Part shown: positions 1 to 64,000 of the stretch, piece by piece | Position numbering within the stretch: the first letter of the stretch is position 1 | Layout of the letters: each line of letters opens with the position of its first letter | Source: Kiloniellaceae bacterium | Lineage (GTDB): Bacteria > Pseudomonadota > Alphaproteobacteria > Kiloniellales > J153 | Length of the DNA stretch: 64,000 nucleotides | Assembly: GCA_021776095.1 (NCBI GenBank) | Contig: JAJFGO010000059.1 | Location: 1 to 64,000, forward strand | Reading direction: 5' to 3' | Notes under the pieces: generated by a model | Databases searched by the model: none | What the model saw: only the letters and a program-made list of their open reading frames with translations | What the model was told of the DNA's origin: nothing | Made by a program: the position numbers and the translations under genes

Positions 1-1
1 C

Positions 2-805
2 GAAGATACGGCGGGCGAGATCAAGGCCATCCTGGTGGTTCAGGTGGATACCGCCTCGGGCGTGGTGAACGACATCCCGGCCATCCGCAAGGCGATGGAC
101 GCGGCCGGTCACGGCGCCCTGCTCATGGTGGACGCGATTGCGTCGCTGGCCACCATGCCGTTCGAGATGGACGACTGGGGTGTTGACGTTGCAATCACGG
201 GCTCGCAGAAGGGCTTGATGACGCCGCCGGGCTTGAGCTTCGTCGCTGCCGGAGAGAAAGCGCGGGCGACGCATGAGGATGCGAACCTGCGCACCAACTA
301 CTGGGACTGGACTCAGCGGGAGGGCGAGCAGCATTACCACAAATACTGCGGCACCCCGCCGGTACATATGCTCTTTGGGCTGCGCAAAGCACTGGACATG
401 CTACTCGAAGAAGGACTTGAGCAAGTCTACCTGCGTCACCGCTTGCTGGCGGAAGCCACGCGCCGCGCCGTCGATATCTGGGCGCAGGGGGACATCTTGG
501 CCTTCAATATCACGGAGCCGGCGGAGCGCGCCAATTCGGTGACAACCGTACTCATGAGAGGCGGTGGCGAGCCCAGTGCGCTCCTGAATTATTGCCACGA
601 GAAGTGCGGCGTCGTGCTCGGCATCGGGATCGGCGAGCAGGATGGCCGCGCCTTTCGTATCGCCCACATGGGCCACGTCAACGCCCCCATGATCCTGGGC
701 ACGCTAGGGGCCGTGGAGATGGGACTGATCGCGCTGCAAATTCCGCACGGCACGGGTGGCGTCCAAGCCGCCGTCGATTGGCTCGGCCAGAGCGTTACCA
801 GGTAG
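2..805 (+). CDS. PLP-dependent class V aminotransferase, 5' end outside window
   Basis: This is the C-terminal 267 codons of a fold-type I, class V aminotransferase of the alanine/serine-glyoxylate aminotransferase group. The frame is open from base 2, so the start lies upstream of the window. The motif VDAIAS carries the Asp that contacts the pyridine nitrogen of PLP, and TGSQKGLM, about 25 residues later, carries the Schiff-base Lys (codon near 209). The sequence around PPGLSF and the RxAHMGH-type segment near the C-terminus also fit the family. The likely reaction is transamination of a small amino acid with glyoxylate or another 2-oxo acid. Exact substrate cannot be told. The next gene is a transposon remnant, so downstream operon partners may have been lost. 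Confidence 0.88.
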   Translation, partial: EDTAGEIKAILVVQVDTASGVVNDIPAIRKAMDAAGHGALLMVDAIASLATMPFEMDDWGVDVAITGSQKGLMTPPGLSFVAAGEKARATHEDANLRTNYWDWTQREGEQHYHKYCGTPPVHMLFGLRKALDMLLEEGLEQVYLRHRLLAEATRRAVDIWAQGDILAFNITEPAERANSVTTVLMRGGGEPSALLNYCHEKCGVVLGIGIGEQDGRAFRIAHMGHVNAPMILGTLGAVEMGLIALQIPHGTGGVQAAVDWLGQSVTR

Positions 806-946
806 CGCCCTAAGAAGGTTACCACCACTGCCCCGCCAATTCGCTCCTTATTGTTACCTAGAAAATTGTCGATGGGGTACGAGGCCTTGATCGACATCGG
901 TGGCTAACACCGGTCAGACCACCGAGGCGGGTCGCGTACTGGAGAA

Positions 947-1498
947 GTGCCCACCCTAAGTCTCGCCGAGCCGGACCGACATGCCCGGCTAGTGTCCGCG
1001 TGTCTGACATTAGCGCTTATGGGACAGATTGAGGTGATTGCGCTCGCGGAACAATGCCAGGATCCGGCGCACTCGGTCCCGCGCGCGGTTGACCACGAGG
1101 GCGAGGGTCTGGAGGCGAGCGTTACGAAACAGCGGGACCGCAAGGCTGCGCCGAGGTTCTTGCGAAAGGCGATGAAACGATACGACCATCCCGAGGTTAC
1201 CGCGACGGGCCCACTACGGTCCTACCGAGCGGCGATGAAGGTTATCGGAAATGCCGAACGTCAGGAGACGGGCCGCTGGCTCAACAACAGAGCCGAAAAC
1301 TCACACCAGCCCTTCCGGTGACGAAAGCGAGCGATGGCCAAATTTGGGAGCGCAAAATCGCTACAGAAATTCGCCTCCGTCCATTCTTCAGTCTACAACC
1401 CTTTCAACACACAGCGTCACCTCATATCGCGAAAAACCAATCGGCAATTCCACAATGAAGCTCACGCTCAATGGCGGAACATGGCGTTGGCCGCGTAA
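947..1498 (+). pseudogene. IS6-family transposase remnant (copy A)
   Basis: The frame reads as the C-terminal two thirds of an IS6-family DDE transposase: a degraded RAVDHEGE block, RDRKAAPRFLRKAMKRY, RSYRAAMKVIGNAE, then RWLNNRAENSHQPFR, which holds the catalytic Glu. An in-frame TGA at 1319-1321 replaces an Arg codon; reading through it gives KRAMAKF, the HxxxYNPFNTQRHL block and the usual Gln/Trp-rich end, stopping at TAA 1496-1498. The second catalytic Asp (normally VTD) is replaced (TATGPL), and the N-terminal helix-turn-helix and first Asp are missing. It is therefore dead. No clear terminal inverted repeats were found. Confidence 0.85.
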
Positions 1499-1571
1499 CC
1501 AGAGGCTTGTTGGGGGATTCATGGTTCTGCGGCGATTAAGTTGTTAATGCCTCTCTATTGTCTCACGGTTA

Positions 1572-1587
1572 TCAACCGTATGGTTGA
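1572..1587. promoter_or_regulatory. Palindrome CAAC-N6-GTTG, candidate TetR operator
   Basis: TCAACC-GTAT-GGTTGA has perfect 6-bp arms around a 4-bp centre and overlaps a second palindrome, ACGGTT-ATC-AACCGT, just upstream. It has the same geometry as the TAAC-N6-GTTA sites of the 9-19 kb cluster but with C in place of T. It lies beyond the 3' end of the TetR gene (1634-2287), so its target promoter, if any, is not obvious. Confidence 0.4.
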
Positions 1588-1633
1588 CGCCTAAAGCTAG
1601 GGCGAAATTTTCGGGCCGGGCAATCGTCATTTG

Positions 1634-2287
1634 CTAGCGCGTGCGAATCGCGTTCAGCACGAAATCGACAATATGCGCGCGCCTTTCCACTATGGCGCAT
1701 TCCGATCCGAGCGCGCGGCTGAAAATACGGCTAAGCGTGTGTATGTTGGCGAAATAAAAAAACGCCATTCCGGCGATCGACAGGTAGATGTGCAGCGGAT
1801 CGAGTCCCTTGCGGAATATGCCGTCGGCCGTACCACGCGCGAGCGTTTCCTGAAGCAGATCGATGATCGGGCGGTTCATCTCTTCGACGCGCGCAGAATC
1901 CTGTAAATGCATACCGTCATGGGCGTTCTCGTCAGCAACGAGCGCAACGAATTCTGGGTTTTGCGCGAGATAGTCGAATGAGAATTCGATCAGGCGGCGC
2001 ATCGCCTCTTCGGCGGGAAGGTTGCTGAGCTCCAGCGCCTGCTCCCGCTCCCGGATCTCACGGTACACCTGTTCCAGCACTGCCGTGTACAGCCCATCCT
2101 TGCTACCGAAGTAGTGGTAGACGAGCTGCTTGTTGATTCTGGCTCGCCGGGCAATGTCGTCGACGCGCGCCCCATCCAGCCCGCGTGAGGCGAAAGCTTC
2201 CTTGGCCGCGGCCAGCAATATCTCCCGCGAGCTCTCCCGGGTTCCCTTGCCTCCCTTGCGAGGCCGTCGGCCTGCGGGCACCGTCAT
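1634..2287 (-). CDS. TetR-family transcriptional regulator
   Basis: A 217-residue TetR repressor. The N-terminal helix-turn-helix covers about residues 18-65: REILLAAAKEAFASRGLDGARVDDIARRARINKQ followed by LVYHYFGSKDGLY, the hallmark recognition helix. The C-terminal ligand domain resembles the RutR/YcdC type that senses small metabolites, and is related to the two TetR proteins at 10.6 and 15.5 kb. It is divergent from the hydrolase/importer operon starting near 2402; the 114-bp interval holds a CAAC-N6-GTTG palindrome, so self-repression and repression of that operon is the natural reading. The recognition helix (INKQLV) differs from that of the other two (ANKRM). Confidence 0.93.
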   Translation of the reverse strand: MTVPAGRRPRKGGKGTRESSREILLAAAKEAFASRGLDGARVDDIARRARINKQLVYHYFGSKDGLYTAVLEQVYREIREREQALELSNLPAEEAMRRLIEFSFDYLAQNPEFVALVADENAHDGMHLQDSARVEEMNRPIIDLLQETLARGTADGIFRKGLDPLHIYLSIAGMAFFYFANIHTLSRIFSRALGSECAIVERRAHIVDFVLNAIRTR

Positions 2288-2295
2288 GTTCGATA

Positions 2296-2313
2296 TTCAA
2301 CCAGGTAGTTGGA
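2296..2313. promoter_or_regulatory. Candidate operator in divergent TetR/hydrolase promoter
   Basis: TTCAAC-CAGGTA-GTTGGA shows CAAC-N6-GTTG dyad symmetry, with slightly imperfect outer bases. It sits 8 bp upstream of the TetR start codon on one side and about 90 bp upstream of the chosen hydrolase start on the other. It matches the palindrome at 1572-1587 in its arms. Confidence 0.45.
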
Positions 2314-2401
2314 TCCAATTGACTCCCGTTTTAACTTACTGCATGTTGTTTCGACAAGGTCGGCCGCGACAAGAAACGCGGCGCGTGGGGGGCCTTCGAA
2401 A

Positions 2402-3073
2402 TTGACGGACGCCCTGGAGGCCACCTTGGCTGAGACGGAACTGTTGGCCGCCGGAGATATCCCGCCAAGCGAACGGATTCGCGATCCGGCTTTGCTAATC
2501 GTCGACATGCAGAACGATTTCGTTCGCGCCGGCGCGCCGCTCGAGGTTCCCGACGCCCGTGCCACGATCGCGCCGATCCAGGGCTTGCTGGACGTATTCC
2601 GCGGGCGCGGCCGGCCGGTCGTCTTCACCCGCTTCCTCGCCAGAGAGACACCCGATCTCTTGTGGCTCTGGTCGCCGCAATGCCGGCCGGACACGAAGTG
2701 CTGTTGGAAAAGCCAAAAGCGCAGCTATGGCGACGCCGAAGGACTCTTGGGTTGCGCCGAAGTGGTTGACGAACTCGCGCCGCTTTCCGGCGAACTCGTC
2801 ATCGACAAGTATGGGTACGGTGCGTTTCATGGTACAGACCTCGATGCCCAATTGCGCGCACTCGGCGTCGAATCGCTGCTCGTTACCGGGACCGTTACTC
2901 AGATCTGTGTCGAAGAGACGGCCCGGGAAGCCTTCCATCACGGCTACCGCACGACGATGGTTGCCGACGCCGTCTCCTCCTTTGCCCCCGATCTCCACGC
3001 GGCGGCTCTGAAGAACTTCGCTATGAAATTCGGCTGGGTCGCGGATGCCGAAACGGCTCTGTCATGGCTATAG
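2402..3073 (+). CDS. Isochorismatase-family cysteine hydrolase
   Basis: A cysteine hydrolase of the isochorismatase/nicotinamidase/ureidoacrylate amidohydrolase superfamily. With the start used here, the catalytic triad is Asp35 (IVDMQNDF), Lys136 (IDKYGYGAF) and Cys169 (TVTQICVE). Such enzymes cleave amides or carbamates of small N-compounds; members with N-carbamoylsarcosine, ureidoacrylate or nicotinamide activity look alike. The frame is open back to a TTG at 2309, but that codon lies inside the candidate operator, so TTG 2402, preceded by a G-rich stretch, is preferred; this start is uncertain. The stop overlaps the downstream permease start by 10 bp, indicating one operon with the ribose-type ABC importer and the nitrilase. 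Confidence 0.9.
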   Translation: MTDALEATLAETELLAAGDIPPSERIRDPALLIVDMQNDFVRAGAPLEVPDARATIAPIQGLLDVFRGRGRPVVFTRFLARETPDLLWLWSPQCRPDTKCCWKSQKRSYGDAEGLLGCAEVVDELAPLSGELVIDKYGYGAFHGTDLDAQLRALGVESLLVTGTVTQICVEETAREAFHHGYRTTMVADAVSSFAPDLHAAALKNFAMKFGWVADAETALSWL

Positions 3074-4011
3074 CCAGGCGGAGTGCGCGACTGGATCTAG
3101 AATCGTCGGGCATCTGGCTTCTGCTGGCCGTGGCGGTCGGTGCCGCCGCCGCGACCATCCCGGTCTTTCGCGATCCCGCCAATCTCGCCAATGTGCTGCG
3201 TCAGTCGAGCGTGCTCGGCATTCTCGCCATCGGCCAGACCTTTGTGATTGCCGCCGGCATGATCGACCTCAGTGTCGGCATGATCGCCGGGCTCGTGGTC
3301 GTTCTCGCGTGCTGGATGCTTGGTAACGACCCTTCGCTCACCCTCGCCGTCATTGCGCTGATGCTGACGCTCGGTGCTTCGATCGGCCTCGTAAACGGCC
3401 TCGTCGTCAACCGTCTGAAGCTGCATCCGTTAATACTTACCTTCGGCATGCTGTCCATCTTGCAAGGGGGCATCTTCACGTTCACCGACCGAAGCGTCGG
3501 CCGGGCCTCGCCAATGCTCCAGGCGGCCGCGAACGACGATATTTGGGGGGTCCCCCTTTCCACGATCCTCCTTGTCGCCGTCCTCGCCGTTTTCCACCTC
3601 GTCTTTTCGCGCACGCGCTTCGGCTACCATCTGATTGCGACGGGCGGAAACGCGGAGAGCGCACGGCGAGCGGGCATCGACGTTAAGCGTATTCGCCTCG
3701 CCTGCTTCGCCATTTCCGGCTTCTGCGCGGCGCTCGCCGGCCTTCTTCTGGCGGGACGGCTCGGAACGGGATACCCGCTGGCCGGGACGGGCCTCGAACT
3801 CGACGCCATTGTTGCCGTTGTCCTTGGCGGCACGTCGCTGGCCGGCGGGCGCGGCAGCGTTATCCGGTCCGTTGGCGGCGTCGTCGCGCTGACGGTTATT
3901 TCCAATGTCCTGAACCTTCTCGAGGTCTCCGCCTTCGTGCAAATGTTCATAAAGGGGCTCATCGTCGTTGGCGCAATCCTCGCCAATCAGCCAAGGCGGG
4001 AACAGCCATGA
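3064..4011 (+). CDS. Ribose-type (CUT2) ABC transporter permease 1
   Basis: A 315-residue inner-membrane permease of the RbsC/BPD_transp_2 family, with multiple hydrophobic segments. The diagnostic GMIDLSVGMIAGL motif after the second segment and the cytoplasmic coupling stretch SARRAGIDVKRIR are present. It is the first of two tandem, non-identical permeases, so the channel is probably a heterodimer. It overlaps the cysteine hydrolase upstream and shares an ATGA overlap with the second permease. Confidence 0.92.
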   Translation: MAIARRSARLDLESSGIWLLLAVAVGAAAATIPVFRDPANLANVLRQSSVLGILAIGQTFVIAAGMIDLSVGMIAGLVVVLACWMLGNDPSLTLAVIALMLTLGASIGLVNGLVVNRLKLHPLILTFGMLSILQGGIFTFTDRSVGRASPMLQAAANDDIWGVPLSTILLVAVLAVFHLVFSRTRFGYHLIATGGNAESARRAGIDVKRIRLACFAISGFCAALAGLLLAGRLGTGYPLAGTGLELDAIVAVVLGGTSLAGGRGSVIRSVGGVVALTVISNVLNLLEVSAFVQMFIKGLIVVGAILANQPRREQP

Positions 4012-4973
4012 CCGCATTTGCCGCATCCCACCGCGAGGTGGCGGCGCAGCTCATGTCGCGCTACGCGATTTTCATCGTACTCGTCCTGGTCTATTTTTTG
4101 GCAGTCGCAATTTCCGACGCCTTTCTCGTTCCCACGTACATATTCAACGTCGTGCGTCAGGTCGCGCCTGTTGGCATTGCTGCGATCGGCGTCACCTATG
4201 TGATGATCCTCGGCGGCGTTGACCTGTCAATCGGAGCGGTCATTTCGCTCACTTCCGTGCTATGTGCGGTGCAGATGAACGGCGACCAGGCAAATGTTGC
4301 CATGGCGATAGCCATCTCCTGCGCCGCCGGCGCCGCGATCGGTACGATTAACGGCATCGCCGTGGCACTCACCCGCGTCTCGCCTTTCGTCCTGACATTG
4401 GGAACCGGCGTTGCCGTCCTCGGCCTCACCCAAATCTATTCAGGCGGTACCGCGCGCGGCATCGTGGCGCCCGGCTTCCGTGAAGTCTTCAACTACAGGA
4501 TCGGCGACGTCGTGCCGGTGCTCGCGATTGCCTTTCTAGCGCTTGCAGTGCTCGGTTTACTGGTTCAGCGTTTCACCGTTTTTGGCCGGCAACTTTTCCT
4601 GATCGGCAGCAACAGGCGTGCCGCGCACTTGTCCGGCTTGTCGATGGCCCGCGTCACGATCCTCGCCTATGCTCTTTCCGGCCTCTTCGGTGGGTTTGCC
4701 GGTATCGCTCTACTCGCCCGTTCCGGCGTCTCCAATACGCTTTCGGGCCAGGGGCTTGAGTTCCAGGTGCTGGCGGCCGTCGTCCTTGGCGGCACCACCT
4801 TCGAAGGCGGCCGCGGCGGAGTCGCCGGCACCATCGCGGGCATCCTGGTGCTGGTGATCGCGTTCAACCTCGTGAACATCAGCGGGCTGCCCTACCACAT
4901 GCAGCTTGTTGTGATGGGCACCATCATCATCGTCGCATCCGCAGTCTACGGGCAGATCAGTGCCAGGTCGTGA
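4008..4973 (+). CDS. Ribose-type (CUT2) ABC transporter permease 2
   Basis: A 321-residue RbsC-like permease. It carries the GGVDLSIGAVISL family motif and the coupling segment RRAAHLSGLSMARVT. It starts within the stop of permease 1 (ATGA). Together with permease 1, the binding protein at 5008 and the double ATPase at 6066 it makes a complete importer. CUT2 systems carry pentoses, autoinducer-2, nucleosides and other small polar molecules; the hydrolase neighbours point to a nitrogenous substrate, but that is inference. Confidence 0.92.
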   Translation: MTAFAASHREVAAQLMSRYAIFIVLVLVYFLAVAISDAFLVPTYIFNVVRQVAPVGIAAIGVTYVMILGGVDLSIGAVISLTSVLCAVQMNGDQANVAMAIAISCAAGAAIGTINGIAVALTRVSPFVLTLGTGVAVLGLTQIYSGGTARGIVAPGFREVFNYRIGDVVPVLAIAFLALAVLGLLVQRFTVFGRQLFLIGSNRRAAHLSGLSMARVTILAYALSGLFGGFAGIALLARSGVSNTLSGQGLEFQVLAAVVLGGTTFEGGRGGVAGTIAGILVLVIAFNLVNISGLPYHMQLVVMGTIIIVASAVYGQISARS

Positions 4974-5007
4974 TAGAACGTGAAACAAAAAATGGGAGAA
5001 ATCGAAC

Positions 5008-6069
5008 ATGAAGATTATCCGAGGACTATTCCTGTCCGTCGGCGTATTGGCCTCGGCGGGAATGATAGCCAACCCCGTCTTCGCCGATCAGGCCGCTGAC
5101 GCCGCGCAAACGGCTAAGGCCGCCGAGTCCGTCGACACGAGCGCCTTCAAGAAGGGCGGGCCATACAAGATCGGCGTCTCGGCCGGCTATCTGTCTAATT
5201 CCTGGGTCGTGTTCGCGCTTCAGCATGTGCGCTGGGAAGCGTCGAAGCACTCTGAAATTGGCGATGTCGTCGTGACGGATGCGGCGTTCAATCCAGCCAA
5301 GCAGATATCGGATATCGAGGACCTGCTGCGGCAGAATATCGATCTTCTGATCTACTGGCCCGTTGACGACCGCGCGATTGCCGATGCCCTCAAGAGGGCC
5401 GTTGAAGCCGGCGTGCCCACGGTCCAGGCCGGCGGTGGCTTCACCGACAACCCAGGCACGGTCTCCAATGCTTATATCAGCCAGTGGCAGTTGGGTGAGA
5501 TGGTGGCGCGCCGCCTGATGACCGATCTCGGCGGCAAGGGAAAGATTATCGCCATGCTTCCGATCGCTGGTACGACCGCGGCGGTGGATCAGCTGGACGC
5601 GCTCCAGACTGTCCTCAAGGAATATCCTGGCGTTGAATTGGCCAGCATCGAATATGGCGACTGGAATCGCGCCAAAGCCAAGCAGATTACCGAGAACCTC
5701 CTGCAACGCTTCCCAAAGATTGACGGCGTCTTCTCGCCGGCCGGGCAGATGTCGATCGGTGTGGCCGAGGCCTTCGACGAGGCTGGCAGGATTGGCGAGG
5801 TCACCATGTCGCCAGGCGACGAATATAATGGCTGGCTGAAATGGGTTGAAAAAAACAAAGAGGGCGGCGCCGTGACATTCCCCACCCGCGCCGGCCAGGT
5901 GGCGGTCAAGATCGGTTTTAGAATCCTGAAGGGCGAGTCCGTCAAACGCGGAACCGCGGTACCGTCGGCGTACATCGCGCCCGCCGATATCTCGAAATAT
6001 GTCGACCAGAAAGCGCCAGACGACTGGTGGGCGAGCGAACTGCCGGCCGAGTTCCTGCCGAAGCAGTGA
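5008..6069 (+). CDS. Periplasmic sugar-binding-like (RbsB/Peripla_BP_4) protein
   Basis: A 353-residue periplasmic binding protein. The first 26 residues are a Sec signal peptide (MKIIRGLFLSVGVLASAG, cleavage near VFA-DQ). The mature part begins with a short Ala-rich linker and then the RbsB fold: YKIGVSAGYLSNSW, ISDIEDLLRQNIDLLI and the PWR-like YWPVDDRAIADALK. A GGGAGA ribosome binding site precedes ATG 5008. It feeds the two permeases upstream. Its TGA overlaps the GTG of the ATPase gene. Ligand unknown. Confidence 0.92.
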   Translation: MKIIRGLFLSVGVLASAGMIANPVFADQAADAAQTAKAAESVDTSAFKKGGPYKIGVSAGYLSNSWVVFALQHVRWEASKHSEIGDVVVTDAAFNPAKQISDIEDLLRQNIDLLIYWPVDDRAIADALKRAVEAGVPTVQAGGGFTDNPGTVSNAYISQWQLGEMVARRLMTDLGGKGKIIAMLPIAGTTAAVDQLDALQTVLKEYPGVELASIEYGDWNRAKAKQITENLLQRFPKIDGVFSPAGQMSIGVAEAFDEAGRIGEVTMSPGDEYNGWLKWVEKNKEGGAVTFPTRAGQVAVKIGFRILKGESVKRGTAVPSAYIAPADISKYVDQKAPDDWWASELPAEFLPKQ

Positions 6070-7595
6070 TAGACAAGACCCTCGTGCCGCTTTTGGCGAT
6101 CAAAGGCCTCGCCAAGCGTTATCCAGGTGTCGTTGCGCTTAAGGGCGTGGATCTAACCGCGAACGCGGGAGAGGTCCACGCCCTGGTTGGCGCGAACGGG
6201 GCCGGCAAGTCAACCCTCATGAACCTGCTTGCGGGAGCTCAAGCACCGAGCGAGGGCGAGATATGCATCGAAGGGCAAGTCGTGCGGTTCGACGGTCCCG
6301 CTTCCGCGCAGGACCGGGGTATCGCGACCGTCTACCAGGAGTTCAGCCTGGTTCCGCAACTCTCCGTCGCGCGCAGCATCTTCCTTGGCCGCGAACCCAA
6401 GAGTGCCTTCGGCTTTGTCGATACACGCCGACTCGCGGAACGGACGCGCGCACTTCTAGAACGCTTCAACCTCAAGCTAGATCCCGACGCCGAGGTCGCG
6501 ACGCTCAGCGTAGCCGATCAGCAGCTCGTCGAGATCGGGCGCGCTCTTTCCTTCGACGCGCGGATCCTTATTCTCGACGAACCGACGGCCGTACTTTCGT
6601 TTGCTGAGCAGGACAATCTCTTTGCCGTTATACGCCAGCTCAAAAGCGAGGGCATGCTCGTCCTCTACGTTTCACATCATTTGCGGGAGGTTCTGGCCAT
6701 CGCCGATCGCGTCACCGTCCTGCGGGACGGCGAGAAGATCGCGACACGGGATACGGCGGGCCTCACCGTCGACGACCTAGTCAGCCTGATGCTGGGCCGC
6801 AGCGGTGCCTATGCCAAGACTACCGGCCACCAGCCGGACTCCGCCGATGGCTCCCTGTTCGACATCACCTACCGCACGGCCGGACCCGAGAGCCGGCTCG
6901 CGCTTCGCGGTGGCGAGATCGTCGGCCTTGCCGGGCTGGTCGGCGCGGGCAGAACGACCTTCGCAAGAGCGTTGAGCGGCAACGCGCTGAGTTCGGCCTC
7001 TGTCGACATCGGACACGAGGGCCGGACGCTGCATTTTTCATCCCCCCGAGAGGCAATGGGCCACGGCGTTGTTTACATCACCGAAGACAGGAAGCGAGAC
7101 GGCATCTTTGCCGAACTCGATATTGTTGCCAATGCGACGGCCTCGGCCTTGCCCAGTCTCGGCCTTGGCCCGCTCCGAAACAGCCGTAAGGAACAGGCCG
7201 TCTCGTCGAACATATTGCAGCGCCTGCACCTGGTGGCGAGCAGCCTCAGCGCGCCGATCGTCAAACTCAGCGGCGGTAATCAGCAAAAGGTACTTATCGG
7301 GCGTGCGCTCCTTACCAAGCCGACCATTCTTGTGTGCGACGAGCCGACCCGCGGGGTCGATATCGGCGCCAAAGCCGAGATTCACGAGATCCTGCGCGGC
7401 CTCGCCCGCAGCGGCGTCGCGGTTCTCGTCGTTTCCTCGGAGATCGAGGAGTTACTGGCTCTCGCCCATCGCATCGTGGTCATGCATGAGCGCCGCTTCG
7501 TCGCCGAGATGCCGGCCCATGAGGCCGAAGAATCCCAAATCCTAATCGCCGCCTCGAGCGGCTCCAAAAGCATGGAAAAGAATGATGAAGCCTGA
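6066..7595 (+). CDS. Ribose-type ABC transporter double ATPase
   Basis: An RbsA-like protein with two nucleotide-binding domains, about 509 residues. Domain 1 has Walker A GANGAGKST, a degenerate signature (LSVADQQ) and Walker B LILDEPTAV. Domain 2 has the altered Walker A GLVGAGRTT, signature LSGGNQQK and Walker B LVCDEPTRGVD. That asymmetry is normal for this family. The frame is open 13 codons further upstream, but GTG 6066, which overlaps the binding-protein stop, gives the usual N-terminus. The 3' end overlaps the nitrilase gene by 14 bp. Confidence 0.92.
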   Translation: MIDKTLVPLLAIKGLAKRYPGVVALKGVDLTANAGEVHALVGANGAGKSTLMNLLAGAQAPSEGEICIEGQVVRFDGPASAQDRGIATVYQEFSLVPQLSVARSIFLGREPKSAFGFVDTRRLAERTRALLERFNLKLDPDAEVATLSVADQQLVEIGRALSFDARILILDEPTAVLSFAEQDNLFAVIRQLKSEGMLVLYVSHHLREVLAIADRVTVLRDGEKIATRDTAGLTVDDLVSLMLGRSGAYAKTTGHQPDSADGSLFDITYRTAGPESRLALRGGEIVGLAGLVGAGRTTFARALSGNALSSASVDIGHEGRTLHFSSPREAMGHGVVYITEDRKRDGIFAELDIVANATASALPSLGLGPLRNSRKEQAVSSNILQRLHLVASSLSAPIVKLSGGNQQKVLIGRALLTKPTILVCDEPTRGVDIGAKAEIHEILRGLARSGVAVLVVSSEIEELLALAHRIVVMHERRFVAEMPAHEAEESQILIAASSGSKSMEKNDEA

Positions 7596-8427
7596 TCAAA
7601 ACCGTAAGATGCCGGCGCCTGTGAAGGTCGCGGTGGCGCAGATGCATTGCGTCCCGGGCGACGTCGCCGCAAATCTCGCCATCATTGGGCCGCTCGTACA
7701 CCTCGCGGCACGCGACGGCGCGCAACTCGTCATCCTGCCGGAGACAGCGACGACCGGTTATTTCATTTCCGATCGGCTGGACCGTCTGGCGGAACCCGAA
7801 GATGGGCCAACAGCACGGCACCTTGCCGGGATCGCACGAGAAGCCAACGTGCATCTCGCCGTCGGCATGGCGATCAGCGACGGCGGCAAGTTCTACGACG
7901 CTCAACTTCTCTTCGGGCCGGACGGCGCGCATCTGGCGACCTATCGCAAGGCGCACCTGTTCTCCGCTGAGCGCGAATGGTTTGCCGCAGGCGATACGCC
8001 AATGGTGATCGATACGGCCATTGGGCGCATTGGCATGACCATCTGTTACGACCTGATCTTCCCCGAGTATATCCGCCGCCTCGTCGACCTCGGCGCCGAT
8101 CTCATTATCAACAGCACCAACTGGATCACGGACGGCTTCCAGCGCGACACCTGGGGTTGGGGTGGCTCAACGGTTCAGGCGCTCGCCGCGACGCGCGCCC
8201 TGGAAAACGGTGTCTGGCTGGCCATGGCGAATTGTGTCGGCCCGGAGTGGATTTTCGACTCCATCGGCCATTCTTGCGTTGTCGCGCCGTCCGGCAAGAT
8301 TCTCGCCTCGGTTGGCGACGGCCAGGGCGTGGCCGGTGCCGAGGCTGTTTTCCAGAGCGAGGAACTCGACCGCTGGAAATCGATTGCGACTTATCTTGGC
8401 GATCGCAGGCCGGAACTTTATGGCTAG
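7582..8427 (+). CDS. Nitrilase-superfamily carbon-nitrogen hydrolase
   Basis: A 281-residue C-N hydrolase. The Glu-Lys-Cys triad is visible: Glu54 in ILPETAT, Lys123 in TYRKAHLF and Cys155 in GMTICYDLIFPEY. Length and motifs fit amidases, N-carbamoyl amino acid hydrolases and beta-ureidopropionase-like enzymes, all cytoplasmic. It is the last gene of the TetR-flanked operon; having both a cysteine hydrolase and a nitrilase with one importer suggests stepwise removal of ammonia from an imported amide or carbamoyl compound. A second in-frame ATG at 7609 is possible as the start. Confidence 0.9.
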   Translation: MMKPDQNRKMPAPVKVAVAQMHCVPGDVAANLAIIGPLVHLAARDGAQLVILPETATTGYFISDRLDRLAEPEDGPTARHLAGIAREANVHLAVGMAISDGGKFYDAQLLFGPDGAHLATYRKAHLFSAEREWFAAGDTPMVIDTAIGRIGMTICYDLIFPEYIRRLVDLGADLIINSTNWITDGFQRDTWGWGGSTVQALAATRALENGVWLAMANCVGPEWIFDSIGHSCVVAPSGKILASVGDGQGVAGAEAVFQSEELDRWKSIATYLGDRRPELYG

Positions 8428-8474
8428 TTCCCGGATTGCTTGCCGCGGAGAACGGCGACCCATGCTTGGCGATT

Positions 8475-8510
8475 GGGCAGGGCCTACTGCTGCATAGTAG
8501 GGCCTGTCCC
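8475..8510. terminator. Imperfect stem-loop between convergent genes
   Basis: GGGCAGGGCCTACT at 8475-8488 pairs with AGTAGGGCCTGTCCC at 8496-8510 apart from one bulge and one mismatch, leaving a 7-base loop. It lies between the nitrilase and the convergent methyltransferase gene. There is no T-run on either side, so a role in ending transcription is possible but not shown. Confidence 0.35.
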
Positions 8511-8578
8511 ATCCCTATGGCAGCATCTACCCTGAACGATTGTCGGCCCGTGAGACCGCGCATTGCGCCGCCGGACGA

Positions 8579-9598
8579 TCATTCTGATGGCGACGCCCGG
8601 CCTTCGTAGAGATCGCGGCCTTCGACCAAGGCACGGATCTTGGCGTCGGCAATGCTTCGCTTGAGCATCCAGAAACCGCAGTCCGGATGTATGTAGCGGA
8701 TGCGCTCCCGCCCCAGCAACTCGGCGGCGCGCTGGAGCGACTTGGCGATCCAGTCGGCGCTCTCCACCTCGGTGCGCTTGACGTCGACGACTCCCAGGCC
8801 GATACCGATTTCCGGGCGCAGATCCTTGAACGCGGCGACCTCCGCCACCGGGCGATGGGCCATTTCCATGACGATGTGGTCGACCTTCAGCGCATTGAGA
8901 AAATTGATGAGCTTCGCCCAGGTCCCGCTTTGCACACTCTGTCCGCCATAGTTACCGAAACAGAGGTGGATCGCCGGTGTGGTCTCGACCGCGGAGAGCA
9001 CGACATTGGCGGCTTCGGCGGCCCATTCCCATTCTTCCGGATGACCGGGTAGGTTCGCCTCGTCGATCTGGATAACCTCGGCATCGAGGTGCGCGACTTG
9101 TTCAGCCAAAGCCTCGGCGATGGCCATGGCCAGCGCCGGCGTGCTGCCGTAGTGCCGATCCGACAGAGTCTTGGCCAGCATGTGCGGCCCGGTCAGGGTG
9201 AACTTGAGGGGCCGAGTCGCGAGCGCCGTCGCGCGGGCGCAGGCCGCCGGCAAGTCCAGGGACCCGCCGTTCAGTGGGCCATCGACGATACCGGCCGGCC
9301 GCGCGCGAAAGCCCATGCCCGGCCGGGCGCGAAAGTCCTGGATTTCCTTGAAGGTGAGGTCCGTGCGCACGCCGGCCATGGGGCGTACAAAATATTCGAT
9401 CATCCCATTGGTCTCAGGGTGGTTTACGTCGAACCGATACAGCTCGCCGTCGCAAACGAGATCGATACCGGCGAGCTCCTGTGTGTGCAGAACGACCCGC
9501 GTCGCGTCGGCCAAGGCTTGCTCGCTGGGAGCGGCCACCAGCCAGTCCGGCACCGGATAGGAGCCGACGACGGTCGTCAGAATACGCGGCCCTGCCAG
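8579..9598 (-). CDS. MetE C-terminal-like cobalamin-independent methyltransferase
   Basis: Homologous to the catalytic, zinc-binding C-terminal half of methionine synthase MetE. The zinc ligands are all seen: His and Cys of IHLCFGNYGG, Glu of VMEMAHRP and Cys of HPDCGFW. The protein is about 339 residues, so the N-terminal MetE half is absent, as in stand-alone MetE-like proteins that act with other methyl donors. The start is odd: the first in-frame GTG (9553) would remove the conserved RILTTVVGSYP strand. CTG at 9598-9596 lies 9 bases after AAGGA and restores it, giving MAGPRILTTVVGSYP; no ATG, GTG or TTG is in frame between it and the upstream stop. It is divergent from the permease at 9689 across a candidate operator. 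Confidence 0.85.
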   Translation of the reverse strand: MAGPRILTTVVGSYPVPDWLVAAPSEQALADATRVVLHTQELAGIDLVCDGELYRFDVNHPETNGMIEYFVRPMAGVRTDLTFKEIQDFRARPGMGFRARPAGIVDGPLNGGSLDLPAACARATALATRPLKFTLTGPHMLAKTLSDRHYGSTPALAMAIAEALAEQVAHLDAEVIQIDEANLPGHPEEWEWAAEAANVVLSAVETTPAIHLCFGNYGGQSVQSGTWAKLINFLNALKVDHIVMEMAHRPVAEVAAFKDLRPEIGIGLGVVDVKRTEVESADWIAKSLQRAAELLGRERIRYIHPDCGFWMLKRSIADAKIRALVEGRDLYEGRASPSE

Positions 9599-9654
9599 GT
9601 CACTAAATCCTTTCCCGTCCGGTCGCTCTTGACCTTCGAGCGGTGGGCGATGAT

Positions 9655-9669
9655 TATCTATCTAGTTAC
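9655..9669. promoter_or_regulatory. Candidate TetR operator, degenerate copy
   Basis: TATCTATCTAGTTAC matches the site at 14008 (TAACCATATAGTTAC) in 12 of 15 positions; the right arm GTTAC is intact, the left arm is altered. It lies in the divergent interval between the MetE-like gene and the permease/TetR operon. Confidence 0.4.
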
Positions 9670-9688
9670 TTAATTGGGCAAGTCGATC

Positions 9689-10555
9689 ATGTCGCAACAA
9701 GCTTCTGGCGGCCGGCGGAATGACCGGCCGACCATGCCAAATTCGATCGCCGAGCCGGGCGCGGCTCAGGGTGGACCTGGCTGGATTTCCGATAGTATCG
9801 CGTTTCTGGCGCGTTATTGGATCGCTATTGCCGCGCACTTGGCAGTGGTGCTGGCTTGGCAGCTTTGGGTCACCCTTGGCGAGGTTCCCAAGTATGTCAT
9901 GCCGAGTCCGCTGGCCACCCTCGGCGCCCTCTGGGACAGTTACGATTGGGTCCACAACACACTGGTGACTGCCGGCGAGATCCTGTCGGGGTATGCGGTC
10001 GCCGTCGTGTTCGGGGTTGGCGTGGCCTTGCTTTCTTCCTGGTCGCGGATCGTCGACCAGGCGGTGATGCCGCTCATGATTAGCCTGAACATGATCCCGA
10101 AGGTGGCTCTGGGGCCGCTTTTCATTGTTTGGTTCTCCTATGGATTCCTGCCGAACGTTCTGATCGTGTTTGCGATCTGCGTGTTACCGATCCTGCTCAC
10201 GACAGCGCGTGGCCTACGGGAGGTTGAGCCGGACCTGCTGGATCTCGTTCGCTCTTTGAAGGGGTCGCGCTGGCAGATATTTCTGAAGATCCAGCTGCCG
10301 GGCTCACTTCCCTATGTTTTCTCGGGCATGAAGGTCGCCACCGTCTTAGCCGTCGCCGGCGCCGTCGTCGGGGAGTTCATTGCCTCCGAGGAGGGCCTCG
10401 GCTACCTGATGCTGCAAGTGCAGGTGACACTGGATACCGCCGCGATGTTCATGGCGGTGCTGCTGATTACGCTCATCGGCGTTGTTCTGTATGGCCTGGT
10501 CCAAATTCTGGAGCACCTGACCGTCGCCCGTGACAGCCGCATCGCGACGGTTTGA
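9689..10555 (+). CDS. TauC/SsuC-like ABC transporter permease
   Basis: An inner-membrane permease of the BPD_transp_1 family (nitrate/sulfonate/taurine/thiamine-precursor group). It carries the coupling motif region DLLDLVRSLKGSRWQIFLKIQLPGSLPYVFSG in full form. ATG 9689 is preferred over an in-frame TTG at 9674. The TetR gene follows after 6 bp. No ATPase or binding protein is adjacent; the cluster's only ATPase is at 19428 and its two binding proteins are at 14329 and 17365, so components are probably shared. Confidence 0.9.
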   Translation: MSQQASGGRRNDRPTMPNSIAEPGAAQGGPGWISDSIAFLARYWIAIAAHLAVVLAWQLWVTLGEVPKYVMPSPLATLGALWDSYDWVHNTLVTAGEILSGYAVAVVFGVGVALLSSWSRIVDQAVMPLMISLNMIPKVALGPLFIVWFSYGFLPNVLIVFAICVLPILLTTARGLREVEPDLLDLVRSLKGSRWQIFLKIQLPGSLPYVFSGMKVATVLAVAGAVVGEFIASEEGLGYLMLQVQVTLDTAAMFMAVLLITLIGVVLYGLVQILEHLTVARDSRIATV

Positions 10556-10561
10556 GTCTTC

Positions 10562-11239
10562 ATGCCCGTGCCTGTAAAAGCGCCAGCCAAAGAGGTGCAA
10601 GTCAAACAGGCAGGGGCCAAACAAGCGCAGGCTCGCGACCCGGAGCGCACCCGCGGGCACATCCTCGCAGCGGCGCGTAAGGCCTTCGCCCGGTACGGCC
10701 TGGCTGGCGCGCGCGTCGACGCGATCGCGGAGGCGGCCCGCGCTAACAAGCGCATGATCTATTACTACTTCACCGACAAGGAAGGCCTGTTCCTCGCCAC
10801 GCTGGAGCAAATTTACGCCGAACTCGGCGCGGCAAGCGAGGCTCTCGACCTTGAGGCAGATCCGGAAACCGCCCTTGCGCGCTATGTTGACTTCATTTGG
10901 ACCTATTATCTCGACCACCCGGACGCGATCGCGATCCTCAATAGCGAGAACCTACACGGCGGTCGCCATTTGCGGCACTCGAGCCGTGTGCGTCAGATCG
11001 AAGTTCCCTTTGTCGACAAATTGAGCGGGATGCTTGAGCGAGGTGTTGAAGCCGGCGTTTTCCGGCCCGGCCTCGATGCCGTCGCGCTGCATATTACCGT
11101 GGTTGCTTTGGCCTATTTCTTCCTCGGCAACAATATCACGCTCTCGATTTTTTTCGACCGCGACCTTTCGAGCCCCGCAGCACGACGCGCCTGGCGGCGG
11201 CATATGCAGTCAACTTTGAAGGCCATGCTCGCAGCCTAG
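10562..11239 (+). CDS. TetR-family transcriptional regulator
   Basis: A 225-residue repressor of the RutR/YcdC-like TetR group. The helix-turn-helix runs from TRGHILAAARKAFARYGLAG to RVDAIAEAARANKRM and IYYYFTDKEGLF. The C-terminal domain (LARYVDFIWTYYLDHPDAIAILNSENLHGGRH) closely resembles that of the TetR at 15473. It is the second gene of the operon behind the candidate operator at 9655, so autoregulation is likely. A positively charged, Ala/Gln-rich tail of about 20 residues precedes the DNA-binding domain. Confidence 0.93.
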   Translation: MPVPVKAPAKEVQVKQAGAKQAQARDPERTRGHILAAARKAFARYGLAGARVDAIAEAARANKRMIYYYFTDKEGLFLATLEQIYAELGAASEALDLEADPETALARYVDFIWTYYLDHPDAIAILNSENLHGGRHLRHSSRVRQIEVPFVDKLSGMLERGVEAGVFRPGLDAVALHITVVALAYFFLGNNITLSIFFDRDLSSPAARRAWRRHMQSTLKAMLAA

Positions 11240-11285
11240 GTATTGGCTTTCAACTTGTTGTCCGTTCGGCCCTTCGGAAATTGAC

Positions 11286-12119
11286 CTAGCCGAACTCGGG
11301 GCCGGCCGCTACTAGGTAAGCGGCAGGATCGGAACGCGGCGCGGGCCCTCTCGCCATGCGCCGAAATTGCCGCTCTGGCACGAATCCATAAGCTTCGAGA
11401 AATCCGGTCAGTCCCTGGGCTTCCTCGCAGGCATCGATAATGACGGGCCGGGCTCCGTCCAACTTCTGAAGCAGCGCACTCAAGACTGCTTGGGCATTTT
11501 CCTGTGACGCGGCAACAAGAGGCCCTATGTGATGCGCGGCGCGCCCGTCGCGCGAGAGGGCGAAGGCCTTCTCCATTGTGGCGGCCGGTCCGCGCTGGAT
11601 CAGCCTGCGTAGCAGCGCGGGGCGCGCGAAACCGATAGCCTGCGCATCGAGGCGGCAGATCTCATTGAGCTCGAGCTCTGGCACGCCGCAACGGGGTGCG
11701 CGTGAAAACGCCCATGTTGACGGCTTTCGGCGCCAACGTTTCAGGCGGGCGACGATTTGAAAGCCAAGCTGGCTGTAGATGGGCTCGCCCTCGGGCGTGG
11801 CGTCCAATTGTGGCAGCAGGTCGCGCCTCGCGCTTTCGTTCATAGCCGCCGTCGCGAGGCGGCCCGCAAAGCCTTGGCCCCGCGCCCGCTCCGCGGTCAG
11901 CACCATGGAGATCCAGGCCGTATTTGGCGGGTAGGGCAGGAGTGCCGCACTGGCGGCCACCGCTCCACCTTGGCGCATGCCCCAGACTAAGCCCTGATCG
12001 AAGAAGATTCGCCAATCGGCTTCGGTTTGATTCCAGTGTGCTTGGGTTGAAAGCGCGAGACAGTCGGGCAAATCCGCAAGCGTTAGCAACTCCACCGCCG
12101 CCTGATCAGAACTTACCAT
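11286..12119 (-). CDS. GNAT-family N-acetyltransferase
   Basis: A protein of about 277 residues with an N-terminal GNAT domain: ISMVLTAERARGQGFAGRL is the acetyl-CoA pyrophosphate-binding R/QxxGxG/A segment, followed by a typical strand-helix end (PIYSQLGFQI). The C-terminal half looks like a second, more degenerate acetyltransferase domain. ATG 12119 overlaps the end of the upstream epimerase by 14 bp; the frame is open to 12149. It is the last gene of the PhyH-epimerase-GNAT operon. Acceptor unknown. Confidence 0.82.
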   Translation of the reverse strand: MVSSDQAAVELLTLADLPDCLALSTQAHWNQTEADWRIFFDQGLVWGMRQGGAVAASAALLPYPPNTAWISMVLTAERARGQGFAGRLATAAMNESARRDLLPQLDATPEGEPIYSQLGFQIVARLKRWRRKPSTWAFSRAPRCGVPELELNEICRLDAQAIGFARPALLRRLIQRGPAATMEKAFALSRDGRAAHHIGPLVAASQENAQAVLSALLQKLDGARPVIIDACEEAQGLTGFLEAYGFVPERQFRRMARGPAPRSDPAAYLVAAGPEFG

Positions 12120-13167
12120 CGCGCACTTGAAATCCGGTCGGCTTGCCAAGCGACGGCAAGCCGCGCTGAAGCCAATCCGCTTGCCAGTCTATGAGGCGCT
12201 TCAGAGGCACGGTCGGCGGACCAAAGAGCCGGGCGGCCGCGCTGGCGTCGTTCAGCCAACCGGTCTTGGCCTCCTCGCCGGCTATCCGCACCTCGACCCC
12301 GAAGCGCGCGGCGAACTCTCCGGCTAGGTCGCGGATCGAGACGATTTCCGGTCCCGTCACGTTGAGGGGCGTGGTCGGCGTGGTCACGTGGCGCAGGGCG
12401 CGCAGAATCTGGCTGTTGGCGTCGCCTTGCCAGATGACGTTCGCGTGTCCCATGGTGACATCGACCGCTTGGCGCGCCAGGACCAGAGACCCGACGTCAT
12501 GCAGCACGCCGTAGCGCAGGTCGATGGCGTAGTTCAGGCGAATCAGCCGGCCCGGCGTGCCGTGATTGATCGAGCCGTACTCGAACATCCGCTCGCGCGC
12601 CAGGCACGACCAGGCATATTCCCCAGGCGGTGGGTTGGGCGGCACGGCTTCCGTTGGGCCGCCGGCGTTCACAACGACAAAGGGGTAGACGCATCCGGTC
12701 GAGAGCGCGACGATCCGCGAATTCGTAAAGCGCTCGGCGACGCGCGCAGGGGCGAGTGCGTTCATCGCCCAGGTCAGAGATTCGGAACCGGAGGAGCCGA
12801 ACTTGCGGCCGGCCATGTAGATGACGTTCGCCACCTCTGGCAAGCTTTGCAGTGCTTTCCGATCGAGCAGATCGCAGGCGATGGCCTCAACCCCATGACC
12901 CGCCAAGGCATCCGGTAGGCCTGGCTCCGAGAAGCGCGCGACGGCGATGACCCGCTTGTCGGGCGCGGCGCGCTTGGCCAGGCGACACAGTGTCGGCCCC
13001 ATCTTGCCACCAGCACCCAAAACCATGATGTCGCCGTCGACAGCCTCAAGATCCGCAACGAGCGCCGCGGAGGGGCGAGTCAACAGGTCCTCAAGCGCCG
13101 CGGCATCCTCAATGCGCTCGGGCAGCCCGACCGTGTCGGAAATCTGCTTAGTCACCGAAGCATCCAT
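12106..13167 (-). CDS. NAD-dependent epimerase/dehydratase-like protein
   Basis: A 353-residue Rossmann protein of the extended short-chain dehydrogenase type. IMVLGAGGKMG is the NAD-binding glycine motif near residue 50, NVIYMAGRKFG is the following strand, and ALSTGCVYPF carries the catalytic Ser/Thr position. The usual YxxxK is present as the altered YAWSCLARERMFEY, where Arg takes the Lys position, so catalysis may differ from classic epimerases. It sits between the PhyH dioxygenase (18-bp gap) and the GNAT gene and is surely co-transcribed with both. Confidence 0.83.
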   Translation of the reverse strand: MDASVTKQISDTVGLPERIEDAAALEDLLTRPSAALVADLEAVDGDIMVLGAGGKMGPTLCRLAKRAAPDKRVIAVARFSEPGLPDALAGHGVEAIACDLLDRKALQSLPEVANVIYMAGRKFGSSGSESLTWAMNALAPARVAERFTNSRIVALSTGCVYPFVVVNAGGPTEAVPPNPPPGEYAWSCLARERMFEYGSINHGTPGRLIRLNYAIDLRYGVLHDVGSLVLARQAVDVTMGHANVIWQGDANSQILRALRHVTTPTTPLNVTGPEIVSIRDLAGEFAARFGVEVRIAGEEAKTGWLNDASAAARLFGPPTVPLKRLIDWQADWLQRGLPSLGKPTGFQVRDGKF

Positions 13168-13185
13168 GTCAACATCATCGCCATT

Positions 13186-13989
13186 TTAGGTCACCTGGAG
13201 AACGAGTGAACGATCATAGGGCAGCGCGGGGGTGGCGAAAACCACGTCATTTCGAACGTAGTGAAAGGCGCAGGCCCGCCGCCACCGATTGGACCGGTTG
13301 TCGCCGGACCGATGGACGGTCCCACCATGATGGAATGAGACACCGCCCTTCGGCACTGGGGCGGCGCGCATCTCGATCCGCGCAACCTCCGCTTCGTCGA
13401 TCTGAAGGTCGAAAGGCCGGGATTCCGGCGCGGCATGGGGCAGGACCGGTCCCAGTTGCGTGGCGCGTGCGTAACGCAGGCATCCATTCTCCTCATCCGC
13501 GTCGTCCAGTGCGATCCAGGCCGTAACGACGCCCTCGGGATCGCTCGGGCCAAAGTAGAAATTGTCCTGATGCGCGGGCTTTGGCCCGCCGCCGTGCGGC
13601 GGCTTGAAGAAAATCTGGCTGAAATAGACGGAGACACCGACGCCGATCAGCGCCTCGACGTGCCCGACAAGACCGGAGTCCTTGGCGAGTGCCGTGAAGA
13701 ACGGGCGGTTCATGTGCGGATTGTCCAGCTTGCGCAATACCGTAGCGTCGGCCACACCGCCGTCGAGGTACCAACGGCGTTTCTCCTCCGACATGGCCGC
13801 CAGGGCCTCCTCGGCCCAGCCGGAGATATTGGCGATGGCCTCGTTCATGCGTTCCAAGGGGAAGAGACGCCGAATCGTGGCGTGCCCATCCGCTTTGTCG
13901 CGCGCCACGAAGTCGGCCCAGGCCACCGCCTTTCCGGCGCATTGCTGATTTTCCGTTTTCGAATTCTGCGAAGCGAAGTTGGCCGTCAT
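13186..13989 (-). CDS. Phytanoyl-CoA dioxygenase (PhyH)-family protein
   Basis: A 267-residue Fe(II)/2-oxoglutarate-dependent dioxygenase. The iron ligands are visible as HxD in PAHQDNFYFGP and a distal His in GGTVHRSGDNRS, followed by an Arg-rich strand that would hold 2-oxoglutarate. PhyH proteins hydroxylate diverse small molecules. It is the first gene of a three-gene operon. A TAAC-N6-GTTA palindrome starts 19 bp upstream of the ATG, in promoter position, so TetR control is likely. Confidence 0.88.
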   Translation of the reverse strand: MTANFASQNSKTENQQCAGKAVAWADFVARDKADGHATIRRLFPLERMNEAIANISGWAEEALAAMSEEKRRWYLDGGVADATVLRKLDNPHMNRPFFTALAKDSGLVGHVEALIGVGVSVYFSQIFFKPPHGGGPKPAHQDNFYFGPSDPEGVVTAWIALDDADEENGCLRYARATQLGPVLPHAAPESRPFDLQIDEAEVARIEMRAAPVPKGGVSFHHGGTVHRSGDNRSNRWRRACAFHYVRNDVVFATPALPYDRSLVLQVT

Positions 13990-14007
13990 TTTTCGATCTT
14001 AATTAAC

Positions 14008-14021
14008 TAACCATATAGTTA
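14008..14021. promoter_or_regulatory. Candidate TetR operator TAAC-N6-GTTA
   Basis: TAACCATATAGTTA: perfect 4-bp arms around 6 bp, in an AT-rich promoter-like stretch immediately upstream of the PhyH operon. Same pattern as 15412-15427 and 19292-19309. Confidence 0.6.
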
Positions 14022-14022
14022 C

Positions 14023-14328
14023 AAACTTGAGAACTCAGGTCAATGTCCTGTTGTCACATGCCCCTCGGCCAGACGACGAGAGAGACAGCGACCGGGAGCG
14101 CCTAGATCAAAATCGTCTCGGATCGAAACGATCCGGGACGCGCCTCATGATTCAATTCAATACGTTTGGCGCACGAGGCACCCGTCGCACCGTTCCGCGG
14201 CAGTGCCGTCCCGCGTTCGGCGTTGGGCATGAACATCCGGAAAAGTGGGCTTCACTATTCTGGGTCATGCTCGGTATTTCAACTTAGGCAAGGCGCTATG
14301 GATCGGATTGTGGCGATCCGACCTTGAC
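14023..14328. other. Intergenic region with two hairpins
   Basis: About 300 bp between the divergent-facing PhyH promoter and the 3' end of the NMT1 gene. No convincing gene. A strong hairpin lies at 14114-14140 (CGTCTCGGATCG / CGATCCGGGACG, 12 bp with one G-T pair, AAA loop); it looks like the dispersed palindromes common between alphaproteobacterial genes. A weaker one, TCGGAT / ATCCGA at 14303-14321, lies just 3' of the NMT1 gene. Confidence 0.5.
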
Positions 14329-15330
14329 CTAAGGCGTCGGCAACTTGATCGAGGCGTCTATATACGCGTTGGTGACAGCCTTCATGACATCAAAGGGTTC
14401 TTCGATGTCGAAGTAGGTGGCAATCAAATCGTAGTCGGATTTGAGGCGTTCTTCGTCGAAATAACCAAGCCCCTTGGTCTTCGAGGTCTCATCGGTCATG
14501 AGCTCGACGACCAAACCCCAGTTCTGCAGCTCGTTTTCCTTCTTCAGCCCAGTGTTCGCGTTGACTAGAGCATCAATGCAGGGACCGGGCGTCTTTACAC
14601 AGGCCGCGAAGGCGCGCTGCGTCACGGCCACAAAGTTTTGGACCGCATCGGAATTGTCTTTCAGAAAGGCGCCGTTGACGATGATCGAGTTGCCGTAGGG
14701 GTTGATCCCGTATTCGTTCCAGGCGAAGAAGCCCATATCATCGCCGAGCTCGCGCTTGAAAATGTGGTGGATGTTGTAGAACGAGGTCGTGACATCGATC
14801 GCACCGGCCTTGAGACCCGCCAGCTTGGCATTCGGCTGGACATTCACCCACTTAACTGATTTTGGGTCCATACCGACGGCTTTAGCCAACGCCGGCCACA
14901 TGGCGCGTGCGGCGTCCCACGGCGGGTTGCCGATCTTCTTGCCGGCGAAGCCTTTGACATCCTTGATGCCCGAGGACTTCAGCCAATACATACCATAGGG
15001 CGAGTTGGCGTAGATATTCATGACCGCCACGAAGTCGGCGCCCTTGCCCTTGGCCACCAGCGCGGTACCTAGGTCGGCGAGGCCAATCTGTGTTTCGCCG
15101 ATGCCCGTTCGCTGCGCCGCCATCGTCGAGCCCTTGCCCTGTTCGATATTCAGGTCGAGCCCGGCTGCGTCGTACCAGCCTTCCTGCTTGGCATAATAGT
15201 AGGGGGCGTGATCGCCACCGGCGATCCAGTTCAGTACGAAATCGATTTCGGTCGCCGCCTTGGCCTCGCCGACCGATAGCAGGGCCAAGGCCGCTAGGGC
15301 GGCACAGTACTGTTTTTTGATCCCGTTCAT
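14329..15330 (-). CDS. NMT1/THI5-like ABC substrate-binding protein 1
   Basis: A 333-residue periplasmic binding protein with a Sec signal (about 25 residues, ending VGEAKA). The mature protein has the NMT1/SsuA-type start IDFVLNWIAGGDHAPYYYAKQEGWYDAAGLDLNIEQGKGS, typical of binding proteins for pyrimidine-like thiamine precursors, sulfonates and related compounds. It is divergent from a TetR gene with a perfect candidate operator in between. It is a paralogue of the binding protein at 17365. Confidence 0.9.
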   Translation of the reverse strand: MNGIKKQYCAALAALALLSVGEAKAATEIDFVLNWIAGGDHAPYYYAKQEGWYDAAGLDLNIEQGKGSTMAAQRTGIGETQIGLADLGTALVAKGKGADFVAVMNIYANSPYGMYWLKSSGIKDVKGFAGKKIGNPPWDAARAMWPALAKAVGMDPKSVKWVNVQPNAKLAGLKAGAIDVTTSFYNIHHIFKRELGDDMGFFAWNEYGINPYGNSIIVNGAFLKDNSDAVQNFVAVTQRAFAACVKTPGPCIDALVNANTGLKKENELQNWGLVVELMTDETSKTKGLGYFDEERLKSDYDLIATYFDIEEPFDVMKAVTNAYIDASIKLPTP

Positions 15331-15411
15331 GACGATCTCCCTGATAGCTCGCCGCGACGGCGCATCGCCAGCGAGCGTGGCCGCAGCCGGAAGCAGCTCA
15401 ACTGCAGACTT

Positions 15412-15427
15412 GTAACCAAATGGTTAC
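15412..15427. promoter_or_regulatory. Candidate TetR operator GTAACC-N4-GGTTAC
   Basis: GTAACCAAATGGTTAC has perfect 6-bp arms. It is in the 142-bp divergent interval between the NMT1-like gene and the TetR gene at 15473, placed to repress both. Confidence 0.68.
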
Positions 15428-15472
15428 TCAGCATAATGAGCAGGCGAATATGCTGTCAACCGGGGAGCGAGG

Positions 15473-16141
15473 ATGGCAGACGTGGTGAGAGCGAAGGCGG
15501 CTGCGGCGGGCCCGGAAAGGACGCCGGTAAAGCGCGACCCTGAGCGGTCCCGCCGGCAAATCCTGGAGGCGGCGACGGCCGAGTTCTCGCGGCTAGGCCT
15601 TGGCGGCACGCGTGTCAACGAGGTGGCCGACCGCGCTGGCGCCAACAAGCGCATGCTCTACCACTACTTCGGCAACAAGGAGGATCTTTTCCTCGCGGTC
15701 CTGGAGAACACCTACGAGACCATACGCCGCGCCGAGGCTGCGCTCAGCTTGAGTGACATGGAGCCCGAAGCCGGGATGCGCAAGCTGATCACCTTCACTT
15801 GGCAGCACTTTCTCGAATATCCGGATTTCATCAGCCTGCTGAACTCGGAGAACCTGCATCAGGCACGGCACCTCAAGCGCTCGAGCAAGATCCGCGAGAT
15901 GCACTCGCCGCTGATCGACATGATCAGCGATCTGCTTCGCCGTGGCGCGAAAGCAAAGGTCTTTCGCAACGACGTCGATCCGGTTCAGCTCTATATCTCT
16001 ATCGCCGCTCTCGGCTTCTTCTACTTCTCCAATCGCCACACCCTCTCCACCATCTTCGGCCGCGACCTCATGGCCGAAAAGAACCTGGAGGCTCGCAGCA
16101 TGCATATCATGGACGTGGTGCTGGGCTATCTCAGGCCCTAG
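15473..16141 (+). CDS. TetR-family transcriptional regulator
   Basis: A 222-residue TetR repressor, a close paralogue of the one at 10562: the same RDPER-x-R-x-x-IL entry, recognition helix GANKRMLYHYFGNKEDLF, and the C-terminal stretch HFLEYPDFISLLNSENLHQARH. A GGGGAGCGAGG purine run precedes ATG 15473. It is followed at 15 bp by the DapA-like gene. Ligand is unknown; paralogy within one cluster suggests two related or sequential inducers. Confidence 0.93.
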   Translation: MADVVRAKAAAAGPERTPVKRDPERSRRQILEAATAEFSRLGLGGTRVNEVADRAGANKRMLYHYFGNKEDLFLAVLENTYETIRRAEAALSLSDMEPEAGMRKLITFTWQHFLEYPDFISLLNSENLHQARHLKRSSKIREMHSPLIDMISDLLRRGAKAKVFRNDVDPVQLYISIAALGFFYFSNRHTLSTIFGRDLMAEKNLEARSMHIMDVVLGYLRP

Positions 16142-16156
16142 CGGCGGCAGGGCGCC

Positions 16157-17209
16157 ATGCCGTTGCATTGGAGCGATCTGCCAGAGCCCTTGATGACCCG
16201 TCTGCGCGCGGGCTGCGTGATCCCGGCTCATCCTCTGGCCTTGACCGAGAGCCGCAGGCTGGATGTGCGGCGCCAGCGCGCGCTCACTCGCTACTACCTC
16301 GACGCCGGTGCCGGAGGTCTCGCGGTCGGCGTGCACACCACGCAGTTCGCGATCCGCGAAGCCGGCCTGTACGAGCCGGTCCTGCGCGCCGCCGCGGAGG
16401 CCGCCGAAACGCGGCCCTTGATTAAGATCGCCGGTGTGTGCGGCAAGACCGAACAGGCACGCCGCGAAGCCATAATTGCGCGCGACCTTGGCTATCATGC
16501 CGGGTTGCTGTCTCTTGCCGCGATGACGGAGGCGAGCGAGGATGAGCTTGTCGCCCATTGCCGAACGCTCGCCGACGAGATCCCGCTTGTCGGGTTTTAC
16601 CTTCAGCGTGCTGTCGGCGGCCGCAATCTCTCAGCAAGTTTCTGGCGGCGATTTGCCGAGATCGATAACGTGATCGCGATTAAGATGGCGCCCTTCGATC
16701 GTTATCGCACAATCGATGTCGTGCGCGGAGTGGCCGAGGCGCGGGCCGAAGATCGCGTGTCGCTTTACACCGGCAACGACGATCATATCCTGTTGGATCT
16801 ATTGACGCCCTATCGCGTGACCCGCAACGGTGACAAAGTAACCTTGCGGATTGTGGGTGGCCTGCTCGGCCAATGGTCGGTCTGGACCAAGGCTGCGGTG
16901 GAATTACTTGAGCGAGCGCACAAGGCGGCCCACGAAGGCATCGTTCCAGCCGACTTACTTACCCTAGATGCGCAGCTAACGGACGCAAATGGCGCACTCT
17001 TCGACGTGCACAACGGCTTTAGCGGCTGCATCGCCGGTTGCCACGAAGTTCTACGCCGCCAGGGGTTGCTGGAGAACATCGTTCTGCTCGACCCCAACGA
17101 GGGACTGGGGCCCGGCCAGACGGCCGAACTCGACCGCGTGATCCACGCCTATCCCGATCTCAACGACAATGCATTCGTCGCCGCCAACCTCGAGAGATGG
17201 TTGTCATGA
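16157..17209 (+). CDS. Dihydrodipicolinate synthase/N-acetylneuraminate lyase-family protein
   Basis: A 350-residue class I aldolase-fold (TIM barrel) enzyme. The Schiff-base Lys is in VIAIKMAPFDRYRT and the conserved Tyr in VGFYLQRAVGG, about 40 residues before it. GAGGLAVGVHTTQFAIRE takes the place of the usual G-T-E loop, so the substrate differs from that of true DapA. Such enzymes cleave or form 2-oxo acid aldols, or dehydrate sugar acids. It belongs to the TetR transcription unit. Its last codon overlaps a short unidentified reading frame starting at 17206. Confidence 0.88.
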   Translation: MPLHWSDLPEPLMTRLRAGCVIPAHPLALTESRRLDVRRQRALTRYYLDAGAGGLAVGVHTTQFAIREAGLYEPVLRAAAEAAETRPLIKIAGVCGKTEQARREAIIARDLGYHAGLLSLAAMTEASEDELVAHCRTLADEIPLVGFYLQRAVGGRNLSASFWRRFAEIDNVIAIKMAPFDRYRTIDVVRGVAEARAEDRVSLYTGNDDHILLDLLTPYRVTRNGDKVTLRIVGGLLGQWSVWTKAAVELLERAHKAAHEGIVPADLLTLDAQLTDANGALFDVHNGFSGCIAGCHEVLRRQGLLENIVLLDPNEGLGPGQTAELDRVIHAYPDLNDNAFVAANLERWLS

Positions 17210-17356
17210 CGCATTCGCTGAAGCAGGTCGGCTTCTATCGCAGCCGCGGGCAATTGACCGTGCCGGGCATCTTCACCGCGGTCGAGATGGCGGTCACTGC
17301 CGACCCTCGACTACGACCTGGGGGTCGTGGTGGCCGTTTCCTCAGTCGCAGCCTAG
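17206..17356 (+). pseudogene. Short unidentified reading frame, possibly a frameshifted gene fragment
   Basis: An ATG overlapping the stop of the DapA-like gene (ATGA) opens a frame MTHSLKQVGFYRSRGQ that looks protein-like for about 32 codons (to VEMAVTA), then turns into Arg/Gly-rich sequence. In the +1 frame the next codons read DYDLGVVVAVSSVAA and stop at 17354-17356. This suggests the 5' piece of a coupled gene, broken by a frameshift and truncated by the convergent NMT1 gene. I do not recognise the family. Confidence 0.3.
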
Positions 17357-17364
17357 TCCCGATG

Positions 17365-18393
17365 TCAGTTCGGCGCCGGGACTTTCGAGTTGAACTCGTT
17401 GCTGAAGACCGATGCGGAATCGAGCTTCTTGTCCATCTTGCCGCCCTGCTCCGTGATTGCGAGCGTCTTGGCCATCAACTCGGGCAGGATCCAGCCGAGC
17501 CCATGCTCGCGCGAGCGCTCAGTGATCACCAGATCCAGAACTAAGTCGAGATTGGCCAGGTAGGCAGCCCGGTCGATGCCGTCAACCTGCTTCATCATCG
17601 CATCGATCGCCGCCTCGCGCTCGGCAAAGGTGTCGCGCCAACCTTTGTAGGTGGCACGCAGGAAGCGCTTTACCAGATCCGGGTTATCGCGCGCGACGTC
17701 GCGATGCACGATGTAGCCGTGGCCGTAGAGCGCGACGCCGTGGTCGGCGAACAACAAATTGCCGACCTTGCCCTTGCCCAGGACCTTCTCCCAGATTGGG
17801 AAGCTCGTGTAGAGATCGAAAGCGGCATCGACATTGCGGGCGGCGACAATGCCCTGCTTACCCTCCGGCTTGACATTGACGAGGGTCACGGAGTCTGGAT
17901 CGACGCCGTGCGCCTGGGCCAGAGAGGGCCAGAGGAAACGATGCGAGTCGCCCGGCGGCGCGGCGATCGTGCGTCCAGACAGGTCGGCCACTTTGGTGAT
18001 ATTCGCATCCTTATAGAAGAAGAGGTTATTGGCGGCCTTGTCGTAGACGATGCCGACGATCAGTAGCTCTGCGCCCTTGCTGATCGCCGTCAGCACCGTG
18101 GGCGTGTCGGAGATGCCGAATTCGGCCCGCTTGAGGTCGACCATCTTGGCGGTATCGCCCGAACCCTGCCCACGGACCACCGTGAGGTTGATGCCCTCAT
18201 CTGCGAAATAGCCCTTCTCCATCGCCATGTAGAAGGGCGAATGATCGGCGAGGTGAAACCAGTTGAGTTGCAGCGTGACATCGTCGGCCGCCTGGGCCGT
18301 GGCGCCGACGGCAAAGCAAAACCCCGCGCTTAATGTCAGCGCGGCCAGTCTTAATTGGTGCAAGAATGTCATGGTCGTCCTCCCTAGCGTCAT
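17365..18393 (-). CDS. NMT1/THI5-like ABC substrate-binding protein 2
   Basis: A 342-residue periplasmic binding protein with a Sec signal of about 34 residues (AALTLSAGFCFAVGATAQA). The mature start VTLQLNWFHLADHSPFYMAMEKGYFADEGINLTVVRGQGSG follows the NMT1/SsuA pattern and is similar to the protein at 14329. The permease gene at 18429 is immediately upstream in the same direction, so they form an operon reading from the operator at 19292. Confidence 0.9.
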   Translation of the reverse strand: MTLGRTTMTFLHQLRLAALTLSAGFCFAVGATAQAADDVTLQLNWFHLADHSPFYMAMEKGYFADEGINLTVVRGQGSGDTAKMVDLKRAEFGISDTPTVLTAISKGAELLIVGIVYDKAANNLFFYKDANITKVADLSGRTIAAPPGDSHRFLWPSLAQAHGVDPDSVTLVNVKPEGKQGIVAARNVDAAFDLYTSFPIWEKVLGKGKVGNLLFADHGVALYGHGYIVHRDVARDNPDLVKRFLRATYKGWRDTFAEREAAIDAMMKQVDGIDRAAYLANLDLVLDLVITERSREHGLGWILPELMAKTLAITEQGGKMDKKLDSASVFSNEFNSKVPAPN

Positions 18394-18428
18394 GATTATG
18401 TTTGGTCTTTAGTTCGCGGCATTTTGAT

Positions 18429-19268
18429 TCAGTTCATCGTCGTATCGCGGAACTCCCAGGGCATTGTGATGCGCTCGACCAGAACGACGAACGCGTAGAG
18501 CGCCAAGCCCAGGGCGGCGATCAGGCAGAGCGAAGCGAAGATCGAAGGCGTGTCCAAAGTCACGCCGCCGACGATGATGAGTGCGCCGAGGCCGGATTCC
18601 GAAGCCACGAACTCGCCCACGATAGCGCCGATGACCGAGAGCGTCGCATTCAACTTCATGCCGGCGAAGATGTATGGCAGTGAATTGGGCAGCCGGATCT
18701 TCGTGAAGATTTGCCACTTGCTACCCTTGAGACTGCGCACCAGATCGAGCAAGTCGGGATCGACCCGGCTCAAACCCGCCGCCGTGTTAATCACCACGGG
18801 AAAGAAGGCGACCGTCACCGCGATCACGATGTTCGGCACTACCCCGTAGCCCAGCCAGATGACGAAGAGCGGCGCCAACGCCACCTTGGGCAGCGTGTTG
18901 AACAGCACCAGAAGCGGCATGATCGTGCGCTCGAGATAACTGTTCCAGACGGTCAGGACCGCAAGGCCGACGCCGAGCAGCGCCGCGATCGTAAAACCGC
19001 CGAGGACGGCGTAGAGTGTCGTCAGCAGATTTTTGAGCCAGCGGTATTTCGGATCAAAGAGTGCGGCGACCGCGGCGCCGGGCGTCGGCATGATGTACTC
19101 GCGCACGCCCCACCAACTCACTGAGACGTGCCAGACCAGGACCAGCACCAGAATCGCGAGCGCGCTCGGCGCGTAGTACCAGATCTTCGCCAGAATACCG
19201 GCCGCGCGCCGGCCTGCTCGGGAATTCACGCCCGGTCCGTCCGGTCCTCCGGCGCGATCTGTCATCAT
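18429..19268 (-). CDS. TauC/SsuC-like ABC transporter permease 2
   Basis: A 279-residue inner-membrane permease of the same family as the one at 9689; both share DLLDLVRSLKGS-W-IF-KI-LP-SLPY in the coupling region. First gene of a minus-strand operon with binding protein 2, divergent from the ATPase at 19428. Confidence 0.9.
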   Translation of the reverse strand: MMTDRAGGPDGPGVNSRAGRRAAGILAKIWYYAPSALAILVLVLVWHVSVSWWGVREYIMPTPGAAVAALFDPKYRWLKNLLTTLYAVLGGFTIAALLGVGLAVLTVWNSYLERTIMPLLVLFNTLPKVALAPLFVIWLGYGVVPNIVIAVTVAFFPVVINTAAGLSRVDPDLLDLVRSLKGSKWQIFTKIRLPNSLPYIFAGMKLNATLSVIGAIVGEFVASESGLGALIIVGGVTLDTPSIFASLCLIAALGLALYAFVVLVERITMPWEFRDTTMN

Positions 19269-19291
19269 CGTAACGATTTCTAAGATTGACT

Positions 19292-19309
19292 AAGTAACCA
19301 ATCGGTTAC
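19292..19309. promoter_or_regulatory. Candidate TetR operator AGTAACC-N4-GGTTACT
   Basis: Perfect 7-bp arms around AATC: the strongest of the four sites. It lies in the divergent interval between the permease/binding-protein operon (minus strand) and the ATPase/Gfo/DUF993 operon (plus strand). Confidence 0.7.
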
Positions 19310-19427
19310 TAAACTAGCGACGGTCCTTTACACCTGTCAAGGGGGATCGGATGGAGATGCCTTGCGGGCGCCCAGGGATCGGGCATGGTGAAGCCGTGAG
19401 CGCGAGAAGTTCGTGATAGGGAGTGCG

Positions 19428-20246
19428 ATGGAATCCAAGAACGAGCCGCAAGCGGCGCCGAGGTCCATCGCGGAAACGCCCGACGATGTGCCCTTCATCC
19501 ATCTGGAGAATGTCCGCAAGATTTACCGCGGTCGCGGGGAGGATTTTCTCGCGGTCTCCGATGTCACTCTCGACATCCAGGCCGGCGAGCTGCTCTCGCT
19601 GGTTGGCCCCTCCGGCTGCGGCAAGACCACGGTGTTGAAGATACTCGCCGGCCTGCACGGTCACGACGGCGGCGAGGTGCGCATCGGCAACGGGGCTGCA
19701 CGCTTCGAACCGGGCCGCGACGTCGGCATGGTGTTCCAGCAGTCACTGCTGCTGAAATGGCGCCGCATCCTCGACAACGTGCTGCTGCCGGCCGAGATTC
19801 TCGGCCTGCGGTTGGGCGAAAGCCGCGAACGGGCCATCGACCTGCTCGCCATGGTCGGGCTGCGGGGCTTCGAGCAGAGCTATCCCTATGAGCTTTCCGG
19901 CGGAATGCAGCAGCGCGCGGCCATCGCTCGCGCCCTGGTGCACGACCCGAAGCTGATCCTGATGGACGAGCCGTTCGGCGCGCTCGATGCATTGACTCGT
20001 GAGAAGATGAACTTGGAGCTATTGCGCATCTGGTCAGAGAGCCGGAAAACCATCGTCTTCGTTACCCATTCGATCCAGGAGGCGGTGCTGCTCGGCTCCC
20101 ATTGCGCGGTCCTGACCGCGGGGCCGGCGCGCATGGCCGATTTCTTCCCCATCGACCTGCCCTATCCGCGCCGCCTCGATCAGAAGACCAGCGCCGCCTT
20201 CGGTGACTACACGCGCCGCATCTATCATCTGCTCGGAATGGAGTGA
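19428..20246 (+). CDS. TauB/SsuB-like ABC transporter ATPase
   Basis: A nitrate/sulfonate-type ATPase of about 272 residues: Walker [10 protein letters not shown], signature [15 protein letters not shown], Walker [13 protein letters not shown], switch His in [13 protein letters not shown] 19428 has AGGGAG just upstream; an in-frame GTG at 19413 is less likely. It is the only ATPase among two permeases and two binding proteins of this cluster, so it probably powers both. It is followed after 6 bp by the oxidoreductase gene. Confidence 0.9.
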
Positions 20247-20252
20247 CCTCAA

Positions 20253-21404
20253 ATGGCCGAACGCCAAATCGGAATTGTCATGCACGGCGTGACCGGCCGT
20301 ATGGGGATGAACCAACACCTCATCCGCTCAATTTTAGCGATTTGCAAACAGGGTGGTGTGGCGCTTTCCAATGGCGACCGCCTGATGCCGAAACCGCTGA
20401 TCGTCGGCCGCAATCCTGACAAGATGGAACGCTTGGCCAAGGCCCATGGCATCGCGCGCTGGACGAGCGACCTCGACGAGGCGCTGGCCGATGCGAGCTG
20501 CCCGATCTTTTTCGACGCCGGCACGACACAGATGCGCGCGGAACTGCTCACCCGGGCCATCAAAGCCGGCAAGCACGTGTATTGCGAGAAACCCATTTCG
20601 GACAACCTGCAAGACGCCCTCGCTGTCGCGCGCCTTGCGAACTCTGAGGGCGTCAAGCACGGCGTCGTGCAGGATAAGCTGTTCCTGCCCGGGCTGCTCA
20701 AGATGAAACGGCTGATCGATGCCGGATTCTTCGGCCGGCTGCTCTCGGTGCGCGGTGAGTTCGGCTATTGGGTGTTCGAGGGCGATTTGGAGCCGGCGCA
20801 GCGTCCAAGCTGGAACTACAAGTCGGCCGAGGGCGGCGGTATCATTCTCGATATGCTGTGCCACTGGCGCTATGTCCTGGACAACCTCTTCGGCGGGGTC
20901 AAAGCTGTGTCCTGCATGGGCGCAACGCATATTGCGGAGCGCTGGGACGAAGCCGGCAGACGCTATGATGCCGATGCCGACGATGCGGCCTACGCCAGTT
21001 TCGAGCTCGAGGGCGGTGTGATCGCGCAAATCAATTCCTCTTGGTGCGTCAGGGTTCGGCGGGACGACCTTGTCACGTTCCAAGCCGATGGCGTGAAGGG
21101 GTCCGCCGTTGCTGGACTGACGCGATGCTGGACCCAGGACAGGGTCAATACGCCGAAGCCTGTTTGGAATCCCGACGAACCGCAGACACTCGATTTCAAT
21201 TCGACTTGGGCGGAAGTGCCTGATCGCAGCCCTGCCGAGAACGGCTTTAAGTTGCAATGGGAGATGTTCCTGCGCCATGTCGCCGAGGATGCGCCCTGGC
21301 AATATGGCTTGATGGAAGGTGCCAAGGGTGTCCAGCTTGCCGAACTTGGCTTGAAAAGCTGGCGCGAGCGCAAATGGTTTGACGTGCCGGCCTTGGAGGC
21401 CTGA
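20253..21404 (+). CDS. Gfo/Idh/MocA-family oxidoreductase
   Basis: A 383-residue NAD(P)-dependent dehydrogenase. The N-terminal Rossmann fold starts with GIVMHGVTGRMGMNQH. The family's EKP motif is in VYCEKPISDN, with Lys as the catalytic acid/base. The C-terminal alpha/beta substrate domain follows. These enzymes oxidise sugars, cyclitols and their derivatives. It is in an operon with the ABC ATPase and the DUF993 gene; that pairing recurs in sugar/cyclitol catabolic loci, though the substrate here is unknown. Confidence 0.9.
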   Translation: MAERQIGIVMHGVTGRMGMNQHLIRSILAICKQGGVALSNGDRLMPKPLIVGRNPDKMERLAKAHGIARWTSDLDEALADASCPIFFDAGTTQMRAELLTRAIKAGKHVYCEKPISDNLQDALAVARLANSEGVKHGVVQDKLFLPGLLKMKRLIDAGFFGRLLSVRGEFGYWVFEGDLEPAQRPSWNYKSAEGGGIILDMLCHWRYVLDNLFGGVKAVSCMGATHIAERWDEAGRRYDADADDAAYASFELEGGVIAQINSSWCVRVRRDDLVTFQADGVKGSAVAGLTRCWTQDRVNTPKPVWNPDEPQTLDFNSTWAEVPDRSPAENGFKLQWEMFLRHVAEDAPWQYGLMEGAKGVQLAELGLKSWRERKWFDVPALEA

Positions 21405-21405
21405 T

Positions 21406-22569
21406 ATGCCAGAGGTGACCTTGCCTACCAATGAAGGCGGCACCGAGCGTTTCCAGCTTTCGTCGCCGCGCGACTTCCCGGTCCAGCAGAACGCGCCCTT
21501 CAACCGCGTCGCCTTCGCCGCCGCCCATGTGGTGGCCGACCCCCTGGCCAATTCCGATCCGTGGCTCGACGCGCCGATCGATTGGGACCGCACCATTGCC
21601 TTTCGACAGAGGCTTTGGGACCTGCGGCTGGGTGTGGCCGAGGCGATGGATACGGCGCAGCGCGGCATGGGGCTCGACTGGCCAACCGCGGTGGAGTTGA
21701 TCCGGCGGTCCGTCGACGCGGCGAAGGATCACCCTGGCGCCTTGGTCTTTTGCGGTGTTGGAACCGACCATCTCGCGCCTTCACCCGACCTCGCCCTGGA
21801 CGATGTGCTGGCTGCTTACGAAGAGCAGGTCTCGGCCGTCGAGGCCTGCGGCGGGCGCATCATTCTCATGGCCAGCCGCGCCCTCGCGGCCGCCGCCAAG
21901 GGGTCGCAGGACTACGCCAAGATCTATGGCCGCATCCTGAGCCAGGTGAGGGAGCCGGTTATCATCCACTGGCTTGGCGAGATGTTCGATCCCGCGCTGG
22001 CTGGTTACTGGGGATGCGCGGACCACGATGACGCCATGGAGATTTGTCTCGGCGTCCTCGCGGATAACGCGGCCAAGATCGACGGCATCAAGATTTCGCT
22101 GCTGTCCAAGAACAAAGAAATTGCCATGCGCCGGCAACTGCCCGATGGGATCCGCATGTACAGCGGCGACGATTTCGACTATGCCGAATTGATCGAGGGC
22201 GACGAGGCCGGGTATTCCGATGCCCTGCTCGGCATCTTCGACGCGATCGCGCCCGCGGCCTCCGCCGCGCTGGCCGCGCTGGCCGCTGACAACAAGGCCA
22301 AGTTTCGCGAAATCCTGGCACCGACGGTACCGCTGTCGCGCCACATATTCCAGGCGCCGACGCGCTTCTACAAGACCGGCATCGTGTTTCTGGCCTGGCT
22401 GAACGGTCAACAGGATCATTTCACCATGATTGGCGGGCAGGAAAGCGCTCGCTCGACCCTACATCTCGCGGAGCTGTTTCGCTTGGCCGACCGCGCCGGT
22501 CTGCTGCGCGATCCGGACCTCGCGTGCCGCCGCATGGCGACTGCCATGGCGATAAGAGGTGTGAACTAG
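21406..22569 (+). CDS. DUF993 (dihydrodipicolinate synthase-like) protein
   Basis: A protein of about 387 residues belonging to DUF993, a TIM-barrel family distantly related to DapA. Visible features include MDTAQRGMGLDWPTAVELI, a candidate active-site region GIKISLLSKNKEI with the likely Schiff-base Lys, and MYSGDDFDYAELI. ATG 21406 is one base after the TGA of the oxidoreductase gene. The frame's further upstream codons overlap that gene and are not used. Function is not established; genomic company suggests cleavage of a 2-oxo sugar acid made by the dehydrogenase. Confidence 0.85.
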   Translation: MPEVTLPTNEGGTERFQLSSPRDFPVQQNAPFNRVAFAAAHVVADPLANSDPWLDAPIDWDRTIAFRQRLWDLRLGVAEAMDTAQRGMGLDWPTAVELIRRSVDAAKDHPGALVFCGVGTDHLAPSPDLALDDVLAAYEEQVSAVEACGGRIILMASRALAAAAKGSQDYAKIYGRILSQVREPVIIHWLGEMFDPALAGYWGCADHDDAMEICLGVLADNAAKIDGIKISLLSKNKEIAMRRQLPDGIRMYSGDDFDYAELIEGDEAGYSDALLGIFDAIAPAASAALAALAADNKAKFREILAPTVPLSRHIFQAPTRFYKTGIVFLAWLNGQQDHFTMIGGQESARSTLHLAELFRLADRAGLLRDPDLACRRMATAMAIRGVN

Positions 22570-22602
22570 ACTCAAATAGACAATCCATGAGGGAGGAAAA
22601 TT

Positions 22603-23604
22603 GTGAAAAAGCTTATTTTTGCAGTCGTTGCCTTGGCCGCCGCCGCAGCGCCCAGCCATGCCGCCGACTACCCGTGGAAGCCTGAAAGACCGATCACCAT
22701 CATTGTGCCCTGGGGCGCCGGTGGCGCGACCGATCAGGTCACCCGCGTCACGGCCGCCGTCTTGGAAGATGAACTCGGCCAGACCGTGGTCATCGTGAAC
22801 CAGCCCGGCGCCTCCGGTTCGATCGGCAAGAAGAATGCTTGGGAGGCGCCTCGCGAGGGCTACACCTGGGCGGCGGGCGCGCCGAAGCAACTCGGTACCT
22901 ACAAGCTGCTCGGCCAGTGGGACACCTGGATCGATGATTGGCGTCTGTACAACACTGTGACCAATGTTCCGTTGGTCTCAGTGAACCCGGACTCGCCGTA
23001 CAAGACGATGGACGACTTCGTCAAAGCAATGAAGGACGGCAAGGTCACCATCGCAACGGCCGGCGCGGGCTCTTCCGGGCACGCGGCGGCGGAGGCTCTC
23101 AAGGGAGCGATTGGCGGGGCCTACAAGCATGTCACCTACGATGGCGGCAACCCGGCTGTGGTCGCGACGGTCGCCGGCGAGGCGGAAGCGACGACGCAGC
23201 TCGCGTCCGAACAGGCGGAGATGGTGCGGGCCAAGCGTCTTCGGCCGCTCGCGGTGCTTGCCAGCCAGCCGCTCGAGATCGAGGGCTTCGGCGCCGTGCC
23301 GCCGATCACCGACTTCGTGAGTGAGAAGCTGCCGATCCTGTCCACGGCCTTTGGCATTTTCATTCCGAAGGAAGGCACACCCGCGGAGGTCGTTAAGACC
23401 TTCGACATGATCTGGGCTGAGAAGATCCCGCAGAGCAAGCGCCTGAGGGACTATGCGTTGGAAAAAGGCGCGCTCTTCACACCGGCGTCGGGCGATAGCG
23501 CCAGGGACAAGGTCTGGCCGGAGGTTCAAGCCGACGCCTGGTCGTTCCACGCCGCCGGGCGCACGACCATGTCGCCCGAGACGCTCAACATTCCCAAACC
23601 GTGA
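22603..23604 (+). CDS. tctC: Tripartite tricarboxylate transporter substrate-binding protein (Bug/TctC)
   Basis: A 333-residue Bug-family periplasmic binding protein. Signal peptide of about 21 residues ending SHA-AD, then the family start PITIIVPWGAGGATDQVTR. Start codon is GTG with GGGAGGAAAATT ahead. Bug proteins bind carboxylates such as citrate, aromatic acids and amides through bridging waters. A very stable hairpin follows the stop before tctB. Confidence 0.92.
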   Translation: MKKLIFAVVALAAAAAPSHAADYPWKPERPITIIVPWGAGGATDQVTRVTAAVLEDELGQTVVIVNQPGASGSIGKKNAWEAPREGYTWAAGAPKQLGTYKLLGQWDTWIDDWRLYNTVTNVPLVSVNPDSPYKTMDDFVKAMKDGKVTIATAGAGSSGHAAAEALKGAIGGAYKHVTYDGGNPAVVATVAGEAEATTQLASEQAEMVRAKRLRPLAVLASQPLEIEGFGAVPPITDFVSEKLPILSTAFGIFIPKEGTPAEVVKTFDMIWAEKIPQSKRLRDYALEKGALFTPASGDSARDKVWPEVQADAWSFHAAGRTTMSPETLNIPKP

Positions 23605-23610
23605 TATGGC

Positions 23611-23640
23611 CGGCAGGCCGCGTTTCCACGCGGCCTGCCG
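23611..23640 (+). other. Stem-loop after binding-protein gene
   Basis: CGGCAGGCCGCG / CGCGGCCTGCCG, 12 perfect base pairs, loop TTTCCA, 7 bp after the tctC stop and before tctB. No T-run follows, so it more likely protects the tctC mRNA 3' end than ends transcription. Confidence 0.6.
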
Positions 23641-23672
23641 CGACCAAGGCTATCGACGGCTTGATCTGATCC

Positions 23673-24173
23673 ATGTCTGAGACCCCCAGGGCCGATTTCT
23701 GGTTTTCCGTTGCGATCACGGTTCTCGGCCTGGGTGTCGTCGCCGAGTCCTTGCGTATGCCGCGCTTGGAGAACCTTGGCGTCCACCCGATGAGCGCGCC
23801 GGGACTGACTCCGGGACTAATCGGATTCGTTCTCGCAGGGCTGGGCGTGGCCCTGTTCCTGCGCAGCTTGCGCGCCCGTACAGCAGCCACATCCGCGGCC
23901 GCGCCACGAGAGGCGGGGGCAGGCGAAGCGGCAACTGGCGGGCGCCGTCTCCTGATCTCCCTGGTCCTCTGCCTGATTTATGCAATGGTCCTCCTGGGCC
24001 AGCTTCCATTTTGGTTAGCCACGGCCCTGTTCGTTTTCGCCTTCGTCCTGATCTTTACCTGGCAGCGGCGCAAAGCAGCCCAACTGGCCGCGACGGCCGC
24101 GGTCCTGGCGATCGTCGTGGCCGCCGCGGTTACACTGCTGTTCGAGCAGGTTTTCCTGGTACGCCTGCCGTGA
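23673..24173 (+). CDS. tctB: Tripartite tricarboxylate transporter small membrane subunit TctB
   Basis: A 166-residue protein with four hydrophobic stretches, the size and pattern of TctB. RADFWFSVAITVLGLGVVAESLRMP opens the first segment, and the Ala-rich loop in the middle is normal. It pairs with TctA to form the transport unit in the inner membrane. The tctA start is 8 bp downstream. Confidence 0.85.
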   Translation: MSETPRADFWFSVAITVLGLGVVAESLRMPRLENLGVHPMSAPGLTPGLIGFVLAGLGVALFLRSLRARTAATSAAAPREAGAGEAATGGRRLLISLVLCLIYAMVLLGQLPFWLATALFVFAFVLIFTWQRRKAAQLAATAAVLAIVVAAAVTLLFEQVFLVRLP

Positions 24174-24180
24174 GGTCCCG

Positions 24181-25683
24181 GTGGGCGCCCTAGGCGAATT
24201 AGCGGCGGCGATCGGCCACCTGGCCCAGCCGATGAGCCTGTTCAACGTCGCTTGGGCGACGTTGCTGGGCATGTCGGTGGGCATGTTGCCGGGCCTGACC
24301 GCGACCCTCGGGATTGCGCTTCTGACCACGCTCACCTTCCGCATGGCGGCGGGGGATGCGATCCTCATCCTAATCTGCATGTACGTGGGCGCCATCTACG
24401 GCGGCAGCCGCACAGCCATTCTCTTGAATATTCCAGGCACACCCGCCAACGCCGCCTCGGCCTTGGATGGATTTCCCCTGGCCCGCGCGGGCCGGGCGGG
24501 CGAGGCCATGGGGCTGGCTACCTTCGGATCCTTCTTCGGTGGCCTGGTCGGCACCCTGATGCTGGCCTTGATCGCACCGCAACTCGCGGAGTTCGGCTTG
24601 CGATTTCAGTCGTTCGAGTTCTTTTGGCTGGCGATCTTCGGTGTGGTGATTTCCGGGCGCCTGACCGCCATGAACGATCCGATCAAGGGCTGGATCGCCG
24701 GCTTCTTGGGGCTATTCCTGGCCCAGGTGGGGCAGGAAGGCATCCACGCCTATCAACGTTTTGCCTATGGCTCAGTCGATCTCGCGGGTGGCCTCGGCCT
24801 CCTGCCCGCCCTCGTCGGCGCGTTCGGATTTGCTGAAATTCTTTGCGTTATGAGGCAGCCCGGCTACGAGACCGTGCGCGACATGGGCGGGCGGGTAATG
24901 CCGCGAATCCGCGACATCGCGGCACGCTGGTGGACGATCGGCCGCTCGGGCGTCTTGGGCACTACAATGGGAATCATCCCCGGCGTCGGTGAGGATATGG
25001 GGGCCTGGGTTTCCTATGCCGCGGCGCGCCGGGCCAGCCGCGTGCCCGAGACCTTCGGCAAGGGCAACACGGAGGGACTGATCGCGGCGGAGACCGGCAA
25101 CAACGCTGCCGTTCCCGGCGCTATTATCCCCGTGCTGACCCTGGCGGTGCCGGGTTCCGCTCCGGCCGCGGTCCTGCTCGCCGCCATGTTTATCCATGGC
25201 GTCCGGCCGGGCCCCCTGATCATGATCGAAAGCCCGAGCTTCGTGTTCGAGGTCGCCGCCATGCTGTTCTGGGCCTCGGTCGCGATTCTGATCCTTGGCC
25301 TCTTGCTGACCAAGCCGATGCTGGTCGTCCTGCGCGTGCCGCGCGAACATCTCATGCCCATCATCTTCGTTCTCTGTGTGGTCGGTTCCTTCGCGATCGC
25401 CAGCCGGGTCTTCGATGTCTGGGTCATGCTAGGCTTCGGCATCCTCGGGTTCGCATTGCGCCAGATGCATTACCCCATGGCACCTCTGGTGCTCGGCATC
25501 GTCTTGGGGGGTATCCTCGACAAGAATTTCCGGCGCGGTATGGTTCTCTCTGACGGGTCTCTGGAGCCCTTCGTAACCCGGCCCATCTCCGCCGTACTCG
25601 CCGCGCTCACGGTCATAACGATCCTTTGGGGCCTTGCCCCGGTACGCAATACCATCGCCCGCTTGATAGGGAGGCCATCCTGA
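24181..25683 (+). CDS. tctA: Tripartite tricarboxylate transporter large membrane subunit TctA
   Basis: A 500-residue, highly hydrophobic protein. MLPGLTATLGIALLTTLTF near the N-terminus and TMGIIPGVGEDMGAWVSYA in the middle are the two repeated Gly/Pro motifs of TctA, and GGSRTAILLNIPGTPANAAS is the conserved substrate-path stretch. It starts with GTG. Its TGA overlaps the CTG that appears to start the next gene. With TctB and TctC it forms a complete proton- or sodium-driven importer. Confidence 0.93.
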   Translation: MGALGELAAAIGHLAQPMSLFNVAWATLLGMSVGMLPGLTATLGIALLTTLTFRMAAGDAILILICMYVGAIYGGSRTAILLNIPGTPANAASALDGFPLARAGRAGEAMGLATFGSFFGGLVGTLMLALIAPQLAEFGLRFQSFEFFWLAIFGVVISGRLTAMNDPIKGWIAGFLGLFLAQVGQEGIHAYQRFAYGSVDLAGGLGLLPALVGAFGFAEILCVMRQPGYETVRDMGGRVMPRIRDIAARWWTIGRSGVLGTTMGIIPGVGEDMGAWVSYAAARRASRVPETFGKGNTEGLIAAETGNNAAVPGAIIPVLTLAVPGSAPAAVLLAAMFIHGVRPGPLIMIESPSFVFEVAAMLFWASVAILILGLLLTKPMLVVLRVPREHLMPIIFVLCVVGSFAIASRVFDVWVMLGFGILGFALRQMHYPMAPLVLGIVLGGILDKNFRRGMVLSDGSLEPFVTRPISAVLAALTVITILWGLAPVRNTIARLIGRPS

Positions 25684-26504
25684 AACTCTCACTCTGCAAT
25701 GAAGTCATCCGCGAATTGCCCTTCGCCGAGCAATGCGCTTTCGCCGCGGCTGTCGGTTATCAGGGCCTGGAGATCGCGCCCTTCACCTTGTCCGGCCAAC
25801 CGCAGACGCTTGAGGGCGCGGCGGCGGCCGAAGTACGCGGTGCCCTGCGGGCCGAAGGTCTGGTTTGTTCCAGTCTGCACTGGCTGCTGGTCGCACCGGA
25901 AGGACTCTCTATCACGAGCGCCGACGCGGCGGTTCGCGCGCGCACGGTCGAGGTCATGCGCCGTTTGGTGCAACTCGCCGCCGAGCTTGGCGCCGAGATT
26001 CTGGTGCATGGTTCGCCGGCGCAGCGGGCCTTACCGGCTGGCGATGAGGCGGATGCGCGGGCCCGCGCGATCGACTGCTTCCGCGCCGCGGCGGAAGCCG
26101 CCGAAGCGGCAGGGGTCATCTATTGCATAGAGCCACTGGCGAAGCGCGAGACCAACTTCATCAACACCCTGGCGGAAGCGGCGGAGATTGTGCAGGCCGT
26201 CGGCAGCCCCGCGCTGCGCAGCATGGTCGATTGCTCGGCGGCGGCCTTGGAGGAAGGCGACGTGGCCGCGCTGCTCGACCGCTGGCTGCCTGGCGATCTG
26301 ATCGCCCACGTCCAGGTCAACGACCCCAACCGCCGTGGCCCGGGCGAGGGCGCGCTGGGCTTTGCCCCAATTCTCGCCGCCTTGAAGCGTCATGGATACG
26401 AAGGTTGGGTGGCGGCGGAGCCATTTGTCTACGAGCCGGACGGGCCGGCCTGCGCCGCCCACGCCGCCGGCTATCTGCGCGGAATGCTGGAGGCCATGTC
26501 ATGA
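25680..26504 (+). CDS. Sugar phosphate isomerase/epimerase-like TIM barrel protein 1
   Basis: A xylose-isomerase-like TIM barrel (AP_endonuc_2) of about 274 residues. Metal and substrate residues are suggested by IYCIEPLAKRETNFI, VDCSAAALEEGD and AHVQVNDPNRRGPGEG, and the C-terminal Glu in WVAAEPFVY. The start is unusual: CTG 25680 lies five bases after AGGGAGG and overlaps the tctA stop as CTGA, giving MKLSLCNEVIRELPF. In-frame standard starts lie only deep inside tctA, without a matching N-terminus. Followed by the enolase-superfamily gene with an ATGA overlap. Confidence 0.88.
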   Translation: MKLSLCNEVIRELPFAEQCAFAAAVGYQGLEIAPFTLSGQPQTLEGAAAAEVRGALRAEGLVCSSLHWLLVAPEGLSITSADAAVRARTVEVMRRLVQLAAELGAEILVHGSPAQRALPAGDEADARARAIDCFRAAAEAAEAAGVIYCIEPLAKRETNFINTLAEAAEIVQAVGSPALRSMVDCSAAALEEGDVAALLDRWLPGDLIAHVQVNDPNRRGPGEGALGFAPILAALKRHGYEGWVAAEPFVYEPDGPACAAHAAGYLRGMLEAMS

Positions 26505-27928
26505 CCGAACGTCCCACCCTGCATTTGGAAGAGGTCGCGTTCCTCGAACGTGACGTCAAATTGCGCATGCCCTTCCGCTTTGGTGTTGTCACGCTGACCG
26601 AGGCGCCGCAATGCTTTGTGCGCGCACGCATACGCCTTTCGGATGGGCGCGAAGGTTGGGGCGCGGCGGCCGAATTGCTCGCGCCGAAATGGTTCGACAA
26701 GTCGCCCGAGCTGTCCAACGAGGACAATTTCGATCAATTGCGCCGGGCGCTCGCCATGGCCACCAGCGTCTATCAAAGCGAAACGGCCCTTCAAACCGCC
26801 TTCGGGCTTCACGCTGTCAGCGCGCAGACCTACCGAGACGCGGCCGGCGCGGCTGGTCTGCCGCCTCTGGTCGCAAGCTTCGGAACCGCGCTGCTCGATC
26901 GCGCGATCCTCGACGCCCTGCTTCGCCTCGAAGGCGTCAGCGTGTTCGATGCCGCCCGGCGCAACCTCTTCGACTTGAGCGCGGCTCTTACGGCGGATCT
27001 TGCCGGTTTCGACTTCGATGCCTTTCTTGCGAACCTCGCGCCGGCCTCGCGGATCCAGGCCCGGCACACGGTGGGCTTGGTCGATCCCATCACGAGCGGC
27101 GACCTCTCCGAGGCGGATCGCGTCGGAGACGGATTGCCGGAGACGCTAGACGAAGTCATCGAGACTTATGGCATGACGCATTTCAAGCTCAAGGTCGGCG
27201 GCGACATGGACGCCGATATCGCGCGGTTGACACAAATCGCGCGCGTGCTCGATCCCTTGCCCAGCTATCGCGCCACGCTGGACGGCAACGAACAATATGC
27301 CGATGTCGAGGGCGTCGTCACGCTTTGGCAGGCCATCGCTGCGGAGCCAAAGTTGGCTCGCATGCGTGAGGCCGTGCTTTTCATCGAACAGCCGATCGCG
27401 CGCGCCAATGCCCTCAGCAAGGACATTTCGCCTCTTGCCCGGCTCAAGCCGGTCGAGATCGACGAATCGGACGCCACGATCGACTCTTTTCTTGAAGCCA
27501 AGGCGCTGGGCTATTGCGGTGTATCGTCGAAATCATGCAAGGGCTTCTACAAGTCGCTTCTGAATCGGGCACGCTGTGCGAAATGGAACACAGAAGCTGG
27601 CGAGGCACGTTACTTCATGTCGGCCGAAGATCTGACTACGCAAGCCGGCCTCGCGGTGCAGCAGGACCTGGCCCTGGCCACCTTGATCGGCTGCGACCAT
27701 ATCGAGCGCAACGGCCACCATTACGTCGACGGCATGGCCGCAGTGCCGGCAGCCGAACAGGCCGCCTTCCTTGCCGCCCACCCCGATCTCTATCATGAAC
27801 ACTTGGGCGCGGTGCGTTTGGCCATCGAGGACGGCGCGCTTGCCATCGCCTCGCTCGACACGCCCGGCTTCGCGAGCGGCGCCATGCCGGACATCGCCTC
27901 GCTTCGCCGCTGCACCTACAAGGCCTGA
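26501..27928 (+). CDS. Enolase-superfamily (mandelate racemase/muconate lactonizing-like) enzyme
   Basis: A 475-residue enolase-superfamily protein, longer than the usual 370-400. The KxK motif is in THFKLKVGG, metal ligands in LDGNEQY, FIEQPI and IDESD, and a further Lys in SSKSCKG. The extra length includes an N-terminal capping region of about 200 residues. Such enzymes abstract the proton alpha to a carboxylate, usually dehydrating sugar acids or racemising. It is flanked by two sugar isomerase-like genes and the TctCBA importer, consistent with catabolism of an imported polar carboxylate. Confidence 0.87.
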   Translation: MTERPTLHLEEVAFLERDVKLRMPFRFGVVTLTEAPQCFVRARIRLSDGREGWGAAAELLAPKWFDKSPELSNEDNFDQLRRALAMATSVYQSETALQTAFGLHAVSAQTYRDAAGAAGLPPLVASFGTALLDRAILDALLRLEGVSVFDAARRNLFDLSAALTADLAGFDFDAFLANLAPASRIQARHTVGLVDPITSGDLSEADRVGDGLPETLDEVIETYGMTHFKLKVGGDMDADIARLTQIARVLDPLPSYRATLDGNEQYADVEGVVTLWQAIAAEPKLARMREAVLFIEQPIARANALSKDISPLARLKPVEIDESDATIDSFLEAKALGYCGVSSKSCKGFYKSLLNRARCAKWNTEAGEARYFMSAEDLTTQAGLAVQQDLALATLIGCDHIERNGHHYVDGMAAVPAAEQAAFLAAHPDLYHEHLGAVRLAIEDGALAIASLDTPGFASGAMPDIASLRRCTYKA

Positions 27929-27929
27929 T

Positions 27930-28757
27930 ATGCCGTCTCTCAAGCAACTCTCCATCAATCTCGCCACGCTACGCGAGCAATGGGACCTTCGGCAGGCGGT
28001 CGAGGGCTGCGCCCGACATGGCATTCGTGCCGTCGCGCCATGGCGCGACCAGATCGCGAAAGTCGGCCTGACGGAGAGCGCGTGCGTCCTGCGCGACAAC
28101 GGCATGCGCGTAACAGGATTGTGCCGTGGCGGCATGTTTCCCGCGCCGACCGAGGCCGGCCGGCAGGCCGCGCTCGACGACAACCGCCGCGCATTGGAGG
28201 AAGCGGTCGCGCTCGGTGCGGAGTGCTTGGTCCTGGTGGTCGGCGGCTTGCCGGGGGACTCCCGCGATATCGCCGGCGCGCGCCGGATGGTGGAGGATGG
28301 AATCGGGAAGTTGCTTGAGGCCGCACGGCCTGCAGGTATGCCCCTGGCCATCGAACCGCTGCATCCCATGTACGCCGCCGACCGGGCCTGTGTGAACACG
28401 CTCCGGCAAGCGCTCGACCTCTGCGATCGGTTGGGCGAGGGTGCTGGCGTGGCGGTCGATGTCTACCACCTTTGGTGGGACCCCGAGCTGGAGGCGCAGA
28501 TCGCGCGCGCCGGCGAGGGCGGCCGCCTTCTGGCTTATCACATATGCGATTGGCTGGTGCCGACCCGCGACTTGCTGCTCGACCGCGGTATGATGGGCGA
28601 CGGTGTCATCGAGCTGCCGCGCATCCGCGGCTGGATGGAGCGGGCCGGCTATGGCGGCCTGCACGAGGTCGAGATCTTCTCCGCCGAGGATTGGTGGATG
28701 CGGGATCCGGAAGAGGTGCTGCAAACCTGTATCGCGCGCCATGGTAGTGCGACGTAA
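27930..28757 (+). CDS. Sugar phosphate isomerase/epimerase-like TIM barrel protein 2
   Basis: A 275-residue xylose-isomerase-like TIM barrel. LAIEPLHPMYAADRACVN, VAVDVYHLWWDPELEAQI, LAYHICDWLVPT and GGLHEVEIFSAEDWW are at the positions of metal ligands (Glu, Asp, His, Glu) in this family. ATG 27930 is one base past the enolase-superfamily stop. Clearly related to the protein at 25680 but not a recent duplicate. It ends the operon; transposon fragments follow. Confidence 0.88.
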   Translation: MPSLKQLSINLATLREQWDLRQAVEGCARHGIRAVAPWRDQIAKVGLTESACVLRDNGMRVTGLCRGGMFPAPTEAGRQAALDDNRRALEEAVALGAECLVLVVGGLPGDSRDIAGARRMVEDGIGKLLEAARPAGMPLAIEPLHPMYAADRACVNTLRQALDLCDRLGEGAGVAVDVYHLWWDPELEAQIARAGEGGRLLAYHICDWLVPTRDLLLDRGMMGDGVIELPRIRGWMERAGYGGLHEVEIFSAEDWWMRDPEEVLQTCIARHGSAT

Positions 28758-28824
28758 TCGCTATGCTCACAGATATCGTTAGACAAATGCGACCGGGTCC
28801 GCAGAACTCCATAATAGGTAGAAC

Positions 28825-28920
28825 TCACGCTGCAAGTTGACGCCACTCAGCCAAGGCGGCGGAGCGGTTGAGTTTGAATTTTTCCCGGCTGTATAGATGA
28901 CGTTCCTAATTGAAGTGGTG
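28825..28920 (-). pseudogene. IS6-family transposase C-terminal scrap (copy B)
   Basis: Read on the minus strand, 32 codons give HHFN-stop-ERHLYSREKF and then KLNRSAALAEWRQLAA plus stop: the exact C-terminus of IS6-family transposases with one Gln codon turned to TAG. The rest of the element is missing. It lies head to tail-reversed against copy C only 51 bp away. Confidence 0.75.
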
Positions 28921-28971
28921 CTGTCACAGTAACTGAGTGACCGGTTGGCAGTGGCGCAGTATTGTCGCCAG

Positions 28972-29666
28972 ATGCAGAAAACGTCCTATGCGCGCCATCG
29001 CTTCCCACCAGAAATCATCCAACATGAGGTGTGGTCGTATTTCCGGTTTCCTCTCAGCTATACGATGTCGAGGACCTGCTGGCTGAATGCGACATTGATG
29101 TTTCCTACGAGACTGTGCGTCGCTGGGCATTGAAATTCGGACAGGCCTATGCGCAGAAACAGAGACGGACGCGCGCCCGTCCCGACGGTCGGTGGCACCT
29201 TGATGAAGTGTTCGTCTCCATCGACCGCAGGCGCATGTATCTGTGGCGCGCGGTCGAAAGTGAAGGCGAAGTGCTTGATATCCTGGTTCAGCCCCGCGGA
29301 GACATGCACGCAGCGCTCAAACTGATGCGCAAACTGCTGATGAAGCAAGGATTTATGCCTGGCACCTTCGTCACTGACATGCTGCCATCTTGCGGTTCTG
29401 CTTTGAGAGAGTTGGGGCTTTCCAAGCACCATGATTTTGGTGGCAGAAAGAACAACCGGGCAGAGAATTCCCACTTGCCAGTCCGGCAACGCGAACGACG
29501 AATGCAACGTTTCAAATCACCCGGATCAGCGCAACGGTTCCTTTCCATCCACGCTGCGATCCACAAATTCTTCAACGTACAGCGCCATCTGATTTCCCGA
29601 CAAACATTACGTCAGTTTCGCAGCAACGCGTTGAGTGTATGGCAGGCTGCCACGGCGGCGGCGTAA
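28972..29666 (+). pseudogene. IS6-family transposase with one frameshift (copy C)
   Basis: A nearly complete IS6-family transposase. From ATG 28972 the frame reads RHRFPPEIIQHEVWSYFRF to about 29061, where one missing base shifts to the second frame: DVEDLLAECDIDVSYETVRRW and onwards to TAA 29666. The catalytic DDE set is intact (HLDEVF, FVTDML, NNRAENSH). It would therefore be functional but for the single-base loss, implying recent inactivation. Terminal inverted repeats could not be identified. Programmed frameshifting is not usual in IS6. Confidence 0.82.
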
Positions 29667-29798
29667 GCGTCGCCTTCGCGCACGATTAATGCGAATTGGG
29701 TCGAATAACGTGACAACGCCCGCCAGACTCACGCTTTGCCATATGTCGAACGATGTGGTTCGAAGCTCTTTGTATGTGGGCCAAGGGCAAAACGCCTT

Positions 29799-31019
29799 CT
29801 ACATAGGGTCCAGTCGGACCTCCACGCTCTCGATGCCGTCCAAGGAGACAGACTTTCCCGGCAGGCGGATGCGGCGCTCGGGAAGGGCGACGATCTTGCG
29901 CTGCCAGACTTCCTCGCCGTTGCGGAGCAGCCGCAGCATCCCGCGTGCCGGGCGATCAACCCGGGCCCGGAACAGGAGGTTGTTGGGCGGGTCGCCGGGA
30001 ACCGAAATAACCTGAGGGGTAACGTAGCGGAGCGGCGGGCTTGCTTGGACTGGTATGCGGCGTAGCGGGGATTCCAAGCGGCCCGCGAGCGCGGCGGCCA
30101 TGGATCGGCCCGCAGCTTCGCCCTCGAGGCCCACGACGCCCGAAGTCTCGACCGGGCGCAAAAGGTTGCCGGCGGCGAAGTAGGTGGGGTCGGAGCAGCG
30201 CCAGTGCTGATCGATGACGGGTCCGCCGCTACCCGGGTCCATCGCTAGGTGGCTAGCGCGCAGCAACGCGGCCTCGGGCACGAAGCGTCCGGTTAGTACG
30301 ACGGCATCGCCGGCCAGGCGTTCGCGCCGGCCGTTGCGCTCGATTTCGACGGCCTCCACGGTCTCGCGGCCCAGGATTCCAAGCAGCCGCGTGCGGGTCA
30401 GCACGGGAACCCCAAAGAGGAGCCGGGCGATCAAATCCCCGGGCCTGGGGGCCGTGATGCGGTCCTCTTCCTCAATCATCGCCACTGGCTTGATTCCGGC
30501 CCGCCTGAGGGTGAGGAGGGCAGAGAAGGAAACCCATTCACTGCCAACGATAATCGGCCGCCGGCACGGCCGAAGGTCAACCAGGTGTAGAAGCTGTTGC
30601 AGCGCGCCGGTGGTGAGCACACCCCAAGGTGGGCGATCGCCTGAAATGAGGCGCGCCGCGCGCGGCGTTTCCCGAATGCCGGTGGCAAGCAGGACGACTT
30701 TTCCCGTCATCGTTTCCAGACCATTGTCCGTGACAACGTCGAGTTCGCCGTTCGGACGCAGGGCAACCACTGACGCGCCGATCCGAAGCTCCATGTCGTT
30801 CACGTCCCGGCGCAGACGGCGCGCATAGGCGGGGCCGCTGTAAGGCCAATGGAATTGTTCGAATCCGAATCCGGGGTGGTGGCAGTGGCGTGGCACGCCG
30901 CCCGCCTCGGTCTCGCGCTCCAGCACTACCACGTCGCGCACGCCCGCCTCGCGCAGAGCCCGCGCGGCGGAGAGGCCAGCCGGCCCACCGCCGACGATGA
31001 GGGCGTCGTGCCGACTCAA
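29799..31019 (-). CDS. FAD/NAD(P)-binding oxidoreductase, partner of GlpA-like dehydrogenase
   Basis: A pyridine-nucleotide-disulfide-type flavoprotein of about 406 residues. ALIVGGGPAGLSAARAL at the N-terminus is the FAD-binding dinucleotide fold; a second nucleotide fold starts near PIIVGSEWVSFSAL, and YFAAGNLLRPVETSGVVGLEGEAAG is the C-terminal FAD contact. TTG 31019 overlaps the TGA of the upstream gene (TTGA). The frame is open upstream but that part is antisense-like sequence inside the previous gene. Such proteins pair with a GlpA- or opine-oxidase-type subunit to pass electrons from a substrate dehydrogenase. Last gene of the DeoR operon. Confidence 0.85.
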   Translation of the reverse strand: MSRHDALIVGGGPAGLSAARALREAGVRDVVVLERETEAGGVPRHCHHPGFGFEQFHWPYSGPAYARRLRRDVNDMELRIGASVVALRPNGELDVVTDNGLETMTGKVVLLATGIRETPRAARLISGDRPPWGVLTTGALQQLLHLVDLRPCRRPIIVGSEWVSFSALLTLRRAGIKPVAMIEEEDRITAPRPGDLIARLLFGVPVLTRTRLLGILGRETVEAVEIERNGRRERLAGDAVVLTGRFVPEAALLRASHLAMDPGSGGPVIDQHWRCSDPTYFAAGNLLRPVETSGVVGLEGEAAGRSMAAALAGRLESPLRRIPVQASPPLRYVTPQVISVPGDPPNNLLFRARVDRPARGMLRLLRNGEEVWQRKIVALPERRIRLPGKSVSLDGIESVEVRLDPM

Positions 31020-32404
31020 GCGGCGGCTCCCGCCGTAGCTGGGACCTGGAGCCGTCCGGCTGCCAGCTGAGCGACACGCCAGGTGCAGTAAAAGCCCTGA
31101 CAACGCCCCATCATGCAGCGGGTGCGCCGCTTGAGGCCGCCCAGGCTGATGGCTGGCAGCGGCCCTTCGAGTGCCGCCTCGATCTCGCCGCGGGTCACCC
31201 ATTCGCAATGACAGACGATTTCGCCTGAGCCGCCCTGTTGATAGGGCCGCGGTCGTGTCTCGGCCAGATTGGGTACCGGCGTCCAAACCGGATCGGAAAT
31301 ATCGGCAAGCGGCGCGAAGGCCTTTTCGTAGAGCCGGCGGACATGGGCGCCGATTCCTAGCGCCCCGGTCAGGCCAGTCGATCGGATGCCACTAACCGTG
31401 ATCCACTGACGTTCGGCGATCGCCTCGATCTGATAGTCCCTAAATTGGGTCGCCGGGCGCAGGCCCGCATAAGTCGCCGTGACCGGCTGATCCTTGAGCG
31501 CCGGAACGATTTCGACCGCACGCTTGTAAAGGGCCTCAAGCGTCGCCTGATCGACAGCCGTATCCTCGCGGTCATCCTGCTCCTCAGCAGTGGGGCCTAC
31601 CAACACATTACCGAACGCGGTCGGCGCAACCAGCACGCCCTTTGTCGTCTTGGTCGGTACCGGCAAAATGATGGTATCCACGAGCGGCGCGGCGCTCTTG
31701 TCGAAGACCAAGAACTGCCCCTTGCGTGGCGTGATGCGAAAGGGGGGCGTCCGGGCGATCGACTCGACCAGGTCACCGAACAGCCCGGCGCAGTTGACTA
31801 CCACGTCCGCCCGCAAGGGGCCCTGGTTTGTCTGCAAGTGCCACTGGCCGCCGTTAAGCTCACCGCTCAAGACTTCGCAACGGCGCTTCACGATCGCCCC
31901 ATTGGCGATCGCCTGGAAAGCATAGGCGAGCGGCGGCGACCAGGGATCGATGATGTGCTCTCCCGGGATCAGCAACGCACCCCGCGCCTGGGAACTGAGT
32001 CCGGGGGCACGACGGAAAAGCTCATGGCGATCGAGCGCGATCACCCCCTCAACTTCGTTAGCCGTGGCGTGTTCGAGATGACCGGATAGGGAGGCATGCT
32101 CCTCCTCGGTCCAGGCGACGAGCAGAGCCGAGGTTTCAATCAATGGCAGATTGAGGCGCTCGCGGATATCCAGATACGCATCATAGCCCTCGCGCACGCA
32201 ATCAAGTTCCAGGCTACCGGTCGGTGCATCGTAGCCGGTATGCAGGAGCGCACTATTGCCCTTGCTGGCGCCAGACAGGATATCGAGCCCGCGCTCGAGC
32301 AGGACCGCGCGCGCGCCGGCCAGCGCAAAGGCGCGCAAGACCGCACAGCCCACCACCCCGCCACCGATGACCGCAACCTGGAAGTCTCCCTGGGTCACGG
32401 ACAT
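31016..32404 (-). CDS. GlpA-like FAD-dependent dehydrogenase with C-terminal [2Fe-2S] domain
   Basis: A 462-residue DAO-family flavoenzyme. VAVIGGGVVGCAVLRAFA is the FAD fold and SKGNSALLHTGYDAPTGS is the glycerol-3-phosphate dehydrogenase/L-2-hydroxyglutarate oxidase-type motif. The C-terminal 60 residues form a BFD-like domain with Cys pairs (VCHCEW and RCMMGRCQGFYC) to bind a [2Fe-2S] cluster, as in anaerobic GlpA. It probably oxidises a secondary hydroxyl group of a phosphorylated or sulfated glycerol-like or polyol substrate. Overlaps kinase gene upstream by 10 bp. Confidence 0.88.
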   Translation of the reverse strand: MSVTQGDFQVAVIGGGVVGCAVLRAFALAGARAVLLERGLDILSGASKGNSALLHTGYDAPTGSLELDCVREGYDAYLDIRERLNLPLIETSALLVAWTEEEHASLSGHLEHATANEVEGVIALDRHELFRRAPGLSSQARGALLIPGEHIIDPWSPPLAYAFQAIANGAIVKRRCEVLSGELNGGQWHLQTNQGPLRADVVVNCAGLFGDLVESIARTPPFRITPRKGQFLVFDKSAAPLVDTIILPVPTKTTKGVLVAPTAFGNVLVGPTAEEQDDREDTAVDQATLEALYKRAVEIVPALKDQPVTATYAGLRPATQFRDYQIEAIAERQWITVSGIRSTGLTGALGIGAHVRRLYEKAFAPLADISDPVWTPVPNLAETRPRPYQQGGSGEIVCHCEWVTRGEIEAALEGPLPAISLGGLKRRTRCMMGRCQGFYCTWRVAQLAAGRLQVPATAGAAA

Positions 32405-33261
32405 GCCTCAACCTGATCCCAGCATTCCCTTGTGTAACTTTCGAGATCGCCAGCCAGCCCGACGACGTGGATCTGCGTCGCGCACCATAAGGCCTCGCGC
32501 GCAGCAATCACCGGGATCAAGCGGTTTACCGCCGCGGGGTCGGCAGCGCCGTAGCTGGCGAGGAAATCTTCTATTTGTTGCACCGCCAACCTGAAATGCA
32601 CGACGACCATGGCCAGGTCGACCATCGGGTTGCCAAGACCGGCGTACTCCCAATCCACTAGGATCAGCGCCTCGCCCCGAACGATGACGTTCTCGGGTAT
32701 GAGGTCGGCATGGATAAGGCTGCGGGCCTTGAGTTCGGGGGCTCGCTTGAGAATATCGAGAACTTTCTGCCGGCGAGAGGGTGACACGCTGGTATCGGGC
32801 AGGGCGTCGAGCTGGCGCCGGCAAATGTCGGCGGGATCGAAGAGCGCCAAGTCTTCGGGCACCGAAGCCTTGTGCAAGTGCCGCAAGCTTCGCGCCAAGC
32901 TGTCGAGCAGGTCCGTCGAAATCGCCTCGCCCTGGCATAATGTTCGGCCATCGACGAACTCCGTGATCAGCACACCCTCGGCGGCAAAAAAGACCTTCGG
33001 AGCCAGGCCTAGGGCCGCGGCAAGCTTGCAACAGCGAAGCTCGTTAGCGCGGCGGATTCCGTGATGCGGGAGGTCGACGCCGAGGCGTGCGAAAAACGAT
33101 TGGCTACCATCCTCGACAATATAATTTTGATTTGTCCGGCCTTGTTCGATCGGTCGAATTTTAGGCGGTGACTGCCAACACGACAGGCTTCGAATTCGAT
33201 CGACGGCGCTCGTGCGATCCGGACTTTCGCATCCGCCGGGACCCGTTCTGGATTGTTCCAA
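32395..33261 (-). CDS. Choline/aminoglycoside kinase-like (APH fold) phosphotransferase
   Basis: A 288-residue small-molecule kinase of the APH/choline kinase fold. IEQGRTNQNYIVEDG is the nucleotide-binding loop, SLIHADLIPENVIV the catalytic Brenner motif (HxDxxxxN), and ILVDWEYAGLGNPMVDLA the metal-binding DFG equivalent. TTG 33261, eight bases after GGAG and 17 bp past the DeoR stop, is the best start; the frame is open well into the deoR gene. It most likely phosphorylates an imported alcohol or amino alcohol before the flavoenzymes act. Antibiotic resistance is unlikely given the catabolic context. Confidence 0.85.
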   Translation of the reverse strand: MEQSRTGPGGCESPDRTSAVDRIRSLSCWQSPPKIRPIEQGRTNQNYIVEDGSQSFFARLGVDLPHHGIRRANELRCCKLAAALGLAPKVFFAAEGVLITEFVDGRTLCQGEAISTDLLDSLARSLRHLHKASVPEDLALFDPADICRRQLDALPDTSVSPSRRQKVLDILKRAPELKARSLIHADLIPENVIVRGEALILVDWEYAGLGNPMVDLAMVVVHFRLAVQQIEDFLASYGAADPAAVNRLIPVIAAREALWCATQIHVVGLAGDLESYTRECWDQVEACP

Positions 33262-33278
33262 GGTGCTTGCTCCGGATC

Positions 33279-34073
33279 CTAGGCCTGCAAAGGCAACTTG
33301 GCGACGACAATTTCTACGTTCGCCTGCCTGAATTCGCTGTCCAGATCGGGGCGCAAATCTCCGGTCACGAGCACGTCGATGTCGCTGAGCGGCACGCTGG
33401 AAATACGGGCGCGCCAGTCGAACTTGGCGCTGTGAACCAGGCTCACAGTACGCTTCGCTTTCGCCGTCATTTTTTTCGCAAGCGCCGCGTCTTCCGGGTG
33501 CATAAAGCACATCCCATCGGTGGCGCTGAAAGCGTCACAAGACAGGAGCGCCAGATCCGCATTGATCTGCTCGACCATGGATTCGGCAAAATGACCGCCG
33601 GTAGCGAGTGAGGTTCGGCGCACAAACCCGCCCAGCAAGCAGACGGTGATGTTCGGGTTGTTGGAAAGAATATGCGCGATGTTCACGGCCGGCGTGGCGA
33701 CAAAAAGCTCAAGATCCGTCAAGGCGATATCGCGTGCCAGGGCCAATATGGTCGAGCCATCATTTAGGAACAGCGTGTCTCCCGATTTGATCAGGCCGAC
33801 CGCGGCGCGCGCGATCGCCTGCTTATCCTGCAGGTACTTTTGCTCGCGTACCGCCAAGGCTTCTTCGGCTGGGCGCAACGATCGTACGGAGGCGCCACCG
33901 TAACCGCGGCTGACCAAGCCGTCTTGCTCTAGAGCCGCCAGATCGCGGCGTATTGTCGCCGGCGACGCATCCAAAAGCTCACACAAATCGGTGACGGAGA
34001 CAGCACCGCGCATGGCAATCTCGCGGCGCAGGGAACGTCGTCTGGCTATGGGGTTTCGTGTTTTCGCACTCAT
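33279..34073 (-). CDS. DeoR/GlpR-family transcriptional regulator
   Basis: A 264-residue DeoR repressor. The helix-turn-helix is in SVTDLCELLDASPATIRRDLAALEQDGLVSRGYGGA, the family hallmark. The C-terminal sugar-phosphate-sensing domain includes FLNDGSTILALARDI and CLLGGFVRRTSLATGG. First gene of the kinase/flavoenzyme operon and divergent from the oligopeptide-type importer, so it probably governs both, with a phosphorylated intermediate as inducer. Confidence 0.93.
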   Translation of the reverse strand: MSAKTRNPIARRRSLRREIAMRGAVSVTDLCELLDASPATIRRDLAALEQDGLVSRGYGGASVRSLRPAEEALAVREQKYLQDKQAIARAAVGLIKSGDTLFLNDGSTILALARDIALTDLELFVATPAVNIAHILSNNPNITVCLLGGFVRRTSLATGGHFAESMVEQINADLALLSCDAFSATDGMCFMHPEDAALAKKMTAKAKRTVSLVHSAKFDWRARISSVPLSDIDVLVTGDLRPDLDSEFRQANVEIVVAKLPLQA

Positions 34074-34473
34074 TCGCTTTCTCGAAGTTATCTAACTATT
34101 ATCAATCAATAAACTTATCTAGTCAATCGTTCTAGCGTCAATAAAGGCATATTAGAGATCGCCTGAAATCAAACCTCGACAGTGATCCGACGGACTGAAA
34201 TGCGGCTGACCGCCACAAGTTTCCTCCAAAACGTGCGCACAACGCCCCCCTGTCTCAGCGCATTCCAGCATTCCCAATGGCCGCGCGGGCAAGTGGTCCG
34301 GAACCGGAGGTTGAAGCTTGACCGAAAGGCTGTCATATACGCGTCATAATTGTGTTCATAAACGCACTATAGACGATCGTTATTGATCGTGATAGTTTAT
34401 CTTTGTAAGCAGAATCCAGATGGATTCCCAAATCGATCAAAAAAAGCGCACATAACAAGTCAGGGAGGACCAG
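34074..34473. promoter_or_regulatory. Divergent control region with two candidate DeoR sites
   Basis: A 400-bp gene-free, partly AT-rich interval between deoR and the importer. Near each end is a related element: 34379-34401 reads GTTATTGATCGTGATAGTTT and more, and the reverse complement of 34089-34113 reads TTTATTGATTGATAATAGTT. The shared form is TTATTGAT-N-GATAGTT with a slightly different centre. Placement next to each start codon suggests operators for the DeoR protein. The middle 200 bp is GC-rich and shows no gene. Confidence 0.45.
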
Positions 34474-36501
34474 ATGCTGGTTCACAATTGTCTGCCGCTA
34501 GGCAGAATCATCTCAGGAGCGGCGCTTGGCGCCGCCATGTTTGCTACAGTTTCCGCTTCGGGCGCTGCCCAGGCCGCAGGTTGCCCGAGCGTTGCCGACC
34601 CGCAGGGCATTAAGACCTCATTTCCCCAACAACTGGATTTGCCCGATTTCGAGAAGCAGCTTGGCCGCAAGTTGACGCTAAAAGATAATCCGTTGTTCGC
34701 CGATCAAGTTAAGGCCGGCAAACTGCGCTCGGTCGCAAAGCGGCTTCCGGAAGACGCCTTGGTCTCTCTTCCCTATAAGGACTGTGGCAAATACGGCGGC
34801 ATGTTACGCGGCATTTCCAAGGCCCTAGAGTCGGGAACGTCCGAAATTCTGAGTTGGCGTCAGGTGAACCTAGTTCGCATTAGCGACGATCTGCAGACCT
34901 TGGTGCCAAATGTCGCCAAATCATGGAAATGGAATGAAGATTTCAGTTCCATCACCATGACTTTGCGCAAGGGCCACAAGTGGTCGGATGGCGCGCCTTT
35001 CACCGCCGATGACGTTGTTTTCTATATTGACGATATTATCAAAAACAAAGGCCTCCACGAAGTCGTGCCATCGGTATGGATGGTTGGCGGCAAGCCTGTC
35101 GAGGTTACGAAAATCGACACCGAAAACTTCAGATTTGATTTTGCCGCGCCTTATCCAGGCCTCTTGCACTTCTTGGCGACAGGTGGATCCTATTTTGCCG
35201 CCTACGCGCCTAAGCATCACTACATGCCTTACCTTCCAAAGTATAATTCAAAGGCCGATGAAGAAGCCAAGGCTGCAGGCCACGAAAGTTGGGTTCAGCG
35301 GTTCGGGTTGATTTGGCACAAATGGAAAGATGCTGAGAACATCACCGCGCACGCGTTGACCCGGCCGACACTTGAGAGTCATCTCGTCGAGGTTGAAACT
35401 AACACGCAGCGCCGTCAGTACATCGCTAACCCATATTACTTCAAGGTCGATACTGCGGGTAACCAGCTGCCTTATATCGATCGCCAGCATGAGCGCTTCC
35501 TCGACCAGGAGCTCTTCATTCTGTCGGTCTTGAACGGTGAAGTCGATGTGAAGACGCAGACGTTGTCTCTTAATAACTACCCTGTCCTGAAAGAGGGTGA
35601 AGCCAAGGGCGGTTATACCGTCGGACGCCCATCAGGATCCTTCGGCCCTTATATCGTTTTCAACCAGACGATAATGGACCCCAGCTTGCGGGCTGTTTAC
35701 AGCGATGTGCGCTTCAGAAAAGCCATGTCACTGGCAATTGACCGTAATGAGTTGAACGAAGTTCTATGGTTTGGACTTGGCAAACCTGAGCAGGCCGTCC
35801 CTATCGGTGTGCCGTTCGTAACCGATGCGGACCGTAACTATTTGATTGCTCACGATCCTGCAGCGGCAAAGGCTTTGCTCGAAGAGATGGGCATGAAGAT
35901 GGGTTCCGACGGCGTCCGGACCGGACCGGATGGCAAACCTTTCACCCTGCTTTGGGAATATACCGCGCAACACAACTCCGCTGAGTTCGCGACCCTGATT
36001 TCTGACTATTGGAAAAAGGTTGGTATTAACGTCACCGTCAAGGAAGTCACAACTCAGTTGATGCGTGAGAAAGCATCCAACAGCACCAGTGACATAAATA
36101 TGGAATGGGATGTTCCTTACGAGCCCACCATGATCAGTCAAATCGACGTGTATATCCCACCCTACAGCGACATTGGTCCACTGGTTGGTGTTCCGTGGCG
36201 TGACTGGGTTGGATCAAAAGGGGCTACGGGCGAAGAGCCACCAGCATGGGCCAAACGTCTGTTCGAGCTTTCAGAAGAATGGAAAACAGTTCTTCCGGGC
36301 AGCAAACGCTACATGGAGATCGGAACTGAAATGGTGAAGATCAACCTTGAGAACCTGGTGATTATCGGAACGATGGGCAGCCTTCCTAAACCGCTTGTCG
36401 TGACGAATAAACTTATCAACGTCCCCGACGGGTGGAATGTCAGCCATTTTAATTATGGTTATGACTATCCGTATCGGGCAGATCAGTGGTCCTTTAAATA
36501 A
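34474..36501 (+). CDS. Family 5 (oligopeptide/glycoside-type) ABC substrate-binding protein
   Basis: A 675-residue periplasmic SBP_bac_5 protein, larger than the usual 530-600, similar in size to YejA and glycoside-binding members. Signal peptide of about 34 residues (ends AQA-AG). The family motif TLRKGHKWSDGAPFTADDVVF is present, as is the later region RFRKAMSLAIDRNELNEVLW. A perfect GGGAGG lies 7 bp before ATG. A strong terminator-like stem follows, separating it from the permease genes. Base composition is lower in GC than in its neighbours, which may indicate separate ancestry. Confidence 0.92.
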   Translation: MLVHNCLPLGRIISGAALGAAMFATVSASGAAQAAGCPSVADPQGIKTSFPQQLDLPDFEKQLGRKLTLKDNPLFADQVKAGKLRSVAKRLPEDALVSLPYKDCGKYGGMLRGISKALESGTSEILSWRQVNLVRISDDLQTLVPNVAKSWKWNEDFSSITMTLRKGHKWSDGAPFTADDVVFYIDDIIKNKGLHEVVPSVWMVGGKPVEVTKIDTENFRFDFAAPYPGLLHFLATGGSYFAAYAPKHHYMPYLPKYNSKADEEAKAAGHESWVQRFGLIWHKWKDAENITAHALTRPTLESHLVEVETNTQRRQYIANPYYFKVDTAGNQLPYIDRQHERFLDQELFILSVLNGEVDVKTQTLSLNNYPVLKEGEAKGGYTVGRPSGSFGPYIVFNQTIMDPSLRAVYSDVRFRKAMSLAIDRNELNEVLWFGLGKPEQAVPIGVPFVTDADRNYLIAHDPAAAKALLEEMGMKMGSDGVRTGPDGKPFTLLWEYTAQHNSAEFATLISDYWKKVGINVTVKEVTTQLMREKASNSTSDINMEWDVPYEPTMISQIDVYIPPYSDIGPLVGVPWRDWVGSKGATGEEPPAWAKRLFELSEEWKTVLPGSKRYMEIGTEMVKINLENLVIIGTMGSLPKPLVVTNKLINVPDGWNVSHFNYGYDYPYRADQWSFK

Positions 36502-36516
36502 GCCACATCAAATATC

Positions 36517-36554
36517 GTCGGAGGCGGGCCGGTTCCGCCTCCGACACTTTTTTT
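36517..36554 (+). terminator. Intra-operon terminator/stem-loop after binding-protein gene
   Basis: GTCGGAGGCGG / CCGCCTCCGAC forms an 11-bp stem with a 7-base loop (36517-36545), followed by ACTTTTTTT. This is a canonical intrinsic terminator 15 bp after the binding-protein stop. The downstream permease genes would be expressed by partial read-through or from a promoter in the AT-rich 36550-36648. Confidence 0.82.
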
Positions 36555-36648
36555 ATGACACACATAAGTAAAATGACTCAAGCGGACCACGGCGTTCCCT
36601 ATCGATGACGAAACGTATTTAATATTATATAACAAATACCTAGGGGCG

Positions 36649-37647
36649 TTGATGATAAGATTCGTTATAAATCGTTTTGTGTACATGGTCTTGACGATGG
36701 CCGCTGTGTCCGTCGTTGCCTTCGTCCTGATCCAGTTGCCACCAGGCGATTTTGCCGATTCCTATGCCAACAAGCGTCAGCAGGCCGGGGCTCCTATCAC
36801 CGCCGAAGAACTTGATAATATGCGCCACCAACTGGGTATCGACCGGCCCTGGTTCGTTCAATACGGGAAATGGGTATCCAACATGGTTCTCGAAGGAGAC
36901 ATGGGATATTCGTGGGAATGGCGCCGGCCCGTGACTGACCTGATCGGCGAACGCCTTCCGCTCACTCTTTTGCTGGCATTCTCGACATTGATTTTGATGT
37001 ATGTGGTGGCAATTCCAATCGGCATATATTCGGCCGTGCGGCAATACTCGGCGACCGATCATATCTTTTCCACGGTCGGCTATGTTGGGTTGGCAACGCC
37101 CAATTTCCTGCTTGCGTTGATCCTCATGTACCTGGGTCAGCGATGGTTCGGGCAGAGCGTCGGAGGGCTGTTTTCTCCCGAGTACCAAGATGCGCCGTGG
37201 AGTTGGCCCCGGGTGGTGAACCTCATGGAACACCTATGGGTGCCCGTAGTCGTCCTCGGCACCGCTGGCACCGCCTATCTGATCCGCACCATACGGGCGT
37301 CGACTTTGGACGAACTCGATAAGATGTACGTAATGGCCGCAAGGGCCGGTGGAATTTCGCCGATGCGCCTATTGCTCAAATACCCTGTGCGCATGGCGCT
37401 CAATCCGATCGTCGCCACGCTGGGCTGGCGGCTCACCTATGTTATTTCCGGGGCGCCTATTGTCGGCGTCGTGATGTCGCTTCCCGATACCGGGCCCCTA
37501 TTCCTCCACGCCCTGTTAAACCAGGACATGTATCTGGCTGGCGGCATGGTTCTTATTTACTGCGCGTTCACGATCATCGGCACATTCATTTCGGACCTCT
37601 TGCTGGTTCTCCTCGACCCGCGTATCCGAATGGAAGGGCAAGCATGA
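36649..37647 (+). CDS. Oligopeptide-type ABC transporter permease (DppB-like)
   Basis: A 332-residue inner-membrane permease with the DppB/OppB N-terminal pattern FVINRFVYMVLTMAAVSVVAFVLIQLPPGD, the periplasmic QLGIDRPWFVQYGKWV segment and the coupling loop DKMYVMAARAGGISPMRLLLKYPVRMALNP. ATG 36649. The next gene begins 1 bp after its stop. Confidence 0.92.
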   Translation: MMIRFVINRFVYMVLTMAAVSVVAFVLIQLPPGDFADSYANKRQQAGAPITAEELDNMRHQLGIDRPWFVQYGKWVSNMVLEGDMGYSWEWRRPVTDLIGERLPLTLLLAFSTLILMYVVAIPIGIYSAVRQYSATDHIFSTVGYVGLATPNFLLALILMYLGQRWFGQSVGGLFSPEYQDAPWSWPRVVNLMEHLWVPVVVLGTAGTAYLIRTIRASTLDELDKMYVMAARAGGISPMRLLLKYPVRMALNPIVATLGWRLTYVISGAPIVGVVMSLPDTGPLFLHALLNQDMYLAGGMVLIYCAFTIIGTFISDLLLVLLDPRIRMEGQA

Positions 37648-37648
37648 A

Positions 37649-38776
37649 ATGACAGCGCCCGTGCAAGCCATATCCCTACGCAAGGGCCGCCTTAAACGCC
37701 CCGAGATGGCAACCCAGTGGCAGCTCATGTGGTGGAAGTTCAAGAAGCACCACATGGCGCTCGTCGGCATGTCATTGCTCGCTGCGTTTGTCTTCTCGGC
37801 TGTCTTCGCCGAGTTCCTCAGTCCGGCCGTCCCATCCGAACGCAACAATAGCTACCTGGCCAGCGGCCCCATGGGCATTCACTTTTTTGATGCCGAATGG
37901 GATTTTCATGCCCGGCCCTTTGTCTATGCCCGGACTACAAAACGCGATCCTGTGACTCTTCGGAAGCTTTCAGTCGTCGACGAATCGAATCATTGGCCAA
38001 TAGAATTTTTCGTGCGGGGCAGCACCTACAAGTTCTGGGGATTGTTCGAAACGGATATTCACCTATTCGGTGCGAAAGGCGGGTTTATTCATCTTTTCGG
38101 AACCGACACCTTAGGGCGCGACGTATTCACGCGAACGCTGCACGCGACGCGGGTTTCGCTGTCTGTCGGCCTCGCTGGGGTATCCTTTGCGTTCATTTTG
38201 GGCGCCATAATCGGCGGTATCGCCGGTTACTTTGGCGGCATGATTGACAATGCAATCATGCGCTTGATCGAATTTATCCGCTCTGTGCCGAGCCTGCCGC
38301 TATGGCTGGCGCTGAGTGCCGCCTTGCCCAGGGAATGGTCCTCGTTTCAGGTCTACCTCGCGATCACAGTTATCCTTGCCCTAATCGGCTGGACCCACTT
38401 GGCGCGTACCGTGCGAAGCAAGCTGCTGGCGCTACGCGAGGAGGATTTCACCCTGGCGGCGCGATTGTCGGGCTGCACCGACATGAGAATTATCCTGCGC
38501 CACCTGTTACCGGCGTTCATGAGTTACATGATCGTTGATGTGACCATCGCGTTTCCCGAGATCCTGCTGGCGGAAACCTCTCTGAGCTTTCTCGGATTAG
38601 GTTTACGCGAACCTGTGGAAAGCTGGGGCGTACTTTTGTACGCGGCACAGAATGTACGATCGATCGCCCACATGCCTTGGCTGCTGATTCCGGGCTTGTT
38701 CGTCGTTTTCGCGGTACTTGCCTTCAACTTCGTTGGTGACGGCATGCGCGATGCCGCCGACCCCTACTCCAAGTAA
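37649..38776 (+). CDS. Oligopeptide-type ABC transporter permease (DppC-like) with long periplasmic insert
   Basis: A 375-residue permease, 70-80 residues longer than typical DppC. Between the first membrane segment (about residues 37-58) and the hallmark FGTDTLGRDVFTR is an insert of about 100 residues rich in aromatic residues, as in YejE-type permeases. The coupling loop is DFTLAARLSGCTDMRIILRHLLPAF. The combination of a large binding protein and a YejE-like permease suggests a bulky or amphipathic ligand. Confidence 0.9.
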   Translation: MTAPVQAISLRKGRLKRPEMATQWQLMWWKFKKHHMALVGMSLLAAFVFSAVFAEFLSPAVPSERNNSYLASGPMGIHFFDAEWDFHARPFVYARTTKRDPVTLRKLSVVDESNHWPIEFFVRGSTYKFWGLFETDIHLFGAKGGFIHLFGTDTLGRDVFTRTLHATRVSLSVGLAGVSFAFILGAIIGGIAGYFGGMIDNAIMRLIEFIRSVPSLPLWLALSAALPREWSSFQVYLAITVILALIGWTHLARTVRSKLLALREEDFTLAARLSGCTDMRIILRHLLPAFMSYMIVDVTIAFPEILLAETSLSFLGLGLREPVESWGVLLYAAQNVRSIAHMPWLLIPGLFVVFAVLAFNFVGDGMRDAADPYSK

Positions 38777-38785
38777 GGTACCGGC

Positions 38786-39811
38786 ATGCAAAACGATGTG
38801 ATTCTTGAGGTTCACAATCTCCACATCACGCTCGATTTCGACGGCGAGGACATCCCGGTCGTCCAGGGAATCGATTTCGAACTTTCTGCCGGAAAGGTCC
38901 TAGCCCTGGTTGGCGAGTCGGGCTGCGGCAAAAGCGTAACATCGCAAGCACTCCTGCGATTACTGCCGCGCGAGCTACGCATCACGTCTGGCCAAATAAA
39001 CTTCCAGGCCGCCGATGGGCAGGCCCCCGTCGATTTCGTGTCTTTGGCCAAGGACGGCAAGAAAATACGAGAAATACGTGGCAACCAAATTGCCATGATT
39101 TTTCAAGAACCCATGAGCTCGTTTTCGGTACTTCATACGATCGGTAATCAGATCGGCGAAGTAATCCGCTTGCATCTTAAGGCCTCAAAGGCGGAGGCCC
39201 GCGCCCTCACCGTCGAGTTGCTCGACAAAGTGGGGATTCCCGATCCCGCCCGCGCGGTCGATCAATACCCATATGAGTTTTCAGGCGGCATGCGCCAACG
39301 CGGAATGATAGCAAAGGCCTTAGCCTGCAACCCGTCTGTGCTGATCGCCGACGAACCGACAACGGCTCTCGACGTCACCATACAGGCCCAAGTTCTGGAG
39401 CTTTTGCGCCGCCTCAAGGCCGACGACGGGATGTCGATGATTTTCATAACCCATGATCTTGGCGTGGTTGCCCAGATCGCCGATGACGTTGCCATCATGT
39501 ACATGGGCAGGATCGTCGAGAAGGGGCCGGTTGGCGAGATCTTCGGCAATCCTCAGCACCCTTACACCGTCAGCCTCCTGAACGCTATTCCTCGGTTAGG
39601 CGATCTCAGCGCCCGGCGAGAACTCGCCTCGATCCGAGGCTCTGTCCCCAGCTTGTTTGAACGGCCGCCGGGTTGCGCCTTTCACCCGCGCTGCGACTCC
39701 TTCATGGAAAAGCTATGTGACGCCCAGCCACCGCCGCTAACCCGGTTATCCCCCATACACGAAGTGCGTTGCTTTCTGCATCAGGCGGCAGAGAAAGAGG
39801 CTGCGCTGTGA
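38786..39811 (+). CDS. Oligopeptide-type ABC transporter ATPase 1 (DppD-like)
   Basis: A 341-residue ATPase: Walker [11 protein letters not shown], signature [15 protein letters not shown], Walker [13 protein letters not shown], switch [10 protein letters not shown]. The C-terminal oligopeptide extension has the Cys-containing region [16 protein letters not shown] expected for the oligo_HPY domain, which in some homologues binds an Fe-S cluster. Overlaps the next ATPase start (GTGA). Confidence 0.93.
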
Positions 39812-40872
39812 GCAAATTGCTAAAGATCACGGATATCAAGGTGCATTTTCCGATCGGCAAGGCCGGGTTCTTTGGCCGGCCAGCCGGCTACGTCAGAGCA
39901 GTCGACGGCGTAAGCTTTGAAATTCAACGCGGTGAGACGCTTGGGCTTGTTGGTGAAAGCGGTTCGGGCAAGACCACCCTTGGCCGTGCCGTGTTGCGCG
40001 CTATCGAACCGACCGGTGGCCAGATCGTCTACGAACACGACGGCACCAGCGTCGATATCATGGCGCTCGACCGCAAGGGCCTCCGGGCAATGTGGCGGCA
40101 CATGCAGATGATTTTCCAGGACCCCTATTCTTCGCTTAATCCGCGCATGACCGTGCGTGACGTGATCGGCGAACCGTTGATCGCCAACAAGTTGGCCAAA
40201 GGGTCGGCGCTGAGCGATCGCGTCGTCGACATGGCACAGCGATGTGGCCTCGATGTGGAACATCTCGGCCGATTCCCTCATGCGTTCAGTGGCGGCCAGA
40301 GACAGCGGATCGCGATCGCCAGGGCCTTGATCCTGCATCCGGAGTTCATTGTCTGCGATGAGGCAGTCTCCGCGCTCGATGTATCGATCCAAGCGCAGAT
40401 ACTCAATCTTCTCGCGGACCTGCAGGTACAACTTAACTTGACGTACCTGTTCATCGCCCACGACCTTGCGGCGGTCGCTTATGCCTGCGACCGGGTCGCG
40501 GTGATGTATCTGGGCCAGATCGCTGAGATCGCCCCGACCGAGAAGCTGTATTATACGCCAAAACACCCTTACACCGAGGCCTTGATGTCAGCGATCCCCG
40601 AAGCCGATCCAAGCCGGGTGATGCAGCCGGTATTCTTGACCGGTGAGCGACCGAGCCCGACCAATCCACCCGACGGTTGCCGATTCCAAACCCGCTGCCG
40701 TTACGCGACGGACGCCTGCCGGACATCGATACCAAAGCTGCGGGAACACGCCACGGGCCATTGGGTCGCCTGTCACCACGCCGAGGAACTGACACTTAAG
40801 GGCGCGCTCGAACATGGCGTTGCGGCACGGCCGGCGCATCTGGATTCACCAACTATCCAAGCGGGCACCTGA
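39808..40872 (+). CDS. Oligopeptide-type ABC transporter ATPase 2 (DppF-like)
   Basis: A 354-residue ATPase: Walker [10 protein letters not shown], signature [15 protein letters not shown], Walker [13 protein letters not shown] (Glu-Ala in place of Glu-Pro, normal for DppF), switch [10 protein letters not shown], and the C-terminal [18 protein letters not shown] 39808 overlaps the stop of ATPase 1; the frame extends upstream but is redundant there. Confidence 0.92.
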
Positions 40873-40930
40873 TATAGCGCACGGGGGCAAATGCTTCCGT
40901 TCCCAATATTCGAGGAGATACCCGACCATC

Positions 40931-42478
40931 ATGGAACGATCGATTAATATCCTGCTCATTACCGCCGATCAGTGGCGCGGACGGTGCCTTTCGGCCCTTG
41001 GGCATCCGATGGTCAAGACACCGAACCTCGACGCTCTTGCCGCCGACGGCGTCCTGTTCCGAAACCACTACGCACAATGCATGCCGTGCGGCCCGAGCCG
41101 GGCCTCCTTGCTAACCGGCATGTACATGATGAACCACCGCTCTGTGCGCAATGGTACGCCACTGGACGCGCGCTTCACCAACATAGCGCTCGAGGCGCGC
41201 AAGGAAGGCTACGATCCGGGCTTGATCGGCTATACAGACACCAGTCTCGATCCTCGCCTCCTACCCCCGAAGGACCCTCAGCGAACGCGCTATGACAACA
41301 CGCTACCCGGCTTTTCTCAGCTTGTTCCGGGCAGTGAATTAGGATCGGCGGTCGCCTCACCCTGGTTACGCGCCCTCATCGCAAAGGGGTACGAGGTCCC
41401 AGAACGCGCGGAGGACATATATAGGCCGGTCCCCGATTATCCGAACGCCGATGGGCGCGGGGCGACTTACGCCCCGCCCGTCTATGGGGCCGAGGATAGC
41501 GATACGGCCTTTATGGCCGATCGGGCCATCGAGACGATTACGATGTCGGCGCAAACACCGTGGTTCCTGCACCTCAGCCTGCTGCGCCCGCATCCGCCGT
41601 TCATTGCGCCCGAACCCTATAACACCATGTATGACCCCAACGAGGTGGATGAGTTTCAACGCTCGGCCTCGCCGGAGGTGGAGGCGATGTCCCATCCCCA
41701 TACGGCATACATGCTGCGCCACCACCTCTCATGCGAGGGGCTCGACCCCGCGACGCACCCGAACGACGATGCATCGATGCGCCAACTGCGCGCAACCTAT
41801 TACGGGCTCATGACCGAGGTCGACCATCACTTAGGCCGCATTGTCGCCGCGCTGAAGGCAACCGGGAGTTACGAGAATACCTTGATTGTATTCACCAGCG
41901 ACCATGGTGAGCAGCTCTGGGACCACTGGATGTTGGGCAAGGAAAGTCTTTTCGATCAAAGTGTCCATATTCCGCTGATCATCCGTCCACCCGGATCGGT
42001 ATCGGAGGCCAAGCGCGGCCATGTCGTCGATGCCTTCACCGAGAGCGTCGATGTGATGCCAACGACCCTGGATATGCTGGGATGCGAAGTGCCGCTACAG
42101 TGCGACGGCCGATCCTTGGCTCCCTTCCTCGCCGGCGCGCCACCGACCGATTGGCGCCAAGAGGCCCATTGGGAGATTGACTTCCGCGACGTCAAGAACG
42201 GAAAGTCCGAGACAGAGATGGGGCTGCGTTTCGACGAGTGTTCGCTCAGTGCGATACGTGACCGGCGTTACAAGTACGTTCATTTCACATCTTTGCCGGC
42301 GCTTCTCTATAACATCGAGGCGGATCCGGACGAACTCATCAACCTCGCCGACGATCCGGCCTATGCTGGGGTGGTTGCCGAGTACGCTCAAAAGATACTG
42401 TCCTGGCGTATGGCCCATGCCGAACGCACACTGACCGGATTCCGCAACGAACACGAGCGACCGCGCGCTGAACGGTGA
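40931..42478 (+). CDS. Sulfatase / phosphonate monoester hydrolase-family enzyme
   Basis: A 515-residue alkaline-phosphatase-superfamily hydrolase. The active-site signature CGPSRASLLTG around Cys53 is the CxPxR motif in which Cys is converted to formylglycine. Metal residues are suggested by LITADQWRG near the N-terminus and FTSDHGEQLWDH. No signal peptide is seen, so it acts in the cytoplasm after uptake, like choline-O-sulfatase or phosphonate monoester hydrolases. GAGGAGA precedes ATG 40931. As the last gene of the importer operon it probably removes a sulfate or phosphate ester from the transported compound. A maturation enzyme is not in the window. Confidence 0.9.
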   Translation: MERSINILLITADQWRGRCLSALGHPMVKTPNLDALAADGVLFRNHYAQCMPCGPSRASLLTGMYMMNHRSVRNGTPLDARFTNIALEARKEGYDPGLIGYTDTSLDPRLLPPKDPQRTRYDNTLPGFSQLVPGSELGSAVASPWLRALIAKGYEVPERAEDIYRPVPDYPNADGRGATYAPPVYGAEDSDTAFMADRAIETITMSAQTPWFLHLSLLRPHPPFIAPEPYNTMYDPNEVDEFQRSASPEVEAMSHPHTAYMLRHHLSCEGLDPATHPNDDASMRQLRATYYGLMTEVDHHLGRIVAALKATGSYENTLIVFTSDHGEQLWDHWMLGKESLFDQSVHIPLIIRPPGSVSEAKRGHVVDAFTESVDVMPTTLDMLGCEVPLQCDGRSLAPFLAGAPPTDWRQEAHWEIDFRDVKNGKSETEMGLRFDECSLSAIRDRRYKYVHFTSLPALLYNIEADPDELINLADDPAYAGVVAEYAQKILSWRMAHAERTLTGFRNEHERPRAER

Positions 42479-42484
42479 ACGAGG

Positions 42485-42580
42485 GCCGTTGACCACGAAG
42501 GCGCGGTGCGCGAGGTTTTCGCCACTAAATGGCGGGACCGCTCTGCCGCGTTGGCCGAGTGGCGTCAGCTGGCGGCATGA
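42485..42580 (+). pseudogene. IS6-family transposase scar with internal deletion (copy D)
   Basis: Thirty-two codons read AVDHEGAVREVFATKWRDR joined directly to SAALAEWRQLAA and a stop. The first part is the middle of an IS6 transposase, the second its C-terminus; the whole catalytic core between is missing. The similar RDRKAAL and NRSAALAEW segments of intact proteins suggest deletion by short homology. It begins only 6 bp after the sulfatase stop. Confidence 0.75.
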
Positions 42581-42702
42581 TGTTGGTGTCGCCCGGCAAT
42601 TCGGAGACTGGTTCGCATCGGTCTGACAGCGCCGTGTGGCGCATTGCGACCGACCGCATCAGGTAACGTGTCAATGCCAGTTCAGATCATACGATATGTA
42701 AA
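42581..42702. other. Gene-free stretch before amiC promoter
   Basis: No gene seen between the transposase scar and the promoter; probably leftover flank of the insertion element. No inverted repeats recognised. Confidence 0.4.
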
Positions 42703-42731
42703 TTGACATCAAGAATGGATTGCAGGATTAT
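42703..42731 (+). promoter_or_regulatory. Putative sigma70-type promoter of the amiC-amiR-amiE operon
   Basis: TTGACA (perfect -35 box), 17-bp spacer, GATTAT (-10, 4 of 6). It is 128 bp upstream of the amiC start and is the best promoter match in the interval. Confidence 0.6.
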
Positions 42732-42858
42732 GGGATCAACTAGAAAAGGCAAGCTTGGGGAAGTATTGGGTGCCGCTGGGCGGTTTCCCTGGGACGTGGG
42801 TTGGACAAATCCTGCCATGGCGCGCGTAAACGCTTAGCGGCTGAGGAGGTGGCCCAGA

Positions 42859-43992
42859 ATGCGGAATTCCGGGACATCGGAACCGTGGCGAGTTGGGGTT
42901 CTGTTTTCGCGCAGTGGCTGTATGGCGCTGATCGAAGAAACGCAGTTACGCGGTACCCTGACCGCCATAGACGAGATCAACGAAGCCGGCGGCATCAATG
43001 GCCGGCCGATTGAACCGGTCATGTACGATCCCGCTTCGGAAGCCTCGAGCTTCGGGCATTGCGCCAAGCGGTTGATGGTTGCAGACGGCGTGACGACGAT
43101 CTTCGGTTGCTATACCTCGAGCAGCCGCAAGGCTGTGCTGCCGGTGGTGGAGCGACTTAACGGTCTTTTGTGGTATCCGACCCTTTACGAGGGTTTCGAG
43201 TTTTCCCCGAACGTCATTTATACCGGCGCGGCGCCCAATCAAAATAGTGTCGAATTGTGCCGCTATTTGATGGAGCACTACGGCAAGAGGTTCTATTTCG
43301 TCGGTTCGGATTATGTGTATCCACGCGAATCGAACCGCATCATGCGGGAACTGGTTCGCCACAACGGCGGCGAGGTCGTGGGAGAGCGTTACCTTAACCT
43401 GCGCGCGAAACGACGAGATTTTGTTCCCGTCATGCGCGATATTCGCGATGCCGCGCCGAACGTGATTTTCTCTACCGTCGTAGGCGATTCGACCGTCTAC
43501 CTATATCAATCTTACGCCGACCTGGGCTTCGATTCGAAGACCATGCCCATAGCCAGCCTGACGACGACCGAGGCCGAAATTAAGGCCATGGGATACGATG
43601 TGGGCGAAGGCCATATCACGGCCGCACCGTATTTCCAGGGTTTGAGCGGAGAAAGGAACACGGCGTTCGTGAGCCGTTTCAAATCGCGTTACGGCGAGGA
43701 TCAAGAGACCAACATGTGCTTGGAAGCGGCGTATTTTCAGGTTCATATCTTTGCCAAGGCTTTGGCCCAGACGAACTCGATGGATACGGAAATACTGCGG
43801 CCGACAGTCCTAGGGTCCGAGGTTCTGGCGCCCCAGGGCAAAGTATCGATCAATCCTCTTTGCGGGCATACCGATCTGTGGACACGTGTCGGCCGGGCGA
43901 ACCGCCGTGGCCAGTTCGACCTGGTCTACGAGTCATTGGCTCCGGTCAGGGCCGATCCCTATCTCATCGGCTATGGACGATCCATTGCCTAA
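42859..43992 (+). CDS. amiC: AmiC: cytoplasmic amide sensor and negative regulator of AmiR
   Basis: A 377-residue type I periplasmic-binding-protein fold without a signal peptide, matching AmiC of Pseudomonas (385 residues) along its length: GVLFSRSG, the CYTSSSRKAVLPVVERL region, LLWYPTLYEGFEFSPN, APNQNS, and VGSDYVYPRESNRIMREL. In Pseudomonas AmiC binds short amides and releases the antiterminator AmiR. AGGAGG precedes the ATG. Overlaps amiR by 20 bp. It resembles the transporter's own binding protein at 45015 (shared DEINEAGGING/EEINDAGGING and STVVGDS), so sensor and receptor have a common origin. Confidence 0.93.
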   Translation: MRNSGTSEPWRVGVLFSRSGCMALIEETQLRGTLTAIDEINEAGGINGRPIEPVMYDPASEASSFGHCAKRLMVADGVTTIFGCYTSSSRKAVLPVVERLNGLLWYPTLYEGFEFSPNVIYTGAAPNQNSVELCRYLMEHYGKRFYFVGSDYVYPRESNRIMRELVRHNGGEVVGERYLNLRAKRRDFVPVMRDIRDAAPNVIFSTVVGDSTVYLYQSYADLGFDSKTMPIASLTTTEAEIKAMGYDVGEGHITAAPYFQGLSGERNTAFVSRFKSRYGEDQETNMCLEAAYFQVHIFAKALAQTNSMDTEILRPTVLGSEVLAPQGKVSINPLCGHTDLWTRVGRANRRGQFDLVYESLAPVRADPYLIGYGRSIA

Positions 43993-44740
43993 GGTTGATC
44001 GAGCAGATCGCATGCCTGACATCAGCAAAAACCCGTACCGGGTTAACCGCCCGCAGTCCCTCGTGCTCGGCGGTGTTACGTCGGGAACGCCGTCGGAGAA
44101 AAACTCTTTCGGCGATCGCCACATCCCGTCGCGGCGAGGCGCTCCCTCGGGTCAGCACCAGTTTCAACGCCAGTTCGGCAATCTTGAAGTCGCCGTTATC
44201 ACCGCCCCGGACGAATCCGGCGAGCAATTGATCCGGGAAATTCGCCGCACGCGGGCACAAGTTCGCCATATCTGGCCGGTCCCCGAGCTTATTCCGACCA
44301 CCTTCGACGTTATTTACTGCGATCTTCTGGAAGATTTGCCGCAGCGCCTTCCTTGGCTTCCGGGGGATCCGGTGGCAACCCTCATTCTAATCGTGGATAC
44401 CTTGAAGCCGCTCGATCTCGATTTGCTGCACAACTGTGCGCCCCATGCCGCGGTATATCAGCCCGCCACGGCGCCGGCGGTTCTTTCCAGCTTGCTCGTC
44501 GGGCGCAGCCATTTTCTGTATGAACGCCGGCTGCGTGGACGGATTCTAAAACTTGATGACAACCTGCGCACCATGCGGAGCGTGGAGCGGGCGAAAGCAA
44601 TTTTGATGCGGAGCCGCAAGTTAAGCGAAGAGGAGGCCTATCATTATCTGCGCGGCCAGGCGATGGAGCGCCGGGTGACGATAGGTGCGCTGGCGAATGC
44701 GATCGTTGACTCTCATGACCTCTTGGGCAATAGTACCTAG
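43973..44740 (+). CDS. amiR: AmiR: ANTAR-domain transcription antiterminator
   Basis: An AmiR-type regulator of up to 255 residues. Residues about 65-180 form a degenerate receiver-like domain (LEVAVITAPDESGEQLIREI), then a coiled-coil-like helix (RRLRGRILKLDDNLRTMRSVERAK) and the C-terminal ANTAR RNA-binding domain (AILMRSRKLSEEEAYHYLRGQAMERRVTI in part). ANTAR binds paired hexaloop hairpins and prevents terminator formation. The N-terminal 60 residues are extra compared with Pseudomonas AmiR (196 residues); ATG 44012 is an alternative start. Its stop is two bases before the first leader hairpin, so the regulator is transcribed ahead of its own target. Confidence 0.93.
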   Translation: MDDPLPKVDRADRMPDISKNPYRVNRPQSLVLGGVTSGTPSEKNSFGDRHIPSRRGAPSGQHQFQRQFGNLEVAVITAPDESGEQLIREIRRTRAQVRHIWPVPELIPTTFDVIYCDLLEDLPQRLPWLPGDPVATLILIVDTLKPLDLDLLHNCAPHAAVYQPATAPAVLSSLLVGRSHFLYERRLRGRILKLDDNLRTMRSVERAKAILMRSRKLSEEEAYHYLRGQAMERRVTIGALANAIVDSHDLLGNST

Positions 44741-44742
44741 AC

Positions 44743-44859
44743 GCACCGAGAAATCGGCGCACGAGATTGTTTAAGGTGGCAACGACGCCACCGGAAATAA
44801 AACAGGCACAGTAGCCCCACGTTAGGCGCGGTTTCATCGCGTTTTCGGGGGCTTTTTTT
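44743..44859 (+). promoter_or_regulatory. ANTAR leader module 1: paired hairpins plus intrinsic terminator
   Basis: Hairpin P1 at 44743-44760: GCACCG / CGGCGC with one mismatch, loop AGAAAT (A at 1, but A rather than G at 4). Hairpin P2 at 44775-44792: GGTGGC / GCCACC, loop AACGAC (A1 and G4, the ANTAR consensus). Terminator at 44813-44859: AGCCCC pairs with GGGGCT around a nested CGCG hairpin, followed by seven T. This order, dual hairpin then terminator, is that of leaders antiterminated by AmiR/NasR/EutV-type proteins. Confidence 0.8.
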
Positions 44860-44861
44860 GT

Positions 44862-44979
44862 GGATTTGACGATCCGGGCCGGTGGTCCGGTTAGGGCGGC
44901 AATGGTGCCGCCGATAAAAGATGTGTCTCAACAATTGAGCCCCAGTGCCAGCGGTCTGCTGATGTGCCCTGGGGCTTTT
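44862..44979 (+). promoter_or_regulatory. ANTAR leader module 2: second hairpin set plus terminator
   Basis: P2 at 44895-44912: GGCGGC / GCCGCC with loop AATGGT (A1, G4). It starts exactly 120 bp after P2 of module 1 and shares flanking bases. A P1 is less clear: CCG / CGG at 44879-44890 with loop GTGGTC has G4 but not A1. Terminator at 44938-44979: AGCCCCAG / CTGGGGCT around a nested CAGC/GCTG hairpin, then TTTTG. The module seems to be a duplicate of the first, so the transporter-amidase genes sit behind two attenuators in series. Confidence 0.75.
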
Positions 44980-45014
44980 GTGTTCTAAACACCGTAAAAA
45001 CGAGGGACAGGGAA

Positions 45015-46265
45015 ATGAACAGGCTTGGAAGAAGAAGGTTTCTAAAGGGAACGGTTGCTACGGCCGGGGTCGCGGCGGCAGGTTTTCCGCACATTTGGAT
45101 CAAGGATTCCTCTTTCGCCTACGCGGCGAGCGGCAAGGTCAAGGTCGGCGTGCTCTTCTCTCTGACCGGCACCACGGCGATCGTTGAAGAGTCGCTGCAT
45201 AAAGCGACGATTATGGCGATTGAAGAAATCAACGATGCCGGTGGAATAAACGGCATGCAAATCGAAGCGGTGGTAGAGGATCCGGCCTCGGACCCGGCCA
45301 CATTCGCCGAAAAGGCTCGTAAACTGGTCCTTGGCGACAAGTGCGTCAGTGTCTTCGGATCTTACACATCGGCGAGCCGCAAGGCGGTTCTGCCGGTGTT
45401 CGAGAAGCGCAAAAATCTCTATTTCTACCCGACCCTCTACGAAGGCCGGGAATGTTCCAAAAACGTGGTCTACACGGGCGCGGTGCCGAACCAGCAGCAG
45501 GACGATTTCGTGCCCTGGCTGGTCGAGAAATTCGGCAAACGCTGGTACCTGATCGGGTCGAACTACATCTACCCCAAGGAAGAAAACAACTATTGTAAGA
45601 AGCTCTTGGCCAGCCTCGGCGCCGAGGTCGTCAACGAAGAGTACGTGCCCCTCGGTCACTCGGAATTTTCTTCGGTTATCAATAAGTTCCGCAGCGAGAA
45701 GCCGGACGTGATCTTCTCCACGGTCGTCGGAGATTCGGTGGTCGCGTTGCACCGTCAATACCGTGCAGCCGGGCTTGATCCCGACACCATGCCAATGGCT
45801 AGCCTTACCACCTCGGAGAACGAGGTTGCCGCCATGGGCCCAGATGCGGCCGCAGGTCACTTCACCTCGGCACCCTATTTCATGGTCTGGGATTCGCCGG
45901 AGAACCAAAATTTCGTGGAGGCCTATCGCAAGCGTTGGGGCGGGGACAAGGTCACCCACTTCGTTTCAGAGCCGTCGTATTTCCAAATGTATCTGTTCAA
46001 GCAGGCGGTCGAGAAACTCGCCCCTGGCGATATCAACCCGGCGAACATCCGCGAGGCCATTAAGGGCGAAGAAATGGTGGCGCCTCAGGGCCGGGTAAGA
46101 ATCGAGCCCGAGAATCTACATACCTACCTCTGGCCGAAAATTGGCCAATGCCAGTCGGACGGCCAGTTCCAGATCCTCAAGCAAACGTCCGAGTGGCTGG
46201 AGCCTTTGCCCTACAAGGCTTATCCGAATCAAGTTTGTAAAGAGTCTGGGCTCAAAGAGACCTGA
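45015..46265 (+). CDS. Urea/short-amide-type ABC transporter substrate-binding protein (UrtA-like)
   Basis: A 416-residue periplasmic binding protein exported by Tat: NRLGRRRFLKGTVATAGVAAAG is a twin-arginine signal, cleaved near the AYA-AS site. The body (KVKVGVLFSLTGTTAIVEES, NDAGGINGMQIEAVVEDPASD, YPTLYEGRECSKNVVYTGAVPNQ) belongs to the UrtA/AmiC group that binds urea and small amides. AGGGAA precedes the ATG. A stable hairpin lies after the stop. First gene behind the double attenuator. Confidence 0.92.
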   Translation: MNRLGRRRFLKGTVATAGVAAAGFPHIWIKDSSFAYAASGKVKVGVLFSLTGTTAIVEESLHKATIMAIEEINDAGGINGMQIEAVVEDPASDPATFAEKARKLVLGDKCVSVFGSYTSASRKAVLPVFEKRKNLYFYPTLYEGRECSKNVVYTGAVPNQQQDDFVPWLVEKFGKRWYLIGSNYIYPKEENNYCKKLLASLGAEVVNEEYVPLGHSEFSSVINKFRSEKPDVIFSTVVGDSVVALHRQYRAAGLDPDTMPMASLTTSENEVAAMGPDAAAGHFTSAPYFMVWDSPENQNFVEAYRKRWGGDKVTHFVSEPSYFQMYLFKQAVEKLAPGDINPANIREAIKGEEMVAPQGRVRIEPENLHTYLWPKIGQCQSDGQFQILKQTSEWLEPLPYKAYPNQVCKESGLKET

Positions 46266-46304
46266 GCCACGGCGAGGCTGTCGTTTGATTAGGTAAAGAA
46301 GGCC

Positions 46305-46335
46305 GGAAACGGGAGGCTCTTTGCCTCCCGTTTCC
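46305..46335 (+). other. Stem-loop after binding-protein gene
   Basis: GGAAACGGGAGGC / GCCTCCCGTTTCC, 13 perfect base pairs, loop TCTTT, 39 bp past the binding-protein stop and before the permease start. No T-run follows. Likely an mRNA-stabilising or processing element. Confidence 0.6.
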
Positions 46336-46369
46336 ACCTATTCATCAAACGCTAAGACGCACGAGGGAC

Positions 46370-47239
46370 ATGGAAACTTTCCTGGCACAGATCATTACCG
46401 GCTTGAGTATCGGCTCAATACTTTTGTTGGTAGCCTTGGGTCTGGCAATAATCTATGGGACCACCGGCGTCATCAATCTGGCGCATGGCGAGTTTGTCAT
46501 GCTCGGCGCGTACAGTGCGTGGGCGCTGCAAACTTTTCTCGGTCTCGGGCTTATCGAAAGTTTGGTGCTGATCTTTCTCATCACGGCGGCCTTTGGCTGG
46601 GTCATCGAAAAGGTCGTCATTCGCCACCTTTACCGCAGACCTTTGGATACGATTCTCGCCACTTGGGGTATAGGGGTTATGGCGCAGCAGGCTATCCGGC
46701 TCTCCGCCGGCGGCGAACTGCGTTATGTCGAAATGCCATCGGCGCTGGGCAGCAGCGTCTCAGTCCTAGGCGTGGAAACCTCGGCATTTCGGATCTTCAT
46801 CCTGCTGTTCACCGCAGCGCTATTCGGGGTCACCTGGTATCTTATGTACCGAACCAGTGTTGGTATGAAATTGCGCGCGATCACGCAGGACCGCGAGGTG
46901 GCTAGCTGCTTCGGCATCAATAGTCAACGTACCTACAGCTTGACGTTCGCCTATGGGACCGGTCTTGCCGGCCTGGCTGGGGCCCTGGTCTCGCCCCTCA
47001 AGAGCGTTTCGCCGGAGATGGGCACAACCTATGTAGTGGATGCCTTCATGGTGGTGGTCCTGGGCGGCGTTGACAGCCTGGTCGGCACCGTGGTGAGCGC
47101 CGCGATCCTTGGTGAGCTTACTGGATTCCTAGCCTTCCTTAGTAACGACACGATCGCAAAGGCCCTGGTCCTGCTCACGATCGTGATCCTAATACGGTTC
47201 CGCCCACAGGGACTTTTCGCGGCAAGAACGCGGACATGA
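46370..47239 (+). CDS. Branched-chain/urea-type ABC transporter permease 1 (UrtB-like)
   Basis: A 289-residue LivH/UrtB-type permease: IYGTTGVINLAHGEFVMLGAYSAW is the family's first conserved block, GMKLRAITQDREVASCFGINSQRTY the coupling loop, and VVLGGVDSLVGTV the C-terminal block. The N-terminal extension of about 250 residues often seen in UrtB is absent, as in amide-transport homologues. Confidence 0.9.
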   Translation: METFLAQIITGLSIGSILLLVALGLAIIYGTTGVINLAHGEFVMLGAYSAWALQTFLGLGLIESLVLIFLITAAFGWVIEKVVIRHLYRRPLDTILATWGIGVMAQQAIRLSAGGELRYVEMPSALGSSVSVLGVETSAFRIFILLFTAALFGVTWYLMYRTSVGMKLRAITQDREVASCFGINSQRTYSLTFAYGTGLAGLAGALVSPLKSVSPEMGTTYVVDAFMVVVLGGVDSLVGTVVSAAILGELTGFLAFLSNDTIAKALVLLTIVILIRFRPQGLFAARTRT

Positions 47240-47286
47240 ACAGAGACAAATATGAAAGCTAAGCCAGTTACGAAGGACCCGAGCGT

Positions 47287-48417
47287 GTGAAAAGAGGAAC
47301 TGCGATACAACTGGGTACATACGGGATCGTTTGCTTGGCTTTCCTGCTGGTTCCCAGCTTCGTGGACGACGCGTTCATATTGAACAAATATGCGCGGTAT
47401 CTCGTGCTGGGAATTCTGGCGGTCGCACTCAGCTTGTCGTGGGGTTACACCGGTATTCTCAATCTCGGGCAGGCCATGAGTTTCGGTCTGGGCTCCTATT
47501 GTATGGCCATGGTCCTGAAGCTGCGCACCGTGCCGGTTCATACCGGCAAGGCTGGGCTCCCCGATTTCATGGTGTGGAATAACGTGGACACGCTTCCATG
47601 GTTTTGGGAGCCGTTTCATTCCATGGCTTTCGGCCTCTTCGCCGGCATCGCGGTCCCAGTTGCGCTGGCGGCGTTGCTTGGTTGGTTCGTCTTTCGCGGG
47701 CGGGTTACCGGTGTTTATGTCGCAATTATTACGCTTGCCACATTGGTCGTGGTCAACCTCATGATTATCGACCAGCAGCGTTTTACCGGCGGCTTCAACG
47801 GCATCACCGATCTGGCGCAGCTTGAGATATTTGGACTGACGTTCGACGCCTATGGCAGCTCCTCATACTACCTGATAGCAGCCGCGTTAACGTTTTGCCT
47901 GTTTTTCGCGCTGGCTGTGACGAAGAGCAAGGCTGGCCTGGTTCTTCAGGCGATCCGGGATAACGAAAACCGGGTTCGCTATTTCGGCTATGACGTCGCG
48001 TTCTTCAAAATTTTCGCATTCTCGGTCTCGGCCGGCATCGCCGGCATCGCCGGTATGCTTTACACGATCGTGATGGAATTCGCCTCGCCGACCTTTCTCG
48101 GTGTGCAGTTGAGCCTGTCGGTTGTGATCTGGTGCGCGGTTGGCGGACGCCAAAGTCTGCTTGGTGCGGCGCTCGGTGCGATCATTGTGACAGGCATGCA
48201 GGGCGCGCTTTCGGAATCCGAGACATTCTTGAAAACCTGGACACTCATCATGGGCTTCATATTTGTGGTGGTGGTGCTGTTCCTGCCGAAGGGATTGGCG
48301 GGCGTGGTGGAGGGCCTTTCGAACCGCGTTTTTGGCCACGGCGACTCTTCAAAACCTGAACCGAATATCGTTCCCGATTCCCTTGGTGCGAAAAGCGAAG
48401 CGGAGAGCCTTCGATGA
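47287..48417 (+). CDS. Branched-chain/urea-type ABC transporter permease 2 (UrtC-like)
   Basis: A 376-residue LivM/UrtC-type permease with conserved SWGYTGILNLGQAMSFGLGSYCMAM and the coupling loop LVLQAIRDNENRVRYFGYDVAFFK. Start is GTG 47287. The C-terminal 40 residues are a polar cytoplasmic tail. Its TGA overlaps the next ATG. Confidence 0.9.
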   Translation: MKRGTAIQLGTYGIVCLAFLLVPSFVDDAFILNKYARYLVLGILAVALSLSWGYTGILNLGQAMSFGLGSYCMAMVLKLRTVPVHTGKAGLPDFMVWNNVDTLPWFWEPFHSMAFGLFAGIAVPVALAALLGWFVFRGRVTGVYVAIITLATLVVVNLMIIDQQRFTGGFNGITDLAQLEIFGLTFDAYGSSSYYLIAAALTFCLFFALAVTKSKAGLVLQAIRDNENRVRYFGYDVAFFKIFAFSVSAGIAGIAGMLYTIVMEFASPTFLGVQLSLSVVIWCAVGGRQSLLGAALGAIIVTGMQGALSESETFLKTWTLIMGFIFVVVVLFLPKGLAGVVEGLSNRVFGHGDSSKPEPNIVPDSLGAKSEAESLR

Positions 48418-49178
48418 GCAAAAATGGCCAGGAGCACCTCGTCCTGACCGGGGTCGTGGTCAGCTTCAACGGGTTTCAAGCTGTGGATGGGTTAACGCTG
48501 AAGGTATCGAAGGGCGAGCTGCGGTGCATTATCGGGCCGAACGGCGCCGGAAAAACCACTGCACTCGATACGATATGTGGCAAGACCGGTCTCACCGCTG
48601 GCAGCATCACGTTTATGGGAAAAAGGATCGACAACCTGGAAGAGCATCAGATTGCCCGCGCCGGGATCGGCCGGAAATTCCAGGTGCCCAGCGTATTCCG
48701 TGATCTGACAGTGCACGAAAACCTTGAGGTCGCCCGTAGCAAGCGTTCGGGCGTGCTTGCCAACGCCTTCTGCTTCGAAAGAGATTCGGAGCGGGAGGAG
48801 CTCGAGAAACTGGCCGAATTTATTGGTTTGCAGGAGTGCCTCGAGATTCCGGCCGGGCACCTGTCCCACGGCCAGACTCAATGGCTCGAGATGGCGCTTC
48901 TGGTTGCTCAAGATCCGGAACTTATCCTCATGGATGAGCCGACGGCGGGCATGACGGTTCAGGAAACGCACAAGACCGCCGAGCTGTTTATCCGCCTCAA
49001 GGAAAAGCACACGCTGATCGTCGTTGAACACGACATGGGATTCGTAAAGGAGATCGGCGACGTGATTTCGGTCATGCATCAAGGAAAATTGCTGGCCGAA
49101 GGTACTGTTGAGCAAATCGCGGAACATCCGGAAGTTAGGTCCGTCTATCTCGGAACCGGAGGAATTGGCAGTGCTTGA
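48414..49178 (+). CDS. Urea/amide-type ABC transporter ATPase 1 (UrtD-like)
   Basis: A 254-residue LivG/UrtD-type ATPase: Walker A GPNGAGKTT, the UrtD-like IARAGIGRKFQVPSVFRDLTV stretch, the variant signature LSHGQTQWLEMAL, Walker B LILMDEPTAGM, and switch VVEHDMGFV. LSHGQ in place of LSGGQ is typical for UrtD. The stop lies within the start region of the second ATPase. Confidence 0.92.
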   Translation: MSKNGQEHLVLTGVVVSFNGFQAVDGLTLKVSKGELRCIIGPNGAGKTTALDTICGKTGLTAGSITFMGKRIDNLEEHQIARAGIGRKFQVPSVFRDLTVHENLEVARSKRSGVLANAFCFERDSEREELEKLAEFIGLQECLEIPAGHLSHGQTQWLEMALLVAQDPELILMDEPTAGMTVQETHKTAELFIRLKEKHTLIVVEHDMGFVKEIGDVISVMHQGKLLAEGTVEQIAEHPEVRSVYLGTGGIGSA

Positions 49179-49866
49179 GCTCAGCAATGTTGATTCCTAT
49201 TACGGCAATAGCCGCGCCCTGCAGGACGTTTCTCTGGTGGTCGGCGAAGGAGAGTTCGTGAGCGTGCTTGGCCGTAACGGTGTGGGCAAGACGACGTTAT
49301 TGCGCACGATCATCGGCCTGATGGACCGCTCGACAGGCAATATCAAGCTTGATGGTGTGGAGATCGGTGGTCGGCAGACCCACGAACGCGCGGTGGCCGG
49401 CATCGGTTATGTGCCGCAGGGGCGGGGGATTCTTCCGAAATTTACCGTTCGCGAAAATCTAAAAATGGGAACTTTCGCAAGCGCTAAGGGCGGCGGCGAC
49501 ATCGGCGAGTGGGTTTTCGAGCTTTTTCCGATTCTGAAGGACTTTCTTGACCGCCCTGGCGGGAACCTATCCGGTGGTCAGCAACAGCAATTGGCGATCG
49601 CCCGCGCACTGCTGACCGACCCAAAAATAATTCTGCTCGATGAGCCGACAGAGGGTATTCAGCCGAATATCGTCGAACGAATTGAGCAAATTCTTGTGGA
49701 ACTCAATCGCAAGCACGGCATGACCGTCATTCTCGTTGAGCAGAATGTCGAATTCGCCCGGCGTGCATCCCAGCGGTTTTTCGTAATGGAACGGGGCAGT
49801 GTCGCGGCAAGCGGATCCGTCTCCGAACTGACGGACGAACTCGTTCATCGGTACATGGCGGTGTAG
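49171..49866 (+). CDS. Urea/amide-type ABC transporter ATPase 2 (UrtE-like)
   Basis: A 231-residue LivF/UrtE-type ATPase: Walker A GRNGVGKTT, signature LSGGQQQQLAIARAL, Walker B IILLDEPTEGIQPNIVERI, switch LVEQNVEFA. The UrtE-like GIGYVPQGRGILPKFTVRENL is complete. GTG 49171, overlapping UrtD by 8 bp with GGAGG ahead, gives the standard VLELSNVDSYYG start. Confidence 0.92.
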   Translation: MLELSNVDSYYGNSRALQDVSLVVGEGEFVSVLGRNGVGKTTLLRTIIGLMDRSTGNIKLDGVEIGGRQTHERAVAGIGYVPQGRGILPKFTVRENLKMGTFASAKGGGDIGEWVFELFPILKDFLDRPGGNLSGGQQQQLAIARALLTDPKIILLDEPTEGIQPNIVERIEQILVELNRKHGMTVILVEQNVEFARRASQRFFVMERGSVAASGSVSELTDELVHRYMAV

Positions 49867-49921
49867 ATGGGCGTACCGCAACAACGTTCGGAGCAACTAC
49901 TGATCAATAGTGGAGGAAAAG

Positions 49922-50962
49922 ATGTATCACGGCGATATCTCTAGCAGTAACGACACAGTCGGCGTTGCGGTTGTCAACTTTAAGATGCCACGGCTTCACA
50001 CCAGAGATGAGGTCCTGGATAACGCGCGCAAAATCGGCAAGATGGTCGACGGCATGAAATTGGGCTTGCCGGGTATGGACCTCGTCATCTTCCCCGAATA
50101 CAGCACCCACGGGATCATGTATGACGAGAAGGAGATGTACGAAACGGCCTCGGCTTGCCCGGGCGAAGAAACCCAGATTTTCGCGGAGGCCTGCATTCGC
50201 AACAAAGTTTGGGGTGTGTTTTCCCTGACCGGCGAGCGGCACGAGGATCACCCGAACAAGGCGCCGTATAACACCTTGATCCTGATGAGCGACGAGGGCG
50301 AGATCGTCCAAAAGTATCGGAAGATCATGCCTTGGGTGCCGATCGAGGGCTGGTATCCCGGCAACTGCACCTACGTCAACGACGGCCCGAAGGGCTTGAA
50401 GATCAGTCTGATCATCTGCGATGACGGCAATTACCCCGAGATCTGGCGCGATTGCGCCATGAAAGGCGCCGAGTTGATCGTTCGCTGCCAGGGCTACATG
50501 TACCCGGCCAAGGAACAGCAGGTCATCATGTCCAAGGCGATGGCCTGGGCAAACAACTGCTATGTGGCCGTCGCCAACGCATCCGGCTTTGATGGCGTCT
50601 ATTCGTACTTTGGCCATTCGGCGATCATCGGCTTCGATGGCCGGACCATGGGCGAGTGTGCCGAAGAGGAAAACGGTATTCAGTATGCCGCGCTCTCGAC
50701 GTCGATGATCCGCGATGCCCGGCGCAATATGCAGTCGGAGAACCATCTGTTTAAGCTGCTGCATCGCGGTTACACGGGCCGAATCAATTCGGGCGACGAT
50801 GACCGTGGCCTAGCGGCTTGCCCCTATGATTTCTATACAAAATGGATCACCGACCCAGAGGGAGCCCGCGATATGGTCGAGGCCATAACGCGGCCGACGG
50901 TCGGAACCGACGAGTGCCCAATGGAAGGTTTGCCGAATCAAAAAACGGCAGCACACCGATAA
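49922..50962 (+). CDS. amiE: AmiE aliphatic amidase
   Basis: A 346-residue nitrilase-superfamily amidase, the same length as the Pseudomonas enzyme and with the same start ([17 protein letters not shown]). The catalytic triad is at identical numbers: Glu59 (VIFPEYS), Lys134 ([10 protein letters not shown]), Cys166 ([14 protein letters not shown]). It hydrolyses acetamide, propionamide and similar short amides to carboxylate and ammonia in the cytoplasm. GGAGGAAAAG directly precedes ATG. It lies behind the importer and is under AmiR antitermination through the leader at 44.7-45.0 kb. A 14-bp hairpin follows. Confidence 0.97.
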
Positions 50963-50977
50963 GGAGTCTGGGCTGGC

Positions 50978-51008
50978 GGTGCGTGGGACGATCTTCGTCC
51001 CACGCACC
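50978..51008 (+). other. Very stable stem-loop between amiE and the MoxR-type gene
   Basis: GGTGCGTGGGACGA (50978-50991) pairs perfectly with TCGTCCCACGCACC (50995-51008) around a TCT loop: 14 base pairs. No T-run follows. It probably guards the amiE mRNA 3' end and lowers expression of the genes behind. Confidence 0.65.
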
Positions 51009-51103
51009 CGTCACCGACCTTATGGTCGTTTGCCAATATTCGACTGGTAAGGGGCCCTGGGGTGCCAGGATCAGAGTTATCATTTTCACACGAGCCGAGA
51101 GCA

Positions 51104-51901
51104 ATGGACCTGGACGACTACCGAATAAGCCAAGAGCCGTACTACCGAATGGTCGGAAACGAGGCGGACTTGTTTGAAGCCGCCTATGCCGATCGCATGC
51201 CCATGATGCTCAAGGGCCCGACTGGATGCGGCAAGACCCGTTTCGTCGAATACATGGCGTGGAAATTGGGCAGGCCCCTGATAACCGTGGCCTGCCATGA
51301 GGATATGACGGCATCCGACCTTGTCGGCCGCTTCTTACTCGACGCCACCGGCACGGTCTGGCACGATGGGCCCCTTACCTTAGCCGTGCGCCATGGGGCG
51401 ATTTGCTATTTGGACGAGATTGTCGAAGCGCGCCAGGATACCACCGTCGTTATACACGCCCTTACGGACGAACGCCGGATCTTGCCTCTTGAAAAGAAGA
51501 ATGAAGTCATTCAGGCGCATGAGGATTTTCAACTCGTCATTTCATATAATCCTGGCTACCAGAGCGTTCTGAAAGATCTCAAGGAATCCACTAAGCAGCG
51601 ATTCGGCGCCATCAGCTTCGACTATCCGCCACGAGACGTGGAGGGAGAGATCGTTGCGCACGAGTCCGGGGTGGAGGCACCGATCGCCTCTCATCTAGTA
51701 AAGATCGGCGAACGCTCACGAAATTTGAAGGGCCACGGTTTAGACGAAGGCGCGTCCACGCGCATGCTGATACATGCCGGACAACTCGTCGGTCGTGGTA
51801 TTGCGCTTGGCGAGGCTTGCCAGGTCGCGCTCGTTTTGCCGATTACCGATGATCCCGACATGCGGGATGCACTGACCTCGGCCATCGCCGCGTGCGCCTA
51901 G
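51104..51901 (+). CDS. MoxR-type AAA+ ATPase (NorQ/CbbQ-like)
   Basis: A 265-residue AAA+ protein: Walker [10 protein letters not shown], Walker [12 protein letters not shown], sensor 1 [10 protein letters not shown], and an arginine-finger region [14 protein letters not shown]. CbbQ/NorQ proteins remodel enzymes together with a von Willebrand A-domain partner, and the next gene encodes one. The classical ami operon has its own AAA-type gene (amiB), so this may be a functional counterpart. ATG 51104 is preferred over 51062. Confidence 0.9.
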
Positions 51902-51916
51902 ATCTGCGTCCGGGGC

Positions 51917-54211
51917 ATGAACGCAAGACAACGCCCAGATTTCCTGAAATTGGTCGCAGCTAAGGCGGATCTCCCCGATGGCGGGGCCCTGACGGATGAA
52001 GCGCGCCAGGCCTTTCCCGATGCCGATGCGGCGCGTTGGTTACATGCCGTTCGTAAGTTGTCGCAAGCCGGCTATGGCCAGAGCGTGGTCGCATCCTATA
52101 CCAAACATTCAGTCACCATCGCGCGGCAGGTAGGTCCGGGACCGGCTATCGAGTTGGCTGATCTTGTCTCGACGCTGGCCGTGAAGTCGGGGCGAAATGC
52201 GGCTGAACTTTTGCCCGCGGCCGCGCTTCAAGCGGCGGTACGCCTTAAGGAAGATCACCGCCTGCGGTCCTGGCTTGACCTTATCGAGCGGTTTGCCACG
52301 CTGGCGCCAGAGTCCGTGACGCCGTTGCTCGAACGTGCTGACAGGCTCCTCAGCACATTGAATCTTGCACGTTTCAAGGCCTGGATCCTTGCTGGCGTCC
52401 GATCGGGCGGTGGCGATGCCAAGCGGCGCCTGCGTTTCTTCACCTTCGAAGACCCAGACGCCGAGCGCTGGCTGCAGCGCGAGGCCGGCGAAGTCATCTT
52501 CGCCGATATCGAGCGCCGCCTTAAGGCCTATCTCATCGCCTTGTGGCGGATCCGCGCGCCCATCCGCGAACCGGCGCCAGGAGGTTCGCCACAATCGTGC
52601 CGCCGTACGAGCTTCGGCCGTGGGCTTATCCGCCTGCCATCGACCTTCAGCGGCTATCGGGGTGAGCAGGCGGCGGAGATATTTCGTGCCAGCCTTGCCC
52701 ATGTCGCGGCGCACTTCATGTACTCAGGCCCGAAATTTCCGGTTCGAAGCCTAAAACCCGTCCAGGTATCCTTGATCTCGCTCATGGAGGATGCTCGGGT
52801 CGAACATCTCGCAATGCGCGATCTCCCGGGGCTGCGCCGACTTTGGTTGCCTTTTCACATCGCTCAACCATCGGGCGCGTTTGTCGCGCCGAACCTATTT
52901 GCCCGCTTGGCACGCGCTCTGATCGACCCGACTTTCGACGACCCCGACGGTTGGGTTCAAAAAGGCCGGAGGCTGTTTTTCAGTCGCGAGGCCGAGTGGG
53001 AAAACCCTGAGATTTGCCGCGAAATCGGTGGCCTGCTTGGTAACGACCTCGGCCAGATGCGTGTTCAGTTCAACGCCCGTACCTATGTTGTGGAGCCGCC
53101 CTACCGCGACGACAATCTGGGTCTTTGGGATTTTGAGGATCAAGCCCCAGAGGATCGTGAAGAAATGGAACTACTGTTCGAGTCGATTCGGATCGAGCAG
53201 CAGGACGAGGACGACGAGTCCCCGCCGGATCGCGAGCGTGAGGAGCAAGAACAACGCGAAGACGAGGAGGTCAATCGCGCTTCGGTCTCGACGCAAGTCT
53301 ACGAAGAGGAAGGAATTCCTGTCGCGCGCTACAGCGAGTACGACTATCTGACCGGCCGGGAGCGGTCCGAGTGGACTACGATTGTTGAATATCAGCCCAA
53401 ACCTGGGCCTGTGAATCAGATCGATTCCATCCTGGACGAACAGCACGATCTGGTTGAGCGCATCACCGCGCTCGTCCGCTCTGCGCGGGTAAGTCGTCCA
53501 CAGCGTGTACGGCGCCAGGCGGAAGGCGAAAATCTGGATATCGACGCCTGCATTCAGGCGGTCATTAGCCGCCGTTTAGGCGAGACCCCCGATCCGAGGG
53601 TCTATGCGACGTTTCAGCGACGTCACCGAGATCTTTCGGTCCTGGTACTGCTGGACATTTCCGAATCGACAAAGGACCGGGCTCGTGGAACGGTCTCGTC
53701 CGTATTGGATATGGAGCGTCAGGCAACGGCGCTTTTGGCTCATGCCATGGCCGGGCTCGGCGACCCCTTTGCCATAGCTGGCTTCTGCTCGAACCGGCGC
53801 GACGATGTACGCTACTACCGGATCAAGGACTTTGGGTCCCCCTACGATGCCATGGCCCGATCCTACCTGGCCGGGATTGAAGGCGGGCTTTCGACCCGGA
53901 TCGGGGCCGCAATCCGGCATGCGGGCGCCGATTTGAAGCGTCAGCTCACGCATCGCCGCCTTTTGCTCATTGTCACGGACGGCGAACCCTCGGATATCGA
54001 CGTCACCGATCGGAAATATTTGGTGGAAGATGCGCGCAAAGCCGTCAATACCCTGGCCGGAGAGGGAATCGATACCTTTTGCGTTGGCCTGGATTCCGGC
54101 GGAGACAGCTACCTCACGCGTATCTTCGGGCGCCGTAACGTGGCTCAGATCGACCGGCTGGAGCGCCTGCCGGAGCGCCTTCCCATGCTTTATCTTCGCC
54201 TTACGGCCTAG
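51917..54211 (+). CDS. Large VWA-domain protein (NorD/CbbO-like), partner of MoxR ATPase
   Basis: A 764-residue cytoplasmic protein. The first 250 residues are helical repeat-like, the centre contains an acidic stretch (about 425-455, rich in Glu/Asp/Arg), and the last 190 residues are a von Willebrand A domain with an intact MIDAS: LLDISESTKD (DxSxS), a Thr in LSTRIG and Asp in LIVTDGEPSD. With the adjacent MoxR it forms a CbbQO/NorQD-type activation pair. Its target in an amidase operon is unknown; AmiE itself needs no metal cofactor. Confidence 0.88.
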   Translation: MNARQRPDFLKLVAAKADLPDGGALTDEARQAFPDADAARWLHAVRKLSQAGYGQSVVASYTKHSVTIARQVGPGPAIELADLVSTLAVKSGRNAAELLPAAALQAAVRLKEDHRLRSWLDLIERFATLAPESVTPLLERADRLLSTLNLARFKAWILAGVRSGGGDAKRRLRFFTFEDPDAERWLQREAGEVIFADIERRLKAYLIALWRIRAPIREPAPGGSPQSCRRTSFGRGLIRLPSTFSGYRGEQAAEIFRASLAHVAAHFMYSGPKFPVRSLKPVQVSLISLMEDARVEHLAMRDLPGLRRLWLPFHIAQPSGAFVAPNLFARLARALIDPTFDDPDGWVQKGRRLFFSREAEWENPEICREIGGLLGNDLGQMRVQFNARTYVVEPPYRDDNLGLWDFEDQAPEDREEMELLFESIRIEQQDEDDESPPDREREEQEQREDEEVNRASVSTQVYEEEGIPVARYSEYDYLTGRERSEWTTIVEYQPKPGPVNQIDSILDEQHDLVERITALVRSARVSRPQRVRRQAEGENLDIDACIQAVISRRLGETPDPRVYATFQRRHRDLSVLVLLDISESTKDRARGTVSSVLDMERQATALLAHAMAGLGDPFAIAGFCSNRRDDVRYYRIKDFGSPYDAMARSYLAGIEGGLSTRIGAAIRHAGADLKRQLTHRRLLLIVTDGEPSDIDVTDRKYLVEDARKAVNTLAGEGIDTFCVGLDSGGDSYLTRIFGRRNVAQIDRLERLPERLPMLYLRLTA

Positions 54212-54222
54212 GGGCGCGCGCC

Positions 54223-54897
54223 GTGACGCGGCTGGACTTTCAAAAGTACGTTTGCGAATTCATCGGTACCTTCGCGCTGGTCTTCTTCGCGGCCGGCGCG
54301 GTGATGGTGGGGGCGGTAACGGGCGCCCTGGGTCCTATTGCCGGCGGACTTATCTCGGGCCTGATCATTACTATTGTCATCTACACCTTCGGCCAGATTT
54401 CGGGTGCCCACGTCAATCCGGCGCTGTCCATGGCCGCGGTCTATCTGGGAAAGCTGGAACGACGCCTGCTGCCGGGCTACGCGTTGGCACAGCTCGCAGG
54501 GTCCGCGGCGGCGGGCTTCGCGCTGCTCGGCGCCGTCGGTCGCGAAGGCGATATGGGGGCGAATCTTCCAAACCTAGCGCTCGGTATCACGCCTGGGATT
54601 GCCTTCTCGATTGAGCTTTTTCTGTCCTTTCTTTTGATGTGGGTGGTTTGCGGCGCTGCTTATCACGAAAGGGCCAATCCGGCCTTTGCCGGCGTTGCGA
54701 TCGGCGCCACGGTCGGTATCGAAGTCATGCTAATGGGGCCGTATGCGGGCGCCGCCATGAATCCGGCGCGAGCCTTTGGCCCGTACCTTGCGCTGGGCGA
54801 TTTCACACATTTCTGGATCTACGTTGCCGGACCTATATTGGGCATGCTCGCGGGTGCCGTCGTTTACCGGTTCACGCACGGTCCGGATCGCGATTGA
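54223..54897 (+). CDS. MIP-family aquaporin/aquaglyceroporin
   Basis: A 224-residue major intrinsic protein. Both pore NPA motifs are present: GAHVNPALSMA and GAAMNPARAFGP. The start is GTG with no strong ribosome binding site and lies 11 bp past the VWA gene, so it is likely coupled to it. In this operon it could allow short amides, urea or ammonia to cross the membrane, the role proposed for AmiS in Pseudomonas; water or glycerol transport is the default for the family. Confidence 0.9.
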   Translation: MTRLDFQKYVCEFIGTFALVFFAAGAVMVGAVTGALGPIAGGLISGLIITIVIYTFGQISGAHVNPALSMAAVYLGKLERRLLPGYALAQLAGSAAAGFALLGAVGREGDMGANLPNLALGITPGIAFSIELFLSFLLMWVVCGAAYHERANPAFAGVAIGATVGIEVMLMGPYAGAAMNPARAFGPYLALGDFTHFWIYVAGPILGMLAGAVVYRFTHGPDRD

Positions 54898-54907
54898 GCG
54901 GCCCGCC

Positions 54908-55795
54908 TTGGCGCCGGGCGAGGCGAAAAGTCGAATTTGGTTGGCCGGCGCGCCGATCCTTTTCGTGCTTCTCTGGAGCTCGGCCTTCGTTGCAACCCGG
55001 GCCGGTTTGGCCGACGTCTCGCCGCTTGCCTTCCTCACTGTCCGCTTTACCCTGGCTGCTGTGTTCTTGATCGCCGTCGGTGCCGTGGTTCGGACCGAGT
55101 GGGCCGCGCTCTCGCGCAACTGGCCGCATCTGATCGTGGCCGGTGTGTTGATTAACGCGGTCTATCTTTCCGCCGCGTACCTGGCACTAAGGGAGATCAA
55201 CGCGGCCACCATGGCGTTGATCGGCGCCTTGCATCCGCTGATCACCGTGCTGTTGGCGAAGCCGCTCCTGAGAGAGCGGTCCGGCCTAGTTCAATGGTCC
55301 GGCCTCGGCCTGGGTCTGTGCGGCGTTGCAATCGTCGTCGGCTCCCAGACCAGCCAGCCGGATGATTTGCTGGCGCCCGCGCTAGGAGTCGCCGGAGTCT
55401 TCTCTCTGGCGCTCGGCACGATCTATTACCGGAAGCATTGCCGGAGTGTGCCCTTGCGCGCGGCGAACACGGTTCAGCTGGCGGCGGCCGCGGTTGTCTG
55501 CGCCGCTTTCACACTCGCGGCCGAGGAGGTCGTCTGGGTTTGGTCGGCCACCATGGTGGCGACGCTCCTGTATCTCGTGCTCGTGATTTCCCTAGGGGCA
55601 CAGGTCTTGTTGATGCTCATGCTTCGCCACGGCGAGGCCGGGAAGGTGGCGAGCAATTTCTACCTCACGCCGGGCGTCACCGCGGTGCTGGGGTGGCTGT
55701 TTCTGGGCGAGGCGCTACGCCCCGCGGTCATAATCGGCCTAGCGGTGGCGAGCTTGGGCGTATGGCTGGCGCACCGCGACCCGCGGCGTGGATAG
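54908..55795 (+). CDS. EamA/DMT-family transporter
   Basis: About 295 residues with two EamA repeats of five membrane segments (LLWSSAFVATRAGLADVSPLAFLTVRF and the second repeat around GVAGVFSLALGTIYYRKH). DMT proteins export or exchange amino acids and metabolites. The start is unclear: TTG 54908 is the first usual codon after the aquaporin stop; ATT 54893 is also in frame. Overlap or close spacing suggests it is transcribed with the aquaporin. Confidence 0.83.
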   Translation: MAPGEAKSRIWLAGAPILFVLLWSSAFVATRAGLADVSPLAFLTVRFTLAAVFLIAVGAVVRTEWAALSRNWPHLIVAGVLINAVYLSAAYLALREINAATMALIGALHPLITVLLAKPLLRERSGLVQWSGLGLGLCGVAIVVGSQTSQPDDLLAPALGVAGVFSLALGTIYYRKHCRSVPLRAANTVQLAAAAVVCAAFTLAAEEVVWVWSATMVATLLYLVLVISLGAQVLLMLMLRHGEAGKVASNFYLTPGVTAVLGWLFLGEALRPAVIIGLAVASLGVWLAHRDPRRG

Positions 55796-55883
55796 CGCGA
55801 CTGTAGACTCGGACTGCGGTTCGCCATATAGTTTGTGGTCAGAAATCCGTGCGCCCGCCCGTCGGGGCGAAGCCGCGAAATCC

Positions 55884-55947
55884 TTGGGCCAGTGCCGGAC
55901 CCAAATGGAGAGCAATGAGGCTCTCCAGGGTATGAGCCTTCAGGCTC
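55884..55947 (+). promoter_or_regulatory. Third ANTAR-type dual hairpin, leader of amidase gene
   Basis: P1 at 55884-55904: TTGGGCC / GG-A-CCCAA with one bulged A and hexaloop AGTGCC (A1, G4). P2 at 55907-55926: GGAGAGC / GCTCTCC with hexaloop AATGAG (A1, G4), 2 nt after P1. A following hairpin GAGCC-TTCA-GGCTC (55934-55947) can be replaced by pairing of GGCTC 55919-55923 with GAGCC 55934-55938, so exclusive folds exist. No T-run is present after it, so how it would stop transcription or translation is unclear. Confidence 0.65.
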
Positions 55948-56025
55948 CCCAAAATACTCAGATCGATTCTGTTTGATAGTTGCGCCGCGCGTCCCACGCG
56001 CGTCGACACCCAATTGGAGGCAACC

Positions 56026-57543
56026 ATGACCTTACGACGGCCATCCGCGGAAGACTTAGTCGATATCAGTGATCGTTTTGGCCTCAGACTCACGGAAGCG
56101 GAGCTGGAGGATTTTCTCGATCTCACCGGCGCGGTGCTGGAAGGCTATGACGAACTGGACCAGTATCCGGACCTGCTACGCATGGTCACACCGGCCGTGC
56201 GCATTCCGGGCCCGCGCCCAGACCCCGAGGCCGATCCGCTGAACGGCATCGTGCGCTATTGCGACGTGAAGGCCGCCAGCGACGTGCAGGGAGCTCTGTC
56301 CGGCAAGCGAATCGGGGTCAAGGACACGATCTGCGTTGCCGGCATCCCGATGACCTGCGCCTCACGGCTGTTGTACGACTATGTTCCCGATATCGACGCC
56401 ACCGTGGTCATGCGGATTCTGCAGGCCGGCGGCCATATCACGGCGGTGCTCAATACCGACGATTTCGCTTTTTCCGGCGGTGGCCACACCAGCACCTACG
56501 GCGTGGGTCTCAACCCCGTGAACAAGGACCACACCGCCGGCGGATCGTCTTGCGGTTCGGCGATCGCGCCGGCGACCGGTTTGGTCGATATCGCGCTGGG
56601 CGGCGACCAGGGCGGCTCCATCCGTATCCCCGCGTCCTGGTCTGGGATCGTGGGTCATAAGCCGACGCACGGCCTGGTGCCCTATTCCGGCATTGTCGGT
56701 TTCGATCAAACCATCGATCACATCGGCCCGATGGCCAAGACGGTCGATGACGTGGCCTTGTTGCTCCAGGTGATCGCCGGCAAGGACGATACCTGTATCG
56801 ATCCGCGCCAGCCGGACAATTTGGAGGTGCCGGACTACTCGGCTGCCCTGAACGGCGATATCAAGGGCCTAAATATTGCGGTGGTTCAGGAAGGTTTTGG
56901 GACACCTGAATCCATGCCCGACGTCGACGAGGCCGTCGGGGAGGCCGCAAAGTTCTTGACCAAGCTGGGGGCGAGCGTCCAGGAGGTTTCGGTGCCGGAA
57001 CATCGTCAGGTGGTACCGATTTGGAACTGCGTGGCGATAGAAGGCGGGGTCGACAGCTTCTATCATGGCCATGCGTCCTACCAAAACAAAGGCTGGTACA
57101 ATCCACGATTGATGTCGGCCATGGGGCGAGCAATCAAAACTCATGGCGGTGATTTCTCGCCGACCGCAAAACTGGGCGTTCTGCTCGGGCATTACATGCG
57201 AGAAAGTTACGATGGCGTTTTCTACGGCCGCGCCCAGAACATGTCGCGCCGCTTGACCGCGGCCTATGACAAGGTTCTACGCGAATTCGATCTCGTGCTC
57301 ATGCCGACCACGCCGCAGACTGCCCACGCCGTGCCGGCCATGCCCGAGCAAAACCGCAAGGAACATGTCGTGCAAGCGCTTAACATGGTGCGAAATACGG
57401 CGGCTTTCAATCTCACCGGTCATCCTTCGGTGACCGTGCCTTGCCGCGACATTAAGGGTTTACCTGTGGGCCTCATGTTGACCGGCGCGCACTTCGCGGA
57501 CGCAACCGTTCTGCGCGCCGCGCACGCCTACGCGTCAGCGTAG
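56026..57543 (+). CDS. Amidase-signature (AS) family amidase
   Basis: A 505-residue amidase-signature hydrolase, cytoplasmic. The Ser-cisSer-Lys triad is present: Lys in IGVKDTICVAG, the cis-Ser in TAGGSSCGSA and the Ser nucleophile in GGDQGGSIRIPAS. ATG 56026 follows GGAGG by 6 bp. The N-terminal 80 residues are helical, as in allophanate hydrolase- and amidase-like members. A dual-hairpin ANTAR-type leader about 100 bp upstream suggests induction by AmiR together with amiE. Confidence 0.93.
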   Translation: MTLRRPSAEDLVDISDRFGLRLTEAELEDFLDLTGAVLEGYDELDQYPDLLRMVTPAVRIPGPRPDPEADPLNGIVRYCDVKAASDVQGALSGKRIGVKDTICVAGIPMTCASRLLYDYVPDIDATVVMRILQAGGHITAVLNTDDFAFSGGGHTSTYGVGLNPVNKDHTAGGSSCGSAIAPATGLVDIALGGDQGGSIRIPASWSGIVGHKPTHGLVPYSGIVGFDQTIDHIGPMAKTVDDVALLLQVIAGKDDTCIDPRQPDNLEVPDYSAALNGDIKGLNIAVVQEGFGTPESMPDVDEAVGEAAKFLTKLGASVQEVSVPEHRQVVPIWNCVAIEGGVDSFYHGHASYQNKGWYNPRLMSAMGRAIKTHGGDFSPTAKLGVLLGHYMRESYDGVFYGRAQNMSRRLTAAYDKVLREFDLVLMPTTPQTAHAVPAMPEQNRKEHVVQALNMVRNTAAFNLTGHPSVTVPCRDIKGLPVGLMLTGAHFADATVLRAAHAYASA

Positions 57544-57948
57544 AAAAGCGACTAGATGCGCTCGTTTTTGTGTGGGCCTGCCGGTCGCTCTTTCGAGATG
57601 GGTTCGTCAGCCTGACTTGATATGGACAGATCAAATTTCAGGGCCGGAGCGGCTCGCACCGCCGCTGCAGAATGGGGTAATTCGTGTTTGAACGGTGCAT
57701 TGCAACTTGTTTGAGGAGGTTGATCGTCCGATAGATCATTTCGACCGGGTTTTTTGCCGCGCCGCCGCCCGAGCCTGCGCGATTTCAACCTTGACGAAAA
57801 TCGGTTGCCGGACAATCCTTTACCTCTGCCGTCAAAGCGGTCGGGCTACAGATTGACCGCGCGGCCACGCCGCCCCGACATGCCGTTGCAGACCCGCCAC
57901 GGGCCGTGCCGACGATGGCGGCAATGGACCAACGGGAAGGGTTTGACC
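57544..57948. other. Gene-free 405-bp stretch
   Basis: Between the amidase and the lyase gene. Reading frames here are Arg/Pro-rich and unconvincing. A small GCGGC / GCCGC hairpin is near 57650. A purine-rich GGGAAGGG precedes the ATG at 57949. I see no promoter I can defend. Confidence 0.4.
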
Positions 57949-58518
57949 ATGTCGCCGCGGTCGCATCTGAGTTTGGCGTCACCGGCTCGGCTGGGCCCCC
58001 GATCTGAAGCCGCCATAGCGGTCATCACGCCCGCGCCTCTGACGCGCGCCGCTTTCGCGCCCTATGGTGCCGTCATCGAGGCGGCCGGAGCACAGGGCCG
58101 TGCGGCTAACGACGGGCGCGCCCTGCGTTTCGATCAGATTGCCGAGCTTGCGCACCGCCGACCGGCGCGCGACCCGTCACTCGCGATTTACCAGATCGAG
58201 CCCAGCCCTCTGCCGCTGAAGGTCGACTACCTGGAGCGCCATCCGGCAAGCTGCCAGGTCTTCGTACCGATGAGCACGGGACGGTATCTCGTGATAGCGG
58301 CTGGGCAGGCGGCGGACGGCGGGTCGCGTTTGGAGACTCTGCGCGCCTTCGTCGCGACCTCGACGCAAGGCATATGCTATGGGCCCGGTGTCTGGCACTA
58401 TCCGATGGTCTCGCTCGACCGGGCGGCGACCTTCGCCATGTTCATGTGGCAAGCGCCGGCGGCAGCCGAGGACTGTGAGGTGCGGCCGCTCGATGCGCCC
58501 GTCGAAGTACGGCAATGA
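57949..58518 (+). CDS. allA: Ureidoglycolate lyase (AllA) family protein
   Basis: A 189-residue cupin-fold protein of the ureidoglycolate hydrolase/lyase family: LTRAAFAPYGAVIEAAG, YLERHPASCQVFVPM and GVWHYPMVSLDRAATFAMF are the conserved blocks. AllA splits ureidoglycolate to glyoxylate and urea in the allantoin pathway. The frame is open to 57754 but ATG 57949 with GGAAGG ahead gives the expected length. A PuuE-like gene at 63025 supports a ureide context; the aminotransferase at the window start could use glyoxylate but is far away. Confidence 0.88.
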   Translation: MSPRSHLSLASPARLGPRSEAAIAVITPAPLTRAAFAPYGAVIEAAGAQGRAANDGRALRFDQIAELAHRRPARDPSLAIYQIEPSPLPLKVDYLERHPASCQVFVPMSTGRYLVIAAGQAADGGSRLETLRAFVATSTQGICYGPGVWHYPMVSLDRAATFAMFMWQAPAAAEDCEVRPLDAPVEVRQ

Positions 58519-58550
58519 ACTGGCTCGACCGGCCGCGTGGTTGCGGTGAT

Positions 58551-58579
58551 TTGACCTGTTCATGACCGTCCGATAGAGT
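58551..58579 (+). promoter_or_regulatory. Putative sigma70-type promoter of the polyamine-type importer operon
   Basis: TTGACC, 17-bp spacer, TAGAGT, 50 bp upstream of the binding-protein start. Each box departs from consensus by one or two bases. Confidence 0.45.
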
Positions 58580-58628
58580 TTTTGAGAATAATCTCCTGGT
58601 GCGATAAATAACGGGAAAGGTGAGGCAA

Positions 58629-59936
58629 ATGGCATCCGACAAGAAATCCAAGCGTGCGTCCGGGGTTAGCCGGCGCAAGGTCCTAAAGGGCGCGGCGGCG
58701 ACCGCCGGTCTCGCCGTTGGCGCTGGCGCCGTTACGGGCTTCCCCATGGTTTGGGCTCAGAACCTTAAGGATATCACGATCCATCACGTCGGTGCGCCGT
58801 ACTCGGCGATCATCGATATCGCGAACCAGGCCAACAAGGACCTGCCCTTCAAGATCGAGATGCAGGCGCTGGCCCACGATGCCCTGCGCAACCGGCTCGT
58901 GACTCAGCCGAAGTCGGTAGATATCGCAGACACCGAGTACTTCTTCCTACAGCAGTTGATCCCACGGGGCGATGTCCTGCAGCCGGTCGACCTGGACAAG
59001 TTCAAGTATTGGGATCAGGTCGTACCGATTTTCACCAAAGGCGAGTATCCGGATGGCCGCAAGGTCTCGCGCCAAGGTGTGCTGCCCTACGAGGTTCAAT
59101 ATCTGGGCGGGCCGAACGAAAAGTCCTTCCATGACGGCCCGACCAAGTGGGCGAGCGGTATTCCGATGATCTACAATGCCGATACGCTGGGCATTCGGCC
59201 GGATCTCGTGAAGCGGGAGATCCATAGCTGGAGCGAATTGCTCAATCCGGAGTTCAAAGGCAAGGCGGCGATCCTCGACGTGCCCGAGATCGGCATTATG
59301 GACGCGGCCATGGCCATCGAAGCCCGCGGCGACATAAAGTACGCCGACAAGGGCAACATGACCCGCGAGGAGATCGACAAGACCATCGCGATCCTGATCG
59401 ACGCCAAGAAATCTGGCCAGTTCCGCGCGTTCTGGTCGACGTTCGACGAATCGGTCAACCTGATGGCCTCCGGCGAAGTCGTGATCCAGTCCATGTGGTC
59501 GCCGGCGGTGACCGCGGTGCGCTCGCGCGGGATCCCCTGCTATTACGCGCCGCTCAAGGAAGGCTATCGCGCCTGGGCCAGTTCCATGAGCCTGATGAAG
59601 CACCTCGACGGCATTCGGCTCGAGGCGGCCTACGAGTACCTCAACTGGTACCACTCGGGCTGGGAGGGTGCCTTTATCGCACGCCAGGGTTACTACAGCG
59701 CCGTGCCGGAAACCGCCAAGAAGTTCATGTCGGCCGACGAGTGGGGCTACTGGTACGAGGGCAAGGCGGCCAAGGGCGATATCATCGATCCTTACGGCAA
59801 CGTGATGGAGAAGGCCGGCGCAGTGCGCGACGGCGGCACGTTCTGGGAACGCATGGGCAATGTCGCCTGCTGGAACACGGTCATGGACGAATCCCGTTAC
59901 ATGACCAGGAAGTGGAACGAGTTCGTCGCCGCCTAA
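58629..59936 (+). CDS. Spermidine/putrescine-type ABC substrate-binding protein
   Basis: A 435-residue binding protein with a Tat signal: SRRKVLKGAAATAGLAVGAG, cleavage near VWA-QN. The body fits the PotD/extracellular solute-binding family 1 type (VTRSVDIADTEYFF-like region, NADTLGIRPDL, WSELLNPEFKGKAAILD). ATG 58629 follows GGTGAGG. First gene of a PotDBCA-type importer. The compound may be a ureide or polyamine-like cation; unknown. Confidence 0.9.
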   Translation: MASDKKSKRASGVSRRKVLKGAAATAGLAVGAGAVTGFPMVWAQNLKDITIHHVGAPYSAIIDIANQANKDLPFKIEMQALAHDALRNRLVTQPKSVDIADTEYFFLQQLIPRGDVLQPVDLDKFKYWDQVVPIFTKGEYPDGRKVSRQGVLPYEVQYLGGPNEKSFHDGPTKWASGIPMIYNADTLGIRPDLVKREIHSWSELLNPEFKGKAAILDVPEIGIMDAAMAIEARGDIKYADKGNMTREEIDKTIAILIDAKKSGQFRAFWSTFDESVNLMASGEVVIQSMWSPAVTAVRSRGIPCYYAPLKEGYRAWASSMSLMKHLDGIRLEAAYEYLNWYHSGWEGAFIARQGYYSAVPETAKKFMSADEWGYWYEGKAAKGDIIDPYGNVMEKAGAVRDGGTFWERMGNVACWNTVMDESRYMTRKWNEFVAA

Positions 59937-59954
59937 CCGGCCAAGACCTACTGG

Positions 59955-59979
59955 ACGGGGCGGCCTCCGGCCGCCCCGT
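59955..59979 (+). other. Stem-loop after binding-protein gene
   Basis: ACGGGGCGGCC / GGCCGCCCCGT, 11 perfect base pairs with loop TCC, 18 bp past the binding-protein stop. No T-run. Fourth example of a stable stem between a binding-protein gene and its permease gene in this window. Confidence 0.6.
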
Positions 59980-60014
59980 TGCACTCTCGACCCGTGAGCC
60001 AACAGGCGCCGAAC

Positions 60015-60875
60015 ATGAAAATCCCGTCATTGGCCGTGCCCTACCTGCAGGTCGCGCCGCTTGCTCTAGTCCTTTTGGTGTTTTTCGGCATCCCACTGGT
60101 CACCGTCGTGGTCGTCAGTTTTTTCGACTACGTCAATTTTCAGACCGTCCCCGCCTTCATGCTTTACAACTACGAGGAGGTGTTCTCGTCCGGCCTGACG
60201 GTCACTCTCTATCTGACTATGTTCAAGTACGCGGCGATTGTCTGGGCGATCACGCTATTCATCGGCTTTAACGTTTCGTACTTTCTGGTGTTCCATGTCC
60301 GGTCTTTGCTGTGGAAAATATTCTTTTTTCTGGTTTGCACGGTGCCGTTCTGGACCTCGAACATCATCCGCATGATTTCCTGGATTCCGGTGCTGGGCCG
60401 CAACGGATTGGTCAATCAGACGCTCATGAGCCTGGGTCTGATCGACGAGCCCCTGGACTTCCTACTGTTTTCCGATTTTTCGGTGATCGTTGCATACGTG
60501 CACCTCTTCACGCTGTTCATGGTCGTGACCCTGTTCAATTCCATGGCCCGGATCGACCCGGCAATTCTGGAAGCGGCGGTCGACGCCGGAGCCAGCCGCT
60601 GGCAGGTGATCACCCAGGTCGTGATCCCGCTGACCAAGACCGGCATCGCGCTCGGCTCGATCTTTGTGGTCACCCTGGTCATGGGCGATTTCTTCGTCGT
60701 CAAGATCATGAGCGGCGGGCAGAGCTCCTCGGCGGTTTATGCCATGTGGAACGAAATTTCGATGCTGCAGTACCCGTCCGCGGCGGCTAGCGCGGTGGTC
60801 CTGCTCGTTATCGTCCTGCTTATGGCGGCGGCGATTCTGCGGATCGTTGACGTGCGCAAAGAGCTATCCGGCTGA
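60015..60875 (+). CDS. Polyamine-type ABC transporter permease 1 (PotB-like)
   Basis: A PotB/PotH-like permease of about 286 residues. WISWIPVLGRNGLVNQTLMSLGLI and the coupling region LEAAVDAGASRWQVITQVVIPLTKTGI are characteristic. ATG 60015 is used; GTG 59994 is also possible. Confidence 0.9.
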   Translation: MKIPSLAVPYLQVAPLALVLLVFFGIPLVTVVVVSFFDYVNFQTVPAFMLYNYEEVFSSGLTVTLYLTMFKYAAIVWAITLFIGFNVSYFLVFHVRSLLWKIFFFLVCTVPFWTSNIIRMISWIPVLGRNGLVNQTLMSLGLIDEPLDFLLFSDFSVIVAYVHLFTLFMVVTLFNSMARIDPAILEAAVDAGASRWQVITQVVIPLTKTGIALGSIFVVTLVMGDFFVVKIMSGGQSSSAVYAMWNEISMLQYPSAAASAVVLLVIVLLMAAAILRIVDVRKELSG

Positions 60876-60896
60876 GGCGGAGGGCGGAACAGAAAA

Positions 60897-61727
60897 ATGG
60901 CCCAATATCGCAAACGTCCCTGGACCTTTTATGTCCTGGCGGCCTTCTTCACCTTGTTCGTGCTGTTCCTCTACGGGCCCATGCTGGCGATCTACATCCT
61001 TTCGTTCCAGGGGCCGACCGGCGGCCTGACGTTTCCCTTGAATGGGATGTCATTGCACTGGTTCGGGGCCCTGTTCGAACAGCAACGAACCGGGGACTTC
61101 GCCGGCTCCTTCACCCGCTCGGTCCTGCTCGCCTTATTGGTCATGATCTGTACCGTGACCTTTTCGGTCATGGCAGGCCTGGCGTTTAGGCGGCGATTTT
61201 TTGGATCGACCGCGATCTTCTATATGGCGGTGGCCAGCCTGGTCATGCCGGGCCTGTTTCTCAGCCTGGGGATCGGCTTGATATTCCGGGTTATCGGCGT
61301 GCCGACGAACTGGTACGCCTCCGCGCTCGGGGCGCAACTCACCTGGACTCTGCCATTTGGCCTGCTGATCATGTTCGCGGTGCTCAGCCGGTTCAGCCGC
61401 TCTTACGAGGAGGCGGCGCGTGATCTGGGAGCAACCAACCGGCAGACCTTGCAATACATCGTGCTGCCAATTCTGTTTCCCGGCTTGATCGCGGTTGCGC
61501 TGTTCGGCTTCACGCTATCTTACGACGAATTCCCGCGCACCTTGCTGACTGTCGGGCCGGGCAATACCTTGCCGCTGGAAATTTACGCCATGACGACGAC
61601 GGTTACTTCCCCGGCGCTCTACGCTCTGGGTACGGTGACCACAGTCGTATCCTTCGTGGCGATTGTTTTATCCCTGGGCTCGATCGCGGTCATCCAATGG
61701 CGCCGCGGCGGGCGCTCGCGCAAGTAG
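60897..61727 (+). CDS. Polyamine-type ABC transporter permease 2 (PotC-like)
   Basis: A 276-residue PotC/PotI-like permease: ILSFQGPTGGLTFPLNGMSLHWFGALF near the N-terminus and EEAARDLGATNRQTLQYIVLPILFPG as the coupling loop. It forms the channel with permease 1; the ATPase follows after 37 bp. Confidence 0.9.
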   Translation: MAQYRKRPWTFYVLAAFFTLFVLFLYGPMLAIYILSFQGPTGGLTFPLNGMSLHWFGALFEQQRTGDFAGSFTRSVLLALLVMICTVTFSVMAGLAFRRRFFGSTAIFYMAVASLVMPGLFLSLGIGLIFRVIGVPTNWYASALGAQLTWTLPFGLLIMFAVLSRFSRSYEEAARDLGATNRQTLQYIVLPILFPGLIAVALFGFTLSYDEFPRTLLTVGPGNTLPLEIYAMTTTVTSPALYALGTVTTVVSFVAIVLSLGSIAVIQWRRGGRSRK

Positions 61728-61764
61728 GCGAAGTTAACAAGAAGAAGATCGGAGGTTGTCCTAG

Positions 61765-62913
61765 ATGGCGCAGAGTGGGGGCATTGAGCTCGCAAACGTT
61801 ACCAAGCGATTCGGCGATACTCTGGCGATCGATAATGTGAGCGTGACGGTCCCGCCGGGCACCTATTGTTGCCTGCTGGGCCCCAGCGGGTGCGGCAAAA
61901 CCACCCTGCTACGGATGATCGCCGGTCATGAGGAGCCGACCTCCGGCGATGTGCTGATCGATGGCCAATCGGTTCTCGGTCTGCCGCCGGTCAAGCGCGG
62001 CACGGCGATGATGTTCCAAAGCTACGCCCTGTTTCCGCATTTGACGTGCCTGGATAACGTCGCCTTTAACCTAAAGGTGCACGGGGTGGCCAAGGCGCCG
62101 CGCCGCAAACAGGCCCATGAGATGCTAGAGCGGGTCCAGATGGACGGCTTCGCGGACCGCGTTCCGGCCGAGCTGTCTGGCGGGCAACAGCAGCGCATCG
62201 CGCTGGCGCGCTCGCTGATCACCAACCCCAAGGTCTTGCTGCTCGACGAACCGCTGTCGGCGTTGGATGAATTTCTGCGCCTGCAGATGCGCGGCAACCT
62301 GCGTCAGATGCAGAAGGAGTTTGGCATCACCTTTGTCCACGTGACCCACACCCAGATGGAGGCGATTGCCGTCGCCGACCTGGTCGTGGTCATGGACCAC
62401 GGCCAAATCGACCAGGCCGACAGCGCGCGCGGCGTCTACGATGCGCCGCGCACGACCTATGTCGCACGCTTCATCGGCGGGCAGAACGTGCTTGGCGGCA
62501 AGGTTGTGGAGGTCGAGAGCGGCGCGGCGCTTTTGGAAGACGCCCGTGGCAACCGATTTACCGTGCCGGCCGGGGACACGGCGCCGAATGTCGGCGAGAC
62601 GCGCTTTCTCTCGATCCGGCGTGACCGGATTGAGATGGAGAAGCTGGCCGATCCTTCCGCGACCGGTAGCGACGCCGTAAATTCCGTCGTCGGTAAGGTC
62701 TGGATGACGGAGTACCAGGGCACCTGGGTCAAGGTGAGCATCGTGCTGGCCGACGGGGAGGAGTTCGTTGCTAACATCAGCGACGGCACCTTTTTTGCCA
62801 ATCCGGCGCGCGAGGGCGATACGGTTGTCGCGCGCTGGTCGGCGGAAGCGGTGCATCCCCTAGAACATCGCGAGAGCAATTTCGATACGTCGCGGATCGG
62901 AATGCACACGTAA
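61765..62913 (+). CDS. Polyamine-type ABC transporter ATPase (PotA-like)
   Basis: A 382-residue ATPase: Walker [10 protein letters not shown], signature LSGGQQQRIALARSL, Walker B LLLDEPLSALD, switch HVTHTQMEAI. The C-terminal 130 residues form the TOBE-type regulatory domain. GGAGG precedes the ATG. Completes the importer. Confidence 0.93.
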   Translation: MAQSGGIELANVTKRFGDTLAIDNVSVTVPPGTYCCLLGPSGCGKTTLLRMIAGHEEPTSGDVLIDGQSVLGLPPVKRGTAMMFQSYALFPHLTCLDNVAFNLKVHGVAKAPRRKQAHEMLERVQMDGFADRVPAELSGGQQQRIALARSLITNPKVLLLDEPLSALDEFLRLQMRGNLRQMQKEFGITFVHVTHTQMEAIAVADLVVVMDHGQIDQADSARGVYDAPRTTYVARFIGGQNVLGGKVVEVESGAALLEDARGNRFTVPAGDTAPNVGETRFLSIRRDRIEMEKLADPSATGSDAVNSVVGKVWMTEYQGTWVKVSIVLADGEEFVANISDGTFFANPAREGDTVVARWSAEAVHPLEHRESNFDTSRIGMHT

Positions 62914-63024
62914 GGGATAGATTCGGTTGAAGGGGCGCGGTGCGCGCGCCGGGACGACCCGAAGGACTTAGGAGATCCGGGCTAGGCTCCTTCACGGAGC
63001 TGGGAACAGGAAAGGGAAGCGAAC

Positions 63025-63933
63025 ATGGCGAAGGAAATTTTTTGCGCGTTCGGGGTTGACGTGGACGCCGTCGGTGGTTGGCTGGGATCATACGGTGGCG
63101 AAGACTCGCCGCTCGACATCTCGCGGGGCATGTTTTCGGGCGAGGTCGGCACCCCGCGCCTGGTGCAGCTCTTCGACCGCTTCGGGATCAAGACCACCTG
63201 GTTTGTGCCCGGCCATTCGGCGGAAACCTTTCCCGATCAGATCAAACAAGTGGTCGACGCCGGGCACGAGTTGGGCGTACACGGCTATTCGCACGAGAAC
63301 CCGATCGCTATGACCCCGCGCCAAGAGGAAGACGTTCTCGACAAGTGCATCGACCTGCTGCAAAAGATTTCGGGCCGCAAGCCGACCGGCTACGTCGCGC
63401 CATGGTGGGAATTCAGCCCAATGACCGCCGAGCTCTTGCAGAAGAAGGGCTTCAAATATGACCATAGCCTGATGCATCACGATTTCCAGCCGCACTACGT
63501 TAGGGTCGGTGATAGTTGGACCAAGATCGACTACTCGAAATCGGCGAAGGAGTGGATGAAACCGCTCGTCCGCGGCAAGGAAGTTACCAACATCGTCGAG
63601 ATCCCGGCGAGCTGGTACACCGATGACTTGCCGCCCATGATGTTCATCAAGGCGGCCCCCAACAGTCACGGCTTCGTCAGTCCGCGTCACCTTGAGGAAG
63701 TGTGGCGCGATCAGTTCGATTGGGTCTACCGCGAGTACGATTATGCGGTTTACACCATGACGATCCACCCGGATGTGTCGGGCCGGCCTCAGGTGCTGCT
63801 CATGTTGGAGCGCCTGTTCAATCACATGAGCCGGCACCCGGGCGTGCGATTCACGACCTTCGACGAGATCGCGAACGATTTTCTGCGCCGCTCTCCGCCG
63901 TCGAAGAAAAGGAAGGCGAAAGGGAAGTCGTAA
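63025..63933 (+). CDS. Polysaccharide deacetylase-fold hydrolase, PuuE/allantoinase-like
   Basis: A 302-residue NodB-fold (CE4-like) protein. The catalytic Asp pair is in [11 protein letters not shown], and the His motif is in [10 protein letters not shown] (HxxxxH). In the PuuE group the same fold hydrolyses allantoin without a metal. The nearby AllA and amidase genes favour a cyclic amide substrate such as allantoin, but cell-wall or chitin-type deacetylases cannot be excluded. No signal peptide, so it acts in the cytoplasm, supporting a metabolic role. Its tail is Lys-rich. Confidence 0.88.
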
Positions 63934-63945
63934 GCAGCCGTTGTC

Positions 63946-63978
63946 CCGCCGCCGGCCTGACTGGGGCGCTGGCGGCGG
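63946..63978 (+). terminator. Stem-loop after deacetylase-fold gene
   Basis: CCGCCGCC (63946-63953) pairs with GGCGGCGG (63971-63978) over a 17-base loop. No T-run; weak evidence for a terminator. Confidence 0.25.
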
Positions 63979-63997
63979 ACCGCGGCGGAGGTGAAAT

Positions 63998-64000
63998 ATG
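63998..64000 (+). CDS. Possible start codon of the next gene, cut by window edge
   Basis: ATG occupies the last three bases, with GGAGGTG four bases before it, an ideal ribosome binding site. Nothing of the protein is visible. Confidence 0.35.

Follow-up and report, generated by a model that had tools for sequence, protein, structure and literature searches.

The 64-kb stretch of DNA analysed here, referred to as the window, lies on one contig (C77) of a Kiloniellaceae bacterium genome of 4.98 Mb and 122 contigs, which is 95.4 % complete and 4.4 % contaminated. The operon under study consists, in order, of genes encoding an AmiC-like sensor and AmiR, a 274-nt leader (44741–45014), a urtA-like gene, urtB–E and an aliphatic amidase gene (Table 1). 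The components of an AmiC–AmiR amidase control system are thus encoded together, and amiC-amiR are located before the transporter–amidase block, as reported in an earlier note on this DNA. AmiR, which combines AmiR_N and ANTAR domains, is encoded immediately 5' of the leader and would be the cognate protein of its first module. The start of amiR was placed at the ATG at 44012 by comparison with AmiR proteins of relatives, and the product matches AmiR 1qo0 (phmmer, 2.1e-15). The urtA-like protein matches TIGR03407 (2.2e-125), yet falls under the cut-off of that model.

As in the AmiC–AmiR–amiE system of P. aeruginosa, an AmiC-type sensor and an AmiR_N+ANTAR protein accompany an aliphatic amidase placed behind an attenuator. 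In the window, the regulator genes precede the attenuator and urtABCDE and amiE come after it, whereas the ami gene order of P. aeruginosa is unlike this plan.

Residues of EutV that contact RNA have been named (PMC8934654), and in an alignment with an inferred 2-residue offset Y164, K149, E160, R168, M172 and R175 are identical in the window AmiR, K143 and K147 are replaced by Arg, and R142, N173 and R177 are not kept. The window ANTAR protein carries the G4-reading tyrosine.

Table 1. Positions of the genes, hairpins and terminators of the operon, and of additional sites 5' of amiC in relatives
Feature	Position	Strand	Evidence
amiC-like gene, amide/urea-binding sensor protein (Peripla_BP_5)	42859–43992	+	Pfam PF13433, E 1.6e-140
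amiR, AmiR_N + ANTAR antiterminator protein	44012–44740	+	PF21332 5.3e-15, PF03861 4.1e-15 (longer frame)
Module 1 hairpin P1, GGTGGC[AACGAC]GCCACC, 6-bp stem	44775–44792	+	Sequence, RNAfold, model R1
Module 1 linker, 12 nt	44793–44804	+	
Module 1 hairpin P2, GGC[ACAGTA]GCC, 3-bp stem, A1/G4	44805–44816	+	Overlaps 5' arm of terminator 1
Intrinsic terminator 1, AGCCCC..GGGGCT, 7-T run	44813–44859	+	-23.5 kcal/mol
Module 2 hairpin P1, GGCGGC[AATGGT]GCCGCC, 6-bp stem	44895–44912	+	Sequence, RNAfold
Module 2 degenerate P2, CTC[AACAATT]GAG, folded CTCAA[CAA]TTGAG	44927–44939	+	Sequence, RNAfold
Intrinsic terminator 2, GAGCCCCAG..CTGGGGCTT, 4-T run	44937–44979	+	-23.1 kcal/mol
urtA-like gene, substrate-binding protein, first gene past the gates	45015–46265	+	PF13433 9.6e-144
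urtB, urtC, urtD, urtE, transporter genes	46370–49866	+	NCBIfam equivalogs above cut-offs
amiE, aliphatic amidase	49910–50962	+	NF009802 aliphatic amidase, 705.8 bits (cut-off 427)
Pre-amiC sites in relatives	L120:2091–2132, L122:2107–2147, L118:2085–2124, L119:2083–2122, L017:3496–3535, L126:5738–5777 (-)		

Hairpins and terminators of the leader

The earlier note had described two 6-bp hairpins with hexaloops AACGAC and AATGGT, 120 bp apart and each followed 20–25 bases later by an intrinsic terminator. Both hairpins are present, with starts 120 nt apart, and terminators 1 and 2 begin 20 and 24 nt past them, respectively. These hairpins had, however, been taken for the downstream member of each pair, preceded by imperfect hairpins with loops AGAAAT and GTGGTC. 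In the ANTAR motif of Ramesh et al. 2012 (PMC3369931), P2 forms at the foot of the terminator stem on its 5' side, and the hexaloop hairpins are therefore P1, the first hairpin of the motif, while the upstream loops fall outside it. The pairing of AGAAAT with AACGAC and of GTGGTC with AATGGT was rejected because the hexaloop hairpins lie clear of the terminators, whereas module 1 has an overlooked second hairpin, the true P2, that overlaps its terminator, and because relatives have P1 and P2 in common rather than the upstream loops (by eye). A short hairpin of unconserved sequence is often found 5' of module 1 P1 (44741–44774 in the window, and in relatives). The stretch before module 1 folded with z < -1 in 11 of the 18 leaders tested (7 of 25 were too short and were dropped), and that before module 2 in 6 of 14.

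Both stems of module 1 are 3 bp or longer and carry A1/G4 hexaloops (AACGAC and ACAGTA), and bases 44813–44816 belong to P2 as well as to the terminator 1 stem. The linker is inside the 5–12 nt range of Enterococcus faecalis eut, and linkers of 13–17 nt, past this range, occur in many relatives. For nascent RNA to 44820, RNAfold predicted both P1 and P2, and once the 3' arm of terminator 1 was present the terminator replaced P2. Each half of the leader is predicted to fold more stably than its dinucleotide shuffles (z -4.9 and -3.1). A general-purpose terminator scan listed neither terminator, probably because it permits loops of 3–8 only. On this sequence evidence, the best reading of module 1 is that of an intact AmiR-controlled gate (gate 1).

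In module 2, the P1 loop likewise has A1/G4, with RNAfold additionally pairing A1 with U6, and a terminator with a run of 4 T only lies downstream. The place of P2 is taken by CTCAACAATTGAG, folded by RNAfold into a 5-bp stem with a triloop, and an A1/G4 hexaloop P2 was found here by neither the finder nor the covariance model R1 described below. In three sister species of the same genus, module 2 comprises P1, a 13–14-nt linker and GGC[AATGAT]GCC, which leads into GCCCCAGTG, the terminator arm; the window retains this arm and P1. A blastn search with the leader DNA returned nothing at the orthologous site of the three same-genus genomes, yet these genomes retain hairpins, loops, linkers and terminators at this site. 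The view that both modules are AmiR sites is thus supported for module 1 and not supported for module 2 of the window, where P2 is degenerate and gate 2 looks like a leaky gate with a degenerate control half.

Recurrence of the plan in relatives

Sixteen loci were taken via protein alignment of six AmiR, and further loci came from Pfam AmiR_N searches of 9 family, 61 order, 385 class and 398 phylum genomes and from a plasmid search; six loci (L004–L007, L009 and L012) were excluded as duplicates. One rule set was applied to 62 leader regions, each being the first 320 nt past an AmiR-like gene. Of the 62 regions, 25 contained one or more dual hairpins overlapped by a terminator and 37 contained none, among them that of the second AmiR_N+ANTAR gene of the source genome (contig C98, L011). 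Two modules were found by this unified rule set in 10 of the 25 (L013, L014, L015, L022, L024, L112, L118, L119, L120 and L121), compared with one module in 2 of 1240 dinucleotide-shuffled leaders and two modules in none. Other rule sets detected a second module in L017 and L090 (first loop CGCGCG) and also in L116, whose module 1 P2 is 2 bp only. Among 26 more loci from the phylum search, two modules were found in L152 and L153, a stray match in L145 and none by script in 23. Two modules in series, the arrangement described in the earlier note, are hence a real and recurrent architecture and occur in 15 relatives (one with the 2-bp P2) from several AmiR lineages. Eight plasmids were fetched from 40 listed (180 records in total); four have two modules and L123 (Aestuarium zhoushanense plasmid) has one, and no module after amiR was found by the unified finder in the plasmid loci L122, L124 and L125. 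Applied to both strands of the full window, the rule set found module 1 only, and in 10 whole loci of relatives its sole stray match was intragenic (L015:5240).

These frequencies bear on the possibility that the amiC-amiR transcript merely stops at terminator 1, with urtA transcribed from a separate promoter and the hairpins incidental. Two consecutive terminators after a regulator gene could provide insulation, and a weak sigma-70-like match (44706–44734) leaves room for a leader promoter. From 44740 to urtA, however, the scans for these two promoter types found no sigma-70-like match and no sigma-54-like match at ≤2 mismatches; promoter-like sites (2 vs 3.7) and sigma-54-like matches (22 vs 28.9) were both fewer than in shuffles. 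The occurrence of dual hairpins with overlapping terminators in the 25 leaders also argues against this reading as a whole, which is regarded as very improbable. The suggestion of AmiR/ANTAR antitermination 5' of the transporter–amidase genes is supported.

Twenty modules from 14 loci of relatives, the window being excluded, were used to build the covariance model R1. Module 1 was matched at 44776–44816 with 35.9 bits, the first match in the window and in the genome, where 150 of 7004 first-look candidates were scored. Module 2 came second at 24.2 bits, with its P1 half and a stub aligned, next to a background of 24.1 bits at another genomic site. Sites lacking a visible terminator in other genomes (L059–L061) score about 32 bits with R1; the 35.9 bits of module 1 are by themselves only modestly higher, and the remaining support comes from the overlapping terminator. 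In a regulon search of the source genome, the sites after the two in the leader scored 24.1 bits and below, and five of them that showed no terminator by eye were treated as noise. In all 20 training modules P1 and P2 are closed by GGC/GCC, and 160 of 160 pair cells are standard in modules that had been selected for pairing. Covariation is weak, with both partners changing in 2 pairs, a level also reached by 10 of 500 shuffles and by a slide of +3 columns, and the evidence therefore lies in the recurrence of the plan rather than in covariation. R1 finds sites in the non-training loci L112, L116, L118, L119, L120 and L121, the first module of L118 reaching 15.9 bits only and those of L119–L121 being unlisted. 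At the cut-offs of the two R1 searches, matches were obtained in at least 29 of 385 genomes class-wide and at least 13 of 61 order-wide, counts that are no census since 16 and 105 candidates, respectively, were scored per genome. Rfam 15 gave no match in the window at the gathering threshold, nor in 44700–45060 at E ≤ 1; R1 provides a site model for an element reported by no Rfam 15 family at this leader.

It is conceivable that both gates respond to AmiR in the window, either with CTC[AACAATT]GAG acting as a P2 with a 7-nt loop or with P1 being sufficient. This hairpin overlaps the terminator arm as a P2 should, and EutV binds isolated single hexaloops (PMC8934654). Moreover, the single module of L123 (P1 loop AACAAC) has, by eye, the P2 GGC[AACATCA]GCC, a 7-nt loop also beginning with AACA that resembles the odd P2 of the window; being the sole module there, it implies that a 7-nt loop may work. 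Against this, the GGC/GCC closure of P2 is invariant in the training modules, the P2 loop of window module 2 is without any G and RNAfold favours the 5-bp stem with the CAA triloop, while in eutP A1/G4 changes in either loop, or a change of a P2 stem base, cut induction (PMC3369931). An AmiR-responsive gate 2 in the window is consequently considered unlikely.

Loops and evolution of the two-module state

Comparison of relatives' leaders, proposed in the earlier note as a check, gave different results for single and two-module leaders with respect to the A1/G4 pattern. This pattern is kept in 22 of 22 loops of the 11 single leaders found by script (L016, L018, L019, L020, L021, L023, L025, L026, L088, L098 and L115), whereas 28 of 60 loops in the 15 two-module leaders depart from it (both counts by hand tally), mostly through G1, with G4 retained in 53 of the 60; L013 is the sole two-module leader with four canonical loops. 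With relatedness ignored, Fisher tests gave 1.7e-5 for loops and 1.6e-6 for leaders (1.0e-5 with L123 counted as an odd single), and 3.8e-4 when the two-module leaders were merged into six lineages of the author's grouping. L131, L135, L139, L141, L100 (single, odd P1) and the window were kept out of both loop counts, and as the scripts demand some canonical loop bases, odd-loop single leaders are missable, L123 being one that was seen by eye. For a difference between the modules in their affinity for AmiR, the support is only indirect and comes from the loops of two-module leaders, which fit tuned affinity and redundancy-relaxed selection alike. Naturally occurring ANTAR sites in the relatives whose loops are changed (G1, A4) could help to test the roles of individual loop bases.

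In an AmiR tree of 25 proteins (14 two-module, the window being so labelled, and 11 single; L152, L153 and L123 left out), the two-module label requires at least 4 changes, of which 2 are forced by starred branches, and 10 of 22 inner branches are open. A single origin of the two-module state was rejected by the AU test on these proteins (p 1.7e-7), and gains or losses therefore recur.

An alternative to a function for the tandem is that it represents a duplication without added function, in which the spare module drifts and the window shows the end of the drift. The relaxed loops, the vanished P2 of window module 2, the 2-bp P2 of L116 and the shorter T run of terminator 2 (3–4, vs 6–7 in terminator 1) in all four genus members are in line with such drift. 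It fits less well with the retention of G4, the persistence of both terminators over several lineages and the recurrent gains or losses noted above, and drift as the whole explanation is held to be rather doubtful.

Several minor observations were made among the relatives. In L131, L135, L139 and L141, which have another AmiR type, there is a single R1-scored site downstream of the gene, and its second loop begins with T, e.g. GGC[TATGTA]GCC, and in L135 a carbon-nitrogen hydrolase gene (Pfam) follows the site. In L115, a terminator-like stem (CTCTTC..GAAGAG) with a T run and no recognisable dual hairpin precedes the sole complete module (by eye) and is perhaps a decayed first gate. The AmiR of L017 (labelled Mesoflavibacter) and L118 (Roseateles, UNVERIFIED_ORG) group with alphaproteobacterial records, which points to questionable organism labels or to transfer of the operon.

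Proposed control of the operon and related systems

From the sequence and folding models taken together, the leader is probably an AmiR-controlled attenuator of tandem descent, in which gate 1 is intact and the antiterminator of gate 2 is degenerate. On a transcript presumed to run from amiC, RNA polymerase would transcribe amiC-amiR first, and both sensor and antiterminator would be made before terminator 1 is reached; since these genes precede the gates, sensor synthesis would be possible in the off state. Without amide, AmiC would hold AmiR and terminator 1 would form. With amide, AmiR would be freed to bind P1 and P2 of module 1, and because the 3' arm of P2 is the start of the terminator stem, a held P2 would block terminator 1.

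Past gate 1, the polymerase would reach a further gate of like design. Where gate 2 is complete, as in the sister species, both gates would have to open and the leak would be multiplied down. Gate 2 of the window, which has P1 and a strong stem and appears to have lost the canonical P2, would most likely be a fixed leaky attenuator or a gate poorly opened by AmiR. An arithmetic example with invented efficiencies (95 % termination per gate, 80 % induced read-through) gives a 16-fold response for one gate and 256-fold for two, with the maximum dropping from 0.80 to 0.64.

An R1 site was also observed 5' of amiC in L017, L118, L119, L120, L122 and L126 (18.6–42 bits), with a terminator confirmed by script in L120 and L122 and by eye in L017, L118, L119 and L126, which suggests that AmiR may control its own operon in these relatives. 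No such site was found by R1 or the rule set in the window, L014 or L015, and L013, with only about 114 bases 5' of amiC, is uninformative. A more tentative proposal, rated at somewhat under an even chance, is that in amiCR-urt operons AmiR reads two purposely different gates along a single transcription path (three in some relatives, with the pre-amiC site), one with strict A1/G4 loops and one with altered loops, for a sharp and leak-proof response resembling that of a tandem riboswitch yet read by a single protein, gate 2 of the window now being a fixed attenuator.

The motif and the mechanism are already known. In the ANTAR antiterminators of eutP/G/S/A in E. faecalis, nasF in Klebsiella and amiE in P. 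aeruginosa, as here, two short A1/G4 hexaloop hairpins are separated by a short linker, P2 is within the 5' arm of the terminator and a cognate ANTAR protein is present (PMC3369931); unlike in those, two modules are serial in one leader here, and the second of the window has lost its P2. The statement that known leaders have one antitermination site each may be too strong, as at least 13 attenuation systems are spread over six transcription units in Desulfotomaculum acetoxidans, which thus has, like the present operon, more than one ANTAR attenuator per unit; the available text of PMC3369931 leaves unstated whether two of them occupy one leader, and some may. Two serial attenuators in one leader are also known from tandem riboswitches and the mgtCBR leader (PMC9481103, PMC3641672), although these respond to metabolites or to leader-peptide translation, whereas in the present leader a single RNA-binding protein would act on both attenuators. 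The available text of the literature searched, including PMC3369931, PMC8164766 and PMC8934654, contained no account of paired ANTAR modules within a single leader, and the two-in-series layout, which recurs in relatives and is apparently half decayed in the window, therefore appears to be new. Tandem riboswitches render gene control more digital (PMC9481103), and a counterpart in which one protein reads two copies of the module would make this idea testable with a single regulator and with natural single- and two-module relatives.

Two further observations concern genes around such sites. AAA/CbbQ-type ATPase and VWA-domain genes adjoin the 3' side of the amidase gene (window 51062–54211, Pfam), a gene of similar ATPase type seems to be present past amiR in L027 (Acidisphaera), and the ATPase–VWA gene pair may be part of the amide system. 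In genome G005, a solitary dual hairpin with a terminator (L127:9221–9263, minus strand, 46.8 bits) is followed by genes assigned by Pfam to a permease of the cytosine/purine type, an alpha/beta hydrolase and an amidase, and is likely to be a second AmiR target.
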